Source: Desulfolithobacter dissulfuricans (GTDB lineage Bacteria; Desulfobacterota; Desulfobulbia; Desulfobulbales; Desulfobulbaceae). From it: a stretch of DNA of 64,000 bases. The position numbers and the translations under genes were made by a program. How positions within the stretch are numbered: position 1 is the first letter of the stretch; every line of letters starts with the position of its first letter. A model generated the notes under the pieces. The model searched no databases and was not told the origin of the DNA. It saw only the letters and a list, made by a program, of their open reading frames with translations. The stretch covers positions 2,814,001 to 2,878,000 of the forward strand of contig NZ_AP024233.1 of assembly GCF_025998535.1 (NCBI RefSeq). Direction: 5' to 3'. Positions 1 through 64,000 of the stretch are shown here, in pieces.

Positions 1-1557
1 ATGAACCAGCAGCTCCGGGAGATCGAACTCACCTTTCCCATGCTCTACGATCCCCTGGTGGGTCGATCCAACAAGCTGACCCTGCTGGTCCTGCAGCTCA
101 ACTTTCTCACCAAGTACGGCCATTTCACCAGCTTTTGCAGCCTGCAGCAGCGTATCCGCCAGGACGTGGATGCGGGCATTGTCGAGCAGACAGTGACCGG
201 CCCTTATTTCTACGTCTGGGGCGCGGCCAATTTCATTGCCCAGGGAAAGAACGACCGGGCCCTGGAACTGCTGCTCTCCGGGTTCGATTCCTCCAACGCA
301 GCCCAGATCCCCCACATGCGCAGCCAGTTTCTCCAGTGGCTGGCCTATCTCCATGCCCTGCTCGGCAACCGGGCAGAGTCCTGTAAATGTGCCCTGGAAT
401 CCATGGAGCTGCGCCGGACAGCAGGGGGACCCTTCTACGAGGCCCTCAACCACATTGTCCTCGGGGCCGCCCATGCCCGGCTGGAGATGTTTGGCGAGGC
501 AAAAGAGCTGCTTGAAAAGGGCCGACGCCTGGCCACCACCATTCCCTCGCCCTACCTGCGGGCCGTCTCGCTCATGCACCACGCCTGGATCCATCTCCAG
601 GAAGAGCAGGAAGACAGCGCGGCAACACTGCTGCAGGAGGCCCTGGAACTCATGCACCGCCACGGCTACACCTGTTTCTGGACCTGGGAACCCAGGGCCA
701 TGAGGGAACTGCTGCAGTTCGCGGTCCGCCATGACCTGGAAGCGGAGTTCGCCGGCCACCTGGCCCGCGAGCGGCTCGACATCGCCTTTGACAGTCGGGG
801 CAACACCATCCCCCTGCTCCATTTTTCCATACTTACCGCCCTGACCATCCGCCAGCAGGGCCGTGAACTCTATACGGCCCAGTCCTTCACCCCGGCCCAG
901 CGCACCCTGCTGGGCATGCTGCTGGCCAGCCCGCACCGCCAGCTTGGCCAGGAACACATCCAGCTCGCCCTGTGGCCCGACAGCCCGCCGGACAAGGCCA
1001 GATCCAAGTTCGATACCCTGCTCATGCGGCTACGCCGGGCCCTGGGCTCTCGCCTCACCGTACCGGTGAAACATTACCTGAGTATGCAAAAAGGTATTCT
1101 CAGCCTGGAAAACTGCCGGGTGGACGCCGAGGAGTTCATGCAGCAGGCCTCCACCGGCCTGAGTCTTGTCTCCACGGAAAGCTGGTGGCAGGCCGGCAAT
1201 GCCTTTGAGCAGGCGCTTGGCCACTGGCCGACCACCACGGACTGTTTCGCCGCCACCATGCCGGGCAGCTACCACGACGGCCTGGTCAACCTGCTGACCC
1301 GGATCGGCCGGACCTGGGCCAGCTCGCTCGACACCATGCATCGCAGCCAGGACGCCATCTCAGTCCTGACCAGGATCCTGGCCCACGACCCCATGGATGA
1401 CCGGCTCATCGCCCTGCTCTACGGGCTCTATATCCGCAACAATGAAATGCTCAAAGCCAAGGAACTGCTCATTGACTACCGCCAGACCCTGCGCGATCTC
1501 GGGTACGACCAGGACCAGATCGACGACCTGCTCTTCGGTGTGGTTTCCAGAGGATAG
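1..1557 (+). CDS. TPR / winged-helix transcriptional activator (5' end probably outside window)
   Basis: The 518 visible residues have two parts. Residues about 1-270 are helical repeats of TPR/MalT type, with Ala/Leu/Gly spacing as in 'ALNHIVLGAAHARLEM'. Residues about 285-370 look like an OmpR/SARP-type winged helix ('LGQEHIQLALWPDSPPDKA' followed by 'LLMRLRRALG'), and about 375-515 like a bacterial transcriptional activator (BTAD) helical domain. Proteins built this way usually carry an N-terminal NTPase or sensor module. The frame is open from base 1, so the ATG at base 1 may be internal. It is probably a cytoplasmic DNA-binding activator with unknown target. It converges on the copper ATPase gene. 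Confidence 0.7.
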   Translation: MNQQLREIELTFPMLYDPLVGRSNKLTLLVLQLNFLTKYGHFTSFCSLQQRIRQDVDAGIVEQTVTGPYFYVWGAANFIAQGKNDRALELLLSGFDSSNAAQIPHMRSQFLQWLAYLHALLGNRAESCKCALESMELRRTAGGPFYEALNHIVLGAAHARLEMFGEAKELLEKGRRLATTIPSPYLRAVSLMHHAWIHLQEEQEDSAATLLQEALELMHRHGYTCFWTWEPRAMRELLQFAVRHDLEAEFAGHLARERLDIAFDSRGNTIPLLHFSILTALTIRQQGRELYTAQSFTPAQRTLLGMLLASPHRQLGQEHIQLALWPDSPPDKARSKFDTLLMRLRRALGSRLTVPVKHYLSMQKGILSLENCRVDAEEFMQQASTGLSLVSTESWWQAGNAFEQALGHWPTTTDCFAATMPGSYHDGLVNLLTRIGRTWASSLDTMHRSQDAISVLTRILAHDPMDDRLIALLYGLYIRNNEMLKAKELLIDYRQTLRDLGYDQDQIDDLLFGVVSRG

Positions 1558-1560
1558 GCC

Positions 1561-1591
1561 CCGGTGACCGCCCGGCACCACCGGTCACCGG
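1561..1591. terminator. Hairpin between convergent genes
   Basis: A 9-bp perfect inverted repeat, CCGGTGACC (1561-1569) and GGTCACCGG (1583-1591), lies between two converging stop codons. There is no clear T-run, so it is only a candidate bidirectional terminator. Confidence 0.4.
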
Positions 1592-1619
1592 ATCCCGACC
1601 GGAAAGCGGACGGTATCTG

Positions 1620-4589
1620 TTACCTATCTGGCCTGAAAAAACGCAGCCGGTTGGCATTGGTGACCACGGTCACCGAGGAAAGGGCCATGGCGGCCGAGGC
1701 GAACATGGGCTGGAGCAGCCAGCCGGTGAAGGGATAGAAGACTCCGGCAGCCAGCGGAATGCCCACGACATTATAGATAAAGGCGCCAAAGAGGTTCTGC
1801 TTTATATTGCGGATGGTGGCGCGGGAGATGGAGATGGCGATCCAGACCTGGGCCAGGGAATCCCGAGCCAGGGTGATATCGGCATTGTCGATGGCCACAT
1901 CCGTGCCCGAACCGATGGCGAACCCGGTATCGGCCCGGGCCAGTGCCGGGGCGTCATTGACCCCGTCCCCAACCATGCCCACCCGGTAGCCCTGCTCCTG
2001 GAGCGCCTCGACCACGGCCAGCTTATCGGCCGGCATCACCTCGCTGTGGACCTCGGAGATACCCAATTCCCGGGCCACGGCCTCGGCGGTGACCCGGTTA
2101 TCGCCGGTACACATCACCACCGTAACCCCCTTTTTCTGCAACGCCTGGACGGCGCCCCGGGAATCCTCCCGCACAGGATCGCGCAGGATCAGCAGGCCGA
2201 GAACCCGCCGGCTTTCGGCCAGCCATATGGGGGTCCCCCCGGCCGCTGCCTCCCGGCGGGCTGTTTCCTCCAGGTCTCCAGGCAGGGGAAGGTCCTGATC
2301 GCGCATGAAGAGGTGGCTGCCGAGCAGACAGGTCCTTCCCTGGATCTCACCCTGCACTCCCCGACCGGCAACGGCTGAAAAGTTCGTAACCGGCGCATTC
2401 TGGTTCTCCTCCCCTTCTCCGGCCCGGATAATCGCCTCGGCCAGGGGATGTTCGGATCCCTTTTCCAGGCTGGCGGCCAAGGAAAGAATGGTTTCCCTGG
2501 CTACCCCCGGCACGGGGAAGACATCGGTGACCTCGGGCCGTCCCAGGGTCAGGGTCCCGGTCTTGTCCACCACCAGATGCGTCAGCGTGGCCGCGCTCTG
2601 CAACCCGTCGGAGTTGCGGATAAGTACGCCCAGCTCGGCGGCCCGGCTGGTTCCCACCATGATGGCAATGGGCGTGGCCAGACCGAGTGCACAGGGACAG
2701 GCAATGACCAGGACGGCGATACCGGTGGTCAGGGCATAGGCCAGCCTGGGATCGGGAGCCACGGCCAGCCAGACCAGGAAGGTGAGGATGGCAAGAACGA
2801 TCACCACCGGCACGAACACCGATGACACCCGGTCCGCCAGCCGGCCGATGGGCGGTTTGGACATCTGCGCCCGCCGGACCATGGTGATGATATGGGCCAG
2901 TGTGGTCTCATCTCCCGGTCGGGTGACCCGCAGGACAAAGGAACCGGACCTGTTCATGGTCCCGCCGGTCACCGGATCGCCGACCCCTTTCTGGACCGGC
3001 AACGGCTCACCGGTAAGCATGGACTCGTCCACCGTGGACCGCCCCTCCACCAGCTCGCCGTCAATGGGTATCTTTTCACCGGGCCGCACCCGGATCAGAT
3101 CTCCGGGACCAAGCAGGGATACGGGCACGATCTTTTCCCGTTCACCCCGCACCACGGCCGCATCTTTCGCCCGCAGCCCGACCAGCGAACGGATCGTCTC
3201 GCTGGTGGTGCGCTTGGCCCGGATCTCCAGGGCATGGCCGAACTGGAGAAAGGCGAGTATCATCACCGATGCGTCCAGGTAGAGATGACTCTCGCGGCCG
3301 GGGATGAAATCCGGATTGATGATGATAATCACCGAGGCAATCCAGGCGGCCGCCGTACCCAGGGCCACCAGGGTATCCATGTTGGCGCTCCGGTGGCGGG
3401 CCTGCTTCCAGGCCGAAACATAGTACCGGCGGCCACTGAAATACATGGTGGCCAGGCAGACCAGGGCCATTCCACCCCAGAACAACTGGTTATCGCGGAC
3501 AGGGGGGAAAAGCCCGCTCATCTTGCCGGCCATGAGACCAAAGCCCACCAGGGCCGCCACCAGGGCCCGCTGCCATGAGCGGCTGATCTCGCGCCGGGTC
3601 TCCCGGGCCTCCCGGGCATAGGGGTCTTCCAGTTCCTCCTCGATCCGGGCCTGGATTCCATTATCCTCCAGCAGAATCAGGAGATCGGCCGGGTGGAGGG
3701 TGGTACGGATCCGGAGACCCTGTTCGCCGACCTCCACTTCGGCCCCGGGATCCCGGTCCAGGACCAGTTGCCGGGCCGCATCCCGGCGGGCGGGATCGGC
3801 CGGAAGAAGAAAAAAAGTGTCTGGGCCAGACCTGGCAGCCAGGGCCGCCTCATATCCCTGGTCCCGGATTGCCTGGACCACGGCGCCGGGATCACCACCG
3901 GTTACCCGGGCCCGCTTTTCCACCAGGTTGACGCTCACCCCGCTCACACCCGGGACCGAACGGGCCGCCGCCTCCACTTTGGCCACACAGGCGGCGCAGG
4001 TTATATCCCGAACCTCTATTTCATAGCTCCCATCATCGTCTGCCTTCCCGGTACCGGTGGCCAGGATGGCATCCCCCCCGGCCGGTTCGGCCGCGTAGCC
4101 GTGTTCACGGATGACCTGGAGCACCTCATCGAGGTTACCGCCTTGAACAAAAACCTTTTTCTCCACCAGATTGACCGCCACCTCCCGGACTCCGGGGACC
4201 GAGCGGACCGCCTGCTCCACCTTGGCCACGCAGGCGGCACAGGCCATATCCGAGACAAGAATCTCGTATTCCCGCGCCGCAGACCGGGCAGAACCGTTAC
4301 CGGAAAGAGAAGACGGTCCAGACGCCGGTTCCCCCATTTCCTTCAGGGGATGGGCCTCGTAGCCGGCCGCGCTGACTGTCCGGGCCACCTCACCGGGATC
4401 ACCGCCCAGGACCAGCAGGGAGCCTTTTTCCAGATCGACCTCGGCCCGACGGACGCCGGGCACGCTCTTTGCCGCTGTTTCCACGCTCTGCCGGCAGTGG
4501 CTGCAACTCATGCCTGCCACCGAAAACAGGTGCATGTCGGGTTCCCTGGTCTTTTCCATAATCTCCGTGGTCTCCTGGCTTTCTACCAT
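1620..4589 (-). CDS. copA: Copper-exporting P1B-type ATPase
   Basis: This 989-residue inner-membrane Cu(I) pump is complete. Three N-terminal heavy-metal-binding domains carry the copper pairs in 'GMSCSHC', '[12 protein letters not shown]' and '[12 protein letters not shown]'. A fourth domain-like stretch (about residues 255-330) has no cysteines. The catalytic core shows '[10 protein letters not shown]' (actuator), '[11 protein letters not shown]' (the CPC metal site in the membrane), 'DKTGTLT' (phosphorylated Asp), 'SEHPLAEAI' (the class HP motif) and '[11 protein letters not shown]' (hinge). The ATG at 4589 gives the longest product; ATGs at 4559 and 4535 are alternatives. Three intact plus one degenerate metal domain is more than the one or two common in bacteria. 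Assignment is confident; the exact start is not. Confidence 0.95.
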
Positions 4590-4839
4590 GGTTTTTCCCC
4601 GAATCCGTGACGGAAAATTATCATTTCCCTGCTATCTATCTTGAGTCACTATTAAAAATAAAAATAATCAGAGGTGTTCCTTTTCACCCATAACAATGGA
4701 GCCGCCCTTCGGGAGCTGTACTTTCGCCGCATCCGCTGCGTCATCAACCCCTTGATAGAGCGTCACTCTAATCAATAGGCCTCTTCCTTGCGTATACGTA
4801 TACGGCGAAATTCCAGCTTCACGGACTCAGGATATTTTC
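4590..4839. promoter_or_regulatory. Intergenic region upstream of copA with two dyad-symmetric sites
   Basis: These 250 bases lie between the 3' end of the PPDK-like gene and the start of copA, both read leftward. Two symmetric elements stand out: a perfect 14-bp palindrome CGTATACGTATACG at 4791-4804, and an imperfect inverted repeat at 4752-4775 with arms TTGATAGAG and CTCTAATCAA around CGTCA. The part next to copA (about 4625-4675) is AT-rich and could hold the copA promoter. No typical CueR operator was recognised. Regulatory function is inferred from position and symmetry only. Confidence 0.35.
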
Positions 4840-7800
4840 CTAAATCGGCAGGATATGGACCTCTTCCCGCACCGGATGCATTCCGTCGATCACCAGTCCC
4901 TGGCGACCGTCAATGGAAATGGGATCGCCGAAACTGATCCGGTGGTTACCGATCTCGCAGTACTCCCTGGACTCATAGACCTGGAGGTCCCGGCAGCCGA
5001 CCACGCAGGTCTTTTCCAGCCGGGTGGCCACCACCGAGGCGTGAGAGGTCTGGCCGCCGCGTGAGGTGAGCAGCCCGTCGGCCAGGGAGATCTCCCGGAT
5101 ATCCTCGGGCACCGTATCCTGGCGGATGAGGATGAGCGGGGTTTCCGGGTCCCGGGCCCGAAGCTGCCGGATGTTGTCCTCGGTAAAAACCGCCCGCCCC
5201 GAGAGAGCTGATCCCGAAACCCCGATACCCTTGCCCAGCAAGGCCTTTTTCAGCGATTCCGTCTCCTCGAAGACCTTGAACCGTTCCTTTTTCTTGATGG
5301 TTATCATGTCCCGGGTCTGGAGGATGTAGAGATCATCGGGGGAGGGACTTTCAAAGGTGAATTCGATCTCCTGGGGGTTCCACTCCTTGGTGTAGACCAG
5401 GTCCCTGGCGATCTCCAGCAGCCGGGCGTAAATCTCGGGGAACCGCCGCTCCAGGGAATTTTCCACCGACCGGCCGTCCAGCTTGGCCTGTTCCACCGAC
5501 ACCGGGTAGCTCGTGACCAGGCCGGAGACGATGTCCTCGCCCTGGTCGCCGGGCGCATAGTCGCCCCACAGGGCCACCCGCCGCACCTTGCGATAGGGAT
5601 GGGCGGTAAAGAGAACCCCCGAGCCCGCCTGGGGCCCCAGATTACCGTAGACCATGGCCTGGACGATCACCGCCGTGCCCCAGTCGTCGGACACATCCAT
5701 GATCCGGCGGTAGTCCCGGGCCTTTTCCGTATTCCAGGACGCCAGGACCATCTCCACCGCCTCGATAAGCTGCAGCCAGGGATCATCGGGCACCTTGAAG
5801 CCGCTCCTGATCACCCGGTCGCGGTAGCAAAGAGCCAGCTCCCGCATCTGGTCGTCCGAGAACTCCCGTTTGAGGTGGACGCCGTATTTTTCCTTGTGAC
5901 CGTTCATAATCTCCTGGAACACATCCCGGCCCATGCCCTGGGCCATGGCCCAGGACTGGAGAAAGCGGCGGAAATTATCCCAGATGAAATAGGCCTGGTC
6001 GGGATGGAGGCTGACAAACTCCTCCACCATGTCCTCGTTGAGGCCCACGTTATGGATGGTGGTCATCATCCCGGGCATGGACATGGCAGAACCGGAACGG
6101 ACCGAGAGCAGCAGCGGCTGATCCGGATCACCGAAGGTTCTACCGGTGCGCTCCTCGAGCTCATTGATGGAGTCGCGCACCCTCCGCATGAATTCGTCCC
6201 GGGCCCGGCCAAACCGCTGAACCGCGGGCCAGCAGCGGAAGATCTCGGTGGTGATGATAAAGGCGGGCGGCACCGGCTTGTGATCATTGGCCAGTACCAT
6301 CAGGTTAAACCCCTTGTTGCCGAGATGGATCAGGTTATGGGTCCGCAGGTTCTCGTTGTAGAGCGAGCTGATGGTTTTTTCCGGGTTATAAGTCATGAGC
6401 AGATCCAGGGACTGCTCGTCGAGGATATCCTTCTGGGCCTCCATGGTCTGGATGATCCGGAGAATGAAGTTGTCCAGGTGCTGGAGCCCGAAGGTGGAAG
6501 CGATCAGGTCACGGAAAAAGGACTCGGACAGCCGGTGAACGCTTGCGACCAGGTCTTCGTCGTCCCACAGAGAACGGTAGCGGGTCAGGAGGTTTTCCTT
6601 GCCTATCTGCGGGATGATGATCGAGAGGTTGTTCTGGTGTACATTGGTGTAGTAGGCGTAGATGATGTCCTTGACCCCCTCGGACAGACCGCGGACAATG
6701 TCCAGGTGCTGGGTGTAGGTGAACCGCTTGATACCGATGGAGGAGGAGAGGAGGCTTGCGTAGGTGTCGAGCCTCCGGCTGGTGATGCCGTCCACCTTGA
6801 GGGCCCGCAGGTAGAGGCGAAGGCAGCGAACGATACGGAAAAAGGTGGCCTGGGTGATGAATTCCAGGTTGATGGTCTGGGAGAGTTTTTCCAGGTAGAT
6901 GTTGGCCAGGTTCTCCAGCCGGAAGGTCAACCCCAGGGCATCGAACTTGCGCTCGGAATAGCGGCCGTACACCGACGGGATGTCCACGGCGATATGGCGC
7001 TTGTAGTATATCTCCTCGCGCGGCTCGAACCGCTCCGGACTGAGGATGATCTCCTTGAGACGCTCCAGATGGGTGAGCAGGGCATCGAGACAGTGGTAGG
7101 CGTCGCAGTTGTCCAGGATCTCCAGCAGGTCCTCCATCTCGGGAAAACCTGACCGGGCCGCATGGCGCAGCTGGTTCCGCAGTTCCTGCATGCCCAGATT
7201 GTACTTCTGGTGCAGGAGCTTGAACATCCGGACCAGGAGTTCAAACCGGCGCCGCTCCACCGCTCCGATATCCTGCTGCTGTTCCAGCCAGGACCACCGC
7301 TTCTGATCCTGCCACTGGAGGAGATCCTGCATGGAGTCAAAACGCAGCTCCCGGCGGATTCGCAGGGTCAGCCGGTGCATGTCATCGACAAAGGGGCCGC
7401 TGGTTTCCACCTGGCTGAGCACCTCGTCGGGCAGAAACGGCCGCAGGACCTTTTTGTCCAGGGTGGACCAGAAGGTGAAGATGGCCTTGATGAAGTCGAC
7501 GATGAGGTTGGAGGACTCCACATGGCTCTGCTTGCGGAGAAAATGAATCAGCCGGTCGCGCCGCTTGTGGACCTCGTCGAGCTCGGTGGAGACCTCGCGC
7601 AGCTCGCCCTCGGCCCCGATCTCGTTGAAAAAGACCGGCATCAGCTTGGTGAACTGCTTGGCCAGGTTGTAGATCGGGGAGATGGGGTGGTTGAGCAGCT
7701 CGGTGATATCGCGCTGGAAGAGGTCGGTATCCTTGACGCAGGTTCCGGAGAGCTTGATATTGATGATCAGGGCGGAAAACAGGGTGGAGCACCACTTGGG

Positions 7801-9099
7801 CTCCTGCATGATCAGGTTCAGCCAGACCCGGATATTGGCCAGGTGGGCCGGGTTGGTGATCGGCTGCCAGTCCTCGTCCACCCCCCGGACATTGGCATAC
7901 TGGAACCCGAAACGGACCGCTTCCCACAAAAACGCCTCCACCAGGCGCGAGTTGCCGCGTTTGAACACCTCGCCGCCGATAACCTGGATACACTGGAGCG
8001 AAGTGTGCGGGTACTTGCGGACATTGGCCTTGAGCAGTTGAAAGGTGGTGACAAAAAACTGCTCTATTTCCTCAAACGACTGCTTCCGGATGAGCTGAAC
8101 CAGAGAGCGGTTTATCTCGCGCAGGGTCTCCTCGTGGATCAGGTAGAGTCCGGCGGTATCCATGATCCGAAAGAGAAAGACCAGTTTCCGGTTCTCGATA
8201 AAGGCGCGTCCCTGCTCATCCCCGGGCAGTTCGCGGGCCAGACGCCCGGGAATGGCCCGGTAAAGCCGGACGATATCCATATGATTGGGCAGTTCGAGGA
8301 TGGCCCGCAGGGCCGCCAGGGGATCCGGGTCGATATCGATCGCCTCCAGAGTGGCCAGGTGGCGGCGCATGGTATCGTGGGATATGGCCTCCAGCAGCGA
8401 GCCCGCCTCCCAGTTGTCGCAGAAGCTGCCGCACTGATTGATGAACCACGGCTGCGGATCCTCTTCGCTGAGCCAGTAGCGGTAGTTGAGCTGCAGCACC
8501 TTTTTCATCAGCCGGGCCATGGGCGCATAGTCGAAATCCACGCCCCCCTGGCCGGCGAACGAGACCAGGCGCAGGGCCATCTTTTTCATCGGATGATGTC
8601 CCTGGACCATGTACATCATCACCTCGGGGCTCAGGATCTGGTCCAGTTGTTCCAGCTTCTTGAAATAGCTGTTGAGCACCTCCTGGTAGCGAGCCAGGCC
8701 CGGCGGGTCCATGGCGGTGAGCAGCTTGTCGGTATAGGCGAGCATTGCCTCCATGATCTGCCCGGCCAGCTTGCCGTAGCGGCGACTGTCGGCCAGGGCC
8801 TCGAGAAAGATGGAGGTGAAGAGAGCAAAGGCCTGCGGTCCCTGCCCGTGTTTCTGGTAATGGACCAGATTCTTGAGCACAAAGGCACGCAGCTCCGGGA
8901 TGATCAGGGTCCAGTTGCGGTAGGGATGGCTGATCTCGTAGAGCAGATTTTCCAGTTTACCCGATATCCCATGGTACCTGCGGACAATGTCGAGCAGGAC
9001 CTGGTATTCCGGCCTGATGGTCACCTCGCCGGCGGTCTCGGCCAGGTTGGCCTTCAGGGCATCGGATTCTATGGGGTCGGGGACAAGCGGTGTATTCAT
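4840..9099 (-). CDS. Large pyruvate, phosphate dikinase-like protein without the C-terminal TIM barrel
   Basis: The product is 1419 residues. About residues 920-1300 form a PPDK/PEP-synthase ATP-binding domain: 'HLGNKGFNLMVLA', then 'VRSGSAMSMPGMMTTIHNVG' near residue 1005, close to the classical PPDK signature. About residues 1310-1400 form the phosphohistidine swivelling domain, 'TSRGGQTSHASVVATRLEK', with the phosphorylatable His near residue 1352. The protein ends there, so the PEP/pyruvate TIM barrel of true PPDK is absent. The first 900 residues are mostly helical and not recognised. It should be able to phosphorylate its swivelling His from ATP; the acceptor is unknown. It stands alone with no kinase or phosphatase neighbour. 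The class is confident, the substrate is not. Confidence 0.8.
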   Translation of the reverse strand: MNTPLVPDPIESDALKANLAETAGEVTIRPEYQVLLDIVRRYHGISGKLENLLYEISHPYRNWTLIIPELRAFVLKNLVHYQKHGQGPQAFALFTSIFLEALADSRRYGKLAGQIMEAMLAYTDKLLTAMDPPGLARYQEVLNSYFKKLEQLDQILSPEVMMYMVQGHHPMKKMALRLVSFAGQGGVDFDYAPMARLMKKVLQLNYRYWLSEEDPQPWFINQCGSFCDNWEAGSLLEAISHDTMRRHLATLEAIDIDPDPLAALRAILELPNHMDIVRLYRAIPGRLARELPGDEQGRAFIENRKLVFLFRIMDTAGLYLIHEETLREINRSLVQLIRKQSFEEIEQFFVTTFQLLKANVRKYPHTSLQCIQVIGGEVFKRGNSRLVEAFLWEAVRFGFQYANVRGVDEDWQPITNPAHLANIRVWLNLIMQEPKWCSTLFSALIINIKLSGTCVKDTDLFQRDITELLNHPISPIYNLAKQFTKLMPVFFNEIGAEGELREVSTELDEVHKRRDRLIHFLRKQSHVESSNLIVDFIKAIFTFWSTLDKKVLRPFLPDEVLSQVETSGPFVDDMHRLTLRIRRELRFDSMQDLLQWQDQKRWSWLEQQQDIGAVERRRFELLVRMFKLLHQKYNLGMQELRNQLRHAARSGFPEMEDLLEILDNCDAYHCLDALLTHLERLKEIILSPERFEPREEIYYKRHIAVDIPSVYGRYSERKFDALGLTFRLENLANIYLEKLSQTINLEFITQATFFRIVRCLRLYLRALKVDGITSRRLDTYASLLSSSIGIKRFTYTQHLDIVRGLSEGVKDIIYAYYTNVHQNNLSIIIPQIGKENLLTRYRSLWDDEDLVASVHRLSESFFRDLIASTFGLQHLDNFILRIIQTMEAQKDILDEQSLDLLMTYNPEKTISSLYNENLRTHNLIHLGNKGFNLMVLANDHKPVPPAFIITTEIFRCWPAVQRFGRARDEFMRRVRDSINELEERTGRTFGDPDQPLLLSVRSGSAMSMPGMMTTIHNVGLNEDMVEEFVSLHPDQAYFIWDNFRRFLQSWAMAQGMGRDVFQEIMNGHKEKYGVHLKREFSDDQMRELALCYRDRVIRSGFKVPDDPWLQLIEAVEMVLASWNTEKARDYRRIMDVSDDWGTAVIVQAMVYGNLGPQAGSGVLFTAHPYRKVRRVALWGDYAPGDQGEDIVSGLVTSYPVSVEQAKLDGRSVENSLERRFPEIYARLLEIARDLVYTKEWNPQEIEFTFESPSPDDLYILQTRDMITIKKKERFKVFEETESLKKALLGKGIGVSGSALSGRAVFTEDNIRQLRARDPETPLILIRQDTVPEDIREISLADGLLTSRGGQTSHASVVATRLEKTCVVGCRDLQVYESREYCEIGNHRISFGDPISIDGRQGLVIDGMHPVREEVHILPI

Positions 9100-9225
9100 G
9101 TGTCACCTGAGCGTGCATATAGAGGCAGGAAGATAGACAGACGACAGACCTTCTGAGTGTATCACACTTCCTGCCCCCGGGGCAATCGCATCTTCAGGTG
9201 CGCCACCGATCCGTGGCCGGACCGT

Positions 9226-9690
9226 TCAGGGCCTGATTGCCCGGACCCGGCCCTTTTTCTTCGGGATATAGCGTCGCTCCGGATCGCAGTTATCATCCAG
9301 CTCCCAGGTTCCAACCCGGCCGTCCTGATCCGGCTCATCGGACCAGTAAGTGCCGTCAACCTGGAAATCACAGTCACCGTTCTGGTGAAGGTCAAAAATC
9401 ATGTAAAGTTCGTAGAGCTCTGTCACCGTGGGCAGGCGCCAGTCGGAGTAGCCCGCAGTCATGAGGCCGGCGACATGGGCCTGGGCCTGTTCCAGAGACC
9501 TGAAGGTCTTACTTGCCTCGACCTGCCACATTTTTCCGCTCCGGATATCGACGCAGGCGCCATTGCCCAAATCTTTGAGACGCTGCCCCGAGGGCAGGGA
9601 CAAGCCGGTCACCTGCGGCGACGAAGGTGCGCTGCAGCCAGCCAGAGCGAACGAGAGTACCAGTCCGGCCAGGATCGTGTACAGTTTCAT
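9226..9690 (-). CDS. DUF1566 (Lcl-like) lipoprotein
   Basis: This 154-residue exported protein starts with a lipoprotein signal, 'MKLYTILAGLVLSFALAGCS', with the lipobox cysteine at residue 19. The mature part has the DUF1566 signature: 'SGKMWQ' followed by 'DWRLPTVTELYELY' and a C-terminal region ending 'GRVRAIRP'. Such domains are common in Desulfobacterota envelope proteins; no activity is established. The ATG at 9690 is chosen because it opens the signal peptide and follows a GGGAG ribosome site. An upstream extension would only add non-signal residues. Confidence 0.75.
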   Translation of the reverse strand: MKLYTILAGLVLSFALAGCSAPSSPQVTGLSLPSGQRLKDLGNGACVDIRSGKMWQVEASKTFRSLEQAQAHVAGLMTAGYSDWRLPTVTELYELYMIFDLHQNGDCDFQVDGTYWSDEPDQDGRVGTWELDDNCDPERRYIPKKKGRVRAIRP

Positions 9691-9773
9691 AAAAACATCT
9701 CCCAGGAAGTGCGTTGCGGAACCCCGGGTCAAGGATCCCTGTTGTACCGGAGCCCTGACCGGGCAGCGGCAGT

Positions 9774-10367
9774 CTATCTTTCAAGCCCCAGCAGGGCCCG
9801 AACCGCCAGGATACAGTCTTCCAGTCCGGACCGGTTCTTGTAGACCCGGGAAATCATGATACCACCCTCCATGATGGCCACCACGGCGGTGGCCAGGGCC
9901 GGGGGAGGTATGCGACTGGCAAGGAGACCGTCCTCGCAGGCCTGCCGGAGATTCTTTTCCAGCAGATCGCTCCAGGAGGAAAACACCTCGCGGATTATCC
10001 CGGCAAAGCGGGAGTTCGTGTCCGTCATCTCCAGGGCCGTATTGCCAAACAGGCAGCCACCGACGAAATTCGCCTCCTGCATCAGATCCATGATCACCCT
10101 GCAGGAGTTGACCACCCGGGACAGGGGATCTTCGCCCTGGAGGGATTCTTCCAGAATCTGGAAAAACTCGTCCCGGGCATCAAGGAGCACCGCCAGACCC
10201 AGGGCCTCCTTGCTGGGAAAGTGGTAATAGAGGTTCCCTTTCTTGACCCCCGTGGCCTCGATGATGGCATTGATGCTGGTGTTCTGGAAACCGTGGAGGG
10301 TGAAGAGTCTCCGACTCTGCCTGATGATATGTTCGCGAGTGACCTCGCCTTTTCGTTTCTCATTCAT
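9774..10367 (-). CDS. TetR/AcrR-family transcriptional repressor
   Basis: The 197-residue protein has the N-terminal TetR helix-turn-helix at residues about 8-55 ('REHIIRQSRRLFTLHGFQNT', 'GVKKGNLYYHFPSKEALG') and a helical ligand domain with 'GGCLFGNTALEM', as in the LmrA/YxaF-type C-terminal family. The ATG at 10367 is preferred over an in-frame TTG at 10391 because the TTG lies inside the operator. A perfect dyad with arms TACCAA/TTGGTA sits 6-21 bases upstream, pointing to self-repression. The ligand is unknown. No efflux or reductase target gene is adjacent. Confidence 0.85.
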   Translation of the reverse strand: MNEKRKGEVTREHIIRQSRRLFTLHGFQNTSINAIIEATGVKKGNLYYHFPSKEALGLAVLLDARDEFFQILEESLQGEDPLSRVVNSCRVIMDLMQEANFVGGCLFGNTALEMTDTNSRFAGIIREVFSSWSDLLEKNLRQACEDGLLASRIPPPALATAVVAIMEGGIMISRVYKNRSGLEDCILAVRALLGLER

Positions 10368-10372
10368 TTTTT

Positions 10373-10419
10373 TACCAACCGTTTGGTACAAAATAAGCCC
10401 AACAGGAATAAGAAGTCAA
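10373..10419 (-). promoter_or_regulatory. Promoter and TetR-type operator of the 9774-10367 regulator
   Basis: Reading leftward, a -35 TTGACT (10414-10419) and a -10 TTATTT (10391-10396) are 17 bases apart. Directly downstream is the 16-bp dyad TACCAACCGTTTGGTA (10373-10388), a typical TetR-family operator shape. A repressor bound there would block transcription start. Confidence 0.6.
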
Positions 10420-10509
10420 GAACTATTCCTGAAACCAGGGACGAACGGATGATCTGGCGTCCACAGCCGGCAGTCAGGCCCGGAGCAGGGGTATCCAGGG
10501 CCACCCGGG

Positions 10510-10698
10510 TCAGCGGGCCAGGACCCGACGCATTGCCCTGCCCAGCTCCTCCAGGGTATAGGGCTTGGCAATAAATTCGCACACGCCGAGCTCGAGAGCC
10601 CTGGTTACTTCACTGTCTTCAGCCAGGCCACTGGCGATCAGGGCTTTCTGTTCCGGATAGAGTTCCCGTACCTTTTCATAGGTCTGCCGACCGTTCAT
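10510..10698 (-). CDS. C-terminal half of a receiver domain, out of frame with the kinase gene
   Basis: This 62-residue frame starts 'MNGRQTYEKVRELYP' and carries the conserved receiver Lys in 'EFIAKPYTLEEL'. It is the missing continuation of the receiver domain that ends early in the kinase gene at 10695. The two frames overlap by ATGA, so it could be translated by coupling as a separate peptide. It has no phosphoacceptor Asp of its own. A frameshift in one original gene, or a sequencing error, is the simplest reading. Confidence 0.6.
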   Translation of the reverse strand: MNGRQTYEKVRELYPEQKALIASGLAEDSEVTRALELGVCEFIAKPYTLEELGRAMRRVLAR

Positions 10699-13394
10699 GC
10701 CCGGGACATCATCATGTCAAGCAGCAGGACATCGACCGGATGGTCCTGTATCCAGGCAATGGCCTCTTCTCCGGAAGAAGCCGTATGGACGGTGTACCCC
10801 AGTACGGAGAGCATTTTTCGGACCATGATCCGCTGTTCCTCGTCGTCATCCACCACCAGTACCGTTCCGCTGCCCCGGATGTTTTCCAGAGAATCTGGTC
10901 TCTCCGTGCCAGCGGGTCGGTCAGCCTCCTCCCGGTGCGCCGGGAGGTAGATGGTGAAAACCGTCCCCTTCCGGTCGCTGTTCACGGTGAGCAGACCACC
11001 ATGCTCCTGGACCGTGTTCCAGACAATGGACAATCCCAGTCCGGTGCCGGAATGCCCCAGTTCCTTGGTCGAATAGAACGGCTCAAAGATATGCGGTAGA
11101 TGCTCCGGCCTGATGCCCGGGCCGGTATCCCGGATCTCAAGAACCACAAACTCGTCGGCGGTGATCTCCTCGTCGGCCTGCGGTGGCCGGCCCGCATGGT
11201 TGTAGGTACGGATGGAAACGGTCCCGGGGCCATTCAGGGCCTCCATAGCATTGCCGACCAGGTTCATCAGGATTTTGAGGATATGGGTGGCCGAACAGCG
11301 ACACGACCAGCAGTCCCGACCAAGCTCGACATTGACCGTCCCCTCGGGACACCGGGAACAGAGCTCGGCATACTCCGGCGAGGCAATGTACTCCTGCACA
11401 AGGCTGTTAATGGAGACGATCTCTTTTTCCAGGGCAATGCCCCGGGCCATGGTCAGCAGGTCGGCCACCACGTCAGCGGCGTGCTGGCCTGCCTGTTGAA
11501 GTTTTGTCAGCAGCTCCTGGACCTCGCAATCATCGGGAAGCTTGAGCCGCAGCAGTTCCGGATAATTGATCACCCCGGAAAGGATATTGTTCAGATCATG
11601 GGCCACCCCGCCGGCCAGCAGACCGATGGCCTCCAGTTTCTCGGCCCGGCGCAGTTTCTCTTCCGCCTCTTTCTGGGCGGTGACATCCCGGCCGATGAAC
11701 AGGACCCCGGAAAAACTTCCTTCCTGGTCAGTCATGGTGGATATCTGGGCATCGAGGATATAATCCCCGTGCTGGAGCTGGAACTGGCAGGAGGCAAACT
11801 CGGACAGGCCGTCCATGACCTTTTCCAGCATGGAGGAGACCCCGCTTCCATGCCTTGAGAGAAGGGCCCTGATGGACTGACCGATAATCAGATCCGGCGG
11901 ATAGCCAAGGAGGCGTTCCACCGCGGGATTGCAGTAGGTTATGGTCAGGGTGTCGTCCGTGGCGACAATGGCGGTGTTTCTCGACGCCTCGAGGATGGAT
12001 TGCAGATAGAGAAGATTCTTCCGTGCCTGCTGTTCCACGATCTTTCGCTGATTGATGTTACGGGCCACATGGACCGCACCGATGAACCGGTTGTCATCGT
12101 CATACAGCGGCGACAGGGTTACGTCGAAATAACACCCCAGTCTTTCATACAACATCTCCTGGCTGCAGACCTTGTGATCTGCCTGCACTGTTGTGTAAGG
12201 ACAGAATTCTGGTTTTTCCTCCTGGCCGCAGAACAGCTCGTAACAGTATCGTCCCAGAACTTCCTCCATGGCAAGCCCCATTGCTTCCGGCAGCCGCCTG
12301 TTGGCTCGGACAATACGGCACTCCCGGTCCAGAATGCTGATAAATTCAGGGACCGCATCAACGGTCCGCTCCCATTCTTTCTCAGCCCTGCAAGCTGCGG
12401 CCTCTGCCTTTTTACGGCTGACGATCTCCGCCACCAGGGAACTGCTGATCCTGCCAAAACGGAGATAGAGAACAAGCAGGACACAGGTGGCCAGGGAAAG
12501 AAGAATTACCGCCGAGCGGCGGAAAAAGGCAGCTCGCTGCTGAAGGAAGGGTGATATGTCCTGCAGGGCGACAATCCCGCCCACCGGAAGGCCCTGGTAG
12601 TTCCGGAACAGGAAATGGGCGTGGAGCAGATAGGTCGTACCATCGATAACAAGCTGCTGGTCCCCCCTGTCCAGGTGCAGGGTGGTCGGCAGCCGGCTGA
12701 AAATCTCGTGGTTGCGGACCTGAAGGGAGAATCCCCCAAACCGCTTGAGGCCGGAGACGACCGTGGAGGACGTGCTCTCCACCAGGTCGGAGCGAAAAAA
12801 AACAGACACCGGAGCATTGATCTTTTTGCTCAAAAGGTCAAGAAACTGGCAGGCCTTGATTTCATATTCCAGCGCCCCGATATAGGTGTCACGATAAAAA
12901 ACCGGTTGGACAATGCGGTAGACCAGGCCCTGTGGGCCAAGTTCATAGCCCGCCTGCTGGGTTCCCTGATGGTTGACCGCCACCAGCACCGGTCTTTTCT
13001 CCCTCTGATCATCGCCAAACAGAGACGGATTGTCCATACGGAGAAACACCGTACCATCAGGCAGGTAGAAGTACATGCCCACGAAAAGACTGTTCTGGGC
13101 CCGCAGAGCGGTATAGCCGGGCAAGACCCTGCGGTAGAGCAGATCACGGTCACGGGCGGCAAAGGCGGCGATAATGCCCGGCGAGTTGGCCAGCAGCTGA
13201 CTGATTTTTTCACCAAACGGTATAAAGGAGAGTTCCTCCACCGCATCAATCGCCTCATTGAACTTATTCTCGGTCACCTCCACCACCAGATCAAGAAGCC
13301 GGTCATAATGGTTCTTTCCCTGGTAGAGATAGATGGCTGAGAAAAAGAAGAAGGTCAGCCCGACAAAAAAAATTACCCTGTAGCGCTCACTCAT
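10695..13394 (-). CDS. Hybrid sensor histidine kinase (cache-like sensor, two PAS domains, truncated receiver)
   Basis: The product is 899 residues. A first membrane helix lies at about residues 5-25 and a second near 295-315; between them is a periplasmic sensor of double-cache size. Two PAS domains follow ('VDAVPEFISILDRECRIVRA' and 'ATDDTLTITYCNPAVERLLG'), then the HisKA box 'GGVAHDLNNILSG', an HATPase with 'DTGPGI' and 'GTGLGLSIVWNTVQEHGG', and a receiver start 'VLVVDDDEEQ' with Asp in 'DVLLLDMMM'. The frame then breaks after 'SRA'. Removing two bases (AT) in the ATG repeat restores the expected D-M-M-V-P-G-M-N-G. The ATG at 13394 overlaps a small upstream frame; a TTG at 13406 is the alternative. 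The signal is unknown. Confidence 0.8.
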   Translation of the reverse strand: MSERYRVIFFVGLTFFFFSAIYLYQGKNHYDRLLDLVVEVTENKFNEAIDAVEELSFIPFGEKISQLLANSPGIIAAFAARDRDLLYRRVLPGYTALRAQNSLFVGMYFYLPDGTVFLRMDNPSLFGDDQREKRPVLVAVNHQGTQQAGYELGPQGLVYRIVQPVFYRDTYIGALEYEIKACQFLDLLSKKINAPVSVFFRSDLVESTSSTVVSGLKRFGGFSLQVRNHEIFSRLPTTLHLDRGDQQLVIDGTTYLLHAHFLFRNYQGLPVGGIVALQDISPFLQQRAAFFRRSAVILLSLATCVLLVLYLRFGRISSSLVAEIVSRKKAEAAACRAEKEWERTVDAVPEFISILDRECRIVRANRRLPEAMGLAMEEVLGRYCYELFCGQEEKPEFCPYTTVQADHKVCSQEMLYERLGCYFDVTLSPLYDDDNRFIGAVHVARNINQRKIVEQQARKNLLYLQSILEASRNTAIVATDDTLTITYCNPAVERLLGYPPDLIIGQSIRALLSRHGSGVSSMLEKVMDGLSEFASCQFQLQHGDYILDAQISTMTDQEGSFSGVLFIGRDVTAQKEAEEKLRRAEKLEAIGLLAGGVAHDLNNILSGVINYPELLRLKLPDDCEVQELLTKLQQAGQHAADVVADLLTMARGIALEKEIVSINSLVQEYIASPEYAELCSRCPEGTVNVELGRDCWSCRCSATHILKILMNLVGNAMEALNGPGTVSIRTYNHAGRPPQADEEITADEFVVLEIRDTGPGIRPEHLPHIFEPFYSTKELGHSGTGLGLSIVWNTVQEHGGLLTVNSDRKGTVFTIYLPAHREEADRPAGTERPDSLENIRGSGTVLVVDDDEEQRIMVRKMLSVLGYTVHTASSGEEAIAWIQDHPVDVLLLDMMMSRA

Positions 13395-13430
13395 TGGCAA
13401 CCACAACAGTGATGATCATGACGCCCTCCT
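13387..13430 (-). promoter_or_regulatory. Short leader frame with strong ribosome site, overlapping the kinase start
   Basis: An AGGAGG (13425-13430) sits 5 bases before an ATG at 13419. That ATG opens a 10-codon frame, MIITVVVANE, ending in TGA at 13387. The kinase ATG at 13394 lies inside its last codons and has no good ribosome site of its own. This looks like a leader peptide for translational coupling. Whether it is translated is inferred. Confidence 0.45.
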
Positions 13431-14011
13431 GAAAGCGGCCCGGGCAGAAGGGAACCATAACGAGCATCCCCTGGTTTTCTCCCCTTACATGGTAAATTTT
13501 TGCTCAGCGAACGCTGATCTTCAGCCTTCCTTGGAGCAGACTGACGGCGATCTCCTGAGTGTTGGCGGCCTGTTCCTCCATGGCTGCGGAAGCGCTGCCC
13601 TGGTCACTGGCCCATCCGGGTGGACCCCGGTCAAAGAAGAAAATACTTTCTGACAAGACAGTGACGTATCCATGGGCCGACTTCCTTGCCCGAACTGCCT
13701 CTGAACGAACTTGCCCGGATCGGGCAAAGAAACATCACAAGGAAAGACTGAGAGTGGTGCGGCAAGCGAACGGATGGTACCAAGGCTTCATCAGATCAAA
13801 CCTCCTTCCTGTGGCGGGATCCCCTGTGCTCCTTTGCCTGCCATCCATCGACTGCCCCTTTGGGGCATACCGCCCCCCTGACATGCTCCAGGTTCAGGGT
13901 CCAACAAGCTTACAAAATGGTCAACAATGTTTAATTACGATGAAAATACGGCAACAAACACCGTAGTATGCATATTAACTATTGAATATCATGAAAATAA
14001 ATATGATGGTT
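13431..14011. other. Gene-poor stretch with a chemoreceptor remnant
   Basis: Apart from the remnant at 13504-13611, no coding frame in these 580 bases looks like a protein. The last 100 bases (about 13910-14010) are AT-rich and lie just past the stop of the PAS-LuxR regulator. Confidence 0.5.
13504..13611 (-). pseudogene. Remnant of a methyl-accepting chemotaxis protein
   Basis: One frame reads 'ASDQGSASAAMEEQAANTQE' and continues IAVSLLQGRLKISVR before a stop. The 'AAMEEQAANTQEIA' segment resembles the helical signalling region of chemoreceptors (compare the A-x-x-E-E-x-A-A-x-T-x-E-I-A pattern). Nothing chemoreceptor-like precedes it in frame, so only a scrap of about 35 codons is left. The match is short, so the call is tentative. 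Confidence 0.35.
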
Positions 14012-15061
14012 TCAGGAGGAAAAGGAAGAGAGCAGGTATGTCCTGAGGTTGATTTTTTTATTTCTAAGCCCCAGTTTCTTTCTCAGGCTGTAGCGATAGG
14101 ACTCCACTGACCTTACCGAAATATTGAGCAAATCGGCAATCTCCTTGTTGGTTCGCCCCTGCATGACCAGGTCGGCCAGCTGGATTTCCCGTGGGGTAAG
14201 ATTCAATGCCGGCGATTTCAGATCCTGTATAAAAGAGGAGCCAATGGTGTCGATATGCGTGGCGATGATATCGAGGCAATAATGATCCTTTTCCGATAAC
14301 TTGCTGCGCAGAAGTTCAAGATAGGGCAGAATTCGTTCCTGGAGATTGGTGGCGATACGCTGCTCCATTACTTTCTGAACCGCCTCGTTACGCTCCAGGA
14401 GCACATCGATGGTTGTCTTGACCTTATTGATCAGTTCATTTTTTTCCTGGATTTCCTCATGGAGTCGCTGGCAGCAACGGGACTCGGCCCGCAGGGCTAT
14501 TTCGGCCTGCCGTGCGCTGGTTACGTCCCGGCCGAGGATAATGAGACGCCGGCGGCGACCGTCAGGATGAAAAAGCGGCATACGGACCACCTCAAAAAAT
14601 TTTTTCTCCCCATCTGGCATTGAAAAAATCTCTTCACTGAGATCCAGTTCCTCCTTCTGCCAGGCCCTTTCATCCGCCACTTCCCAGACCCGCAGGGTCT
14701 TGCGGCAGAAATCGTTTTCACCTGCCAGTTCGGTCGCTCTTTTACCACTGTACTCCACACTTTCCAGACCAAAGAGCCGCAGACAACTTGTGTTGGCAAG
14801 CAGCCAGCGCCCTTCCCCGTCCTTGAAACAGATGATATCTGGCGACAGGTTGATCAGAGCAAGAAACGGCTCATGATCACTGAATCTTCTCAGGCGCCCC
14901 TGCATGTGTTCCGTCCTTACCCCATCCTTGAGCAGAGGGGGGCGTGCTGCAAGGGTCCCGTTCTCGTTTCTCAGGAAAGAGGGCGATGGTTTCTGTTTTT
15001 TATCGCTCTTCACAACCACAAATTCAGAGTCACTCAAGGTCCGCGGATAGCCTGTGACCAT
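14012..15061 (-). CDS. PAS-domain LuxR-type transcriptional regulator
   Basis: The 349 residues begin with about 60 unrecognised ones, followed by a PAS fold at about 65-185 ('LINLSPDIICFKDGEGRWLL', ending 'IILGRDVTSARQAE'). A coiled-coil linker spans about 185-260. The C-terminal LuxR helix-turn-helix (about 285-345) has 'LTPREIQLADLVMQGRTNKE' and 'SVRSVESYRYSLRKKLGL'. This is a one-component sensor-regulator of a type frequent in Desulfobacterota. It is separated by a gene-poor stretch from the hybrid kinase, so pairing is possible but not shown. The ATG at 15061 is the farthest in frame; a later start near 'MQGRLRRF' would keep all domains. Confidence 0.8.
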   Translation of the reverse strand: MVTGYPRTLSDSEFVVVKSDKKQKPSPSFLRNENGTLAARPPLLKDGVRTEHMQGRLRRFSDHEPFLALINLSPDIICFKDGEGRWLLANTSCLRLFGLESVEYSGKRATELAGENDFCRKTLRVWEVADERAWQKEELDLSEEIFSMPDGEKKFFEVVRMPLFHPDGRRRRLIILGRDVTSARQAEIALRAESRCCQRLHEEIQEKNELINKVKTTIDVLLERNEAVQKVMEQRIATNLQERILPYLELLRSKLSEKDHYCLDIIATHIDTIGSSFIQDLKSPALNLTPREIQLADLVMQGRTNKEIADLLNISVRSVESYRYSLRKKLGLRNKKINLRTYLLSSFSS

Positions 15062-15835
15062 GGCTGTCGGACAGTTAGTTTTTCAGGACAGAGGCCGTTT
15101 TCCCAGAAGGGAAACCCCATCCTGCAGGACAACATGGAAACAAACCGTGAGGAAGCAACGTGTCCAGGAGGAAAAACAGGTTCTCGGTGGAGTCAGAAAC
15201 CCAAGCCAGGTACCTGACCCACAGTCACAGGCACCACGGCCAGTGGGATCGGAGGGAAGAGGAGGACCGTCAGGGCGGCTCAAGAGAGGTTCTTCGATAC
15301 CCCGAGGCCGAGAAAAACGACGCACTGATTTCCATGGCAGACCCAGGAAGGGGGCCGACCGATAATTTTCCATCACCTATGTATATCGTACCACCCGGAC
15401 CAGCAGTCCAGTTTCTGCACTGTCCGGGTGGATCTTCACCACAGCGGAAGACAGGCAACCGTCCGGCTTCCAAGGCGAACCGGAATCCTGCTTTCAGAAA
15501 ACAGGCGGCCCATGCCCGACAACAACTTTCCCGCCCCTGGCGGCAAAGCCAGAAGGCGGAGCAGCTGGTGCCCTTCCTTGTGTCAGACCGCTCCTGATAT
15601 CTTGGGCTCAACTACCGACTTTCGCGCATAAACGGCTGGGGGGATACGTGAGATTCTGCTTCCTGTTCTGTTGTCCTGTCCCCACGATAACATTTCTGAA
15701 ATTCGCGAAAGACATTACTACTGTAGGGGAAAAAGTCAACACAGGTAAATCACGCCATAACTACGGTACAGGAAACCGTAGTCACACCCTGTGATCATCG
15801 GGAAGAATCTGAAGGGGAAGTTGCTTGGGAAACAG
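15062..15835. other. 774-base stretch without recognisable gene; contains hairpins
   Basis: No frame here resembles a known protein on either strand. Two perfect inverted repeats stand out: CCACCCGGAC/GTCCGGGTGG (15391-15400 and 15422-15431, 21-base loop) and ACTACGGT/ACCGTAGT (15760-15767 and 15775-15782). Neither is followed by a T-run. They may belong to a small RNA or a decayed element. No tmRNA, 6S, SRP or RNase P features were recognised. Confidence 0.5.
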
Positions 15836-15882
15836 AAAAAAACTCCCTGTCTGGCCGGAGGAATCCGGACAGAAACAGGGAG
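15836..15882 (-). terminator. Rho-independent terminator of the DEAD-box helicase gene
   Basis: An inverted repeat with arms CTCCCTGT (15843-15850) and ACAGGGAG (15875-15882) is followed, reading leftward, by seven T residues (A7 at 15836-15842). It lies 38 bases past the helicase stop codon. Confidence 0.85.
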
Positions 15883-15919
15883 AATACAGGATGGCAACAG
15901 AAACAGGCCTCGGGACTGT

Positions 15920-17632
15920 TCAGGAACTGACCACGCGACGGCGCCTGACGATGGTGCCCTGTTTTTTCCTGCCGGGCCGGGCCGGCCTGGTGGTGCGTCC
16001 ACGGGAATCGGTACTGATGGTGACCTGGATCTTCTTCCCCTCGACGATCTGACCACTCAGGGTGGTAACGATAACATCGGCAAACCGACTGTCCGCCTCG
16101 ACCATGGCACTGTCACCCCGAACTTTGATCCGGCCGATATCGATATTTCTGGTCTCCCGGTTGGCATTGAACATGCCGATGAGCCGCTGAGGGTTCATGC
16201 CATGCCTGGCCCCTATATTGATCTTGAACCCGGTAAAACGGGTACCGGTTCCCCGGCCCGTGGAGCGTTGGGTACCGGCTCGCTGCCCCTTTCCGGGACC
16301 AGTGGAGCCGAGCTTGTTCAGGTCCGGAGCCTTGCCATAGGTTTCCAGAACGTCCTTGAACTGCAGAGCCAGAAGGCGCCTGACCAGTTCCTCCCGGTCA
16401 AGGCCAGCGAGTTTTGCCGATATAGTGTCCAGGTAGGGAGCGAGATGGTCCGGGGTTTCCATATCGCGCAGAGTGTCCAGCAAGGCGTGGATCCGCTGGT
16501 CGCAGATGTCTCGTCCCGTCGGTACCTGCTGCTGTTCAAAAACACGTCCCAGCGATCGCTCCAGGTTCCTGATCCGGTTCCTTTCATGGCCCAGGACAAG
16601 GGCGATTGAAACCCCCTGCCGCCCGGCCCGACCGGTCCGGCCGCTGCGATGGTTGTAGGAGGCGGTGTCGGTGGGCAGATTGTAATGGATCACATGGTTC
16701 AGGTCGGCAATATCAACCCCCCGGGCCGCCACATCGGTGGCCACCAGAATACGCACGCTCCGGGCCCGGAACCGGCGCATCACCTCTTCCCTCTGGGACT
16801 GGGACAGGTCACCATGCAGGGCTTCGGCCCGCAGCCCGTCACCGACCAGCGCTTCGGCCGTGGTCCGGGTGTCGTTCTTGGTCCGGCAGAAAACGATGCC
16901 GTACATATCGGCCCGACTGGCGATGAGCCGCTGAAGGGCCGCATAGCGGTTATGGGAGGCGATGACGCAGAACTGATGGCGGATGGTGTCCACCCCGCCG
17001 TTACGGGGTCCGATGAGTATTTCCGAGGGCTCCTGCATGTAGCGACCAGCCACCTTGCGGACCACCGATGACATGGTGGCAGAGAAAAGCAGGGTCTGGC
17101 GAGCCACCGGTATGGCCTTGAGGATGGAGGTAATCTCGTCCAGAAAACCCATCTGCAGCATTTCATCCGCTTCGTCCAGGACCACCCGGCTGATCATGGC
17201 AAAGGAAACCGCGCCCCGGTCAAGCAGGTCCCGCAGCCGTCCGGGGGTGGCAACCACAATCTGAGCGCCGCGGCGCAGACCATCGCGCTGCTGGCCCATG
17301 GGCGCGCCACCGTAGACCGGTTGCACCTTTATGCCATTGAGCTTGCGGCCAAAACGGGACAGATCGGTGGCCACCTGCAGACAAAGTTCCCGGGTCGGAC
17401 AGAGAACCAGGGCCTGGGGCTGGCGGTTCTGCACATCCACCAGCTGGACCAGGGGAATGCCAAAGGCGGCGGTCTTGCCGGTCCCGGTCTGGGCCAGACA
17501 GATGCGATCGGTGTCCCCGGTGAGCAGGGCCGGAATGACCTTTTCCTGGATCGGGGTGGGTGCGGTGTAGCCGAGTTCGGTAAGAACGGCAGCGATTTCC
17601 GGCAGGACACCGATTTCTGTAAACAGGTTCAT
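15920..17632 (-). CDS. deaD: DEAD-box ATP-dependent RNA helicase (DeaD/CsdA type)
   Basis: This 570-residue cytoplasmic RNA helicase has all core motifs: 'AQTGTGKT' (Walker A), 'PTREL', 'TPGRL', 'DEAD', 'SAT', 'HGDLSQSQRE', 'ARGVDIADLNHVIHYNLP' and 'HRSGRTGRAG'. The C-terminal extension has a DbpA-like RNA-binding fold (about 450-535, 'FKINIGARHGMNPQRLIGMF') and a basic Arg-rich tail. It should act in ribosome assembly, RNA decay or cold adaptation. The ATG at 17632 is chosen because AAGGAG lies 5 bases upstream and the helicase Q-motif follows. The 460 bases ahead of it carry no gene and may include a long 5' leader, as seen for cold-induced helicases. Confidence 0.93.
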   Translation of the reverse strand: MNLFTEIGVLPEIAAVLTELGYTAPTPIQEKVIPALLTGDTDRICLAQTGTGKTAAFGIPLVQLVDVQNRQPQALVLCPTRELCLQVATDLSRFGRKLNGIKVQPVYGGAPMGQQRDGLRRGAQIVVATPGRLRDLLDRGAVSFAMISRVVLDEADEMLQMGFLDEITSILKAIPVARQTLLFSATMSSVVRKVAGRYMQEPSEILIGPRNGGVDTIRHQFCVIASHNRYAALQRLIASRADMYGIVFCRTKNDTRTTAEALVGDGLRAEALHGDLSQSQREEVMRRFRARSVRILVATDVAARGVDIADLNHVIHYNLPTDTASYNHRSGRTGRAGRQGVSIALVLGHERNRIRNLERSLGRVFEQQQVPTGRDICDQRIHALLDTLRDMETPDHLAPYLDTISAKLAGLDREELVRRLLALQFKDVLETYGKAPDLNKLGSTGPGKGQRAGTQRSTGRGTGTRFTGFKINIGARHGMNPQRLIGMFNANRETRNIDIGRIKVRGDSAMVEADSRFADVIVTTLSGQIVEGKKIQVTISTDSRGRTTRPARPGRKKQGTIVRRRRVVSS

Positions 17633-18097
17633 GGATACTCCTTGTAAAAAAAGATTGCTGGTGGCATCCATGTCGGTCTCAAGACAGAAAACAGCCCCCT
17701 GTTGCCGCCCCGGTCCGTTCCGACGGAACACAGGTCACCGGCGAACCAGAAAGATATCCGGAAGACATCTTCAGGCCAGGTTTCTTCGGGTCCCGCGGGC
17801 GGCCGGCAGCAAGGCCAACGGCCGGAAACGATCTGATCCAGGGACAGGGTAGTCCTGCAACCGGGAATATATCACGGGATATGGTCTGTGTGGGAGAAGT
17901 AGAGATAAAACCCCGCTGATTCGTGCGGAATTTCCAATCAGATGATACTGCGCACAGGTTCGAGGCTGGTCGCCTCCCCCTGACGTTTGTGGATGCGATG
18001 CCGATGCAGGCTACTCTATACAAGCTGAGAATGCAAGCTCTCTTGCCACAGGGATCGCCCGACACTGGCCACGATCGGCCTGGGGAGGAGTCCTGAA
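17633..18097. other. Intergenic region upstream of the helicase
   Basis: No coding frame is supported in these 465 bases. They presumably contain the helicase promoter and leader; no confident -35/-10 pair could be chosen. Confidence 0.45.
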
Positions 18098-18100
18098 CTA

Positions 18101-18140
18101 AAAAAGCTCCCTGGCGGCCATGGCCGCCAGGGAGCCTTTT
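18101..18140 (-). terminator. Strong bidirectional-looking terminator past the carbonic anhydrase gene
   Basis: A perfect 30-bp palindrome of GCTCCCTGGCGGCCA and its complement (18106-18135) is flanked by A5 on the left and T4 on the right. Read leftward from the carbonic anhydrase it forms a 15-bp stem followed by T residues. Confidence 0.85.
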
Positions 18141-18192
18141 CAGCCCATGACCATCCCGAACAACAGGATGGCTCTGTGGTTCCTGCTGGTAC

Positions 18193-18945
18193 TTACTTCA
18201 GTATCGGACGGGCCCCTACAGGCTGAACAGGACGATTGTTGGGGAAACCCATGGTCTCGGAGAACTGCTTGACCTGCTCCTCGGAGACAGAGACCGGGTT
18301 CTTCATCACCAGCCAGACAACTCCCTCGCTACAGGGCGGAGTGGTCAGAGATCCGTTGAAGCGGTAATAGTCCCGGTTGGCCGGCAGCAGGTCCTCCGCC
18401 TTTACCTGGGAGGCCATTCCTTCCTTGTCCCCGGGATGGTGCGGCATCTGTTTCCACAGCTTGGCCATGCCCTCGTTGGCCTCGCCCGGTTCATACATCA
18501 CAGCGACAACGGCAAGGTTGCCCTTCTCATCGGCGTGGACGAAATGCCCTTCCATCGCAAAATACTTGCCATCGATGGTATTTTCGCTGGGCGCATGGAA
18601 ATGGAACTGCTTGAGCTCAAAGGTCTTGCCGGCAACGGTAATGGTCGATCCGGCCGCGTAGTTGGCCTGGATCGCATGGCCGTTGTTGAGAATTTCCGTG
18701 GCCAGCCCACGGTAATCAAAGACAATGGGCTCCAGCTCGGCCTCGATGAAGCCGGTCAGGTCGATGGGAGACTGGTTGACTCCCTTGGCGCACATCTCAT
18801 AGGCCGGGTTGAGCTCGCCCCAGTGTTCCGGGCCGGTCTCGCCGGAGTAGCCCCAATGGGCCCCGCCGTGTCCCGAAGCCATGGCCGGGCCGGCCATCAG
18901 CGTGAAAGTGGCTGCCAGTACGGTGTGTCGAAGCAATTTTTTCAT
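18193..18945 (-). CDS. cah: Periplasmic alpha-class carbonic anhydrase
   Basis: The 250 residues start with a Sec signal 'MKKLLRHTVLAATFTLMAGP' cleaved after 'AMA'. The mature enzyme has 'NQSPIDL', the zinc-binding pair in 'QFHFHAPSEN', the third zinc His in 'EGHFVHAD' and the substrate-pocket 'GSLTTPPCSEGVVW', all hallmarks of the alpha family. It interconverts CO2 and bicarbonate in the periplasm. The ATG at 18945 follows AAGGAGGAGG and opens the signal peptide. It is a single-gene unit bounded by a strong terminator. Full length and all metal ligands suggest it is active. Confidence 0.95.
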   Translation of the reverse strand: MKKLLRHTVLAATFTLMAGPAMASGHGGAHWGYSGETGPEHWGELNPAYEMCAKGVNQSPIDLTGFIEAELEPIVFDYRGLATEILNNGHAIQANYAAGSTITVAGKTFELKQFHFHAPSENTIDGKYFAMEGHFVHADEKGNLAVVAVMYEPGEANEGMAKLWKQMPHHPGDKEGMASQVKAEDLLPANRDYYRFNGSLTTPPCSEGVVWLVMKNPVSVSEEQVKQFSETMGFPNNRPVQPVGARPILK

Positions 18946-19049
18946 TTTTTCCTCCTCCTTTTTCCTGAAAAATATTGCAGACCAAAGGGGAATGATTCCT
19001 GGGACCATTCCCCTTGCACTCCTGGCATATAACCACTTATTCCATTATA

Positions 19050-20054
19050 TTACAATGGCTTATTTGCATCCATGTGCAGCACGAGATCCAGCATCCGGTT
19101 GGAATAACCCCACTCGTTGTCGTACCAGGCCATAATCTTCACCGTGGTACCCAGCACCCGGGTGCAGAGACCGTCGACAATGGAGGAATGGGGGTCTCCC
19201 TGGAAATCGATGGATACCAATGGTTCCTCGGTATAGCGCAGATAGCGGTTGGCAGCCTCCCGAAGGGCGGTGTTCACTTCCGCAACCGTGGTTTCCCGCT
19301 CCACCTCCATCACCGCATCCACCAGGGAGACATCGGGGGTGGGAACGCGGACGGCCAGCCCGTCGAATTTATTTTTCAGTTCCGGGATGACCAGGGCCAC
19401 GGCGGCAGCGGCTCCGGTCCTGGTGGGAATCATGGACATTGCTGCAGCCCGGGCCCGACGCAGGTCATTGTGGGGAAAATCCAATAGCCGCTGGTCGCCG
19501 GTATAGGCATGGACCGTGGTCATCAGCCCCCGTTTGATACCAAAGCTATCCTGGATAACCCGGGCCACCGGGGCCAGACAGTTGGTGGTGCAGGAGGCAT
19601 TGGAGACGATATGGTGCTCGGTGGGATCGTATTCATCCTCGTTGACCCCCATGACAATGGTCTTGACATCGCCCTTGGCCGGGGCGGAGATGATTACCTT
19701 GGAGGCCCCGGCATCGATATGGGCCTTGGCAGCCTCCATTTCCCGAAACAACCCGGTGCACTCCAGCACATACTCAGCACCGAGTTCGGACCAGGGAATA
19801 TCGACCGGAGCGCGATGACTGGTGTAGCGGATCGCCCTGTCTCCCACCACGATATGGTTTTCGTCCGAGACCACCTCCTGGTCAAAGGTCCCCATAATGG
19901 AATCATACTTGAGCAGGTGGGCCAGGGTCCTGACATCGGTCAGGTCATTGATCCCCACCACCTCGATATCCCTGAACGACTCATCCGTATACAGTGCCCG
20001 AAAAATATTCCTGCCAATACGCCCAAACCCGTTGATTCCGATCTTTACAGCCAT
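19050..20054 (-). CDS. gap: Glyceraldehyde-3-phosphate dehydrogenase
   Basis: The 334-residue cytoplasmic enzyme starts 'MAVKIGINGFGRIGRNIFRA' (NAD-binding Rossmann fold) and has the catalytic 'SNASCTTNCLAP' with the active Cys, 'HAYTGDQRLLD', 'RVPTPDVSLVD' and the C-terminal 'WYDNEWGYSNRMLDL'. It works in glycolysis or gluconeogenesis. The ATG at 20054 follows a GGGAGG ribosome site. Length and motifs are normal. No pgk or tpi gene is adjacent. Confidence 0.97.
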   Translation of the reverse strand: MAVKIGINGFGRIGRNIFRALYTDESFRDIEVVGINDLTDVRTLAHLLKYDSIMGTFDQEVVSDENHIVVGDRAIRYTSHRAPVDIPWSELGAEYVLECTGLFREMEAAKAHIDAGASKVIISAPAKGDVKTIVMGVNEDEYDPTEHHIVSNASCTTNCLAPVARVIQDSFGIKRGLMTTVHAYTGDQRLLDFPHNDLRRARAAAMSMIPTRTGAAAAVALVIPELKNKFDGLAVRVPTPDVSLVDAVMEVERETTVAEVNTALREAANRYLRYTEEPLVSIDFQGDPHSSIVDGLCTRVLGTTVKIMAWYDNEWGYSNRMLDLVLHMDANKPL

Positions 20055-20157
20055 GATATCCTCCCTGGTTTTCTTATGAATTGAGCACCCAAAGCCCATC
20101 CGACGTACAGACAGAAGTTGTCCTGCAAAACAGGCAAAGACCCTGCTCCTGAAATTT

Positions 20158-20179
20158 CCTCCGGCCGTCGGACCGGAGG
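20158..20179 (-). other. Hairpin between the unknown gene and gap
   Basis: A 7-bp inverted repeat CCTCCGG/CCGGAGG (20158-20164, 20173-20179) lies past the stop of the 20272-21180 gene. The T-run is weak, so terminator function is unsure. Confidence 0.35.
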
Positions 20180-20271
20180 GAGACCTGCCTCCTCAAAGTA
20201 AGGTAGCGCCGCTTCGGGCAAAGTCAATCCCCTGTGGTGCCTGCGGCTGCAAAAACGTCCCGGTAACTGTC

Positions 20272-21180
20272 TCAAAGCCCGAGAAGCTGGTGATGGTCGC
20301 GGACAATGGCACGCAGCTGTACCACCCTGGCCAGGGCCTCGTCACAGGCCGGATCTTCCTCCAGGGCCCGCTGGTACATGGTCAGGGCCTGGCTGTACCA
20401 CTGGCCGGCAAGATAGCTCCGGCCGGCGGCGCAGAATCCTTCCGCCGCATCGCCAAAAAACATGTCCGCCAGCAGCTGGCGGACCTCTTCACCCCACAGC
20501 CGCCGCACCATGTCTTCCCGCTCAACGAGCAGCCGTACCACCAGCATGTTGGAGGCCAGGGAGGGCATCATCATCCGGAGGATATAGTTGGCCTGGCCAA
20601 AGAGGAACCCTATCTGTTCCACCTGGCCGGCCACATCGGAGACGATCCGACCCACCAGCCGCTGGACGTCCACCACCGAGGCGAGATGAGCCGGCGGTAC
20701 CGGCGAACAGCTGAGAATAAAGGCCCGCTGCCCCTCGGGCTGCTCCTGCATGCGGAAGGCCGCGGGTCCATACGAGTTGAGCAGGTAAATGTTTTCCTTG
20801 AGCTTCATGGCCTCGTGGAACACAGAGCCGACGAGCCAGTCCACCAGGCTGCCGGAGACATCCTGCTCCTCGGTCTCGGGCCATACCCGGTGACAGAGAT
20901 CCTTCAACTGCCACAAGGGCCCTTTTTCCGACTCACTGCCCACCAGGCTGGTCAACCGCTCCCACATGTCCTTGCGGACCGCCTCGATCTCCTTGTCGCG
21001 CATGTCAGCACAGGAGGCCGCGTTGACACAGCTGGTCACATAGACCTGATAAATACCCTGAAATGAGGTGAAAACGTGGAAGAACTCGTCCACCACCTGG
21101 CGGACAAAATGATCACGGCGCTGCTCGAACCAGTCCCGGGACGGATTTTCAGTATGGATCTGCGAGGGAATATATTGCAT
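20272..21180 (-). CDS. Uncharacterised protein downstream of glycogen synthase
   Basis: The 302-residue protein is not recognised. It has no signal peptide or membrane segment. It is rich in helices, has cysteines clustered at about residues 51-58 ('SCVNAASCADM'), and its last 60 residues ('AGRSYLAGQWYSQALTMYQR' onwards) look like one or two TPR units. It starts 41 bases after the glgA stop in the same direction, so it is probably co-transcribed with it. A role in glycogen metabolism is possible but rests only on position. Confidence 0.65.
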   Translation of the reverse strand: MQYIPSQIHTENPSRDWFEQRRDHFVRQVVDEFFHVFTSFQGIYQVYVTSCVNAASCADMRDKEIEAVRKDMWERLTSLVGSESEKGPLWQLKDLCHRVWPETEEQDVSGSLVDWLVGSVFHEAMKLKENIYLLNSYGPAAFRMQEQPEGQRAFILSCSPVPPAHLASVVDVQRLVGRIVSDVAGQVEQIGFLFGQANYILRMMMPSLASNMLVVRLLVEREDMVRRLWGEEVRQLLADMFFGDAAEGFCAAGRSYLAGQWYSQALTMYQRALEEDPACDEALARVVQLRAIVRDHHQLLGL

Positions 21181-21221
21181 GGTTCAGGCTGCCTCGAAGG
21201 CTGGGCTCAGGCCTGCCCCTG

Positions 21222-22898
21222 TCAATGGCGACAGGCCAGTTTCATGGACTCCACATACAGGGTCCGGTATTTTCGGATCACCTGGCTCCAGGTATGGCGG
21301 GCATGGATACGCTTGACCGCATTCTTCTGCATGGTACGGATTTTTTTCGGACTGACGCGGTACAGCTCCAGGGCCCGCTTCATGGTCCGGGCCAGGGCTG
21401 CGGAGGAGTGTTCACTGTAGGCAAAGCCGGTCTTGCCGTCCACCACCTTGACCAGCCCGCCCACGTGGTGGACAATGGGCAGATTGCCGAGAAGTTGGGC
21501 AATATAATCGGTCAGCCCGCAAGGCTCGTACAGGGACGGAATCAGGAAAAAATCCCCGGCCGCATAGATCTTGTTGGCCAGGTCGGGATCGTATCCTTCA
21601 AGAAAACAGATCCGTCCACCCAGGGCCCGGGAAGCGGTGTGACGGCGCAACTCCTCCTCCAGGGCCGGATCACCGCTACCAAGCAGCAGCAGCTGAAAAT
21701 CCGGATCCTTTTCCATGAGCGGTCCCACAGCCGCCAGCAGTACGTCCACCCCTTTTTGCTCGGTCAGGCGGCCGATAAAGGTGCAAAGCGGCATATCAGG
21801 ATCACGTTTGAGGGTTCCGTGCTGGACCACACGGCCATGTTTCCTGATCCGGGCCAGCCGCTCCAGGATATACTCCTTGCAGACCCGCTTGCCAGCCAGA
21901 TCACCGGTGAGGGGATCAAAGCCTGCGGCCAGCCCGAGCTTTTCGGGATCACGGGGTGAAAAGGCTTCCGGGTCGATACCGTTGGTCACCCCGGCCAGGC
22001 GAACCCCGCGCTGGAGCAGCCGATGCCCGAGCCAGCCGGTCCTGGCGTCTTCACTGGTCTCCTGCAGCTCACGGGCATAGTTTTCGCTCACCGTATTGAG
22101 CACCGCGTACTCGGCCGCGGCCATGAAGGGATCAAAGCTGGAGCCGAGCCGGGAGGCAAGCACCACATGTTCGGGCAACCCGGTGATGGCCCGGGCAAAG
22201 GGCAGGTCATCCACTTCCTGATGGTAGCCCAGACCGGCATTGTGAATGGTCACCACCACACCGCTGTGGCGGAAAAAATGTCGGAACCCCTCGTTCTCGC
22301 GCATCATGGCGGCCAGGGTGGCGGCATGGCCGTCGTGGCAGTGAATCACGTCGGGCGCCTCGCCAAGCACAACCATCAGGGCCAGAGCGCTCTTCTGCAG
22401 GAGAATATTCATGGCAAAATAGTCATAATGCCCCATGCCCTGCTTCTTCCATCCGTCCTGTTCCTCTTCCTCCGCGGTATAGGTATAGACCCCGAGCTTT
22501 TCCCGGTAGCGCTCTGCCTCGACAAGGTAGACCTGGACGCCTTCGAGCTCCCGATGCAGGAAGGAGACGGTTTCCCGCCGCTCCTCGGCAGCATAGTTCA
22601 TATCGACTTCCAGGAGGTTGCGAAAACCACCGCGGCAGGGCAGGAGGTCGCGCCGGGGCAGGTCCAGGGGCTTGAAGCCGAGGCGGCCCGGTTTCATGAA
22701 CCCGTAGCGGGGAAGGATAACCCGCACCTGAAGCCCGGCCTCACCGACCAGGGTCCGGGCCAGCTGCCGGCACACATCCTTGACCCCGCCGGCGCCAGCC
22801 AGGCCGTCATATTCCCGGGTGACCATCCAGACGGTCCGAGGCCACACCTTGTCCCTGCTCCTGTACTTTTCTTTCTTTTCCTTATTGCTCTCTGTCAT
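21222..22898 (-). CDS. glgA: Glycogen synthase (GT5 family)
   Basis: The 558 residues have the two-domain GT-B fold: the N-terminal starch-synthase part ('TREYDGLAGAGGVKDVCRQL', where the usual K-x-G-G-L is replaced by a G-A-G-G-V form) and a C-terminal glycosyltransferase part with 'FIGRLTEQKGVDVLLAA' and 'LIPSLYEPCGLTDYIAQLLG'. It would elongate alpha-1,4-glucan from ADP- or UDP-glucose in the cytoplasm. The ATG at 22898 is the only good start after aroC; 20 bases separate the two genes. About 80 residues longer than E. coli GlgA, with inserts in the N-terminal half. The nucleotide donor cannot be read from the sequence. Confidence 0.85.
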   Translation of the reverse strand: MTESNKEKKEKYRSRDKVWPRTVWMVTREYDGLAGAGGVKDVCRQLARTLVGEAGLQVRVILPRYGFMKPGRLGFKPLDLPRRDLLPCRGGFRNLLEVDMNYAAEERRETVSFLHRELEGVQVYLVEAERYREKLGVYTYTAEEEEQDGWKKQGMGHYDYFAMNILLQKSALALMVVLGEAPDVIHCHDGHAATLAAMMRENEGFRHFFRHSGVVVTIHNAGLGYHQEVDDLPFARAITGLPEHVVLASRLGSSFDPFMAAAEYAVLNTVSENYARELQETSEDARTGWLGHRLLQRGVRLAGVTNGIDPEAFSPRDPEKLGLAAGFDPLTGDLAGKRVCKEYILERLARIRKHGRVVQHGTLKRDPDMPLCTFIGRLTEQKGVDVLLAAVGPLMEKDPDFQLLLLGSGDPALEEELRRHTASRALGGRICFLEGYDPDLANKIYAAGDFFLIPSLYEPCGLTDYIAQLLGNLPIVHHVGGLVKVVDGKTGFAYSEHSSAALARTMKRALELYRVSPKKIRTMQKNAVKRIHARHTWSQVIRKYRTLYVESMKLACRH

Positions 22899-22918
22899 CG
22901 TCCTGCCCCATGATAGGG

Positions 22919-23998
22919 TCAGCCCCGCGCGGCCCTGAGAGCCAGCTGCCGGAGCAGGTGGTCGGCCAGGGTCAGCCGGACCATGGCCTCGCACACCGGT
23001 ACGATCCGCGGGATGGCGGATATATCGTGCCGGCCGCCCACCTTGATGGTCACCGGCTCGTTGCCCCTCGTAACGGTCTGCTGTTCCTTGTGGATGGATG
23101 GAATGGGTTTGACCGCCACCCGGATGATGAGTGGCTCGCCGTTGGATATCCCGGCCAGGATGCCACCGGCGTTGTTGCCCAGGAAACCGGCCGGCGACAG
23201 GGGATCATTATTCTCCGAGCCAAGCATGTCCGCGACACGGAAACCGGCCCCTATCTCCACCCCCTTGACCGCGCCGATGGACATCAGGGCCCGGGCCAGC
23301 TCGCCGTCGAGCTTGTCAAAAACCGGCTCACCCAGCCCCGGCGGGCACAGCGCCCGGATCTCGACAATACCACCCAGGGTGTCGCCCTCGGCCCGTACCC
23401 GGGCGATTCGCTCCTCCATGCGGGCCGCAGCCTCGCTGTCCGGACAGAAGAGCCGGTTGTCGCCAATAACGGAGAGATCCCGCCTGTCCGCATATATACC
23501 ACCCAGGGCCACGGTATAGGCGGTGACCTCGATGTCATGGCGTCGCAGCAGCTGGGCAGCCACCGCGCCGGCAGCCACCCGGGCCGCCGTTTCCCTGGCC
23601 GAGGCCCGTCCGCCACCCCGATGATCGCGGATCCCGTACTTGGCATCGTAGGTCATGTCGCCGTGCCCGGGCCGGTACACGTCCTGGAGGTGGCTGTAGG
23701 ATTTGGAATGGGCATCCTTGTTGAAGATGACCAGCGAGATCGGCGTCCCGGTGGTCAGCTCCCGCTCACTCCTTTCCGGACGGAAGATGCCCGACATGAT
23801 CTCTACCCGGTCCGGTTCCTTGCGCGGAGAGGTCGCCCCGCCCCTGCCCGGACGACGGCGGTCCAGTTCCCGCTGGATTATTTCAGCTGTCAGCTCGATA
23901 CCCGGCGGACAGCCGTCGATCACCGCGCCCAGGGCGGTGCCGTGTGATTCACCCCAGGTGGTCACCCTGAACATCTGGCCAAAACTGTTTCCCGGCAT
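22919..23998 (-). CDS. aroC: Chorismate synthase
   Basis: The 359-residue enzyme starts '[20 protein letters not shown]' and carries the family signatures '[12 protein letters not shown]', '[20 protein letters not shown]' and 'GSENNDP'. It converts EPSP to chorismate using reduced FMN, the last shikimate step. The ATG at 23998 is chosen since it begins the conserved N-terminus; upstream codons are not conserved in the family. It lies between aroK and glgA in one direction. Confidence 0.97.
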
Positions 23999-24103
23999 AA
24001 CTGTTGTTTCCCTGCTATGATTATATGAAAGCCTCGTCCCATCCTCCAGGGGGATAACAGCTTTCATGTTTCGTTGTGCAGGCCGAGGGAGCCTGCATGG
24101 GTG

Positions 24104-24727
24104 TTAGGAGCAGCGCGCAGACCTGCCCACGAGCTGTTCATGAATCAAAGTCACTATCGCCTCCGGTGTCAGACGGGCGCTGTCCACGGCCAGGTCGGAA
24201 CCGGCGGCGTAGAGCGGGGTCCGCAGGGCGAGCTGCTCCTCTATCTCACGCTCCGGATCTTCGGAAGAAAGCGGTGGTCGCTGGACCGCGGAAACCGGAT
24301 CGGCGGCCAACCGGCGACCGATGGTCGCCCCGTCAGCCTGGAGCCAGACGACAAAGCCTCCCTGGCGCAGCCGCTCCCAGGCATCCCGGTGAAGGATGGC
24401 CCCTCCGCCGGTGGCGACAACCACCCTCCGGACCCGGGCCAGCTCTTCCAGCAGCTCCCGTTCCGCGCGGCGAAAGGCCTCCCAGCCGTTTGCCTGAACA
24501 AAGGCGGCAATGGTGCTTCCCAGCCGCTCTTCCAGGACCTGATCCGTATCCAGAAAGGCATAGCCAAGCATCCGGGCCAACAGCCGGCCCACCGTGGTCT
24601 TGCCCGTTCCCCGGAAACCGGTGAGCACGATACGCCCGGGCCACCGGGAGGTCAGATCCGCCCGGGCCACTGACTCGGCCCCCGGTTGGTGGAGACCCGG
24701 CTCTTCCATGTTCTCTTCTATCTCCAT
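24104..24727 (-). CDS. aroK: Shikimate kinase
   Basis: The 207-residue cytoplasmic kinase has Walker A 'GFRGTGKTTVGRLLARMLG', the shikimate-binding 'DTDQVLEE', 'GGGAI' and the lid 'RPPLSSEDPEREIEEQLALR'. It phosphorylates shikimate using ATP. About 30 N-terminal residues precede the usual start of the fold, so a later ATG at 24709 is possible. It is followed 105 bases on by aroC, giving a two-gene aromatic pathway unit. Confidence 0.92.
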   Translation of the reverse strand: MEIEENMEEPGLHQPGAESVARADLTSRWPGRIVLTGFRGTGKTTVGRLLARMLGYAFLDTDQVLEERLGSTIAAFVQANGWEAFRRAERELLEELARVRRVVVATGGGAILHRDAWERLRQGGFVVWLQADGATIGRRLAADPVSAVQRPPLSSEDPEREIEEQLALRTPLYAAGSDLAVDSARLTPEAIVTLIHEQLVGRSARCS

Positions 24728-24960
24728 GACACCATACACCTGTTTACCTGATGAACAACCGGTGCCAATGTACCATAAAAAACCATTCCCCGCCCGTTCA
24801 AGCGCACAGGATAAACTTCACTTTTTTTCTTTGCTTTTCAACCCACTGTACTTACAGTATCGGCCAGACAGGAACTACTGACCAATCTGATCTTTTGCAC
24901 CTGAACCAGAGGTTATCATCGGGACAGCGGAAACAGAAGAAGAGCGACGCACGACATATC

Positions 24961-25923
24961 ATGGAATATAAAGATTATTATGAAATTCTCGGTGTCTCCA
25001 GGGACGCGACCCAGGATGAGATAAAACGGGCCTATCGCAAGCTGGCCCGCAAGTATCATCCTGACGTGAGCAAGGAACCAGACGCTGAAAAAAAATTCAA
25101 GGACGTGGGCGAAGCCTACGAAGTCCTCAAGGACCCGGAAAAGCGGGCAGCCTATGACAAGTTCGGTGCCAACTGGCAGCATGGCCAGGATTTTGAGCCG
25201 CCGCCCAACTGGGATGCCGGCTTCGAGTTCAGCGGCTCCAGCTACACCGGTGGGGGTGGGGCCGAAGGGTTCAGTGATTTCTTCGAGGAACTTTTCGGCC
25301 GCAGCCGTTTCACCGGGCGCACCTCCAGTGGGGGCCGCCAGCGCAGCTTCCGGATGAAGGGCGAGGATCAGCACGCGAAAATCGTCATCCGGCTGGCCGA
25401 CGCCTACAACGGCTCCAAACAGACCATCACCCTGCAGAAACCGGAGGTGGATGAAAACGGGCACGTGGTCACCAGACCGCACACTCTCCACGTCACCATC
25501 CCCAAGGGCATCATCGAAGGCCAGCGTATCCGTCTCGAGGGCCAGGGCATGCCCGGCATCGGTGGCGGGCCGCCGGGCGACCTCTATCTGGAGATCGCCT
25601 TTGCCGACGACCCGATCTTCCGGGCCGAAAAACGGGATATCCACATGACCCTGCCCATCACCCCGTGGGAGGCTGCCCTGGGCGCCACGGTCACTGTGCC
25701 GACCCTGGGGGGCAAGGTCCAGATGAAGATCCCGCCCGGATCCCAGAGCGGCAACAAGCTGCGCCTCAAGGGTAAGGGACTCTGCACCGCGACCAAGAAG
25801 GGCGACCAGATCGTCACCCTCAAGATCATGGTCCCGGTACCGGAAACCGATGAACAGAAGAAACTCTATAAGGAAATGGCCAAACTGATGCCGTTCAATC
25901 CCAGGGCAGAATTGGGGGTGTAG
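24961..25923 (+). CDS. cbpA: DnaJ-like co-chaperone, CbpA type
   Basis: The 320 residues contain a J domain (about 4-68) with the HPD motif in '[10 protein letters not shown]', a Gly/Phe-rich linker (about 80-120) and two C-terminal beta domains with '[20 protein letters not shown]'. There is no zinc-finger domain, which separates CbpA from DnaJ. It should stimulate the ATPase of DnaK. Three bases separate it from cbpM. The gene is divergent from aroK with 230 bases between; no CIRCE element was seen there. Confidence 0.93.
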
Positions 25924-25926
25924 CAT

Positions 25927-26229
25927 ATGACTGAAGAATTGACCGTACTTACCGGAACACTTCTTGACGAGGACATACGCTGCAGCCTGGGGGACCTCTG
26001 CCGGATTTGCAATGTCAGCGCCGAGTTCATCCACGACATGATCGAGGAAGGGGTGATCACCCCCGTGGGACGCACTCCCCGGCAATGGCGTTTCGGCTGC
26101 ACTGAAATCAGGCGGGTCCAGATAACGCTCCGTCTCCAGCGCGACCTGCGGATCAACCTGCCCGGTTGTGCCCTGGTTCTCGACCTGCTGGAAGAGCTTG
26201 AGGAACTGCGCCGTCTGCACCGGCGCTGA
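25927..26229 (+). CDS. cbpM: CbpM-type chaperone modulator, MerR-like
   Basis: The 100-residue protein has a MerR-like helical fold: 'SLGDLCRICNVSAEFIHDMI' followed by 'EEGVITPVG' and a C-terminal helix pair with 'INLPGCALVLDLLEELEELR'. In characterised systems CbpM binds the J domain of CbpA and inhibits it. Direct linkage to cbpA (3 bases) supports this. Confidence 0.88.
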   Translation: MTEELTVLTGTLLDEDIRCSLGDLCRICNVSAEFIHDMIEEGVITPVGRTPRQWRFGCTEIRRVQITLRLQRDLRINLPGCALVLDLLEELEELRRLHRR

Positions 26230-26240
26230 ACCGTAGGCCG

Positions 26241-27590
26241 GTGGTGAACTGGAATCCGGGTTCCGGCCTGCTGCCGGTGCTGGTGCTCCTTCTCGGGACA
26301 GGACTTCTCATCTGTCTGGTTCTCCTTGACCGCAGACGGCGCCAGCTTCTGCGGTTCTCCATTCTCGAGGAGCAGGCCCACCGCGAGCAACAAAACCTCA
26401 GCCGGACCATCGACGAATTGCGCCGGGACAATGCTCGGCTGCAACGGGAAAACAGTGAACTGGGAGCGAAGGTGGCCTCCCTGACCACTGAGCTGATCCA
26501 GACCAGAAAACAGGCCCAGGCCCACCAGGACCTGCTGGAAGCGGCGAAAAAGCAGCTCCAGCAGGAATTCCAGCTCCTGGCGGACCGGATCTTCACCGAA
26601 AAGGGGAGCCAGCTCACCTCGCTGCACCAGCGGGAACTGACCAGTCTGCTGACCCCGGTCCGTCAGCAGCTGGACATCTTTCGCCAGAAGATCGAGGATG
26701 TCTATGAACGGGAATCCAGGGACCGGATTTCGCTTACCGCCGCAGTGGAGCAGCTGCGCCATCTCAACGAGCGCCTCAGCCAGGACGCGGTCAACCTGAC
26801 CCGCGCCCTTAAGGGCCAGTCCAAGGCCCAGGGCCAGTGGGGCGAGATGATCCTCGAACGTCTCCTGGAGGAATCCGGCCTTAGACCGGGCCATGAATTC
26901 GACACCCAGGTCAGCCTGACCGGCGAGTCCGGCCGGCGGCAGCTGCCAGACGTTATCCTCCACCTGCCCGGCTCGCGGGATATCATCATCGACGCCAAGG
27001 TCTCGCTCACCGCCTATGAACGCTACGCCAGTGCGGACTCTCCCGCCCAGGCCGCCCCGCACCTTAAAGACCACCTCGCATCTGTCAAAAAGCATATCAG
27101 CTCCCTCTCCGCCAAGAAATACCAGCAGATAGAGGGAATCCGAACCCTGGATTTCGTCATCCTGTTCATCCCGGTGGAAGGCGCCTTCCAGGCTGCGGTT
27201 GCCAGTGACCCGGGACTGTTGACCGGGGCCATGCGCCGCAATATCATGCTGGCAAGCCCATCCACCCTCCTGGCCCTGCTGCGGACCATCCACCACATGT
27301 GGCGGGTGGAGGAGCAGCACCGCAACGGTTTACTCATTGCAAAACAGGCCGGGAATCTTTATGATAAATTTGTCGGTTTCGTAACCGCGTTTGAAGAGAT
27401 CGGCCTGCGGCTGGAGCAGACAAGACAATCCTGGGAACTGGCCCGGAAACGGCTGACCAGCGGCCGGGGCAATCTGGTCCAGCGGACCGAGGCCCTGCGC
27501 GACCTGGGAGTCCAACCGGCCAGGAAACTGCCGGACGAGCTGATCCGGGAGTCCAATGCCGACCCGGGCAAGCCACCCGTCCGGGAATAA
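26241..27590 (+). CDS. rmuC: RmuC-family DNA recombination protein
   Basis: The 449 residues have an N-terminal membrane helix (about 10-30), a long coiled coil (about 40-130) and the RmuC nuclease-like core (about 190-390) with 'GQWGEMILERLLEESGL', 'DAKVSLTAYERYA' and 'FIPVEGAF'. RmuC proteins limit inversions at short repeats. It begins with GTG at 26241, 12 bases after cbpM, so it may be co-transcribed with cbpAM. Full length for the family. Confidence 0.92.
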   Translation: MVNWNPGSGLLPVLVLLLGTGLLICLVLLDRRRRQLLRFSILEEQAHREQQNLSRTIDELRRDNARLQRENSELGAKVASLTTELIQTRKQAQAHQDLLEAAKKQLQQEFQLLADRIFTEKGSQLTSLHQRELTSLLTPVRQQLDIFRQKIEDVYERESRDRISLTAAVEQLRHLNERLSQDAVNLTRALKGQSKAQGQWGEMILERLLEESGLRPGHEFDTQVSLTGESGRRQLPDVILHLPGSRDIIIDAKVSLTAYERYASADSPAQAAPHLKDHLASVKKHISSLSAKKYQQIEGIRTLDFVILFIPVEGAFQAAVASDPGLLTGAMRRNIMLASPSTLLALLRTIHHMWRVEEQHRNGLLIAKQAGNLYDKFVGFVTAFEEIGLRLEQTRQSWELARKRLTSGRGNLVQRTEALRDLGVQPARKLPDELIRESNADPGKPPVRE

Positions 27591-27625
27591 CCGTTGTTCA
27601 TCTTTCAATACCACAGGAGGTCTCC

Positions 27626-28072
27626 ATGAAATACATTTCCATTCTCATGGTGCTTGGTGCCTTTTTCCTCGCATCCTGCGCCCAGCAGAACAAGGCCCAG
27701 GTAGGCGCCGGTGGCGGGGCCGTGGCCGGAGCCCTGGTCGGCCAGGCCATAGGTCACAACACCCAGGCCACACTTATCGGTGCCGCTGTCGGAACCATGC
27801 TCGGTTACATCATCGGTAACGAGATGGACAAGTACGACCGGGAACAGCTCAACCACGTGTACGAGCGCGGCGTCTCCAACCAGCCCACCGCCTGGGTCAA
27901 CCCGGACACGGGCAACGAGTACCGGGTCGTGCCCAAACCGGCCTACACCGATCCCGAGACCCAGCGGGTATGCCGCCAGGCGGAAATCGAGGCGGTGATC
28001 GACGGCAAGCGGGAAAAGACCTACACCATTGCCTGCCGGGACGAAAACGGGCGCTGGCAGCTGCAGCGATAA
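27626..28072 (+). CDS. Glycine-zipper outer-membrane lipoprotein
   Basis: The 148-residue protein has a lipoprotein signal with lipobox 'LASC' (Cys18), then a glycine-zipper hairpin (about 26-66) 'AGGGAVAGALVGQAIGHN' followed by 'GAAVGTMLGYIIGNEMDKYD', like 17-kDa surface antigens and YMGG proteins. A soluble C-terminal domain has two cysteines ('VCRQAE' and 'IACRDENG'). An AGGAGG ribosome site precedes the ATG. It is likely an envelope structural protein; partner unknown. Confidence 0.82.
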   Translation: MKYISILMVLGAFFLASCAQQNKAQVGAGGGAVAGALVGQAIGHNTQATLIGAAVGTMLGYIIGNEMDKYDREQLNHVYERGVSNQPTAWVNPDTGNEYRVVPKPAYTDPETQRVCRQAEIEAVIDGKREKTYTIACRDENGRWQLQR

Positions 28073-28092
28073 CTGACAGAAGAAGAACGATC

Positions 28093-28494
28093 ATGACCAT
28101 AGGAAGTTTCCCGGTCAGCACCAGCTCCCAAATGGAATTTGTCGATATCACCCGGGAGCTGCAGGAAGCTGTGAACAGGAGCGGTATAGAGGACGGAATC
28201 TGTCTGGTCTACAATCCGCATACCACCGCCGGCCTGACCATCAATGAGGGGGCGGATCCGGCGGTTCGCCACGACCTCATCGGTGTGTTGAGCCGGATGG
28301 TGCCGCTGGACTACCCCTACCGCCATCTGGAGGGCAACTCGCCCTCCCACATGATGGCCACCCTGACCGGTTCATCGGTGTCGGTGATCATTGACAGGGG
28401 CCGGTTGCAACTGGGCACCTGGCAGCGTATCTTTTTCTGTGAATTCGATGGTCCGCGCAACCGGAAGGTGCGCTGGAAGATTCTGGAAGGCTGA
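28093..28494 (+). CDS. yjbQ: YjbQ/UPF0047 family protein (secondary thiamine-phosphate synthase)
   Basis: The 133-residue protein has every family marker: 'YNPHTTAGLTINEGAD', 'RHLEGNSPSHMMA' and the C-terminal 'LGTWQRIFFCEFDGPRNRKV'. Family members show weak thiamine-phosphate synthase activity when overexpressed, but their true role is unsettled. The ATG at 28093 begins the conserved fold. The next gene starts 1 base after the stop. Confidence 0.9.
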   Translation: MTIGSFPVSTSSQMEFVDITRELQEAVNRSGIEDGICLVYNPHTTAGLTINEGADPAVRHDLIGVLSRMVPLDYPYRHLEGNSPSHMMATLTGSSVSVIIDRGRLQLGTWQRIFFCEFDGPRNRKVRWKILEG

Positions 28495-28495
28495 C

Positions 28496-28729
28496 ATGGA
28501 ACCCCATGATATATGCTTTGGCCTCAACCGGCAAACCGACGAAGAGTCCCTGGCCGCGTTTCTCAGGCTCTTTTCCCAGCCCCGTCTGCTCGAGACCCTG
28601 ATTCCACGCCTGAGCGAAGAGGAGATCCACCGGCTGGTGGAAACCCTGACCGGTCTCATGCGCACCCATCTCAAGGAAGCCGAGTACCACGAGCTTTTCC
28701 TGGGGGACAGCGAACATCACCACCATTGA
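28496..28729 (+). CDS. Small helical protein with natural HHHH tail
   Basis: The 77-residue protein starts 'MEPHDICFGLNRQTDEESLA', is mostly helical and ends 'GDSEHHHH'. It is not recognised. It follows yjbQ with a single base between, so translation is probably coupled. The His tail suggests metal binding, as does the comparable tail at 53742-53987. Confidence 0.65.
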   Translation: MEPHDICFGLNRQTDEESLAAFLRLFSQPRLLETLIPRLSEEEIHRLVETLTGLMRTHLKEAEYHELFLGDSEHHHH

Positions 28730-28839
28730 TCATCCACACCACCGCCTTTTCCCGGTCATCAATGGCCCCGCCACGATGCTCCAGCCAGCGGCTGGCCGGG
28801 TAAGCGGGCCCCTGGTGTCTTCCAGATAACGAGTTTTCC

Positions 28840-30612
28840 ATGAAACCAATTCGAAACCTGCGTCAGTTCCTGGACATCCTCAAACGTGAATCCGAACTCC
28901 TGGTCATTGACACCGAGGTCGATCCCCACCTGGAGATTGCGGAAATCCATCGCCGGGTCATCGCCCGGGGCGGACCGGCCCTGCTGTTCACCAACGTGGT
29001 GAACTCGGCCTTTCCGGTGGTCACCAACCTTTTTGGCACCAGGCGGCGCCTGGAACTGGCCTTTGGTTCCCGGCCGCTGGAGTTTGTCCGGCAACTGGTG
29101 GAACTGGTGGAAAAACTGATGCCGCCCAGACTCTCCACCCTGTGGGAGGCCCGGCCGCTTTTCAACCAGGCCCTGAAGGTCGGGCTCAAGAACTGCCGCT
29201 CGGGTCCCATTCTCGAAAACTGCCAGGAGCCGGCCCGGCTGACCAGCCTGCCCATGCTGACCTCCTGGCATTCAGACGGCGGGGCCTTTGTCACCCTGCC
29301 GCTGGTCTACACCGAACATCCTGAAGGCCGGGGCCACAATCTGGGCATGTACCGGATCCAGCGCTACGACGACACCACCACCGGTATCCACTGGCAGATC
29401 CACAAGGGAGGCGGCTACCATTATTTTGAAGCCGAACAACGCAACCAGCCCCTGCCCATGACGCTTTTTATCGGCGGCCCGCCGGCGCTCATGCTGGCCG
29501 CCATCGCTCCGCTGCCCGAGGATATCCCGGAGCTGATGCTCGCCTCGCTCCTCCAGGGTGAGAAACTGCGCATGACCCCGGATCCCCGGGGTGGTCACCG
29601 ACTGGTGGCTGAGGTGGAGTTTGCCGTCAAGGGCGTGGTGCCGCCGAAAACCCGTCGTCCCGAGGGACCCTTTGGCGACCATTACGGCTACAACTCCCTC
29701 CAGCACGACTATCCTGTCTTTCAGACCACCCACCTCTATCACCGCAACAACGCTATCTACCCGGCCACAGTAGTAGGGCGGCCCAGGCAGGAGGACTACT
29801 TCATCGGCGACTTCCTCCAGGACCTGCTCTCCCCCCTGTTTCCCCTGGTCATGAACGGGGTCCGTCAACTCAAGACCTTTGGCGAGACCGGATTCCACTG
29901 CCTGGCTGCGGCCCGGGTGGCCAACCGCTATCCGCGGGAGGCCTTTGCGGCCGGCCTTCGGGTCCTTGGCGAAGGCCAGCTCTCGCTGACCAAATTTCTC
30001 CTGGTTACGGATGGCGACCTGGACGTGGCTGATTTTCCGAAGCTCTGGACCCATATCCTGGAGCGGATCCAATGGGACCAGGACCTCTTTATCTTTGCCA
30101 ATGTCTCCCAGGATACCCTGGACTACACCGGCCCGTCGGTCAACAAGGGCTCCAAGGCCATGATGATGGGCCTGGGGAAGGAAAAAAAGCGGGAACTGCA
30201 GCAGGATTTTTTCGGAACCCTGCCAGAGGGGTGCTCCCGGCCCAAGGTCTTCCTGCCCGGCACCCTGGTCGTCCAGGGGTTGTCCTACGAGGAGCGGCCC
30301 GAACTCGGCAGCCAGCTGGCTTCCTGGGAAGGAGCCCAGCAAATGGAGGTGATCGTTCTGGTGGATTCCACCGACGAGGCCACCTGCAGCCTGCAGGAGT
30401 TTCTCTGGACCTTCTTCACCCGCTTCGAACCGGCAGCCGACATCCATGGCGCCGGCCAGTCGGTACGCCGTTTCCACGTCGGCCTGAAATCACCGGTGGT
30501 CTTCGACTGTCGGATGAAACCCTGGTACACCGAAGTGCTGGAAGTGGATCCGGAAACCAAGGCCCGGGTCGATGCCAGGATCGGCTCCATGATTCCAGCC
30601 CGCTGGCGTTAG
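28840..30612 (+). CDS. UbiD-family decarboxylase
   Basis: The 590-residue protein has the UbiD fold: N-terminal 'RNLRQFLDILKRESELLVID', the prenylated-FMN region with 'NLGMYRIQRYDDTTTGIHWQ', 'EAEQRNQPLPMTLFIGGPPA', 'RPEGPFGDHYGYNS', and the C-terminal 'DFPKLWTHILERIQWDQD'. It should decarboxylate an aromatic acid with prenyl-FMN. In Desulfobacterota some paralogues act in the futalosine menaquinone route, others in aromatics use; the sequence does not decide. About 100 residues longer than E. coli UbiD. No ubiX neighbour is seen. Confidence 0.85.
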   Translation: MKPIRNLRQFLDILKRESELLVIDTEVDPHLEIAEIHRRVIARGGPALLFTNVVNSAFPVVTNLFGTRRRLELAFGSRPLEFVRQLVELVEKLMPPRLSTLWEARPLFNQALKVGLKNCRSGPILENCQEPARLTSLPMLTSWHSDGGAFVTLPLVYTEHPEGRGHNLGMYRIQRYDDTTTGIHWQIHKGGGYHYFEAEQRNQPLPMTLFIGGPPALMLAAIAPLPEDIPELMLASLLQGEKLRMTPDPRGGHRLVAEVEFAVKGVVPPKTRRPEGPFGDHYGYNSLQHDYPVFQTTHLYHRNNAIYPATVVGRPRQEDYFIGDFLQDLLSPLFPLVMNGVRQLKTFGETGFHCLAAARVANRYPREAFAAGLRVLGEGQLSLTKFLLVTDGDLDVADFPKLWTHILERIQWDQDLFIFANVSQDTLDYTGPSVNKGSKAMMMGLGKEKKRELQQDFFGTLPEGCSRPKVFLPGTLVVQGLSYEERPELGSQLASWEGAQQMEVIVLVDSTDEATCSLQEFLWTFFTRFEPAADIHGAGQSVRRFHVGLKSPVVFDCRMKPWYTEVLEVDPETKARVDARIGSMIPARWR

Positions 30613-30667
30613 ACGACCATGGCGCACCATCCTGAACACACATCCTGCCCGCAGACGACCAGGACCA

Positions 30668-31414
30668 GTGGCTGAAGAACGGTTACAGAAAATTCTCGCC
30701 CGGGCTGGAGTGGCCTCCCGACGGAAGGCCGAAGAGCTGATCCGACAGGGACGCATTCAGGTTGACGGAAAAACAGTCACCGAGCTGGGCCGGAAATTCG
30801 ATCCGGCCCGGGTGTGGATCACCTTCGACGGGAGGCCGGTGGCAGAGGAAAAGCCGGTCTACATCCTGCTCAACAAACCCCGCGGTTATGTGACCACCCT
30901 CTCCGATCCCCAGGGCCGTCCCATTGTCACCGATCTCCTGCACGGTGTTTCCCAGCGGCTCTTTCCGGTGGGGAGGCTTGATCTGGATACCGAGGGGGCC
31001 CTGCTGCTCACCAATGACGGTCAGCTTGGCAACTATATCCTCCACCCCCGCTTTGAGGTGAACAAAACCTACGAGGCCACTGTCCGGGGGGTCCCTGGTC
31101 TGGAGAAACTGCGCCGCCTGGAACAGGGACTGCTCATCGATGGCCGAAAGACCTGGCCGGCCAGGGCAAGAATTCTTGCCCGGAAACAGGACAGGACCAC
31201 CATCGAGATAATTATTCACGAGGGGCGAAAGCACCAGGTACGGAAAATGTTCCAGGCCATCGGTCATCCGGTGCTCCACCTCAGGCGGACAGCCTATGGC
31301 CGCCTTAAACTTGGCTCCCTGGCGGTGGGAAAATACCGATACCTGAGTACAAAAGACCTGAAAAAAATATTTTCCGGAAAAATTCCCTTTACAATCAAAA
31401 ACCTACCTGCTTAA
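30668..31414 (+). CDS. rluB: 23S/16S rRNA pseudouridine synthase, RsuA/RluB family
   Basis: The 248 residues begin with an S4 RNA-binding domain ('RLQKILARAGVASRRKAEEL', about 3-50). The catalytic domain has 'GRLDLDTEGALLLTNDG', with the active Asp in R-L-D, and 'INEGRKHQVR'-type 'IHEGRKHQVRKMF'. It isomerises a uridine in ribosomal RNA. A GTG at 30668 is the start, as 'AEERLQKIL' is the conserved beginning. RluB is favoured over RluE/RluF by length, but the exact position modified is not certain. Confidence 0.88.
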   Translation: MAEERLQKILARAGVASRRKAEELIRQGRIQVDGKTVTELGRKFDPARVWITFDGRPVAEEKPVYILLNKPRGYVTTLSDPQGRPIVTDLLHGVSQRLFPVGRLDLDTEGALLLTNDGQLGNYILHPRFEVNKTYEATVRGVPGLEKLRRLEQGLLIDGRKTWPARARILARKQDRTTIEIIIHEGRKHQVRKMFQAIGHPVLHLRRTAYGRLKLGSLAVGKYRYLSTKDLKKIFSGKIPFTIKNLPA

Positions 31415-31425
31415 ATTCCTATAGT

Positions 31426-31431
31426 TATAAT
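31426..31431 (+). promoter_or_regulatory. Candidate -10 element of the HU gene
   Basis: A perfect TATAAT follows an AT-rich stretch about 190 bases ahead of the HU start. The -35 is weak. It would give a leader of roughly 185 bases. Confidence 0.3.
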
Positions 31432-31622
31432 CTGATAATCATGCGGGACAGGGGATTACTGCACCGGTACGAGAGACATGGGTTGCTGGTCGGAGCCCAC
31501 ACACCCTGCCAGCGGCGGGAAGAGACGTTCATACAACGGGACCAGATCCCTGGTAAAGATGACGGCCCGGCAGGCGGCCAGGACGAACCACTCATTGCAC
31601 GAGATGCGAAAGGGAGTATACG

Positions 31623-31910
31623 ATGAACAAGTCGGAGCTGATTGAGGCGCTCGCCGAAGAAATCAATCTGCCGATCCGTGAGGCAGCATCCATCACCAAC
31701 ACCATCATCGAGACGATGAGTGAGGCTCTGGCCCGGGGGGAATCCATTGAAATCAGGGGTTTTGGCAGCTTTGTGGTCAAGGAGTATGGCTCCTATACCG
31801 GCCGCAACCCCAAAACCGGCGAGAAGATCAAGGTCGCCCCGAAGAAACTGCCTTTTTTTAAAGTAGGCAAGGATCTCCGCGAAAAGGTCAACCAGAGCCG
31901 CAAAAAATAA
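31623..31910 (+). CDS. hup: HU/IHF-family DNA-binding protein
   Basis: The 95-residue nucleoid protein starts 'MNKSELIEALAEEINLPIRE' and has the family signature 'EIRGFGSFVVKEYGSYTGRN' followed by 'PKTGEKIKVAPKKLPFFKVG'. It bends DNA as a dimer. The arm sequence 'GRNPKTGEKIKV' fits both HU and IHF-type proteins. It is a single-gene unit converging on rimO 18 bases away. Confidence 0.92.
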   Translation: MNKSELIEALAEEINLPIREAASITNTIIETMSEALARGESIEIRGFGSFVVKEYGSYTGRNPKTGEKIKVAPKKLPFFKVGKDLREKVNQSRKK

Positions 31911-31928
31911 TCCGCCCTGTTTTGCGTA

Positions 31929-33278
31929 TCACCGCTGGTCCCCGTCGACAATGATCCCGACCAGGTCATAGGTATGGGCCTCGGTGATGCGTACTGAGAC
32001 AATGGATCCCGGCTCGGCCATGCCATCGGTAATATAGACGCAGCCATCGATATCCGGAGCCTGGAACCGCGTTCTTCCCTCCAGTAGCAGATCACTCTCC
32101 CGACTTACTCCCTCAAGCAGCACTGGTTCCGTCCGGCCCACATACTGGAGCTGACGCCGGGCACTGATCTCCGCCTGTACCGACATCACCCGGTTGTAGC
32201 GCTCCTCCTTGACCTCATCCTCCACCTTGTCCGGCAGCAGATAGGCCGCGCTCCCCTCTTCATCCTGGTACTGAAAGACCCCGACATGATCCAGCTGCCA
32301 GCGGGTAAGGCATTCAACCATCTGCTCCACATCCTCCTCGGTCTCGCCCGGAAAGCCGACCAGCAGGGTGGTGCGGATGGCACACTCGGGAACTATGGTG
32401 CGGATATTGTCGATCAGCGTCTCCAGATCCTCCCGGCTGTGGTGCCGGTTCATAGCCCTAAGGATGCGGTCGCTGACATGCTGAAACGGCACGTCGAGGT
32501 AAGGGACGATCCTGGGTGCATCGGCCATGAGTTCAAGCAGGGACCTGGAGATAGTCGAGGGATAGAGGTAGAGCAACCGCAGCCAGGGAATGGTGGTCCG
32601 GGCGAGCAGCTCGCCCAGGAGCGCTTCCAGATTCTGCCCGCCGGAAAGATCGTTGCCATAGGCGGTCAGGTCCTGGGCGATCAAGGTCAATTCCCGCACT
32701 CCGCCAGCTTCCAGGCGGACTGCCTCCTCGACCAGGTCCTCGATACTCCGACTGCGGAGACCACCACGTATGGAAGGGATCATGCAGTAAGTGCAGCGGT
32801 TGTCACATCCTTCGGTAATTTTGAGCCAGGCACGGAAGGCAGGGGTGGAAAGACGTCGCTCCACCCTGGCATCCATCAGATACTTCGGCGGGCTTTGCAA
32901 CTGCATCCCCCTCTCCCGTTGCCCCTTGAAAAGTCCGCTGACCAGTTCCCCAATGCGCTGGAACCCATCGGTCCCCACGAAGAGGTCCACCTCGGGCAGC
33001 TCGCGCTCAAGTTCCTCTCCATACCGCTGGACCAGGCAGCCGGTCACCACCAGCCGTTTCTCCGGATCCTCTTTCCTGTACCTGGCCAGCTCAAGGATCT
33101 CGTCCACGGCCTCTTCAACGGCCGGGCGAATGAAGCCGCAGGTGTTGACCAGCAGGAGCTCGGCCCGGGCAGGATCCTCGACCACGGAAAATCCCTCTTT
33201 TTCAAGGAGCCCGAGCATCACCTCGGAATCGACCAGGTTCTTGGGACAGCCGAGGCTGACCAGATGCATTGTTTTCAT
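31929..33278 (-). CDS. rimO: Ribosomal protein S12 methylthiotransferase
   Basis: The 449-residue radical-SAM enzyme has the N-terminal MTTase domain ('MHLVSLGCPKNLVDSEVML', 'NTCGFI', 'VTGCLVQRYG', supplying three iron-sulfur cysteines), the radical-SAM motif 'CDNRCTYC' and 'SIRGGLRSRS', and a C-terminal TRAM domain. It adds a methylthio group to an Asp of S12. 'GCPKNLVDSE' marks RimO rather than MiaB. The neighbouring phosphorylase gene starts upstream in the same direction, 13 bases apart. Confidence 0.96.
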   Translation of the reverse strand: MKTMHLVSLGCPKNLVDSEVMLGLLEKEGFSVVEDPARAELLLVNTCGFIRPAVEEAVDEILELARYRKEDPEKRLVVTGCLVQRYGEELERELPEVDLFVGTDGFQRIGELVSGLFKGQRERGMQLQSPPKYLMDARVERRLSTPAFRAWLKITEGCDNRCTYCMIPSIRGGLRSRSIEDLVEEAVRLEAGGVRELTLIAQDLTAYGNDLSGGQNLEALLGELLARTTIPWLRLLYLYPSTISRSLLELMADAPRIVPYLDVPFQHVSDRILRAMNRHHSREDLETLIDNIRTIVPECAIRTTLLVGFPGETEEDVEQMVECLTRWQLDHVGVFQYQDEEGSAAYLLPDKVEDEVKEERYNRVMSVQAEISARRQLQYVGRTEPVLLEGVSRESDLLLEGRTRFQAPDIDGCVYITDGMAEPGSIVSVRITEAHTYDLVGIIVDGDQR

Positions 33279-33291
33279 ACTGTGTACTGTT

Positions 33292-34089
33292 TTATGGTTT
33301 GGTTGGATTCATCGGTACCCCGTGGCCAAGTCCGGAGGCCAACAGGGCCAGCAGGCCGGCGGAGCGCTGTTTGAAATCTCTGGAGACAAAACCGGGCTTC
33401 CAGGGCTCCTGCCAGAGCAGATCAGAGACCAGAAAGACCGCGGCCAGCCGCACGCCACGGAAAGCTGCCACCCGGCAGAGGGCCGAGTACTCCATATCCA
33501 CCACCTTGACACCACTGGCTCCATATCGGCGCACCTTGGCCCGGGTCTCCCGGTAGGGTGCATCGGTGGTCCAGCACCGGCCACCATGCCAGGATTCGTC
33601 GCTGCGGTCAAGCAGGGAGGTCAACTGGAGTCGCAGACCATGATCCGGCCCGGTCTCTCCGGAGAGTGGATAATGGACACTTGTACCCTCTTCGCTGAGA
33701 TGGCCTGTGGGCACCACGATATCACCGACCCCGATCTCCCGGACCAGGGATCCGCACCAGCCATAGAGGATAATGTTCCTGGCTCCGAGACCGATGAGTT
33801 TTTCCAGACACAGCACCGCCATGGGTGCGCCGACCGCCGGTCCGGCCAGGAAGAGACCAGCTTCCTGGCCGGCGTAGAGCCGGGAATGGAAGAGAAAATG
33901 CCGCTTGAGACCAAATTTTGCGGCGAGTTGTTCCAGGGCCCGGGCATCGGTTGGATTGACAGCCAGAATGCCGGTGGGCGGCAGCTTTGGTTCCCCCTTG
34001 AGGCGTTCGGGATTCAGGACACATTCATCCGTCCCGGTCGCCGGCCCCACGCCGTTATCCACCTGCTGTCTCTCTTGTCTCAGGCCCAT
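33292..34089 (-). CDS. Nucleoside phosphorylase family protein
   Basis: The 265 residues contain the PNP/UDP phosphorylase fold: 'LEKLIGLGARNIILYGWCGS', 'VGDIVVPTGHLSEEGTSVHY', and 'VVDMEYSALCRVAAFRGVRL', where the Glu binds the ribose in this family. It would split a nucleoside with phosphate; the base is not clear. The start is unsure: the ATG at 34089 has no good ribosome site, and the frame runs on into the inserted repeat at 34109-34280, which probably brought extra codons. Close linkage with rimO suggests co-transcription. Confidence 0.8.
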   Translation of the reverse strand: MGLRQERQQVDNGVGPATGTDECVLNPERLKGEPKLPPTGILAVNPTDARALEQLAAKFGLKRHFLFHSRLYAGQEAGLFLAGPAVGAPMAVLCLEKLIGLGARNIILYGWCGSLVREIGVGDIVVPTGHLSEEGTSVHYPLSGETGPDHGLRLQLTSLLDRSDESWHGGRCWTTDAPYRETRAKVRRYGASGVKVVDMEYSALCRVAAFRGVRLAAVFLVSDLLWQEPWKPGFVSRDFKQRSAGLLALLASGLGHGVPMNPTKP

Positions 34090-34098
34090 GGCGTTATC

Positions 34099-34290
34099 AT
34101 ACCATATTCTGATTACCATCAATCTTCAGCATTGAAGTCGGTGTCGGTCTCACTTGTTCCACGGGACGCCATAAACCCGTCCCTGGGGGCTTGACTGTGG
34201 CCATCCAGGCCACAGACACCCGTGCAACAAGTGAGGCCGACACCTTCATCCATCGGTGGCTGAATTTCAGTGGTAATCATATACCATATT
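34099..34290. mobile_element. MITE-like element with 10-bp target-site duplication
   Basis: The element spans 34109-34280 (172 bp). Both sides carry the same 10 bases, ATACCATATT, at 34099-34108 and 34281-34290. The ends are inverted copies, CTGATTACCA and TGGTAATCAT (9 of 10 match). Inside, arms at 34140-34165 and 34219-34244 pair over 26 bp with two mismatches, and the centre has a second hairpin, CTGTGGC/GCCACAG. No transposase frame is present. It sits between the atpE terminator and the phosphorylase start. Confidence 0.75.
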
Positions 34291-34292
34291 GC

Positions 34293-34325
34293 AAAAAAAA
34301 TGGGGCTGCAGCAAGCTGCAGCCCC
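34293..34325 (-). terminator. Rho-independent terminator of the F0 operon
   Basis: Arms GGGGCTGCAG (34302-34311) and CTGCAGCCCC (34316-34325) form a 10-bp stem with a 4-base loop, followed leftward by T8 (A8 at 34293-34300). It lies 28 bases past the atpE stop. Confidence 0.92.
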
Positions 34326-34352
34326 ACCGGGTCTTCTCTTGTTCCTGTCGGC

Positions 34353-34613
34353 TTACAGGCCGAGAGCCGCCTTGAACGGGTTGGCGTACAGCAGGATAAA
34401 GGAAATAACCAGACCGTAAATGGCGATGGACTCAACGAGAGCCATACCAAGGATCATGGTGGTGGTGATGGCACCTTTTGCTTCGGGGTTGCGGGCAACA
34501 CCAAGACAGGCACCCTCAACACCGGAACCCATACCGATACCAGCGCCGAGACCGGCAAATCCGATGGCGTGGGCAGCGCCGATACATACCAGGGCGAGAT
34601 GAATCTTATCCAT
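34353..34613 (-). CDS. atpE: F0F1 ATP synthase subunit c
   Basis: The 86-residue hairpin protein has two membrane helices joined by the polar loop 'ARNPEAKG' (Arg41), and the ion-binding Glu61 in 'ALVESIAIYG'. Position 28 is Met where sodium-type c subunits have Gln, so proton use is more likely. Glu33 is one helical turn before the place (37) where most c subunits carry Glu; that place is Leu here. It is the last gene of the atpZ-atpI-atpB-atpE unit and is followed by a strong terminator. Confidence 0.96.
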   Translation of the reverse strand: MDKIHLALVCIGAAHAIGFAGLGAGIGMGSGVEGACLGVARNPEAKGAITTTMILGMALVESIAIYGLVISFILLYANPFKAALGL

Positions 34614-34707
34614 TGTTCAATTCCTCCTTACTACGTTTAACAAAGATGGCCTTCTTCTCCGCGATGAACGGAACTGTAAAAAACTCTAAAAGCTTTCTTC
34701 TCGATAA

Positions 34708-35430
34708 TTAATGGGCGTGTTCCATGGCCTGGGCACAGTAAAGAACCGACAGCAGGGTAAAGACCACGGCCTGGATCAGGGAGACCAGGACACCGAGGCA
34801 CAGAATTGGCAGCGGTGCGAAATAGGCTCCGGCCAGCATGAACAGTACGGCCAGGAGAATCTCCTTGGCCAGGATGTTTCCGAAAAGACGCATGGAGAGT
34901 GAAAGCAGCCGGGCAAAGTTACTGATCACCTCGAGGATGAACATGAACGGGGCCATGACCGGCAAGGGGCCCATGAAGTGTTTGTAGTACTTGATTCCAT
35001 GGTACCGGAATCCCAGGATATGGTGGGTGACCCAGACAATGAGGGTCATTCCCAGGGTGATGTTCAGATTGGAGGTCGGGGACATGAAACCAGGAATCAG
35101 CCCGATCATGTTGGCCACCACGATGTAGAGGAAGAACGTGGCCATCATGGGATAGAGCATCCGGGCGCCGTCACGGCCCAGGTTTTCCTCGAAGAAATCC
35201 ATCAATCCGCCGATGAGCACTTCCCAGAAGTTCTGCCCCTTGCCGGGGATGATCTCCAGTTTGCCCATGGTCAGCCGGGGCACGATGATCCAGAACGCCA
35301 TAACCAGCCAGGTATAGGTCATGTACGGCGCACACAATTTCTCCAGAAGGGTATGGCCTGTTACCGTATGCGGCACCGGTAATCCCAGGTACTGAAGGAT
35401 AACGTTAATAAACAGAATTGGATGTTCCAT
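34708..35430 (-). CDS. atpB: F0F1 ATP synthase subunit a
   Basis: The 240-residue inner-membrane protein has the family features 'NMIGLIPGFMSPTSNLNITL', the essential Arg in 'SLSMRLFGNILAKEILLAVL' and a C-terminal 'LVSLIQAVVFTLLSVLYCAQ'. It forms the ion half-channels next to the c ring. It is 3 bases after atpI and 94 bases before atpE. Confidence 0.97.
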   Translation of the reverse strand: MEHPILFINVILQYLGLPVPHTVTGHTLLEKLCAPYMTYTWLVMAFWIIVPRLTMGKLEIIPGKGQNFWEVLIGGLMDFFEENLGRDGARMLYPMMATFFLYIVVANMIGLIPGFMSPTSNLNITLGMTLIVWVTHHILGFRYHGIKYYKHFMGPLPVMAPFMFILEVISNFARLLSLSMRLFGNILAKEILLAVLFMLAGAYFAPLPILCLGVLVSLIQAVVFTLLSVLYCAQAMEHAH

Positions 35431-35433
35431 AGC

Positions 35434-35898
35434 CTACGCTCCCTTAAAACTTTGTACGGAATATATCATCCTGCCCTTACTCAAGACGACGATGATGACG
35501 CTGAGCATGATGGTGGACAGACCAAGTACCAGGCCGATCATGTTGATGCTGAGCTTGGTGGCCAGCACGAACAGAAGCAGACCCAGCAGGATGAGACGGG
35601 CGTAAAACTTGAGAAAAAAACGGATTTTCTCAATGCGCTTGACCGCCCTCATATCACCACCGGCCATGGCTACCCGGTGGATCAGCTGCTCAATATCCTT
35701 TTTCAGCAGAAAGAAACTGCCATTGGCCAGAACCCCGCCAACCAGCACGGAACGGGCAAAGGGCCAACCGAACAGGTACCAGCCGCCGGCGACAAACACA
35801 ATCAGCACCAGCCAGCTGAACACCTGTATGTAACGCAGCAGGAGAATCCCGGGCTCTACGGTCTTCCGGTCGGTCCCGGTTTCTTCGTGCTCACTCAT
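35434..35898 (-). CDS. atpI: ATP synthase subunit I
   Basis: The 154-residue protein has four predicted membrane helices (about 23-45, 47-65, 95-115, 118-138) and the typical 'LVGGVLANGSFFLLKKD'. Subunit I assists c-ring assembly. Its start overlaps the atpZ stop by ATGA, and its stop is 3 bases from atpB, so the four genes are tightly coupled. Confidence 0.85.
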   Translation of the reverse strand: MSEHEETGTDRKTVEPGILLLRYIQVFSWLVLIVFVAGGWYLFGWPFARSVLVGGVLANGSFFLLKKDIEQLIHRVAMAGGDMRAVKRIEKIRFFLKFYARLILLGLLLFVLATKLSINMIGLVLGLSTIMLSVIIVVLSKGRMIYSVQSFKGA

Positions 35899-36128
35899 TC
35901 TTTATCTTTCGGAATCTGCCGGGTCAGCTCCCAGAGATTCTTGAAACCGGCGGCGATCCCGAACCCCAGAAATATAAATGTCAGATACGGCGATGTTTTA
36001 CCGTCAAATACCCTGTTATCAAGGTACCAGCCGATCCCGAGCCCGATGAATATGGAGAATACAAAGGTCAGACCGACATGACTGTACACAGCCAGCAGCC
36101 TGAACATCTCCCTTCGATCTTCCGACAT
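35895..36128 (-). CDS. atpZ: AtpZ/AtpI family protein
   Basis: The 77-residue protein has two membrane helices around the motif 'IGLGIGWYLDNRVF', seen in AtpZ. Proteins of this kind are thought to carry magnesium or calcium or help F0 assembly. The ATG at 36128 follows AGGAGG. It is the first gene of the F0 operon; the F1 genes are not in this window. Confidence 0.85.
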   Translation of the reverse strand: MSEDRREMFRLLAVYSHVGLTFVFSIFIGLGIGWYLDNRVFDGKTSPYLTFIFLGFGIAAGFKNLWELTRQIPKDKE

Positions 36129-36292
36129 ACAGCCTCCTGTCCGGTGCCCCACGAGACACTGAAGAACACCCTTGCAGGATGGCAGCCCCTGCGCGGCGCA
36201 TGACGAGAGTCTACCTGACTGTCAGCAACAGAACAGGACTCTCATATGGAAGATACAGGTAGCATGAGGCTCCTGCAAACGCAATGATTTTT

Positions 36293-37585
36293 TTACTGTT
36301 CTGCCAATTTTTTGAATGACCATTCAGTCACCTCCAGTGCTTTTTCCAAGTGAGACCGCTCATGTGCACCAGAGATAAATGCCGCTTCAAACTGCGACGG
36401 CGCCAGCCATACACCCCCGGCCAGCATCTGGCGGAAGTGGCGGCCATACATTTCGCTGTCCGCCTTCATGGCCGATTCAAAGTCAGTCACCGGGTCCGGG
36501 GTAAAGAAACAGGTCATCATGGAACCGATCCGGTTGAGAGTGGTCGGGACGGCGGCCCCGGCGGCGATCCCGGCCAGCTCGCCGGCAAACCAGTCGCTCT
36601 TTTCCTCCAGCTCCCGGTAGAAACCCTCCCGGCGAACCACCTTGAGCATGGCCAGTCCCGCTGCCATGGCCAGGGGATTGCCCGACAGAGTCCCGGCCTG
36701 GTACACCGGTCCGTCCGGCGCGATCTGGTCCATGATCTCCCTTTTGCCGCCATAGGCCCCCACCGGCAACCCGCCACCGATGATCTTGCCAAGGCAGGTC
36801 AGATCCGGCATGATGCCGAACCGCTCCTGGGCCCCGCCCAGGGCCAGCCGGAAGCCGGTGATCACCTCGTCGAAAATGAGGACGATCCCCAGCTCGGCGG
36901 TCAGCTCCCGCAGCTTCTTCAAAAAGGCCATCTCCGGCACCACCACCCCCATGTTGCCGGCCACAGGCTCGACGATGACACAGGCGATGTCCAGCTTCTC
37001 GTCCCGCAGGGTCTCTTCCAGGACCTCGACGTTGTTATAGGGAATGGAGAGGGTGTTCTTGACAATATCCTCCGGCACGCCGGGACTGCCGGGAATGCCA
37101 AGGGTGATAACCCCGGAACCGGCCTTGACCAGAAAGGAATCCGCGTGGCCGTGGTAACAGCCGTCGAACTTGACCACCACGTTCCGTCCGGTATAGCCCC
37201 GGGCAAGCCGGACCGCGCTCATGGTGGCCTCGGTGCCGGAATTCACGAACCGGACTTTTTCAAGCGACGGTACCGAGTCGCAGACCATCTCGGCCAGCTC
37301 CACCTCCAGCGGGGTCGGGGCGCCGAAACTGGTTCCGTCCACCGCGGTTTTCTCAATGGCCTCGATAACCTCGGGATGGGCGTGCCCCAGGATCATCGGT
37401 CCCCAGGAACCGACAAAATCGATGAATTCGTTGCCATCCACATCGACAACCACCGCTCCCTTTGCCTTCCGGACAAAGAGCGGATCACAGCCCACCGACT
37501 TACAGGCCCGAACCGGTGAATTAACCCCGCCGGGAATCACCTGGCGGGCCTTTTCAAAAAGCGAAGCGGAAAGATCAGTCTTCAT
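36293..37585 (-). CDS. hemL: Glutamate-1-semialdehyde 2,1-aminomutase
   Basis: The 430-residue PLP enzyme has 'FVNSGTEATMSAVRLARGYT', the PLP Asp in 'VLIFDEVITGFRLALGGAQE' and the Schiff-base Lys in 'CLGKIIGGGLPVGAYGG'. It makes 5-aminolevulinate for haem, sirohaem and cobalamin, and so also feeds sirohaem to DsrAB. AAGGAG precedes the ATG. It is a single-gene unit divergent from trxA. Confidence 0.97.
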   Translation of the reverse strand: MKTDLSASLFEKARQVIPGGVNSPVRACKSVGCDPLFVRKAKGAVVVDVDGNEFIDFVGSWGPMILGHAHPEVIEAIEKTAVDGTSFGAPTPLEVELAEMVCDSVPSLEKVRFVNSGTEATMSAVRLARGYTGRNVVVKFDGCYHGHADSFLVKAGSGVITLGIPGSPGVPEDIVKNTLSIPYNNVEVLEETLRDEKLDIACVIVEPVAGNMGVVVPEMAFLKKLRELTAELGIVLIFDEVITGFRLALGGAQERFGIMPDLTCLGKIIGGGLPVGAYGGKREIMDQIAPDGPVYQAGTLSGNPLAMAAGLAMLKVVRREGFYRELEEKSDWFAGELAGIAAGAAVPTTLNRIGSMMTCFFTPDPVTDFESAMKADSEMYGRHFRQMLAGGVWLAPSQFEAAFISGAHERSHLEKALEVTEWSFKKLAEQ

Positions 37586-37969
37586 AGAACCACCTGTCTC
37601 CTTATAATTTAGTGCCCGTCCAGCCCCCGCTCACCGGAGGCCTGGCCATGAAGCCCGCATATCTTCTGCAGGATGCGTCGTGCCCGGGACCATGCCGCCC
37701 TGCCGCCGGCAATTCCACGGTCCATGGCTGCATTATTTACCTGAAGAGATATAAATAATCAATCGGCTATTTCGCGGCCTGACAGCACGCAGAGCGGTCC
37801 TTGACACCCCCCGGAACCATGCTAATTTTTTCTTGTCACTGGTACCCATGCAAGGTAGAATGCTGCACTATATTGATAATTTATAGCAATCAAGTCATTA
37901 ACCAACTGAAAAGACAAACCTTTCCTCGGTATTCACAGGTTGTCATAAAACCAAGAAGGAGAATCGATA
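37586..37969. promoter_or_regulatory. Divergent promoter region between hemL and trxA
   Basis: No coding frame is supported. For trxA, a TTGACA at 37801-37806 and TAATTT at 37823-37828 are 16 bases apart. A second AT-rich stretch at 37870-37890 could hold another start. The hemL promoter was not resolved. Confidence 0.4.
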
Positions 37970-38299
37970 ATGGCAAGCGACAAGGTAGTGCATGTTTCTG
38001 ATGGTGAATTTGACAGCAAGGTGCTGCAGAATGAACTGCCCACCCTGGTGGACTTTTGGGCCCCGTGGTGCGGTCCGTGCAAAGCCATCGGCCCGGTTAT
38101 AGACGAACTCGCCGTGGAATATGCAGGCCAGGTGCAGATCGCCAAGATGAACGTAGACGACAATCCGGCCACGCCGGGAAAATATGGCATCCGGGCCATC
38201 CCCACCCTGATTCTGTTCAAAGGTGGCGAAGTGGTGGATCAGATAACCGGTGCTGTTGGCAAGGCCCAGCTCATCGACCTGCTGAGTAAAGCCAGCTGA
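37970..38299 (+). CDS. trxA: Thioredoxin
   Basis: The 109-residue protein has the thioredoxin fold with active site 'FWAPWCGPCKAIGPVIDEL' (WCGPC) and the cis-Pro in 'IRAIPTLILFKGG'. It reduces protein disulfides in the cytoplasm. It is followed after 290 bases by trxB, its reductase, in the same direction. Confidence 0.97.
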   Translation: MASDKVVHVSDGEFDSKVLQNELPTLVDFWAPWCGPCKAIGPVIDELAVEYAGQVQIAKMNVDDNPATPGKYGIRAIPTLILFKGGEVVDQITGAVGKAQLIDLLSKAS

Positions 38300-38592
38300 T
38301 CTACCCTCCACGACCGTCTCCCTGGCCGGCAGCCCGCAACATGGCAACCTGGTGGAACGGGTCGTGAGCCGGCCAGATGCAGATGCGGCTGACAATCTCC
38401 GCGGGACAGCAAGGCGGACCGGCCAAGGCCGATCCTGTCTTCCGCCGGCAGAGCCAGCCCCTTTCTTCACCAGGACCGGCATGACTGAAGCATTTTTCAC
38501 CGCTGCCCAGTCACAACACCCCCGGAAACACACCCCGGCCGCTGCGCTCCGGGTTGATTTTCCACTAACGACTTAGTTCCGGATTATTTCCC

Positions 38593-39525
38593 ATGCTACA
38601 GACCGATTACAAGCTCATCATTGTCGGTGGCGGTCCCGCCGGACTGACCGCCGGGCTCTACGCTGCCCGTGGGCGACTGGAGGCACTGCTGCTGGAGAAA
38701 GGCGCTGTGGGCGGCCAGGTACTGCTGACAGACTGGGTAGACAACTACCCCGGCTTTGTCGAAGGACTCAGTGGCTTTGACCTCATCGAGAAGATGACCG
38801 CCCATGCCGACCGGTTCGGGGTGGAAAAGAAACTGGGTACCGTCCAGTCCATGGATCTGCAGGACACGGTGAAGACCCTCCACCTCGACGACGGTTCGAC
38901 CCTGACGACTCTGGCTGTCATTCTCTGCACCGGCGCCCGGCCCAACAAGCTGGGCGTTCCGGGAGAAAAGGAATTTGCCGGTCGCGGGGTGTCCTACTGC
39001 GCCACCTGCGACGGACCCTTTTATCGCAACCAGCAGATTGCCGTGGTGGGCGGCGGCAACACGGCGATCCAGGAGGCCATCCATCTGACCAAATTCGCCT
39101 CCCGGGTAACAGTCATCCATCGCCGCGACACACTGCGGGCCACCAAGATTCTCCAGGAAAAGGCCTTTGCCAACGATAAGATCGACTTTATCTGGAACAC
39201 CACGGTGGAAGCCATTGAGGGCGGTGACAGCGGGGTCGAGCGTCTCCGTCTCGCCCATGCGGACGGATCCACCTCGTTTCTCGAGGTCAGCGGCATCTTC
39301 ATCCTCATCGGGGTGGTGCCCAACAACGAAATGCTGCCCCAGGATCAGCTGCACCTGGATAAACAGGGCTTTGTCCTCACCGATACCGAGATGCTGACCA
39401 ATCTCCCGGGAGTCTTCGCCGCCGGCGATATACGCAGCAAGAACTTCCGTCAGATCATCAATGCAGCAGGAGACGGGGCCACAGCCGAGCTTTCCGCCGA
39501 GCAGTACCTGGGCTCACTTAGATGA
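38593..39525 (+). CDS. trxB: Thioredoxin reductase
   Basis: The 310-residue flavoprotein has the FAD motif 'IIVGGGPAGLTAGLYAAR', the redox-active 'SYCATCDGPF' (CATC), the pyridine-nucleotide motif 'VVGGGNTAIQEAI' with 'VIHRRDTLRA', and the C-terminal 'PGVFAAGDIRSKNFRQIINA'. The 'HRRDTLRA' loop has the Arg residues usual for NADPH. Length is normal. With trxA it forms a complete thioredoxin system. Confidence 0.96.
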   Translation: MLQTDYKLIIVGGGPAGLTAGLYAARGRLEALLLEKGAVGGQVLLTDWVDNYPGFVEGLSGFDLIEKMTAHADRFGVEKKLGTVQSMDLQDTVKTLHLDDGSTLTTLAVILCTGARPNKLGVPGEKEFAGRGVSYCATCDGPFYRNQQIAVVGGGNTAIQEAIHLTKFASRVTVIHRRDTLRATKILQEKAFANDKIDFIWNTTVEAIEGGDSGVERLRLAHADGSTSFLEVSGIFILIGVVPNNEMLPQDQLHLDKQGFVLTDTEMLTNLPGVFAAGDIRSKNFRQIINAAGDGATAELSAEQYLGSLR

Positions 39526-39579
39526 AACGTTTCCCTTCTAACCATTATTGCAGACTCTGTTAGCCACTGGAACCAATCA

Positions 39580-40404
39580 ATGACATCAACTGCCCCACGT
39601 CCCATCCGATCCGCCAAAGTCCTCCTCTGCCTTCTCATTATTCTGTCCACCACCCTGCTGGCCGGCTGCGCGGACAACAACCTCAGCGATATGTTCAACT
39701 TTTTCGATACCGGTGAAGAGGAGCAGATAACGCCGGAAAGCCTGGCCATCCAGGGCATGGACGAGTTCAACCGCGGCCGCTACAGTTCAGCCCTCAAGAC
39801 CTTTGAGCAGATCATGGACCGCTACCCTTTCAGTTCCCAGGCCCTGCTGGCCGAGCTGAAGGCTGCGGACTGCCACTACTACATGGGTGAATATGAAGAG
39901 GCCAAGCTGCTCTACAAGGAATTCGAGGAACGGCATCCCACCAACGAGGCCATCCCCTATGTTCTGTTCCAGATCGGCATGTGTGATTTCAAGCGCACCG
40001 ACCGGATCGACCGGGATATCTCCGGGGCCCAGGACGCCATCCAGTCGTTTTCCCGGCTGCTGCGGGCCTATCCCGACTCACCCTACTCCAGAGAGGCAAG
40101 GGCCCGGATCAAGGCCGCCAGGGAGTTTCTGGTCAACCATGAATATTTTGTCGCCACCTTCTATGTCCGGACCAAGAAATATGACCAGGCCATCCACCGG
40201 CTGAAATACCTGCTGGCCACCTATCCGGATTCGGCCATCGCCCCCAAGGCCAGGAAACTGCTCCAGCGCCTGGAAGAGGGCAATCCGCCCAAAATGGGCA
40301 TCGCCAAATGGCTGCCCGACTTCAACATGCCCGACTGGCTGCTCTACGGGGAAGATACGGATAAGAAAGAAAACAAGGACAATAAGGGTGTCTTGAAAAA
40401 TTAG
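39580..40404 (+). CDS. bamD: Outer-membrane assembly lipoprotein BamD
   Basis: The 274 residues carry a lipoprotein signal with lipobox 'LAGC' (about residue 30) and then five TPR-like units, e.g. 'GMDEFNRGRYSSALKTFEQI' and 'PFSSQALLAELKAADCHYYM'. The tail is Lys/Asn-rich. BamD is the essential partner of BamA in inserting outer-membrane proteins. It starts 54 bases after trxB. Confidence 0.92.
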   Translation: MTSTAPRPIRSAKVLLCLLIILSTTLLAGCADNNLSDMFNFFDTGEEEQITPESLAIQGMDEFNRGRYSSALKTFEQIMDRYPFSSQALLAELKAADCHYYMGEYEEAKLLYKEFEERHPTNEAIPYVLFQIGMCDFKRTDRIDRDISGAQDAIQSFSRLLRAYPDSPYSREARARIKAAREFLVNHEYFVATFYVRTKKYDQAIHRLKYLLATYPDSAIAPKARKLLQRLEEGNPPKMGIAKWLPDFNMPDWLLYGEDTDKKENKDNKGVLKN

Positions 40405-40491
40405 GATAATCGGTCGAGCTCACTAAACAGAGTAATCCCGGTCCTGCCGATGGCTTGTCCGGGCGAGGACAGGGAGACAGGAGTGAAAATC

Positions 40492-40519
40492 GCCGGCCTG
40501 GGGCAGGCTACAGGCCGGC
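40492..40519 (-). terminator. Hairpin between bamD and the NIL ferredoxin
   Basis: Arms GCCGGCCTG (40492-40500) and CAGGCCGGC (40511-40519) pair over 9 bp. Read leftward it is followed by GATTTTC, so it fits termination of the NIL-ferredoxin gene; on the other strand the T-run is lacking. Confidence 0.6.
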
Positions 40520-40525
40520 AGAATC

Positions 40526-40963
40526 TCAGGCCCGCACCCCTTCCTCGGACAGCTGATCAAAAGAGACTTCCATGGCCCTGACCGGGCAGCCGGTCACACA
40601 CTGCCCACAGCCGGTGCATTTTTCCGGATCAAAGAGCACCGCCATCTCCGGCCGTTGGATGTAGAGCGCTCCCACAGGACAAATGCCGGTGCAGGCTCCA
40701 CACTGAAAACACCTCTCATCATCACGACGGATCTTGCCGGCCAGCCGTTCGGCCTGCACGCCAAGACTCTTCAGATAGGCCAGAGCATCGCGGACATTCT
40801 CCTTATTGCCCTTGAGCTCCAGGATCATGATCCCGTCCCGCTGGGGCCGGATGTCAGCCTTGAGAATATTGAACTCCACATCATAGCGTTTCACCAGTTG
40901 ATAGATGATGGGCTGATCCGATGTTTCCTTGGGGTAGCGTAGAAAATAGATTCGTGTGTACAT
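40526..40963 (-). CDS. NIL-domain two-[4Fe-4S] ferredoxin
   Basis: The 145 residues combine an N-terminal NIL domain (about 1-75, 'DQPIIYQLVKRYDVEFNILK') with two four-iron clusters, 'CFQCGACTGICP' and 'CTGCGQCVTGCP'. NIL domains usually sense or bind methionine-like ligands. Such small proteins are frequent in Desulfobacterota and archaea, with electron partner unknown. It stands alone. Confidence 0.88.
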   Translation of the reverse strand: MYTRIYFLRYPKETSDQPIIYQLVKRYDVEFNILKADIRPQRDGIMILELKGNKENVRDALAYLKSLGVQAERLAGKIRRDDERCFQCGACTGICPVGALYIQRPEMAVLFDPEKCTGCGQCVTGCPVRAMEVSFDQLSEEGVRA

Positions 40964-41028
40964 GAAAAAAATCCCTTTGTTTTCAGGTGTCAGATGTCAG
41001 GTGAATATGCTTCTTTGCTGCGTTCCTG

Positions 41029-41601
41029 TCAATCCTCCTCCCGGATAGTCTGCTCCAGGCGGGTGAGCAGGGTGGAGATATCCGCCTCTGTATCCAGCCG
41101 GAGAAGCTCGCCGGACACCAGTTCCCCGGGCATGGAAAAAAATTCCTTCTGCTTCAGGTAGATTTCCCAGCGGCCGTCGGACACGGCCTCAGGATCCCGG
41201 GCCCTAAGAGCCAGTCGGCGCGCCACCTCTTCATCACTGCAGTAACACAGGACAAACAAAACCTCGGCCCCGTGGCGCCGGGCCAGCTCCCGAACCCGGT
41301 CCCGCTCCGCCCGGCTCGAATAGGAGCCGTCAAGGACCACGCCGCCAGCGCCGGTCCCAAGGGCCTCATCGGCCCGGGCCAGCATGGCGTCATAGGTCCT
41401 GCGGGTAAATTCCGGGGTGTAGATTCCCTGCCCCAGGCCATCGGGCCGCCGCTCGGTGGGTTGCAGGCCGGCAAGTTCCTTGCGGACCCGATCGGTGTTC
41501 AGGTACAAAAAACCGTGCTGCGCGGCCCAGGCCCTGGCCAGGGTGGACTTCCCCGAGGCGATCAACCCGAAGAAGACGTATATTTTCTGCCGCTGCCCCA
41601 T
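41029..41601 (-). CDS. P-loop kinase (AAA_33 type), C-terminal partner of an APH-like kinase
   Basis: The 190-residue protein has Walker A 'GLIASGKSTLARAWAAQHG' and 'DGSYSSRAERDRVRELARRH', as in zeta-toxin/chloramphenicol-phosphotransferase-like P-loop kinases. The ATG at 41601 is chosen because the earlier frame overlaps the end of the APH-like gene. In many bacteria these two domains form one protein; here they are separate genes 13 bases apart. Substrate unknown. Confidence 0.75.
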   Translation of the reverse strand: MGQRQKIYVFFGLIASGKSTLARAWAAQHGFLYLNTDRVRKELAGLQPTERRPDGLGQGIYTPEFTRRTYDAMLARADEALGTGAGGVVLDGSYSSRAERDRVRELARRHGAEVLFVLCYCSDEEVARRLALRARDPEAVSDGRWEIYLKQKEFFSMPGELVSGELLRLDTEADISTLLTRLEQTIREED

Positions 41602-41614
41602 GACCGGAATCCCG

Positions 41615-42625
41615 TCAGGAGGCGTAGCGGGTGGCGAGCTCAAAATAGGCTGCGGCCGCGGCCAGGCTGGCCTTTTTTACCTCTTCGTCAACTGCCGGAT
41701 CGCTGGCCGTGAACAGCCCTATCTTGCCCCGCACGTACGCGCGGTAACATTTATAGAAGCGCAGCATGTCCGTGACCCCCTTATCACCGGATGCCTCCTG
41801 GAAGCGGGAAATGAAATAATCCGAAAGGCCCTCCAGGGAGTGAAAGTCCAGGTCCATGGCCAGGAAGGCCACGTCACTGGCCACATCGCAGTAACGAAAC
41901 CGCTGGTTGAATTCGATACAGTCGTAAATGTAAACCTTGTCGGCCAGGCAGATATTGGCGGAATAAAGATCGCCATGGCAGTCGCGGATCCGGCCCGCAT
42001 CGATCCGGGCCTGAAAGAGTTCCTCCCGGCCCAGAATGGAACGGGCATAGGTCGAGATGGTCTCGAACTGCTCCCTGGTCAGGGCCCCGCCGCCGATGAA
42101 GCCTTCGGTCTGATCGAAATTCTCCAGGACGTTCACCGCCACCGCATCGGTACGGCCAAAGGTGTCGATAACCTCGCTGCGTTCGGCCTTGTCGTAAAAA
42201 GGGACCAGGACCTCGACGATCCGGTCCATCTCCCTTTCATTCAGCTCGCCGGTCCGGATGAGATTGCCCATCATCCGCTCCTCGGGCATCCGTTTCATTT
42301 TCACCCCGTACTCCACCACCTCGCCGGGACCATCCAGAGCAAAAGTATCCCTTTCCCAGGTCACGGTGACCAGGCCCAGATAGATATCGGGACAGAGACG
42401 GCGATTGAGGACCAGCTCCTGCTCGCAGCAGTACCTCCTCTTGTCCAGGGAGGAAAAATCAAGAAAACCAAAGTCCACCGGTTTTTTGAACTTATAGACA
42501 AAGTCGCCGGCCAGCACAACAAAGGAGATATGGGTCTGAATCAGCTCGATACCATCGACCTCATGGTCATAGATTTCGGACTGCTGCAGAGCCTGGATAA
42601 ACGGGGGCAGGGTTTGCTTGCTCAT
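41615..42625 (-). CDS. Aminoglycoside-phosphotransferase-like kinase
   Basis: The 336 residues have the APH/choline-kinase fold: 'SFVVLAGDFVYKFKKPVDFG', the catalytic loop 'RIRDCHGDLYSANICLADKV' and the metal Asp in 'VYIYDCIEFNQRFRYCDVAS'. Family members phosphorylate small molecules; the name does not imply drug resistance. The following gene supplies the P-loop ATPase domain that is usually fused to its C-terminus. ATG at 42625 begins 'MSKQTLPPFIQ'. Confidence 0.8.
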   Translation of the reverse strand: MSKQTLPPFIQALQQSEIYDHEVDGIELIQTHISFVVLAGDFVYKFKKPVDFGFLDFSSLDKRRYCCEQELVLNRRLCPDIYLGLVTVTWERDTFALDGPGEVVEYGVKMKRMPEERMMGNLIRTGELNEREMDRIVEVLVPFYDKAERSEVIDTFGRTDAVAVNVLENFDQTEGFIGGGALTREQFETISTYARSILGREELFQARIDAGRIRDCHGDLYSANICLADKVYIYDCIEFNQRFRYCDVASDVAFLAMDLDFHSLEGLSDYFISRFQEASGDKGVTDMLRFYKCYRAYVRGKIGLFTASDPAVDEEVKKASLAAAAAYFELATRYAS

Positions 42626-42760
42626 GACTGATGATTGGCTCGGGTTCAAGGGAATGGTTGTCGACCAGGCAACAGGCCTGGCTCAGGACCGGCATCTTAC
42701 CAGATCGGGCGGGCAGCGTAAATGGTTTACCTGGACCACCGGTCATGGTACATTTTCGTC

Positions 42761-43546
42761 ATGCATGAAAATATCATCCGCACCATTCTCCGGGAAGTGG
42801 CCGCTGGCACCAGGGACCCTGAATCCGCCCTTGACCGGCTGCGCCACCTGCCGGTAGAGACCCTGCCCTCAGCCCGGATAGACACCCATCGCAGCCTGCG
42901 CACCGGTATCCCCGAAGCGGTCTTTGGCCAGGACAAAACCGTGGACCAGCTGGTCGAGATCCTCGGCGCCATGCTTGCCCGGGAGCAGGTGGTTCTCGCC
43001 ACCCGGGTAAGCCCGGACAAGGCAGCGGCCGTCCAGGCCCGGTTGCCGCAGCTCAACTACCACGCTCCGGCCCGGATGCTGACCGGCAACAAAGAGCATA
43101 TTCCCCGGGCCAGGACCAGGGGCGAGGTGGTGATCGTCACCGCCGGCACCTCGGATCTCCCGGTGGCCGAAGAGGCCAGGATATCGCTGGAATATTTCGG
43201 CCACCGGGTCCACACCCTCTTTGACACCGGTGTCGCCGGACTCCATCGCATCCTCGCTCACACGCAACGACTCGCCTCGGCCTCGGTGATCATCGTGGTG
43301 GCCGGCATGGAGGGCGCCCTGCCCACGGTGGTGGCCGGCATGGTGAGCGCGCCGGTCATCGGCGTGCCCAGTTCCATAGGCTACGGCACCGGAGCCGGAG
43401 GGTTCTCCGCCCTGCTCGGCATGCTCAACAGCTGCGCCCCTGGCCTGGCGGTGGTCAATATCGATAATGGCTTCGGTGCCGCCTGCATGGCCGCTGCCAT
43501 CAATCATCGCAAAGAAAATAACACCCCTGCCCCGGAGGAACCCTGA
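42761..43546 (+). CDS. larB: Nickel pincer cofactor biosynthesis protein LarB
   Basis: The 261 residues have an N-terminal helical part and a C-terminal PurE-like domain with 'VVIVTAGTSDLPVAEEARIS' and 'VVAGMEGALPTVVAGMVSAP'. LarB carboxylates and hydrolyses nicotinic-acid adenine dinucleotide, the first step toward the nickel-pincer cofactor. The ATG at 42761 opens 'MHENIIRTIL', which matches the family N-terminus. larC and larE are not adjacent. Confidence 0.92.
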   Translation: MHENIIRTILREVAAGTRDPESALDRLRHLPVETLPSARIDTHRSLRTGIPEAVFGQDKTVDQLVEILGAMLAREQVVLATRVSPDKAAAVQARLPQLNYHAPARMLTGNKEHIPRARTRGEVVIVTAGTSDLPVAEEARISLEYFGHRVHTLFDTGVAGLHRILAHTQRLASASVIIVVAGMEGALPTVVAGMVSAPVIGVPSSIGYGTGAGGFSALLGMLNSCAPGLAVVNIDNGFGAACMAAAINHRKENNTPAPEEP

Positions 43547-43969
43547 CAGGAGTAAGCCCACAGGCCAGTGAACGTACACGCTGAACGACCGGAGCTTCGC
43601 CCATGGCTCTGCGGGACCACAGCCAAGAGCAGCATTCGAGCGCCGCAACATTCTCCGTCTAGCCCCCCTGCCACCAATACAGCCTGGTAGTTTTCGTCCA
43701 TGTTCACCCTCAATGAGCACGAACAGGAGCACGTTATTTCATGGCAAAGGTACGCTGCGCTCACCCGGTCCCGGGGGCAGGATTTGCCGACAAAAAATAA
43801 ATCATGAAAAAATACCGACCTGCCATTGCAGGAAACCGGTTGCCGACGTATAATCGGATGTTTTTTCCACAACATATTACCGCAACCGCTGCGGGACCGG
43901 GGGCCCTCCCAGAAAAAACAACACCAAGTGGCCCCTGCAAACCTAGACTTGTAGCATACGGACAACCCC
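43547..43969. promoter_or_regulatory. Region upstream of secDF with promoter
   Basis: No coding frame is supported in these 423 bases. A strong-looking promoter lies at 43826-43854: TTGCAG, 17 bases, TATAAT. The hairpin CCGCA/TGCGG near 43880 lies in the predicted leader of about 105 bases. Confidence 0.55.
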
Positions 43970-46534
43970 ATGAACACGACCTTGAAACTCAAAATCGGCC
44001 TGCTCGTTTCGCTGATCCTTTTTTCCATCATAGTCCTGGTGCCTTCCTTCTATCCCAGCACCCCGGACTGGTGGAAAAAGTACCTGGCGCCCACCGGTCT
44101 CAAGCTCGGCCTTGACCTGCAGGGCGGCATGCACCTGGTCCTGCGGGTGGACCTGGAGAAAGCCCTGGAAAACTCCCTTGACCTGGCGGCATCGGATCTC
44201 AAGGAAGGACTGGCGGAAAAGGGCATCACCGCCGTACGGATGGATTCCGGAGATCCACACAAGGTCGTCTTCACCCTGCCCAACACCGGCGCCGTGGATA
44301 CGGTCCGCAAGATCATCGAGGAGGATTTTCCCAACCTCGATGTCCAGGTGGCGGCCGAAGAGGGCTCCTTTCCCCGCATCACCCTGCAGTTGAAAAAGGA
44401 TGAAGTGGAGTTCATCCGCAAAAACGCCGTGGCCCAGTCCCTGGAGATCATCCGCAACCGGATCGACCAGTTCGGTGTCGCCGAGCCGGTGATCATCCGC
44501 CAGGGGGAAAACGAAATCGTGGTCCAGCTGCCCGGCGTAAAAGATCCCAAGCGGGCCATGGGCCTCATCGGCCAGACGGCCCAGCTTGAATTCAAACTGG
44601 TGGCCGATGACGCCGGGGTCGACCTCCCCCGCCTCATCGATGAGGTGAAACAGGCCGGACTGTGGAAAGAGGGGGAAAGCCGCAAAAAACTTAACCTGGC
44701 CCTCCAGGGCCGGATTCCTCCGGATACCGAGGTCTATTTTCAGCGAATCGTTGACCCGCAGACCGGTCGGGAAAGGAAGGTTCCGATTCTCCTGAAAAGC
44801 CAGGTCCTGATGACCGGTGAAATGGTCAAGAACGCCCAGGTCCGCATCGGCGGTTCGTTCAACGAACCCTATGTCAGCCTGGATCTCACCGGCCGCGGGG
44901 GTAAAATCTTTGCCAACATCACGGAAAAAAATGTCGGTAAACGGTTGGCCATTGTCCTGGACGGCGTGGTCCGTTCAGCGCCGGTTATCCGGGAAAAGAT
45001 CCTCGGCGGCAGCGCCCAGATCTCAGGCGACTTCACCCATGAGGAGGCCACCGACCTGGCCATTGTTCTCAGGGTCGGTGCCCTGCCGGCCCCGGTAGAA
45101 ATCATCCAGAACCTCACCGTCGGCGCCAGCCTCGGCCATGACTCCATCAACAAGGGACTGATGTCGGGCCTGTTTGGCGCCCTCATGGTCCTGACATTCA
45201 TGGTGATCTATTACCGGCTCTCCGGCGTGATCGCCGACTTCGCCCTGACCCTCAACATCCTCTTTCTCTTTGTCGGCCTGGCCATGCTCGGGGCCACTCT
45301 GACCCTGCCGGGTATTGCAGGTATCATTCTGTCCATCGGCATGGCGGTCGATGCCAACGTCCTTATTTTCGAACGGATGCGCGAGGAATGGGAACTGGGC
45401 AAATCGGTAAAGTCGGGCATCGACGGTGGCTTCAACAAGGCTTTCTGGAGTATTGTCGACTCCCAGGTCACCACCCTGATCACCGCTCTGGCCCTATTTT
45501 TGTTTGGCACCGGCCCCATCAAGGGCTTCGCCGTCACCCTGTCGCTGGGTATCATCTTCAACCTCTTCGCGGTCCTTTTCTGTACCCGGTTGATCTACGA
45601 TGTGCTCTATGCCACCCGCAGGCTGAAGAAGCTGAGCTTCATGCGTTTTATCAAGAAGCCTGATTTCGACTTCATGCGGGTCAAGAAAATCGCCTTTGTG
45701 CTCTCGGCGATTCTGGTCATCATGGGCCTCTTTTCCTTTGTCGAGATCCTCCGCGGCCAGGCCAACCTCGGGGTAGACTTTGCCGGTGGCTCCCTGCTCC
45801 AGTACAAGGCGGAAAAACCGTTTCAGCTTGACGAAGTCCGCGCCGCGTTCAAGAAACACGGTTTCACCAATATCGACCTGCAGCAGGTCACCGGCGAGAA
45901 CCGGCTCATCATCAAGATCAAGAAATCCGAGGACACGGTGGGCCATCTCGGTGACCAGATCACCCAGATTCTGACCACCGAGGAAGGGGACAAGACCTTT
46001 GTTCTCGAGAGCCAGTCCGAAATTGGTTCCTCCATCTCAACGGTGCTCCGCAACAAGGCCATCGAGGCCATTGCCATATCGCTTGTCGGCGTGCTCCTCT
46101 ACCTGGCCATCCGCTTCGACTTCAGCTTCGGCCTGGCAGCGGCGGCAGCCACTTTCCACGATGTCCTGGTGGTGCTCGGCATCTGCTGGCTGATGGACAA
46201 GGAGATAACGCTGCTGCTGGTCACCGCGCTCCTGACCCTGGCCGGATACTCCTTGAACGACTCGGTGGTTGTCTTTGACCGGATCCGGGAGAACATGGCC
46301 AAACTCCAGGGCACGGATTTCGGAACCATCATCAACCGCAGCATCAACGAGGTCCTTGGCCGGACCATCGTCACCTCCCTGACCACGGTCCTGGTTCTGG
46401 CCTCGCTCTTTTTCTTCGGCGGCTCGGCGATCCATGACTTCGCCTTTGCCCTGCTCACCGGTGTCATCGTCGGAACCTATTCCTCGATTTTCATCGCCAG
46501 CCCGCTGCTGACCATAAAATCACGCGAACACTGA
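43970..46534 (+). CDS. secDF: Fused protein translocase subunit SecDF
   Basis: The 854 residues join SecD (about 1-560) and SecF (about 565-854). The SecD part starts with a membrane helix, has 'GLKLGLDLQGGMHLVLRVDL' and the 'AAPVEIIQNLTVGASLG' type transition; the SecF part has 'GVDFAGGSLLQYK' and 'DSVVVFDRIRENM'. Twelve membrane helices are expected. It uses the proton gradient to pull exported proteins across the membrane. A fused protein replaces the separate secD/secF of most Gram-negatives. No yajC is seen upstream. Confidence 0.95.
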   Translation: MNTTLKLKIGLLVSLILFSIIVLVPSFYPSTPDWWKKYLAPTGLKLGLDLQGGMHLVLRVDLEKALENSLDLAASDLKEGLAEKGITAVRMDSGDPHKVVFTLPNTGAVDTVRKIIEEDFPNLDVQVAAEEGSFPRITLQLKKDEVEFIRKNAVAQSLEIIRNRIDQFGVAEPVIIRQGENEIVVQLPGVKDPKRAMGLIGQTAQLEFKLVADDAGVDLPRLIDEVKQAGLWKEGESRKKLNLALQGRIPPDTEVYFQRIVDPQTGRERKVPILLKSQVLMTGEMVKNAQVRIGGSFNEPYVSLDLTGRGGKIFANITEKNVGKRLAIVLDGVVRSAPVIREKILGGSAQISGDFTHEEATDLAIVLRVGALPAPVEIIQNLTVGASLGHDSINKGLMSGLFGALMVLTFMVIYYRLSGVIADFALTLNILFLFVGLAMLGATLTLPGIAGIILSIGMAVDANVLIFERMREEWELGKSVKSGIDGGFNKAFWSIVDSQVTTLITALALFLFGTGPIKGFAVTLSLGIIFNLFAVLFCTRLIYDVLYATRRLKKLSFMRFIKKPDFDFMRVKKIAFVLSAILVIMGLFSFVEILRGQANLGVDFAGGSLLQYKAEKPFQLDEVRAAFKKHGFTNIDLQQVTGENRLIIKIKKSEDTVGHLGDQITQILTTEEGDKTFVLESQSEIGSSISTVLRNKAIEAIAISLVGVLLYLAIRFDFSFGLAAAAATFHDVLVVLGICWLMDKEITLLLVTALLTLAGYSLNDSVVVFDRIRENMAKLQGTDFGTIINRSINEVLGRTIVTSLTTVLVLASLFFFGGSAIHDFAFALLTGVIVGTYSSIFIASPLLTIKSREH

Positions 46535-46537
46535 GCC

Positions 46538-47266
46538 GTGGCAGATACCAGTCCCTTTCAATCCATTGCGCAGGCAGAGCGTTTCCGCTTTGCCTGCCAT
46601 CCCGGGGTTCCCTGTTTCACCGAATGCTGTCGGCAGCTCGACCTGGCCCTGACCCCCTATGACGTGCTGCGGCTGAAAAACAACCGCAACCTGCATTCGG
46701 GCCGCTTTCTCGAACAGTTTGTCCTCATCGAGTGGGAAGAGGGCATGGTCTTTCCCCTGTGCTACCTGACCATGGTGGATGATGGGCGGGCCAGCTGTGT
46801 CTTTGTCACCAGAGAGGGCTGCTCGGTCTATCCCGACCGGCCCGGGGCCTGCCGGGCCTATCCGGTGGGACGCGGGGTCTCCCGCGGACAGGACGGCACC
46901 ATCCGGGAGCAGTTTGTCCTGGTGCGCGAAGGCCATTGCCAGGGCTTTGCCGAAGACACGGAGCAGACCCCGTCGGAGTATTTCAAAGACCAGGGCCTCG
47001 AGCTCTACAACCTCTATAACGACGAGGTGGCCGGCCTGCTGCAGCACGAGCAGGTCCAGCTGGGATTCCGGCCGGACAGGGCCCAGCTCGATCTCTTTAT
47101 CCTTGCCCTCTACAATCTGGACATGTTCCGCCAGGAACTGGCCGACGGACGGATCGCCATGAAAAGGCCCCTGTCTCCTGGTGAACTCCAGGGCCTGGCC
47201 GGTGACGACGAACAGTTGCTGCTTTTAGGTATCCGCTGGCTCAAACAGGAATTTTTCGGCGAATAG
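46538..47266 (+). CDS. YkgJ-like cysteine-cluster protein
   Basis: The 242-residue protein has the CxxxCC-type cluster at the start ('CHPGVPCFTECCRQLDLALT') and a further pair in 'EGCSVYPDRPGACRAYP', the YkgJ/UPF0153 signature thought to bind zinc or iron-sulfur. A GTG start at 46538 follows the secDF stop by 3 bases, so it is probably co-transcribed. Function unknown. Confidence 0.82.
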   Translation: MADTSPFQSIAQAERFRFACHPGVPCFTECCRQLDLALTPYDVLRLKNNRNLHSGRFLEQFVLIEWEEGMVFPLCYLTMVDDGRASCVFVTREGCSVYPDRPGACRAYPVGRGVSRGQDGTIREQFVLVREGHCQGFAEDTEQTPSEYFKDQGLELYNLYNDEVAGLLQHEQVQLGFRPDRAQLDLFILALYNLDMFRQELADGRIAMKRPLSPGELQGLAGDDEQLLLLGIRWLKQEFFGE

Positions 47267-47938
47267 ATGAGCTCGATCCTTGATGCCGACCGGCTGAAAA
47301 TCCTTCGGGAAATAAGTGCCGGCTACTGCATGGAAGAAGGCGGCCCCCACGGCCCGGACCACAGCGAACGGGTCTATCGCATGGCCATGAACCTTGGGCG
47401 GGAACTCTCGGCCCGGCTGGATATTCTCGGGGCCGCTGCCCTGCTGCATGACATCGGCCGGCGCAGGGAATCAGAGAGCCGGGGAATCATCTGTCATGCG
47501 GAAATCGGCGCCGACATGGCGGTCCCGGTCCTCCAGGGACTGGATTTTCCCGAGGCCGATATCAAAGAAATCGTTCACTGCATCCGAGCCCATCGCTACC
47601 GGGGCCGCGAAAAACCCGCTTCGCTGGAAGCCGCCATTCTTTTTGACGCCGACAAGCTCGATTCCATCGGTGCCATCGGCATCGGTCGCGCCTTTCTCTT
47701 TGCCGGCCAGATTGGCGCCAGACTGCACAATCCCGAGCTGGCTCCTGAAGAAACAGAGTCCTATACCACCGAAGACACGGCCTACCGGGAGTTCCAGGTC
47801 AAAATGTCCCGGGTGCGCGACCAGATGCTTACTGAGCCGGGCCGCCGTCTTGCCCGCCGCCGGCACGAATTCATGGAGATATTCTTCGATGAACTGAACC
47901 GGGAAATCTATGGCAATGAAACCGATCCCGGCAAATAA
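47267..47938 (+). CDS. HD-domain phosphohydrolase
   Basis: The 223 residues have the HD metal motifs: 'HGPDHSERVYRMAMNLG', 'ALLHDIGRRRESES', and a later Asp in 'ILFDADKLDSIGAIG'. It resembles the YedJ/YpgQ family, hydrolysing a phosphomonoester or nucleotide. The ATG directly abuts the stop of the YkgJ-like gene. Confidence 0.85.
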   Translation: MSSILDADRLKILREISAGYCMEEGGPHGPDHSERVYRMAMNLGRELSARLDILGAAALLHDIGRRRESESRGIICHAEIGADMAVPVLQGLDFPEADIKEIVHCIRAHRYRGREKPASLEAAILFDADKLDSIGAIGIGRAFLFAGQIGARLHNPELAPEETESYTTEDTAYREFQVKMSRVRDQMLTEPGRRLARRRHEFMEIFFDELNREIYGNETDPGK

Positions 47939-48015
47939 TCCATCTCGTTGCATCACGGCCCTCCGCACCCTCTCCGTGATCCGCAAAAACAATACCATAC
48001 CGAGGCGACCAGTCC

Positions 48016-48666
48016 ATGCTGAAACTGATTATCTTTGACTGTGACGGGGTTCTCTTTGAATCCCGGGAGGCCAACCGCCACTATTACAACCACCTGCTGG
48101 CCCATTTCGGCTGCCCGCCCATGAGCGAGGAGGAGGTGGATTATGTCCATATCCACAACGTGTTTGAATCGGTCGTCCATATCTTCCGCAACCATCCCCA
48201 GGTTGACATGAAGGAGGTTGACCGCTATCGGGCACAGCTGAGCTATGATCCCTTTTTGCAGTACATGATCATGGAACCGGACCTGATGGATTTTCTCCAG
48301 ATCATCAAACCACGCTACCACACCGCCATCTCCACCAACCGGACCACCACCATGGATCTGATTCTCGATATCTTCAGACTCAGGCCCTGGTTCGACATGG
48401 TGGTCACGGCCCTGACTGCCGGTCGTCCCAAGCCGGCTCCGGACGGTTTGCACATGATCCTCGACCGGTTTGGCGTCCGGGTGGACGAGGCGATCTATAT
48501 CGGTGACTCAACCGTGGACCGGGATCACTGCCAAAGTGTGGGCATGGAGCTGATCGCCTTCAAGAATCCCGACCTGGAGGCAAGCTATCATGTGGACCGG
48601 TTCATGGATATCCTCAGCCTGCCTCCCCTGCAGGCCGATCCTGACTCTGCGGCTGCAGGATCATAA
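48016..48666 (+). CDS. HAD-superfamily phosphatase
   Basis: The 216-residue protein has motif I 'FDCDGVLFESREANR', motif II Thr/Ser in 'ISTNRTTTMDLIL', and motif III/IV in 'KPAPDGL' with 'IYIGDSTVDRD'. It looks like a phosphoglycolate phosphatase-type enzyme. It is 77 bases after the HD gene and probably ends the secDF transcription unit. Substrate unknown. Confidence 0.85.
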   Translation: MLKLIIFDCDGVLFESREANRHYYNHLLAHFGCPPMSEEEVDYVHIHNVFESVVHIFRNHPQVDMKEVDRYRAQLSYDPFLQYMIMEPDLMDFLQIIKPRYHTAISTNRTTTMDLILDIFRLRPWFDMVVTALTAGRPKPAPDGLHMILDRFGVRVDEAIYIGDSTVDRDHCQSVGMELIAFKNPDLEASYHVDRFMDILSLPPLQADPDSAAAGS

Positions 48667-48975
48667 GCTTCATGGATGGGGAAAAAATTATCTGCAAAAA
48701 TCATGGTCTTTGTCAGATCAGACGCTATAATGACTGAAAGGACCACGTCGTAGCAGGACCGCAAATCCAGAATGAATGCCCGTTTGATCTGCAGCTGAGT
48801 AGTTTTGGCAGAATCACCATTTACAGGGGCAGCAGAACCTGCTATCCTGCAACAGGTTGTTTTGTAATTGTTATTGAAAAGGAGTCTGACAGACCAGGGT
48901 AACGAGATTTAAGAAATAACGCCTGCGCCTGCCGCTTCCCTGAACAGCAATCTTTTACCATCCTCCCTCTATGCC
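48667..48975. promoter_or_regulatory. Region upstream of the HDOD-GGDEF gene
   Basis: 309 bases without a supported gene. A perfect -10 TATAAT lies at 48726-48731; the -35 is poor. That leaves a leader of about 240 bases with GC-rich hairpins, in which no known riboswitch was recognised. Confidence 0.4.
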
Positions 48976-50502
48976 ATGACAACCCTGCAGGATTTTTTTG
49001 CGCAGAAGATCAAGCTGCCCTCTCCTCCGGCCATTGCCCTGAAAATCCTGGAGGCTGTACGCAAGGATGAAAATTCCTTTGAAGAGCTGGCCCAGATCAT
49101 CTCGGCCGATCCCGCCCTCACAGCCCGTATTCTCAAAATTGCCAACTCCGCTCTGTACGGCTTCCCGAGCCCGGTCAAATCCCTGAGCCAGGCCACAGCC
49201 CTGGTCGGCTTCAATACCCTGAAAAATATCGCTCTCTCCTTTATCATTGTCCAGGACATGCAGCGCGCCACCGTGGGAGGCTTTGATCTGAACCTGTTCT
49301 GGCGCCGGGCCATCACCGCGGCCGTGGCGGCGGAGACCCTGGCTGAAGAGATAGGCTACCAGGACCGGGACCTGTTCATCTCCGCCCTGCTCCAGGATAT
49401 TGGTGTTCTCATTCTCTACCTGTCCGACCCGGTGACCTACGCCGCCATGCAGGATGAAAAACGGGTCAGCGGCCTGACCACCTGCGAGGCGGAACGGCGC
49501 CAGTTCGGCTTTGACCACACCGAGGTGGGCAGCCACCTGCTCTCGACCTGGAAACTGCCCGAATCGATCTGGCGACCGATCCGCTTCCATCACTCGGATA
49601 TCAGGGAAGACAAGTACGGGGACTGCGCCCTGGTCCTCTACCTCTCGGACAAGGTTGCCGCCATCTACCATGGCCTGCACAGCAACCGCAAATCCATGGA
49701 GGTACACGAGCTGCTGGCCGAGGCATACCAGTTTTCCGATGAACAGAGCGCTGCGCTGATCGACAAGGTAGGAGAAAAGGCCCAGGAGGTCATGGAGATG
49801 TTTTCCATTGATCCAGGCAACATGAAACCCTTTTCCCTGATCATGCAGGAGGCCAACGAGGAACTCGGACGACTCAACCTCTCCTATGCCCAGCTGGTCC
49901 TTGAACTCAAGCAGGCCAAGCAGAACGCGGAGCAACTGGCCATGGAGCTGAAGCTTGCCAATGACAGCCTGCGCAAACTCGCCTTCAGGGACGGGTTGAC
50001 CGGACTGTACAACCACCGATATTTTCAGGAAATTCTCGAAGCGGAACTGGAACGGTCCAGCCGCTACAACCACCCGCTCTCCATGATCCTGGCCGACATC
50101 GATCATTTCAAGAAGGTCAATGACCACTTCGGTCATCCGGCCGGAGACCATGTCCTCAAGATGGTGGCCGAGATGCTGGTATCACTGGTGCGCCGGTGCG
50201 ACATCGTGTCCCGTTATGGCGGGGAGGAGTTCACCATTATCCTGCCGGAAACAGGAATCAACAGTGCCAGAATACTGGCCCAGCGAATCCGCCGGGGTAT
50301 CGAACAGATGCATATCACCTACAATGACCAGAAAATCCCGGTGACCATCAGCTGCGGCATCGCCAGTACCGAGGTGGTTAATGGCAATATCACCCGGACC
50401 GAACTCATCGAACGCAGCGACCAGGCCCTGTACCGGGCCAAAAAGAGCGGCCGCAACCGGGTGGAGGTGGACGAGCTGGCCACCTGTGTCTGCAACGACT
50501 GA
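48976..50502 (+). CDS. HDOD plus GGDEF diguanylate cyclase
   Basis: The 508 residues have an HDOD domain (about 10-210, 'LPSPPAIALKILEAV', 'DPALTARILKIANSALYGFP'), a coiled-coil linker (about 290-335) and a GGDEF domain (about 340-500) with 'DGLTGLYNHRYFQEILEAEL', 'ILADIDHFKKVNDHFGHPAG' and the active loop 'SRYGGEEFTIILPETG'. It should make cyclic di-GMP, coupled to an unknown HDOD signal. GGEEF is an active variant. Confidence 0.92.
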   Translation: MTTLQDFFAQKIKLPSPPAIALKILEAVRKDENSFEELAQIISADPALTARILKIANSALYGFPSPVKSLSQATALVGFNTLKNIALSFIIVQDMQRATVGGFDLNLFWRRAITAAVAAETLAEEIGYQDRDLFISALLQDIGVLILYLSDPVTYAAMQDEKRVSGLTTCEAERRQFGFDHTEVGSHLLSTWKLPESIWRPIRFHHSDIREDKYGDCALVLYLSDKVAAIYHGLHSNRKSMEVHELLAEAYQFSDEQSAALIDKVGEKAQEVMEMFSIDPGNMKPFSLIMQEANEELGRLNLSYAQLVLELKQAKQNAEQLAMELKLANDSLRKLAFRDGLTGLYNHRYFQEILEAELERSSRYNHPLSMILADIDHFKKVNDHFGHPAGDHVLKMVAEMLVSLVRRCDIVSRYGGEEFTIILPETGINSARILAQRIRRGIEQMHITYNDQKIPVTISCGIASTEVVNGNITRTELIERSDQALYRAKKSGRNRVEVDELATCVCND

Positions 50503-50521
50503 CCCTGTCCCTGCCCCGGCC

Positions 50522-51193
50522 TCAGCCATCCTGACTCTTCTCGTCCAGTCGCTTCAATCCTTCCATGAGAATCATCATGAAATCCCCGATCTCCCGGGCC
50601 TGCATCAACGAGGACGGCAATCCTGGAATGAAGCGAAAACTGCCCTCACGCTCCTGGAGCAAGGCGTAAATAGCCTCCTGATTGTCCAACTCGCCAAAAC
50701 GGGCCGCGATGAGAGCCCCTTCCCGAAAGGTTACTCTGGCAGCCCCGCCAGGGGTTTCCAGCAGCAGTTTGCCGGTTTTCTGGTGCATATGAAAAATCTG
50801 CAGCAACTCGGCCGGTGAGACCGCTTCGATCAATCCGCTCATGACCGAGCCGTCCTGCTCCACATCCTCAGCCCGGGTATCGGGCATCTCCACGAGCCGG
50901 TACTTGATCAGGCCGGTGCAGCCACCACAGGTAAAAAGGCTTTCCTTCTGCGCCGCAAAACCGTCGGCCGCATAGGGCAGAAGCTCAAAAAGCAGACCGG
51001 TGAGCTCACGGATCAAAATCATGCAGGCAGGTTTCCCCATGGGCAGGGAAACAGCCTTGTCGGTCAGGACAAGGTTCTCCCCCCGCCTATATATAGGGCA
51101 ATTACGTTCTTCGACAATGGTAAAGGCGGCCGCAAAGGTCATCATAGAAAGTCCGGGCAGAAAAAAATTGTCTCGGTTCTTTTCATTGTACAC
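50522..51193 (-). CDS. DUF4388-domain protein
   Basis: The 223 residues have an N-terminal part with 'IVEERNCPIYRRGENLVLTD' and a CxxC pair ('FTCGGCTGLIKY'), then a DUF4388 domain (about 118-215, 'SPAELLQIFHMHQKTGKLLL'), seen in Myxo/Desulfo signalling proteins. The GTG at 51193 follows GGGAGG. It is divergent from the E2-fold protein, 188 bases between the starts. Confidence 0.78.
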   Translation of the reverse strand: MYNEKNRDNFFLPGLSMMTFAAAFTIVEERNCPIYRRGENLVLTDKAVSLPMGKPACMILIRELTGLLFELLPYAADGFAAQKESLFTCGGCTGLIKYRLVEMPDTRAEDVEQDGSVMSGLIEAVSPAELLQIFHMHQKTGKLLLETPGGAARVTFREGALIAARFGELDNQEAIYALLQEREGSFRFIPGLPSSLMQAREIGDFMMILMEGLKRLDEKSQDG

Positions 51194-51381
51194 ATATTTC
51201 CTCCCCGGCTCAATTGGTTGTTGTCTTGGCGCCTATTCCACGTGGCTATCATTCCACCCACCTGGCGGTAAAGCTCCTTGTTTCTGTTTTCTGATTACCA
51301 TACAATACGTTATACTGTCTAAAGGGTCAGCTGGTCCTGCCACTGATCATCATCGCAACCTAAACGAATCCAGGTCGACAA

Positions 51382-53748
51382 ATGCCATCCGGTGCCTCGC
51401 AATTATCTTCTGATTTCGAACAGGTCCAGCAGACCCTGGAGCTGTATCCCAGCATCACCATTGTCAAGACCAGCGGTGAACCACCGGATCATTATGAAAT
51501 CGAATACCGGGTTCGTGGCTATGTCACCTCTCCGGACGGGTCCGTGGCGGTGGGAGAGCACCACCTGATCCGTATCGACCTGCCCTTTGGCTACCCCCAT
51601 TTTGCCCCCACGGTCAAACCCCTGACCCCGCTGTTCCATCCAGACATTGATCCGGATGCCATCCGGATAGCCGATTTCTGGGAAAAGAATCCCGCCCTGG
51701 CCGAGCTGATCATCCATATCGGGGAGATGATAACCGGCAGCTGCTACAACACCCGTGAGCCATTTAATCCGGAGGCAGCAAAATGGTACGCCAGCCATCG
51801 GGATGAACTGCCCCTGGACTCCCTGCAGATAGCCGACATCATCGATTCGGAAGAACCCGACGATCTGCTGCCCGAAGAGGATTCCTTTGCCGAACTTGGC
51901 CTGATGGACGAGGATCCCGAAGAAGAGGAAATCACGGTCGAAGACCTGATCGATCTGATCCGGTTCCGCTTTGAACAGGGTGAACTGGCCGGGGCGGCCG
52001 AAAAACTGGCCCAGCTTCCCGCCGGCACGGAATTTCCCGGACGCGAGGAAATTGAACAGGCCCTTGACGAGGCAATGCAGCGGGCCCAGGCTTTGTTCAA
52101 CGAGAGCAAGGCCCTGGAGCAGCAGGGAAAACTTCAGGAAGCCCTGAACCTGCTTGGCAGGCTTGACGAGATCGTGGCCGATTATCCAGGGCTTGACGAG
52201 CTACGCCAGCGGATTCAGGAATCCCTGCGTCTGACCAGAGGGGTAGACCCGGAGCAGGAGAAATCGAAACCCCGGGCCGCTGAGGAATCCGCCACTCCGC
52301 CTCCTCCACCGAAAGGCCGCAAGGCTGGAAAAGGTCGCTCGGGTATCGGTCGCGCCGGGCTACGGATCGCGATCCTCGGACTTGTCATCTGCCTTGCCGG
52401 CGGAGCCGGGTACTTGTATTTCCAGGACAAATCGAACCTTGAAGAGGCAAGGACCTGCTGGCAGCAGGTCCGTAAGCTTGCCAAGGCTGGAGAGTATACA
52501 AAGGCAGAAAAAATCGCCAGGGAGTTGGAGAAAACCCTGGGGGCCATCCTGGTGCTGCGTTCGGACAAGGCTGCCCTGGAAGAAAAGCTGACCCGGCTGC
52601 GCAGTACCAGGGATTACAAGGAAGGGTTGCGGGGGCGGGTCCTCTACCAGGGAAAATATATCGACGCCGCCCTGGCAAAAATACTTTTGGAGTATGACAG
52701 GCTCGTGGCAGAGGCTCAGGGCCTGCGGGAGAAGGGCGAAATATCCGCGGCCATGGATGCGCTGAAAAAAGCGCAGAGCCTGGCCAGCAGTAAGGGGCTG
52801 AAAGACCAGGCCAGAGACGCCGGGCAGGAGCTGATACAGTTGCGACTTGCGGTGACCCTCAGGGAGGCGCGAGATAACGTCGCCGCAGGAGAATGGGAAC
52901 ACGCGGTAGAGAAGTATCAGCAGGTGCTGGAACTGGCCGGCGGGCTGGACTCCCCACCGCCACTTGAGCCTGTCCGGCAGGGGCTGGCCAGAGCCTCCTT
53001 CAAGCTGGCCCTGACCCGGGCCAGAAAGAGTTTTGGAGACAAACAGTGGACCGGGACCCTCGCAGCCCTGGGCCGGGCCAAGAGCCTGCTCCAGGCCGAA
53101 CCAGCCATCGCCTCTCCCGAAGAGCAGCAGGAAATAGAACGGCTCGCTCTCGATGCCCGTCTCTATCAGATGCTTGGCATAGCCCGCCGGGCGTACGAAG
53201 AGGGCAACTGGGATCTGGCCATAGGCGAATACGAAAAGGTTCTGAACTTTCTCCGGGAAAAGAAACAGGCCAGCGACGAGCTGGACGATTCCGTTGCCAG
53301 GGTCGAACGTACCCTGCTCATGGTTCGGATCGCCCGGGAACAGCGGGAAGCGGCCCAGGCCACGGAAGCCGGAGATCTGGACCAGGCCCTGGCCCATTAC
53401 CGGAAGATCCTTGAAACTATCAGCCAGAGCCCTTTTGCGGGGGAGCCATCTCTTGGCTCCATTGCCGCAAGCGTCCAGGAGCGGATCGCGGCCACCCGGG
53501 AGCAGCTTGATATCCAGGAAAAGACCGGTTGGCTCGAGGAACATTTCAGGGAAATATTCCAGGAACATTACCCTTCGTCCCGAACCTCGCAGCTGCTCAA
53601 CCCCAAGGTCACGTTCCTCCGTCGCGAAGGGAACAAAATGGTATTCAAGCTGGCCTGTGCGGAAAAAAACCAGGGCCGTCTCTTTCGTCTGGAACTGGAC
53701 TATCAGTACGACCCGGCCACTGGCTGGTCCATGTACTCCGGTCAGTGA
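51382..53748 (+). CDS. E2 (ubiquitin-conjugating)-fold domain fused to a membrane TPR protein
   Basis: The 788 residues have three parts. Residues about 35-140 read like a UBC/E2 fold: 'IRIDLPFGYPHFAPTV', then 'FHPDIDPDAIRIADFW' and 'NPEAAKWYASH'. The E2 active Cys (in H-P-N-x-x-G-x-I-C-L) is replaced by Arg95 (I-R-I); a nearby Cys is at 121. An acidic linker and helices follow to about 320. A membrane helix lies at about 330-350 ('LRIAILGLVICLAGGAGYLYF'). The remainder is TPR-like helices with a small end domain. The topology suggests the E2 domain inside and the TPRs in the periplasm. No E1, JAB or ubiquitin-like gene is near. Its end overlaps the next convergent gene by 7 bases. Function unknown. 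Confidence 0.75.
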   Translation: MPSGASQLSSDFEQVQQTLELYPSITIVKTSGEPPDHYEIEYRVRGYVTSPDGSVAVGEHHLIRIDLPFGYPHFAPTVKPLTPLFHPDIDPDAIRIADFWEKNPALAELIIHIGEMITGSCYNTREPFNPEAAKWYASHRDELPLDSLQIADIIDSEEPDDLLPEEDSFAELGLMDEDPEEEEITVEDLIDLIRFRFEQGELAGAAEKLAQLPAGTEFPGREEIEQALDEAMQRAQALFNESKALEQQGKLQEALNLLGRLDEIVADYPGLDELRQRIQESLRLTRGVDPEQEKSKPRAAEESATPPPPPKGRKAGKGRSGIGRAGLRIAILGLVICLAGGAGYLYFQDKSNLEEARTCWQQVRKLAKAGEYTKAEKIARELEKTLGAILVLRSDKAALEEKLTRLRSTRDYKEGLRGRVLYQGKYIDAALAKILLEYDRLVAEAQGLREKGEISAAMDALKKAQSLASSKGLKDQARDAGQELIQLRLAVTLREARDNVAAGEWEHAVEKYQQVLELAGGLDSPPPLEPVRQGLARASFKLALTRARKSFGDKQWTGTLAALGRAKSLLQAEPAIASPEEQQEIERLALDARLYQMLGIARRAYEEGNWDLAIGEYEKVLNFLREKKQASDELDDSVARVERTLLMVRIAREQREAAQATEAGDLDQALAHYRKILETISQSPFAGEPSLGSIAASVQERIAATREQLDIQEKTGWLEEHFREIFQEHYPSSRTSQLLNPKVTFLRREGNKMVFKLACAEKNQGRLFRLELDYQYDPATGWSMYSGQ

Positions 53749-53987
53749 TGATGGTGGTGATGCCCGCCCGCCTGTCCTTCCATGGGCCCGCCCGCCTTGT
53801 CCAGGGCCTGTTCCAGGGCATGGTGGGCCTCATGGAGAGCCTTCACCGCCTCCCGCAGAAGCTCAGCGATCTCTTCTTCACCAGCCCCGGCCAGGGTATC
53901 GGCCCAGCGAAAGAATTCTTCCCCATGGCCCTTGTTATGCTCTATCCAGTGCGGCAGCATGATCCGCAATTTATCCAGGTCGTTCAT
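53742..53987 (-). CDS. Small helical protein with natural His6 tail, linked to cooT
   Basis: The 81-residue protein starts 'MNDLDKLRIMLPHWIEHNKG', has internal His residues ('HEAHHALEQALDKAGG') and ends 'GQAGGHHHHHH'. Mixed CAT/CAC codons show it is native. It starts 1 base after the cooT stop with AAGGAG upstream, so it is coupled. By position and His content it resembles the nickel chaperone CooJ of CO dehydrogenase systems in function, though similarity of sequence is not claimed. Confidence 0.75.
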   Translation of the reverse strand: MNDLDKLRIMLPHWIEHNKGHGEEFFRWADTLAGAGEEEIAELLREAVKALHEAHHALEQALDKAGGPMEGQAGGHHHHHH

Positions 53988-53988
53988 C

Positions 53989-54198
53989 TCACTCTCCTTG
54001 GGCTTGTTCCCTTGGCACCAGGACCACAGCCCCGCCAAGAAAATCGATACGCGCAATGGTCACATCGGGAACCAGTTTCGGGTCCTCAAAGAAGGTGGTC
54101 AGGGAAACCCCTTCATCGGTGACCTCCAGTCCGGTCACGCCTTCCATAATTGTCTCCCGGCTGTCATCACGCTCAAGCACTGCACTTATCTGACACAT
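53989..54198 (-). CDS. cooT: CooT-family nickel-binding protein
   Basis: The 69-residue protein starts 'MCQISAVLER', with the metal-ligand Cys2, and has the small beta-fold pattern 'IMEGVTGLEVTDEGVSLTTF'. CooT binds one nickel per dimer through the N-terminal Cys and delivers it to CO dehydrogenase. No CODH gene is in the window, so the target may be elsewhere. Confidence 0.8.
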   Translation of the reverse strand: MCQISAVLERDDSRETIMEGVTGLEVTDEGVSLTTFFEDPKLVPDVTIARIDFLGGAVVLVPREQAQGE

Positions 54199-54273
54199 AT
54201 AAAAAAAACTCCTCGTTACATATTGGTATCGGCCACGCAGTCGTAAACAGCCTGCATCACACGGTCATTCAGG

Positions 54274-55245
54274 TTAGATCAAAAAGCGAAACTCTCCCTT
54301 GCCCAGCAGGTCATGCAGATGGAGAATGCCCTCCAGGACCAGATCCTCTCCCACCACCGGCAACACGGTAATCTCCCGGCTCTGCATGATACTCAGCGCA
54401 TCCGCTGCCATCAGGTCCCTGGTGATGGTTACCGGTTCTTCGGTCATTACCTCACTGATCCGCGAATCCTCCAGGGAGCGATGTGCCAGGATAAGCCGAC
54501 GGACATCCCCGTCGGTTATGATGCCCCGCAGCCGTTTCCTGTCATCCACCACCACCACGGCACCGAAATTTTTTTCATTAAGCTCGGCCACCGCATCGGT
54601 GAACCTGGCCTGGTCCGAGACCAGCGGTATCCGGGAGCCGGTGAGCATGACCTCGCGAACAGCAACCTTGAGCCGCTCACCCAGACTGCCGCCGGGATGA
54701 TTGCGGCGAAAATCTTCGGCCCGAAACTGCTTGCGTTTCAATAGGGCCACGGCCAGGGCATCACCCAGGGCCAGGGTTGCGGTGGTGGAAGTGGTGGGAG
54801 CCAGTCCCAGCGGACAGGCCTCCCGGGGGACATGGACATTGAGGGTTACATCGGCGCAACCGGCCAGAGTCGAGTCAGGGTTACCGGTCATGGCGATGAC
54901 CCGCACCGAGCGTTCCCGCAGGCTCCCGAGCAACCCATTGAGTTCCATTGTCTCACCGGAATAGGAGATGGCCAGGACCACGTCCGAGGACGAGACCATG
55001 CCCAGGTCACCGTGCATGGCCTCCACCGGGTGGAGGAAAAAGGAGGGTGTGCCGGTGGAGTTGAGGGTGGCAGAAATCTTCTGCCCGACAATACCCGACT
55101 TGCCGATACCGGTGATCACCAGCCGGGTCGGACACTCCATGATCAGATCCACCGCCCGGACAAATTCCTCCCCGAGATGGTCGCGGACAGCCAGGATCCC
55201 CTCGGCCTCGATGGTCAATACTTCTTTTGCCTGTTCTACACTCAT
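54274..55245 (-). CDS. kdsD: Arabinose-5-phosphate isomerase
   Basis: The 323 residues have a SIS domain (about 40-180, 'VITGIGKSGIVGQKISATLN', 'SYSGETMELNGLLGSL') and two CBS domains (about 205-260, 275-320). It turns ribulose 5-phosphate to arabinose 5-phosphate, the first step to Kdo for LPS. AGGAGG precedes the ATG at 55245. It is separated from the upstream reductase gene by the repeat block at 55256-55465. Confidence 0.95.
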   Translation of the reverse strand: MSVEQAKEVLTIEAEGILAVRDHLGEEFVRAVDLIMECPTRLVITGIGKSGIVGQKISATLNSTGTPSFFLHPVEAMHGDLGMVSSSDVVLAISYSGETMELNGLLGSLRERSVRVIAMTGNPDSTLAGCADVTLNVHVPREACPLGLAPTTSTTATLALGDALAVALLKRKQFRAEDFRRNHPGGSLGERLKVAVREVMLTGSRIPLVSDQARFTDAVAELNEKNFGAVVVVDDRKRLRGIITDGDVRRLILAHRSLEDSRISEVMTEEPVTITRDLMAADALSIMQSREITVLPVVGEDLVLEGILHLHDLLGKGEFRFLI

Positions 55246-55255
55246 TGTTCCTCCT

Positions 55256-55465
55256 AAATTGAGCGTTTCACCCATCTGCGATGGGTAAAAAGATAACTAA
55301 CTAATTATAATTAGTATTCTTTTTAAAGTGTTGCAGATGGGTGAAACCCTCCGGGATTTCCATTTTACCCCAACCTGCTTCGCCTTGCTGTGTTCCATGT
55401 AGACGAACTACAATGAAACAGCGCAAGACTCGCATCTTAGGGCAAAATGAAAATCGCTCAATTTT
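55256..55465. repeat. Nested inverted-repeat block between the AcuI-like gene and kdsD
   Basis: Outer ends AAATTGAGCG (55256-55265) and CGCTCAATTT (55455-55464) are inverted copies. Inside, GTTTCACCCATCTGC (55265-55279) and its complement (55333-55347) form a perfect 15-bp pair flanking a 16-bp palindrome ACTAATTATAATTAGT (55300-55315), which holds TATAAT on both strands. A second imperfect inverted repeat runs from 55355 to 55455. No target duplication was found. It could be a MITE, a kdsD promoter with paired operator sites, or both. Confidence 0.55.
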
Positions 55466-55477
55466 GGTTCCTGTATC

Positions 55478-56482
55478 CTATTGTTCCAGCAGTGAAACAA
55501 CAATTCGTCCCCTGGATCCTCCCTGAAGCATCAGATCGATGGCCTCCGGCAGCTGGTTAAGGGTAATAGTCTGACTCAGCTCACCAAGACAGTCAAGACG
55601 CCAGGGACCGGCCAGCAGCCCCCACAATTTTTCTCTCCGCTCCATAGCGCACTGGGCCGAGTCGACACCAATCAGCCGGACACCACGGAGTATAAAGGGG
55701 TAGACATTGATGGGCAGCTCCCCGGAGGCAGCATTGCCGCAGCAGGTGACCACGGCCCCATACTGGCACTGTTTGATGGTGGTGGCCAGGATATCACCGC
55801 CCACCGTATCGACCACCCCGGCCCAGCGCTCGCGAAGCAACATCCTCCTGGCCCCGCCGGATACCTTGCCACGGTCGACGACCGAATGGGCCCCAAGCCG
55901 CAGAAGAAATTCATGTTCACTGGCCTTTCCGGTGACCGCGGTCACCTGGAACCCCAGTTTTGCCAGCAGGGCCACAGCCACGCTGCCCACCCCGCCGGTG
56001 GCACCGGCGACGAGGATCGGTCCGCCGTCAACACGGCAACCGGAGTCGAGCAGCTCAAAAACGCAACCGGCAGCGGTGAACCCGGCCGTACCGAGTTCCA
56101 TGGTTTCCTTCAGCTCCAGTCCCTGGGGGACCGCCATGACCCAGTCAGCCGGTACCCGGATATAACGGCCAAAGCCGCCCCAGGTATTCATGCCCAGATC
56201 ATAGCCACAGCAGAGAACCCGGTCCCCTGGCGCGAACCTCTGGCTCCTGCTCTCGACCACCACCCCGGCCGCGTCAATACCCGGTACATGGGGATATCTC
56301 TTGGTCACCCCACGGTTGCCGCTGGCAGAAAGGGCATCCTTATAGTTCAGGGATGAATAATGGACCTGAATGAGCACGTCGCCTTCGGGCAGATCGTCAA
56401 ACGATACCCGGGTCACCTGCAACACATGGGTCTTGTCATCAGCAGCACTGACAAGCAGCGCTGGAAAGGTTTCAGACAGCAT
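55478..56482 (-). CDS. YhdH/AcuI-type zinc-independent quinone oxidoreductase
   Basis: The 334-residue MDR-family protein has 'VHYSSLNYKDALSASGNRGV' and 'YPHVPGIDAAGVV', with the NADPH motif 'VAGATGGVGSVAVALLAKLG', typical of YhdH/AcuI, which reduces acryloyl-CoA. Zinc ligands of classical alcohol dehydrogenases are missing. The stop lies just before the repeat block upstream of kdsD. Confidence 0.88.
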   Translation of the reverse strand: MLSETFPALLVSAADDKTHVLQVTRVSFDDLPEGDVLIQVHYSSLNYKDALSASGNRGVTKRYPHVPGIDAAGVVVESRSQRFAPGDRVLCCGYDLGMNTWGGFGRYIRVPADWVMAVPQGLELKETMELGTAGFTAAGCVFELLDSGCRVDGGPILVAGATGGVGSVAVALLAKLGFQVTAVTGKASEHEFLLRLGAHSVVDRGKVSGGARRMLLRERWAGVVDTVGGDILATTIKQCQYGAVVTCCGNAASGELPINVYPFILRGVRLIGVDSAQCAMERREKLWGLLAGPWRLDCLGELSQTITLNQLPEAIDLMLQGGSRGRIVVSLLEQ

Positions 56483-56526
56483 AATACAACCAGTTGGAAA
56501 CCTGCGCTCAAGACAGGCAGAAGTTA

Positions 56527-57294
56527 TCAGTCTCGGTCAGTCCGGTTCAGCACCACCAGGTCACCACCCACCACCCGGATGGTGGTCCCATCGGTAAGAC
56601 GTACCCGGTAACTTCCATCACTGGAAAGCCCGGCCCCGGTTCCCTGGACCACTGGTCCGGTGACGGGGTGGTACATGACCGTCCTGCCGGCAAGATAATC
56701 ATGGGCGGCAAACTTTGCCAGTAAAGAATCCCACCTGGTCTCCAGCTTCTCAACCACCGCTGTCACTTCCAGGGCCACAGTTCGGGCCACCTGCTCCAGA
56801 TCGAAACAGCGGCCGGTAATGTGAAAAAGGGAGGTCACTTGCGGACGCAGAGAGGCCGGAAAGGCAGTAAGCTCGGTGTTGATATTGATACCGATCCCAA
56901 GCACGACAAAAAAATCATCGGCGCCCGGAAAACCATGGGACTGGCTCAGGATCCCGGCCAGCTTACGCCCGCCAAGGTAAAGATCATTGGGCCACTTGAT
57001 CCCGGGCCGGACAGAGGCCAGCCTTTCCAGGCTCTGGCAGCAGGCCAGGCCTGTGGCCAGCGTGATGCAGGGCAGACGGCCGGGAGAGAGGTTCGGCCTC
57101 AGGATGAGCGAACAGTAGAGTCCCCCTGCAGGGGAGCTGAACGACCTTCCCCGCTGTCCCTGGCCGCAACGCTGGCGCTCGGCCAGAATCACAGTCCGGT
57201 GGGGTGCGCCCCTGGCACCCATCTCCAGGGCCAGGACATTGGTGGAGTCCACGCATCCGAAGCGATGGAGATGAAGGGTATCGGCAGAATCCAT
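56527..57294 (-). CDS. birA: Biotin-[acetyl-CoA-carboxylase] ligase
   Basis: The 255 residues contain the catalytic BPL domain with 'GQGQRGRSFSSPAGGLYCSL' (biotin/ATP loop), 'KWPNDLYLGGRKLAGIL' and the small C-terminal domain. There is no N-terminal winged helix, so it cannot act as a repressor as in E. coli. The ATG at 57294 lies only 10 bases past the T-run of the dsr terminator and has no ribosome site, so the start is unsure. Confidence 0.92.
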   Translation of the reverse strand: MDSADTLHLHRFGCVDSTNVLALEMGARGAPHRTVILAERQRCGQGQRGRSFSSPAGGLYCSLILRPNLSPGRLPCITLATGLACCQSLERLASVRPGIKWPNDLYLGGRKLAGILSQSHGFPGADDFFVVLGIGININTELTAFPASLRPQVTSLFHITGRCFDLEQVARTVALEVTAVVEKLETRWDSLLAKFAAHDYLAGRTVMYHPVTGPVVQGTGAGLSSDGSYRVRLTDGTTIRVVGGDLVVLNRTDRD

Positions 57295-57303
57295 GGTCAA
57301 TGT

Positions 57304-57335
57304 AAAAAAAAAAGCAGAGACTCGAGGCCTCTGCT
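57304..57335 (-). terminator. Terminator past dsrD
   Basis: Arms AGCAGAG (57313-57319) and CTCTGCT (57329-57335) form a 7-bp stem followed leftward by T9-10 (A-run 57304-57313). It ends the dsrABD cluster and abuts the birA start. Confidence 0.85.
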
Positions 57336-57366
57336 TCAATGGAACGGGTTGGGGAAAACTGTATGA

Positions 57367-57612
57367 CTAGTTTACACCCTTATCTCCCTCTTCATCCTTG
57401 ACCCGATCTTTTGCTGCGTACATGGTGGTGGACCCGGAGGACCAGAAGGCAAGCTTGCCCTCTTTAACCAGTTCGTTGGCAGCGTTCTTGACGGCCCGTG
57501 GTTTGGAATCAGGATCACACTTGTAGAAATCCTTGACATACAGCTGGGGCTTGGGAGCCTTCAGTGCTTTTTCAAGAATGGCAGCTTTCAGTTCTTCTTT
57601 GCTCAGAGCCAT
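57367..57612 (-). CDS. dsrD: Dissimilatory sulfite reductase accessory protein DsrD
   Basis: The 81-residue winged-helix protein starts 'MALSKEELKAAILEKALKAP' and has 'YVKDFYKCDPDSKPRAVKNA' and 'LAFWSSGSTTMYA'. DsrD is reported to stimulate DsrAB activity in sulfate reducers and marks reductive-type clusters. It is 76 bases after dsrB, with a hairpin-T-run between them. Confidence 0.97.
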   Translation of the reverse strand: MALSKEELKAAILEKALKAPKPQLYVKDFYKCDPDSKPRAVKNAANELVKEGKLAFWSSGSTTMYAAKDRVKDEEGDKGVN

Positions 57613-57641
57613 GTATCGGCCTCCTTTAAAATACCAAGAAT

Positions 57642-57676
57642 GAAAAAATCAGGCTGGCACGAAAGGTGCCAGCCTG
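57642..57676 (-). terminator. Intercistronic terminator-like hairpin between dsrB and dsrD
   Basis: Arms CAGGCTGGCAC (57650-57660) and GTGCCAGCCTG (57666-57676) form a perfect 11-bp stem with a 5-base loop, followed leftward by ATTTTTTC. It should cut or reduce dsrD expression relative to dsrAB, or protect the dsrAB message end. Confidence 0.82.
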
Positions 57677-57688
57677 GACAACCGAAAA

Positions 57689-58828
57689 TTACTTGGTGTA
57701 AGCGTCGGTAGCGCTGGTGTACTTGAACTGGGTCGTGGTCCGCCACGTATCGTAGGCCAGCCGGTAATCGTCGATGGATTTCTCGGTGAACGGAATCTCG
57801 CACAGCTCGAAGAATTTCTCCCAGCCGATCCGCTCAGCCCACTCGCCAAGACGCTCATACTTGTTGGCGTTCTCGGCATAGGTCACGAGGATCTTGCGAA
57901 CCGCTTCGGTAACCTCGGGCCAACGGGGCGGATTGTTGGGCAGGAACGGGATAACAAGCTTGGAGAACTTGGGTGCCGACTTGGCGTTGGACACCTTACC
58001 GCCCACCAGGATGGCCATACCGTCACCTTCCGGATCAGCCAGCGGCATGGCCGGACACATGGTGTAGCAGTTACCGCAGAACATACAGCGATCGGCATTG
58101 ACCTTGACCGACTTGATCTCCTCGCCGTTGACCTCGACCTTGGTGGGCTTTACAGCACCAAGCGGACAGGCGGAGATGGCCAGCGGCAGCTCGCACACAC
58201 CGGTGATACGCTCGTGGTCGATCATCGGCGGCTTACGATGCACACCGAGAAGAGCGATATCGGAAGCATGTACGGCGCCACACATGTTCAGGCAGCAGGC
58301 CAGAGCGATCTTGACCTTGGCCGGCAGCTTCATGGAACCGAAGTACTCAAACAGGTCATCCATAACGGCCTTGACCGGTCCAGAGGCGTCCGTTGCCGGA
58401 GTGTGGCAGTGAACCCAGCCCTGGGTGTGAACGATGTTGGTCACACAGCAGCCGGTACCACCTACGGGGAACTTGTTGCCACGGCTCTTGAGATCATCGA
58501 GCAGCGGCTGAACCTTGTCCTTGGAATCAACCATGAACTCGATATTGTTCCGGGTGGTGAACCGGACATAGCCATCGCAGTGCTTGTCGGCGATGTCGCA
58601 GATCTCGCGGATGTACTCGATGGAAACCAGACGCGGGGAGCCGGCACGGACGGTGTAGACCTCAGCGCCGGTCTCGGAAACATGCATCAGGACACCCGGC
58701 TCAAGGATCTCATGATACAGCCATTTGCCCTTGTTTTCCTTGATAACAGGGGGCAGAAAATCTCCGTAGTAATGCGGACCGAGATCGGTAATCCGCCCTT
58801 CCATCGGATTATTCGGATCGTAACCCAT
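57689..58828 (-). CDS. dsrB: Dissimilatory sulfite reductase beta subunit
   Basis: The 379-residue subunit starts '[20 protein letters not shown]' and has the siroheme/4Fe-4S cysteines '[20 protein letters not shown]' and '[18 protein letters not shown]', plus a ferredoxin insert '[12 protein letters not shown]'. With DsrA it forms the heterotetramer reducing sulfite. It is 61 bases after dsrA. No sign of truncation. Confidence 0.98.
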
Positions 58829-58889
58829 GATATAATCTCCTTATCTATAATATTCAGTAGAATCGTTAAACAGTTACCGCAGGACGGAA

Positions 58890-60170
58890 TTACATGGCAT
58901 GACGCTTGCGGAATTCCTTGATGTCACGCTCGAAGCCGCCGGGAACTTCCTCTTCCTTCCAGAAAACATACGGGTTGGAACGCGGCTCTTTAACATGCTG
59001 CGGCATAGGCTCAACTTCCATTACAGACAGGAAGGTGGGCAGACCGATACGCTGCATGGTCTCACCGACACGCTCACGGTTTTTACCAACTTCCATCCAC
59101 CAGTCCCAGATCTTCTCGATAACATCAATAACGTTCTCGAACTCGTTATCCTTGGTCACCTCGATGAAGGGGATTACCATGGTGGCAAACTGGGCACCGT
59201 CCAGGATCGGAGCCTTGGCGCCGATACAGATGGTTGCGCCTCTCTCTTTGCCGGGACGCAGGGCACGCGGCATGACGTTGATGCAGTGCATGCAGCGGGT
59301 ACACTCGGCATTGTCGATCTTCAGCTCATCGCCTTCCATCCACATGCAGCCGGTGGGGCACAGGTCGATGACTTCTTTCTGAATGTCGAAGGCACCCCAG
59401 TCACGACCGGCATGGGATCCACCACCGGCGGGATAGTTGCCGGCAATGTATTCTTTCACTGCGGCCTGATCGATCTGGATGTCATCTTTCCAGTTACCGA
59501 TAACGGCGAAGTCAGAACGCGCGATTGCGGCAACACAGTCGTTGGGGCAACCGGAGAACTTGAACTTGAATTTATAGGGGAATGCAGGACGATGAATCTC
59601 ATCCTGGTAATGCATGGTCAGATGATGGCAGACCTCCTGAGTGTCGTAGCAGGCCCACTCGCAGCGGGACTGACCGAGGCAGCAGGAAGGAGTACGCAGG
59701 TTGGAACCGGAACCACCCAGGTCCTGCCCCAGATCATGCGTCAGATCCCAGAACAGCGGCTCCAGATTCTCGGTCCGGGTACCCAGCAGAATCATGTCAC
59801 CGGTGGAACCATGCATATTGGTCATACCGGAACCGTACTTCTCCCACAGGTTCATGAGATCGCGGAGGTTCTTGGTGGTGTAATACAGACCGGACGGCTG
59901 GTTGATACGAACGGTATGGAAATGCTCTACGCCCGGAAACTGATCCGGAACGTCGGAATAACGACCAACGATACCACCACCGTAACCAAAAACACCTACG
60001 ATACCGCCGTGTTTCCAGTGGGTGATTCTGTCTTTGTAGGACAGCTCAAGCTGACCGAGGATATCCCAGCACTCCGGCTTGGTCTCGGCCTGCCGCTTCA
60101 TGTCGGTGACGAAACTCGGCCAGGGGCCTTTCTCCAGTTCGTCCAGCAAAGGCGTATCATGCTTTGGCAT
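58890..60170 (-). CDS. dsrA: Dissimilatory sulfite reductase alpha subunit
   Basis: The 426-residue subunit starts '[20 protein letters not shown]' and has the '[20 protein letters not shown]' and '[16 protein letters not shown]' cluster ligands plus the ferredoxin '[12 protein letters not shown]'. It reduces sulfite with electrons through DsrC. The ATG at 60170 follows GAGGAGG. Sequence is of the reductive, bacterial type. dsrC and dsrMKJOP are not in the window. Confidence 0.98.
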
Positions 60171-60489
60171 CAGTGTTCCTCCTCTCAATGATATTTGGTT
60201 TTGCCCATTACCTTCTATTCCAACAGGATGCCCGACCGCCCCACTCAGCACAAAACGGTTGCGCATTACTCCCATTGAATACTCATTCAGTCAGCGACCT
60301 TATACTTCTCGCCCATTTTTGTCAACAAAAATCCGCTGGACGCAGGCACAGCTCCTCTTTGCGCCGATTCACCCTCTCCTCATTTCAGACCGGTTCCAGC
60401 CCTGTTTTTGACCTGAAAACCAGCACTGATATCGTCTCGCCCCAGGGGACTTGATCAAGGACCTGGAGATTGGTCCTCGGCACTAGCCG
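60171..60489. other. Leader and upstream region of dsrA
   Basis: No coding frame is supported in these 319 bases between pgi and dsrA. Besides the promoter at 60297-60325 there is a short hairpin GGACC/GGTCC at 60459-60475 past the pgi stop, without a T-run. Confidence 0.5.
60297..60325 (-). promoter_or_regulatory. Promoter of the dsrABD operon
   Basis: Reading leftward, a perfect -35 TTGACA-like box (TTGACA at 60320-60325 complement) and -10 TAAGGT (60297-60302) are 17 bases apart. Start would be near 60290, giving a leader of about 120 bases. Confidence 0.6.
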
Positions 60490-62085
60490 TTACAGCAGAC
60501 CGGCAGCCTTCAAGAGCCCTCTTTCCAGGGAATGCTCCGCCCCGGCGGGAGACTCGGACAGGCAGTCCAGCAGCCGTCCGGCCAGGACCTTGCCCAACTG
60601 CACCCCTTCCTGGTCAAACGAGTTGATATTCCAGCAAAAGCCCTGGAAGGCTATCCGGTTCTCGTACAGCGCCAGCAGTGCGCCCATGGCATAGGGAGTG
60701 AGTCTCTCGCCGATGAGTATGGTGCTTGGCCGGTTACCGGGAAAACGCTTATTCGGGTTGTCATGTTCCTGTCCGGTGGCCAGGGCCATGGCCTGGGCCA
60801 GCATATTGACCACCAGTTTCTGCTGAGAACTGGTCCCCTCCACCTTCAGATCGTGACCATACTGGGAGCGACGAAAACCGATGAATTCCACCGGGACGAC
60901 CTCGGTCCCCTGGTGCAGAAGCTGGTAGAAAGCATGCTGACCGTTGGTACCTGGCTCACCCCAGACAATGGGCCCGGTCTTCCACCGGACCGACTTTCCC
61001 TGCCGGGTCACGGACTTGCCGTTGCTTTCCATGTCGCATTGCTGAAGATGGGCCGGAAACCGGTGCAGCATCTGGCTGTAGGGCAGGACCGCCAAGGTCG
61101 GCAAGCCGAGAAAGTTACGGTTCCAGATACCGATCATGGCCATGAGCAGGGGGAGATTGTCAAGCAGGCCGGGTTTCTCGGCCAACACGTCCATATCATT
61201 GGCGCCGCGCAGCAGTTCAATGAAGCCCTCATACCCGAGCATGAAACCGAGCACCACCCCGCCCACCATGGAGGTGACGGAAAACCTCCCTCCGATATAG
61301 TCGAACATGTGGAAGGTGCGCCGGTAGCGTTTCGGGTCGTCCATGGGGCTGCCGGCCCCGGTAACCGCGATCAGATGGTGAACAGGGTCAAGGCCGGACT
61401 CTTCGAGCGCGGCCCGGACCAGCGCCTCGTTGGTCCGGGTTTCCAGGGTGGTTCCGCTTTTGGAGACCACGTTGAAGAGAGTCCGGGACAGATCGAGCCC
61501 GGCCAGGACCGAAGCGGCATCATCTGGATCCACGTTGGCGATGAAACGGACCCGGCGCTCGGGCAGGGCATGGCCGGCGAGTGCCTGGCACAGGGCTCGC
61601 GGCCCGAGATCCGAACCGCCAATCCCCACCTGGACCATGGTGGTGAAGCGCTCGCCCCGATGGTTGCGCAACTTTCCCCGGTCCAGCTCTTCGAGAAATT
61701 TCCGCAACCGCTCCAGCTGCTCCCTGGCCTGGGCCGTGGCCTCCGGGGCCAGGGGCGTATCGGAGAAGATATCCCGGCAGGCAGTGTGCAGCACTTGGCG
61801 CTCCTCGCTCTCGTACCCCTCGATGCGGTTCATCACCGCACCCTGCTTCATGGCCATGAACTGCTCCACCAGGCCGGCCTCGTCGGCGAGATCCTGGAGC
61901 CCGTCCAGGACTCGGTCGTCCAACCGCTGGGTGGCAAAGAGCAGGTCAAAACCGCAACCACTTGCGCGAAAGCGGTTGACCCGCTCCTCGTCGAGCCCGC
62001 CCCGTACGTTCAGCTTCCAGGGTTTTCCGGCAAGTTCCGAGAGCCTGGTCACAGCCTGAAGATTGGAGAAATCCGTACCCTGCAT
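60490..62085 (-). CDS. pgi: Glucose-6-phosphate isomerase
   Basis: The 531-residue enzyme has 'VQVGIGGSDLGPRALCQALA', 'NVVSKSGTTLETRTNEALVR', 'GGRFSVTSMVGGVVLGFMLG' and the C-terminal signature 'NINSFDQEGVQLGKVLA'. It interconverts glucose and fructose 6-phosphate. It is 11 bases after rpe in the same direction. Length is slightly below the usual 545-550. Confidence 0.96.
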   Translation of the reverse strand: MQGTDFSNLQAVTRLSELAGKPWKLNVRGGLDEERVNRFRASGCGFDLLFATQRLDDRVLDGLQDLADEAGLVEQFMAMKQGAVMNRIEGYESEERQVLHTACRDIFSDTPLAPEATAQAREQLERLRKFLEELDRGKLRNHRGERFTTMVQVGIGGSDLGPRALCQALAGHALPERRVRFIANVDPDDAASVLAGLDLSRTLFNVVSKSGTTLETRTNEALVRAALEESGLDPVHHLIAVTGAGSPMDDPKRYRRTFHMFDYIGGRFSVTSMVGGVVLGFMLGYEGFIELLRGANDMDVLAEKPGLLDNLPLLMAMIGIWNRNFLGLPTLAVLPYSQMLHRFPAHLQQCDMESNGKSVTRQGKSVRWKTGPIVWGEPGTNGQHAFYQLLHQGTEVVPVEFIGFRRSQYGHDLKVEGTSSQQKLVVNMLAQAMALATGQEHDNPNKRFPGNRPSTILIGERLTPYAMGALLALYENRIAFQGFCWNINSFDQEGVQLGKVLAGRLLDCLSESPAGAEHSLERGLLKAAGLL

Positions 62086-62096
62086 AATCCTTCTCC

Positions 62097-62759
62097 TTAG
62101 AATCCGGCCAGCTCTTTGAGCCGAGCGATCACCGCCCGGTAATCACTGTGCCCGTAAATGGCCGAGCCGGCGACAAAAATATTGGCCCCGGCCTCGGCTA
62201 TGCGGCCAATGGTCTGCGGGCTGACCCCGCCGTCGATTTCGATCCCGGCCTCCGGATTGACCGCATCCAGACGGCGGCGCAGTTCCCTGGTCTTTTCCAG
62301 CGACGACTCAATAAACGACTGGCCTCCAAAGCCGGGATTGACGCTCATGAGCATGACCAGATCCACCTCTTCCAGCACATAATCCAGAGTGGAAAGCGAG
62401 GTGGCCGGATTGAGCACCGCGCCGGCCTTTTTGCCGAGATCGCGGATACAGCGCAAGGTCCGATGCAGATGGGTACAGGCCTCTACATGGACGGTGATCC
62501 AGTCGGCACCGGCATCGGCGAACTCCTTGAGATACCGGTCCGGATCACTGATCATCAGATGGACGTCCACCGGCAGATCCGTCACCGCCCGGACCGCCTT
62601 GACCACCAGCGGACCTATGGTGATATTGGGAACGAAATGGCCGTCCATTACATCCACGTGGATAACCTCGGCACCGGCATCGGCCACACCACGGATCTCG
62701 TCCCCGAGGCGGGAAAAATCAGCAGAGAGAATGGAAGGGGCAATCATCATCGATTTCAT
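62097..62759 (-). CDS. rpe: Ribulose-phosphate 3-epimerase
   Basis: The 220-residue TIM-barrel enzyme has 'IAPSILSADFSRLGDEIRGV', 'HVDVMDGHFVPNITIGP', 'MSVNPGFGGQSFIESSLEKT' and 'EIDGGVSPQTIGRIAEAGAN'. It links ribulose and xylulose 5-phosphate. The ATG at 62759 begins the conserved fold. It is followed by pgi. Confidence 0.97.
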   Translation of the reverse strand: MKSMMIAPSILSADFSRLGDEIRGVADAGAEVIHVDVMDGHFVPNITIGPLVVKAVRAVTDLPVDVHLMISDPDRYLKEFADAGADWITVHVEACTHLHRTLRCIRDLGKKAGAVLNPATSLSTLDYVLEEVDLVMLMSVNPGFGGQSFIESSLEKTRELRRRLDAVNPEAGIEIDGGVSPQTIGRIAEAGANIFVAGSAIYGHSDYRAVIARLKELAGF

Positions 62760-63012
62760 AGCAACTACCTGAAAAGTAATGTTTGTCAATCGTTGGAACG
62801 GATAAGCAGCCAACAGTTCATGGCCCTATATACCGGGACCGGGACCATTGTGCACGGAGATTCAATAGGAAAACAAAACGACACGGCCAGGGGAAGCGGC
62901 CGGTCCAAACGACCCCGGGCCGGTGTGTCGCCGTATCCGGTGAAAATCAGAAAAAAGAAACCTGAAGAGAAGAGTCGCCGGGCCTGCCGACACCAAGCTC
63001 GACATCTACCTC

Positions 63013-64000
63013 TCAGCCGCCCTTGGTGATGCGCTCGTACTGCTGGCCGGGCAGCTGCCGGACCCGGCCCATGATCTCCAGCTGCAGAAGGATCCCGTGC
63101 AGTCGGGCCGGCTCCATCCCGACAGCACGGGCCAGGGAATCAATGTCCCGTGGATAGGTGTCGAGCCCGGCAAGCACCCGGCTCTCTTCCGGGTTCAAAC
63201 CGTCCGTGTCGACCTCTTCCGTCTCAGGCTGCAGCCCGCCGGCCCCTGATCCCTTCCCGTCCTCCATGGGATCAGTCGTTACGAATCGCAACTCTTCGAG
63301 GATATCGTCCACCGAACTGACCAGGGTCGCCCCCTGGCGCAGGAGCTCATGGGTACCGCGAGACCTGAAGGAATCCACCCGTCCCGGGACGGCAAAGACC
63401 TCCCGCCCCTGCTCCAGGGCCATTCTGGCGGTTATCAGGGCTCCGGATCGGGACCCGGCCTCCACCACCACGACCCCCAGGCTCAAGCCGGAGACGATCC
63501 GGTTCCGGGCCGGAAAACGAAACCGGGCCGGACCTATGCCCGGACCATACTCGGACACCAGCAGTCCCCGGCGGCCAACCTCGGCAAACAGCGTTTCATG
63601 CTGGCGGGGATAGATCACATCGATACCGCAACCCAGCACCCCGGTGGTCAGGCCGCTGCTGTCGAGCGCTCCACGGTGGGCGGCCCCATCAATGCCAAGC
63701 GCCATGCCCGAAAGTACGACAATCCCATGATTGGCCAGTTCCCGGCCAAGCTCACGGCCCACCCGCTCTCCATAACCGGTGGCAGCCCTGGAGCCGACCA
63801 CGGCCACCGCCGGCAGGCTCAGCAGTTCAAGCCGGCCCCGGCAAAACAGCAGCAGCGGGGGATCATGGATATGCAGCAGGCGGGTAGGAAATTCAGGATC
63901 CTGACAGGTCAGAACAGTGGTCCCGGACCGGGCCAGCCATGCAAGCTGGTCCTCGGCCTGGCCACGGATTTGCGAGAGAACCGCAGGGTCTCGCAGGCGG
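63013..64000 (-). CDS. dprA: DNA processing protein DprA (5' end outside window)
   Basis: The visible 329 codons read through to the window edge, so the N-terminus is missing. The Rossmann core has 'VVGSRAATGYGERVGRELGR', 'SGMALGIDGAAHRGALDSSG' and 'RFPARNRIVSGLSLGVVVVE', then a C-terminal winged helix (about the last 60 residues). DprA loads RecA on incoming single-stranded DNA. The visible part is intact. Confidence 0.92.
   Translation of the reverse strand, partial: RLRDPAVLSQIRGQAEDQLAWLARSGTTVLTCQDPEFPTRLLHIHDPPLLLFCRGRLELLSLPAVAVVGSRAATGYGERVGRELGRELANHGIVVLSGMALGIDGAAHRGALDSSGLTTGVLGCGIDVIYPRQHETLFAEVGRRGLLVSEYGPGIGPARFRFPARNRIVSGLSLGVVVVEAGSRSGALITARMALEQGREVFAVPGRVDSFRSRGTHELLRQGATLVSSVDDILEELRFVTTDPMEDGKGSGAGGLQPETEEVDTDGLNPEESRVLAGLDTYPRDIDSLARAVGMEPARLHGILLQLEIMGRVRQLPGQQYERITKGG

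Follow-up and report, generated by a model that had tools for sequence, protein, structure and literature searches.

The window analysed here, a stretch of 64,000 nucleotides of the Desulfolithobacter dissulfuricans genome, carries between atpE and a nucleoside phosphorylase gene a 174-bp element that we regard, at a probability of roughly 0.9, as a non-autonomous DNA transposon (MITE) with IS1595-type ends. It goes beyond an ordinary MITE, with copies that bear a group II intron and a core that recurs in otherwise different elements of related bacteria. MITEs are usually viewed as decayed leftovers whose insides are irrelevant, whereas in this family the inner part ranks with the most conserved. 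The features are given below by window coordinates, strand and basis.

33292..34089, - strand: nucleoside phosphorylase family gene (PNP_UDP_1), downstream neighbour (ORF and family match)
34100..34107, no strand: left copy of the target-site duplication (TSD), TACCATAT, 8 bp (sequence and copy statistics)
34108..34281, + strand: MITE, 174 bp (66 two-ended copies; 40 aligned, flanks unrelated)
34108..34117, + strand: left terminal inverted repeat, TCTGATTACC (sequence; end type as in IS1595-family elements)
34140..34165, + strand: left arm of the long inner hairpin, 26 bp, two mismatches to the right arm (sequence, fold)
34151..34152, + strand: equivalent of the group II intron insertion point of nine other copies, empty in the window copy (sequence compared)
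34160..34224, + strand: structured core, 65 nt, match to model R1, conserved in the MITEs of other genera (covariance model)
34219..34244, + strand: right arm of the long inner hairpin (sequence, fold)
34272..34281, - strand: right terminal inverted repeat, TATGATTACC on the - strand (sequence; IS1595-family end type)
34282..34289, no strand: right copy of the TSD, TACCATAT, 8 bp (sequence and copy statistics)
34293..34328, - strand: atpE terminator, hairpin and T-tract (terminator scan)
34353..34613, - strand: atpE, upstream neighbour, name taken from an earlier note (ORF; homologue beside the phosphorylase in 22 relatives)

The element and its insertion site

The extent of the element was determined from the window sequence and from the comparison of 66 two-ended copies, and its inverted ends read TCTGATTACC at 34108-34117 and GGTAATCATA at 34272-34281. 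Folded as single-stranded DNA, it reaches -51.5 kcal/mol as against a shuffle mean of -22 (SD 3.2, n = 200; z -9.25). The earlier note, made from this sequence, had described the inverted ends and a long imperfect hairpin, had placed the segment between the atpE terminator and the phosphorylase start, and had called it MITE-like and too short for a transposase; all of this agrees with our results, in that 174 bp leave no room for a transposase gene and encode none. Its length of 172 bp has to be amended to 174 bp, with the outermost T and A counted. The perfect 10-bp duplication that it reported is a real repeat, ATACCATATT being present at both 34099-34108 and 34281-34290, but the TSD proper is 8 bp long (TACCATAT), and the two extra repeated bases are the terminal A and T of the MITE itself, whose agreement with the flanks is a coincidence. 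A duplication of 10 or 9 bp was excluded by column statistics over the 66 copies.

The ends of the family are symmetrical and can be written as T[C/G]TGATTACC...GGTAATCA[C/G]A. Because T precedes the left-end C/G in all 66 two-ended copies and the right end finishes with NA, the TSD is 8 bp. It is constant in length and AT-rich, and its two copies agree at 8/8 positions in 45 elements, 7/8 in 11, 6/8 in 7, 5/8 in 2, and 4/8 in 1, i.e., at 7/8 or better in 56 of 66, the imperfect ones numbering 21 (3 of them at 4/8 or 5/8). The MITE of the window would have been inserted through an 8-bp staggered cut at an AT-rich spot just past the atpE terminator. When the second base of the MITE was counted over the 66 copies, the same + strand letter was seen at both ends in 58 (C..C in 40, G..G in 18), and the inverted repeat is therefore mismatched there in a correlated manner.

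The order along transcription is atpE, terminator, MITE, and phosphorylase. The open frame of the phosphorylase extends into the MITE up to 34122, so that the MITE may supply an upstream start codon of this gene; it may also supply the leader. A changed or replaced promoter and leader, which the earlier note had held probable, is putative, and a consensus scan gave no promoter-like sites in the MITE. The atpE-phosphorylase gap is 263 bp, or 81 bp after subtraction of 182 bp (the MITE and one TSD). We fetched the loci of 29 relatives, 22 with and 7 without atpE. None of the 22 has the exact MITE end motif between the genes, and the candidate phosphorylase start follows atpE by 52-83 bp in 15 of them, by 53 or 107 bp in one, and by 206-592 bp in four, with no usable start in two. 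The earlier note had proposed a comparison with an empty site in close relatives; a base-exact empty site is unreadable in these relatives, because the phosphorylases are 48-60% identical.

Copies in the host genome and the intron within them

In the host genome (G000; 3.6 Mb, one contig), at least 40 near-full-length matches of 89-100% identity were found, the window copy included, when 40 of 95 candidates were scored, and the same search gave three more short reverse matches. The left-end pattern has 66 matches in this genome (65 with at most one mismatch) and the right-end pattern 72, while the reversed control patterns of both ends have none. An alignment of the 40 copies showed conserved ends and unrelated flanks. 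Pairing of left and right ends yielded 66 elements, namely 54 of 165-177 bp, nine of ~2.2 kb, and three of 65 bp (leading T counted). A search for copies in this genome and in relatives had been suggested in the earlier note: the 66 two-ended copies, against zero for the controls, answer it for this genome, whereas among relatives the full element is missing (0 of 56 other genomes, the host being alone among the 57 searched) and what is shared more widely is the 65-nt core, present in 16 (the host counted) of 242 genomes from the order. Short partial matches to the MITE were present in four other genomes of the 57. The exact left-end pattern had no match in the genome_contigs or viral_contigs collections, nor did blastn find the MITE in plasmids or phages; these collections may omit records of the host genome or of very near ones.

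Few insertions lie in long open reading frames: of 53 targets, 16 fall in ORFs of at least 200 aa, whereas 656 of 1060 positions drawn at random from the same stretches do so (13 of the 66 sites, with flanks too short, were omitted). Terminator targeting was rejected as a rule: a terminator-like hairpin abuts 13 of 66 targets and 89 of 2314 AT-rich control sites, taken from the same loci in intergenic and coding DNA alike, an enrichment that covers a minority of the targets. The three 65-bp elements (L076, L077, and L078) lack the hairpin and carry duplications, and their junction fits, by eye, a deletion between two TCGG repeats. Six further elements of this genome, L101, L102 (389 bp), L103 (400 bp), L074 (440 bp), L080 (165 bp), and L081 (170 bp), have TGATTACCAC-type ends and other insides, and are apparently other MITE subfamilies.

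As far as the available part of a review goes, prokaryotic MITEs are likewise short and non-coding, with terminal inverted repeats, TSDs, AT-rich intergenic targets, and a stable fold (PMC10969869), and a 102-bp MITE is reported to have 78 copies in Pseudomonas syringae pv. actinidiae (PMC6053426, in part). What sets the present family apart is an inner core that has been conserved in different genera and with two types of ends. IS1595 as a word is absent from the available part of that review (PMC10969869).

Each of the nine ~2.2-kb copies is interrupted by a group II intron, 2025-2026 bp long and always at one position of the arm. In L065 and L066, the two loci scanned, domains V/VI match RF00029 at 46.9 bits (gathering score 40), and the model of domains D1-D4 gives 35.8 bits, under its gathering score of 49. 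The protein encoded in the L065 intron scores 396 bits with TIGR04416 and also matches PF00078 (RVT_1) and PF08388 (GIIM); its best solved relative by sequence is the GsI-IIC RT. Domain V of this intron occurs 12 times in the host genome, nine times at the MITE position and three times elsewhere. Among the latter, the copy in L142 (G000:C1:488800-492200) follows CGGTGTCGGCCTC, with 13 letters in common with the MITE arm; one of the other two has the last ~7 letters of the arm before the insertion point, and the other has little of it. The intron site of L142 reads by eye as a coding stretch.

L066 and L071 have identical introns despite 6 differences between their MITE parts, and L068 and L072 do so despite 16; the introns of the latter two also equal the non-MITE copies L143 and L144. 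Identical introns in MITEs of differing sequence are not predicted by composite transposition and point to repeated independent homing of the intron into MITEs, as far as sequence comparison can tell, with gene conversion as the remaining alternative. The nearest MITE is an intron-free copy for eight of the nine intron-bearing MITEs (L068 being a tie), in a comparison in which intron-free copies are far commoner (54 vs 8). The intron would have spread by retrohoming into MITEs via pairing with the arm sequence. The same logic has been used for introns within introns in Thermosynechococcus elongatus, where identical group II introns occupy one conserved site of diverged mobile-element copies, an IS or another intron, according to the available part of the report (PMC2882425); the host element here is a MITE. 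An association of intron and MITE was also described for the 'MITEtron' of Thiomargarita dsrA, in which, in the accessible text, a group I intron harbours a MITE-like sequence (PMC4853749); in the present case the MITEs are the hosts and the intron is of group II. We found no report of a group II intron with a MITE as its site in the literature searched, which covers few subscription journals. The arrangement amounts to a nested parasite, a group II intron that uses a MITE family as its supply of landing sites.

The transposase partner and the mode of spread

A right-end match in a relative (L051) lies near a gene fragment with an IS1595 zinc ribbon, and the 107-aa N-terminal transposase stretch of this fragment has matches with E values of 1e-20 or better in 20 of the 395 phylum genomes searched. 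Thirty loci emerged when named genomes were scanned; they belong to Desulfobulbales relatives as well as to records of Gamma-, Alpha-, and Betaproteobacteria. At 13 of 37 IS1595 loci, a TGATTACC-type end pair stands 1.0-1.3 kb apart with a TSD of 8/8, in a scan that retained a single best pair from each locus and was run without a random control; 10 of the 13 have exact TGATTACC at both ends, and the remaining pairs have TGATTAGC or TGATTACG at one or both ends. The other 24 loci, many of them partial or cut by contig ends, showed no end pair whose TSD agrees at 8/8. The transposases of L113 and L114 look complete (339 and 314 aa) and match NF033547 at 211 and 208 bits; the ends of these two elements match the MITE ends. 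The transposase with the same ends for which the earlier note had suggested a search therefore exists in other genomes, with the same 8-bp TSD, and together with the many copies in the host genome it upholds the MITE-like reading. One more IS1595-type element, L115 (G352:C17), has identical 22-bp ends starting with TGATTAGCGCC and a TSD of 8/8, a sister end type.

According to the available parts of the respective papers, IS1595 elements usually have 8-bp TSDs and carry an N-terminal zinc finger in all but the IS1016 group (PMC8101967), and ISApl4 has A/T-rich 8-bp direct repeats (PMC12561309). The elements with the present ends resemble this family, to which the eukaryotic Merlin elements are related, in their 8-bp AT-rich TSDs and in encoding zinc-ribbon IS1595 transposases. 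The MITE of the window differs in having no transposase gene within its 174 bp and is therefore an IS1595 derivative rather than a member of the family proper.

The host genome has three IS1595 transposase genes (G000:C1:754371-755168, 2135398-2136195, and 2794370-2795167). None of them is enclosed by a TGATTACC end pair, and a separate MITE copy lies beside one; an autonomous partner in the host genome was rejected on these grounds, and it is likeliest that the family is orphaned there. An IS1595-type transposase absent from this genome would have bound the TGATTACC ends in trans. As a transposase with the MITE ends did not appear in the search of the host genome, present-day mobility is putative.

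We consider it rather unlikely that one of the three resident transposases, instead of a lost partner, moves the MITE in trans. Such an enzyme would be of the same family and in the same genome, and when two of the resident genes are aligned, their identical block has TTCAGCT beside the left end and GCTGAATTT near the right, like the inner part of the MITE ends. This block, however, runs from TATGGCTCTTAAC to GTTAAGAGCCATAT (end letters ATGGCTCTTAAC), not TGATTACC, and the TGATTACC-ended relatives elsewhere encode their own transposase. Spread of the MITE by the reverse transcriptase of the group II intron, as a LINE spreads a SINE, would account for the intron inside nine copies but appears very improbable to us: the same ends are found on the 54 intron-free copies and the three 65-bp elements, the three introns outside MITEs share with the arm at most the letters just before the insertion point, and the MITE ends and TSD fit IS1595-family DNA transposons. 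We give least credence to a non-mobile regulatory or REP-like repeat flanked by short repeats through chance, for which the strong hairpin and the scarcity of targets in long ORFs could be adduced; against it stand the precise ends, the 8-bp duplications at 7/8 or better in 56 of 66 copies, and the existence of transposase-bearing elements with the same end type.

The folded core in several genera

The core is among the most even parts of the MITE, with a majority of ~0.98 per column in 54 host copies as compared with 0.83-0.94 in the arms and 0.93-0.99 in the ends. In L049, from another genus, it is present with other arms and without TGATTACC ends. The covariance model, built from four host cores and L049, has the matches in the order mentioned above in 8 of 68 genera, with at least 21 core matches in each of four genomes. 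Sixty core copies were taken from three of the matched genomes, and 58 of them have TGATTACC-type end pairs (up to two mismatches per end, best pair taken by the script), with a TSD of 7/8 or better in 52 of the 58. Three cores of genus g300 (L218, L219, and L224) lie between GTAACTATTCAG-type ends; their 8-bp flanks agree at 8/8 in one and at 4/8 and 1/8 in the others, so that transposition with this end type rests on one clean case.

L050 (15.7 bits, E 0.15) was set aside as a core relative; in 61 fetched loci the model otherwise recognized L049 alone, itself in the training set. A strict core pattern with up to three mismatches occurs in the host genome alone among 395 genomes of the phylum. 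Core patterns gave no match in viral_contigs and none in phages, and in plasmids there was one weak partial match (E 0.4) and none for another core variant. No Rfam family scored above its gathering score in window positions 33900-34500 or in nine other loci.

The arms around the cores of other genera are unlike those of the window MITE, yet complementary to each other, above all 200 shuffles in 12 of 17 cores and not so in five, one of which is cut by a contig end. An alignment of 13 sequences from 10 genomes and 7 genera, with the weak matches in G450, G528, G589, G596, G601, and G610 omitted, shows both-sided changes in 22 of 36 predicted pairs. Pairing cells amount to 92.7% as against 75.8% in shuffles, and to 46% at most when the partners are slid by one column or more, the structure having been derived from the same alignment that was used to score its pairing. 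Less stands out in the count of further pair types, which 9 of 500 shuffles reach.

The core is dispensable for transposition, because the three coreless 65-bp elements carry duplications, and it would be kept for its action as a folded strand, either RNA or single-stranded DNA. Tentatively, and at somewhat below even odds, we propose that the core is a distinct, so far unnamed noncoding module, made up of a three-way junction with near-fixed loop letters and freely changing complementary outer arms, which may be carried as MITE cargo on TGATTACC- and GTAACTATTCAG-type transposase ends in several genera of one order, be kept as folded RNA or single-stranded DNA, and in one host adjoin the arm at which a group II intron mainly lands. 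The recurrence of one core in several genera, with changing arms and two kinds of ends, makes it possible to test whether bacterial MITEs carry noncoding cargo with a function.

According to the available part of a published account (PMC8604942), arms can be homogenised and spacers inverted through template switching between inverted repeats. Within the host genome, arm covariation is found at three pairs and the core is inverted in L065 and L090, which may reflect this process rather than selection, and the covariation of arms seen from genus to genus could partly have the same cause. Template switching does not explain the fixed loop letters of the core (e.g., ATAAA), which are nearly invariant. 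Letters similar to those described here may also be found in intergenic repeats of Gammaproteobacteria.
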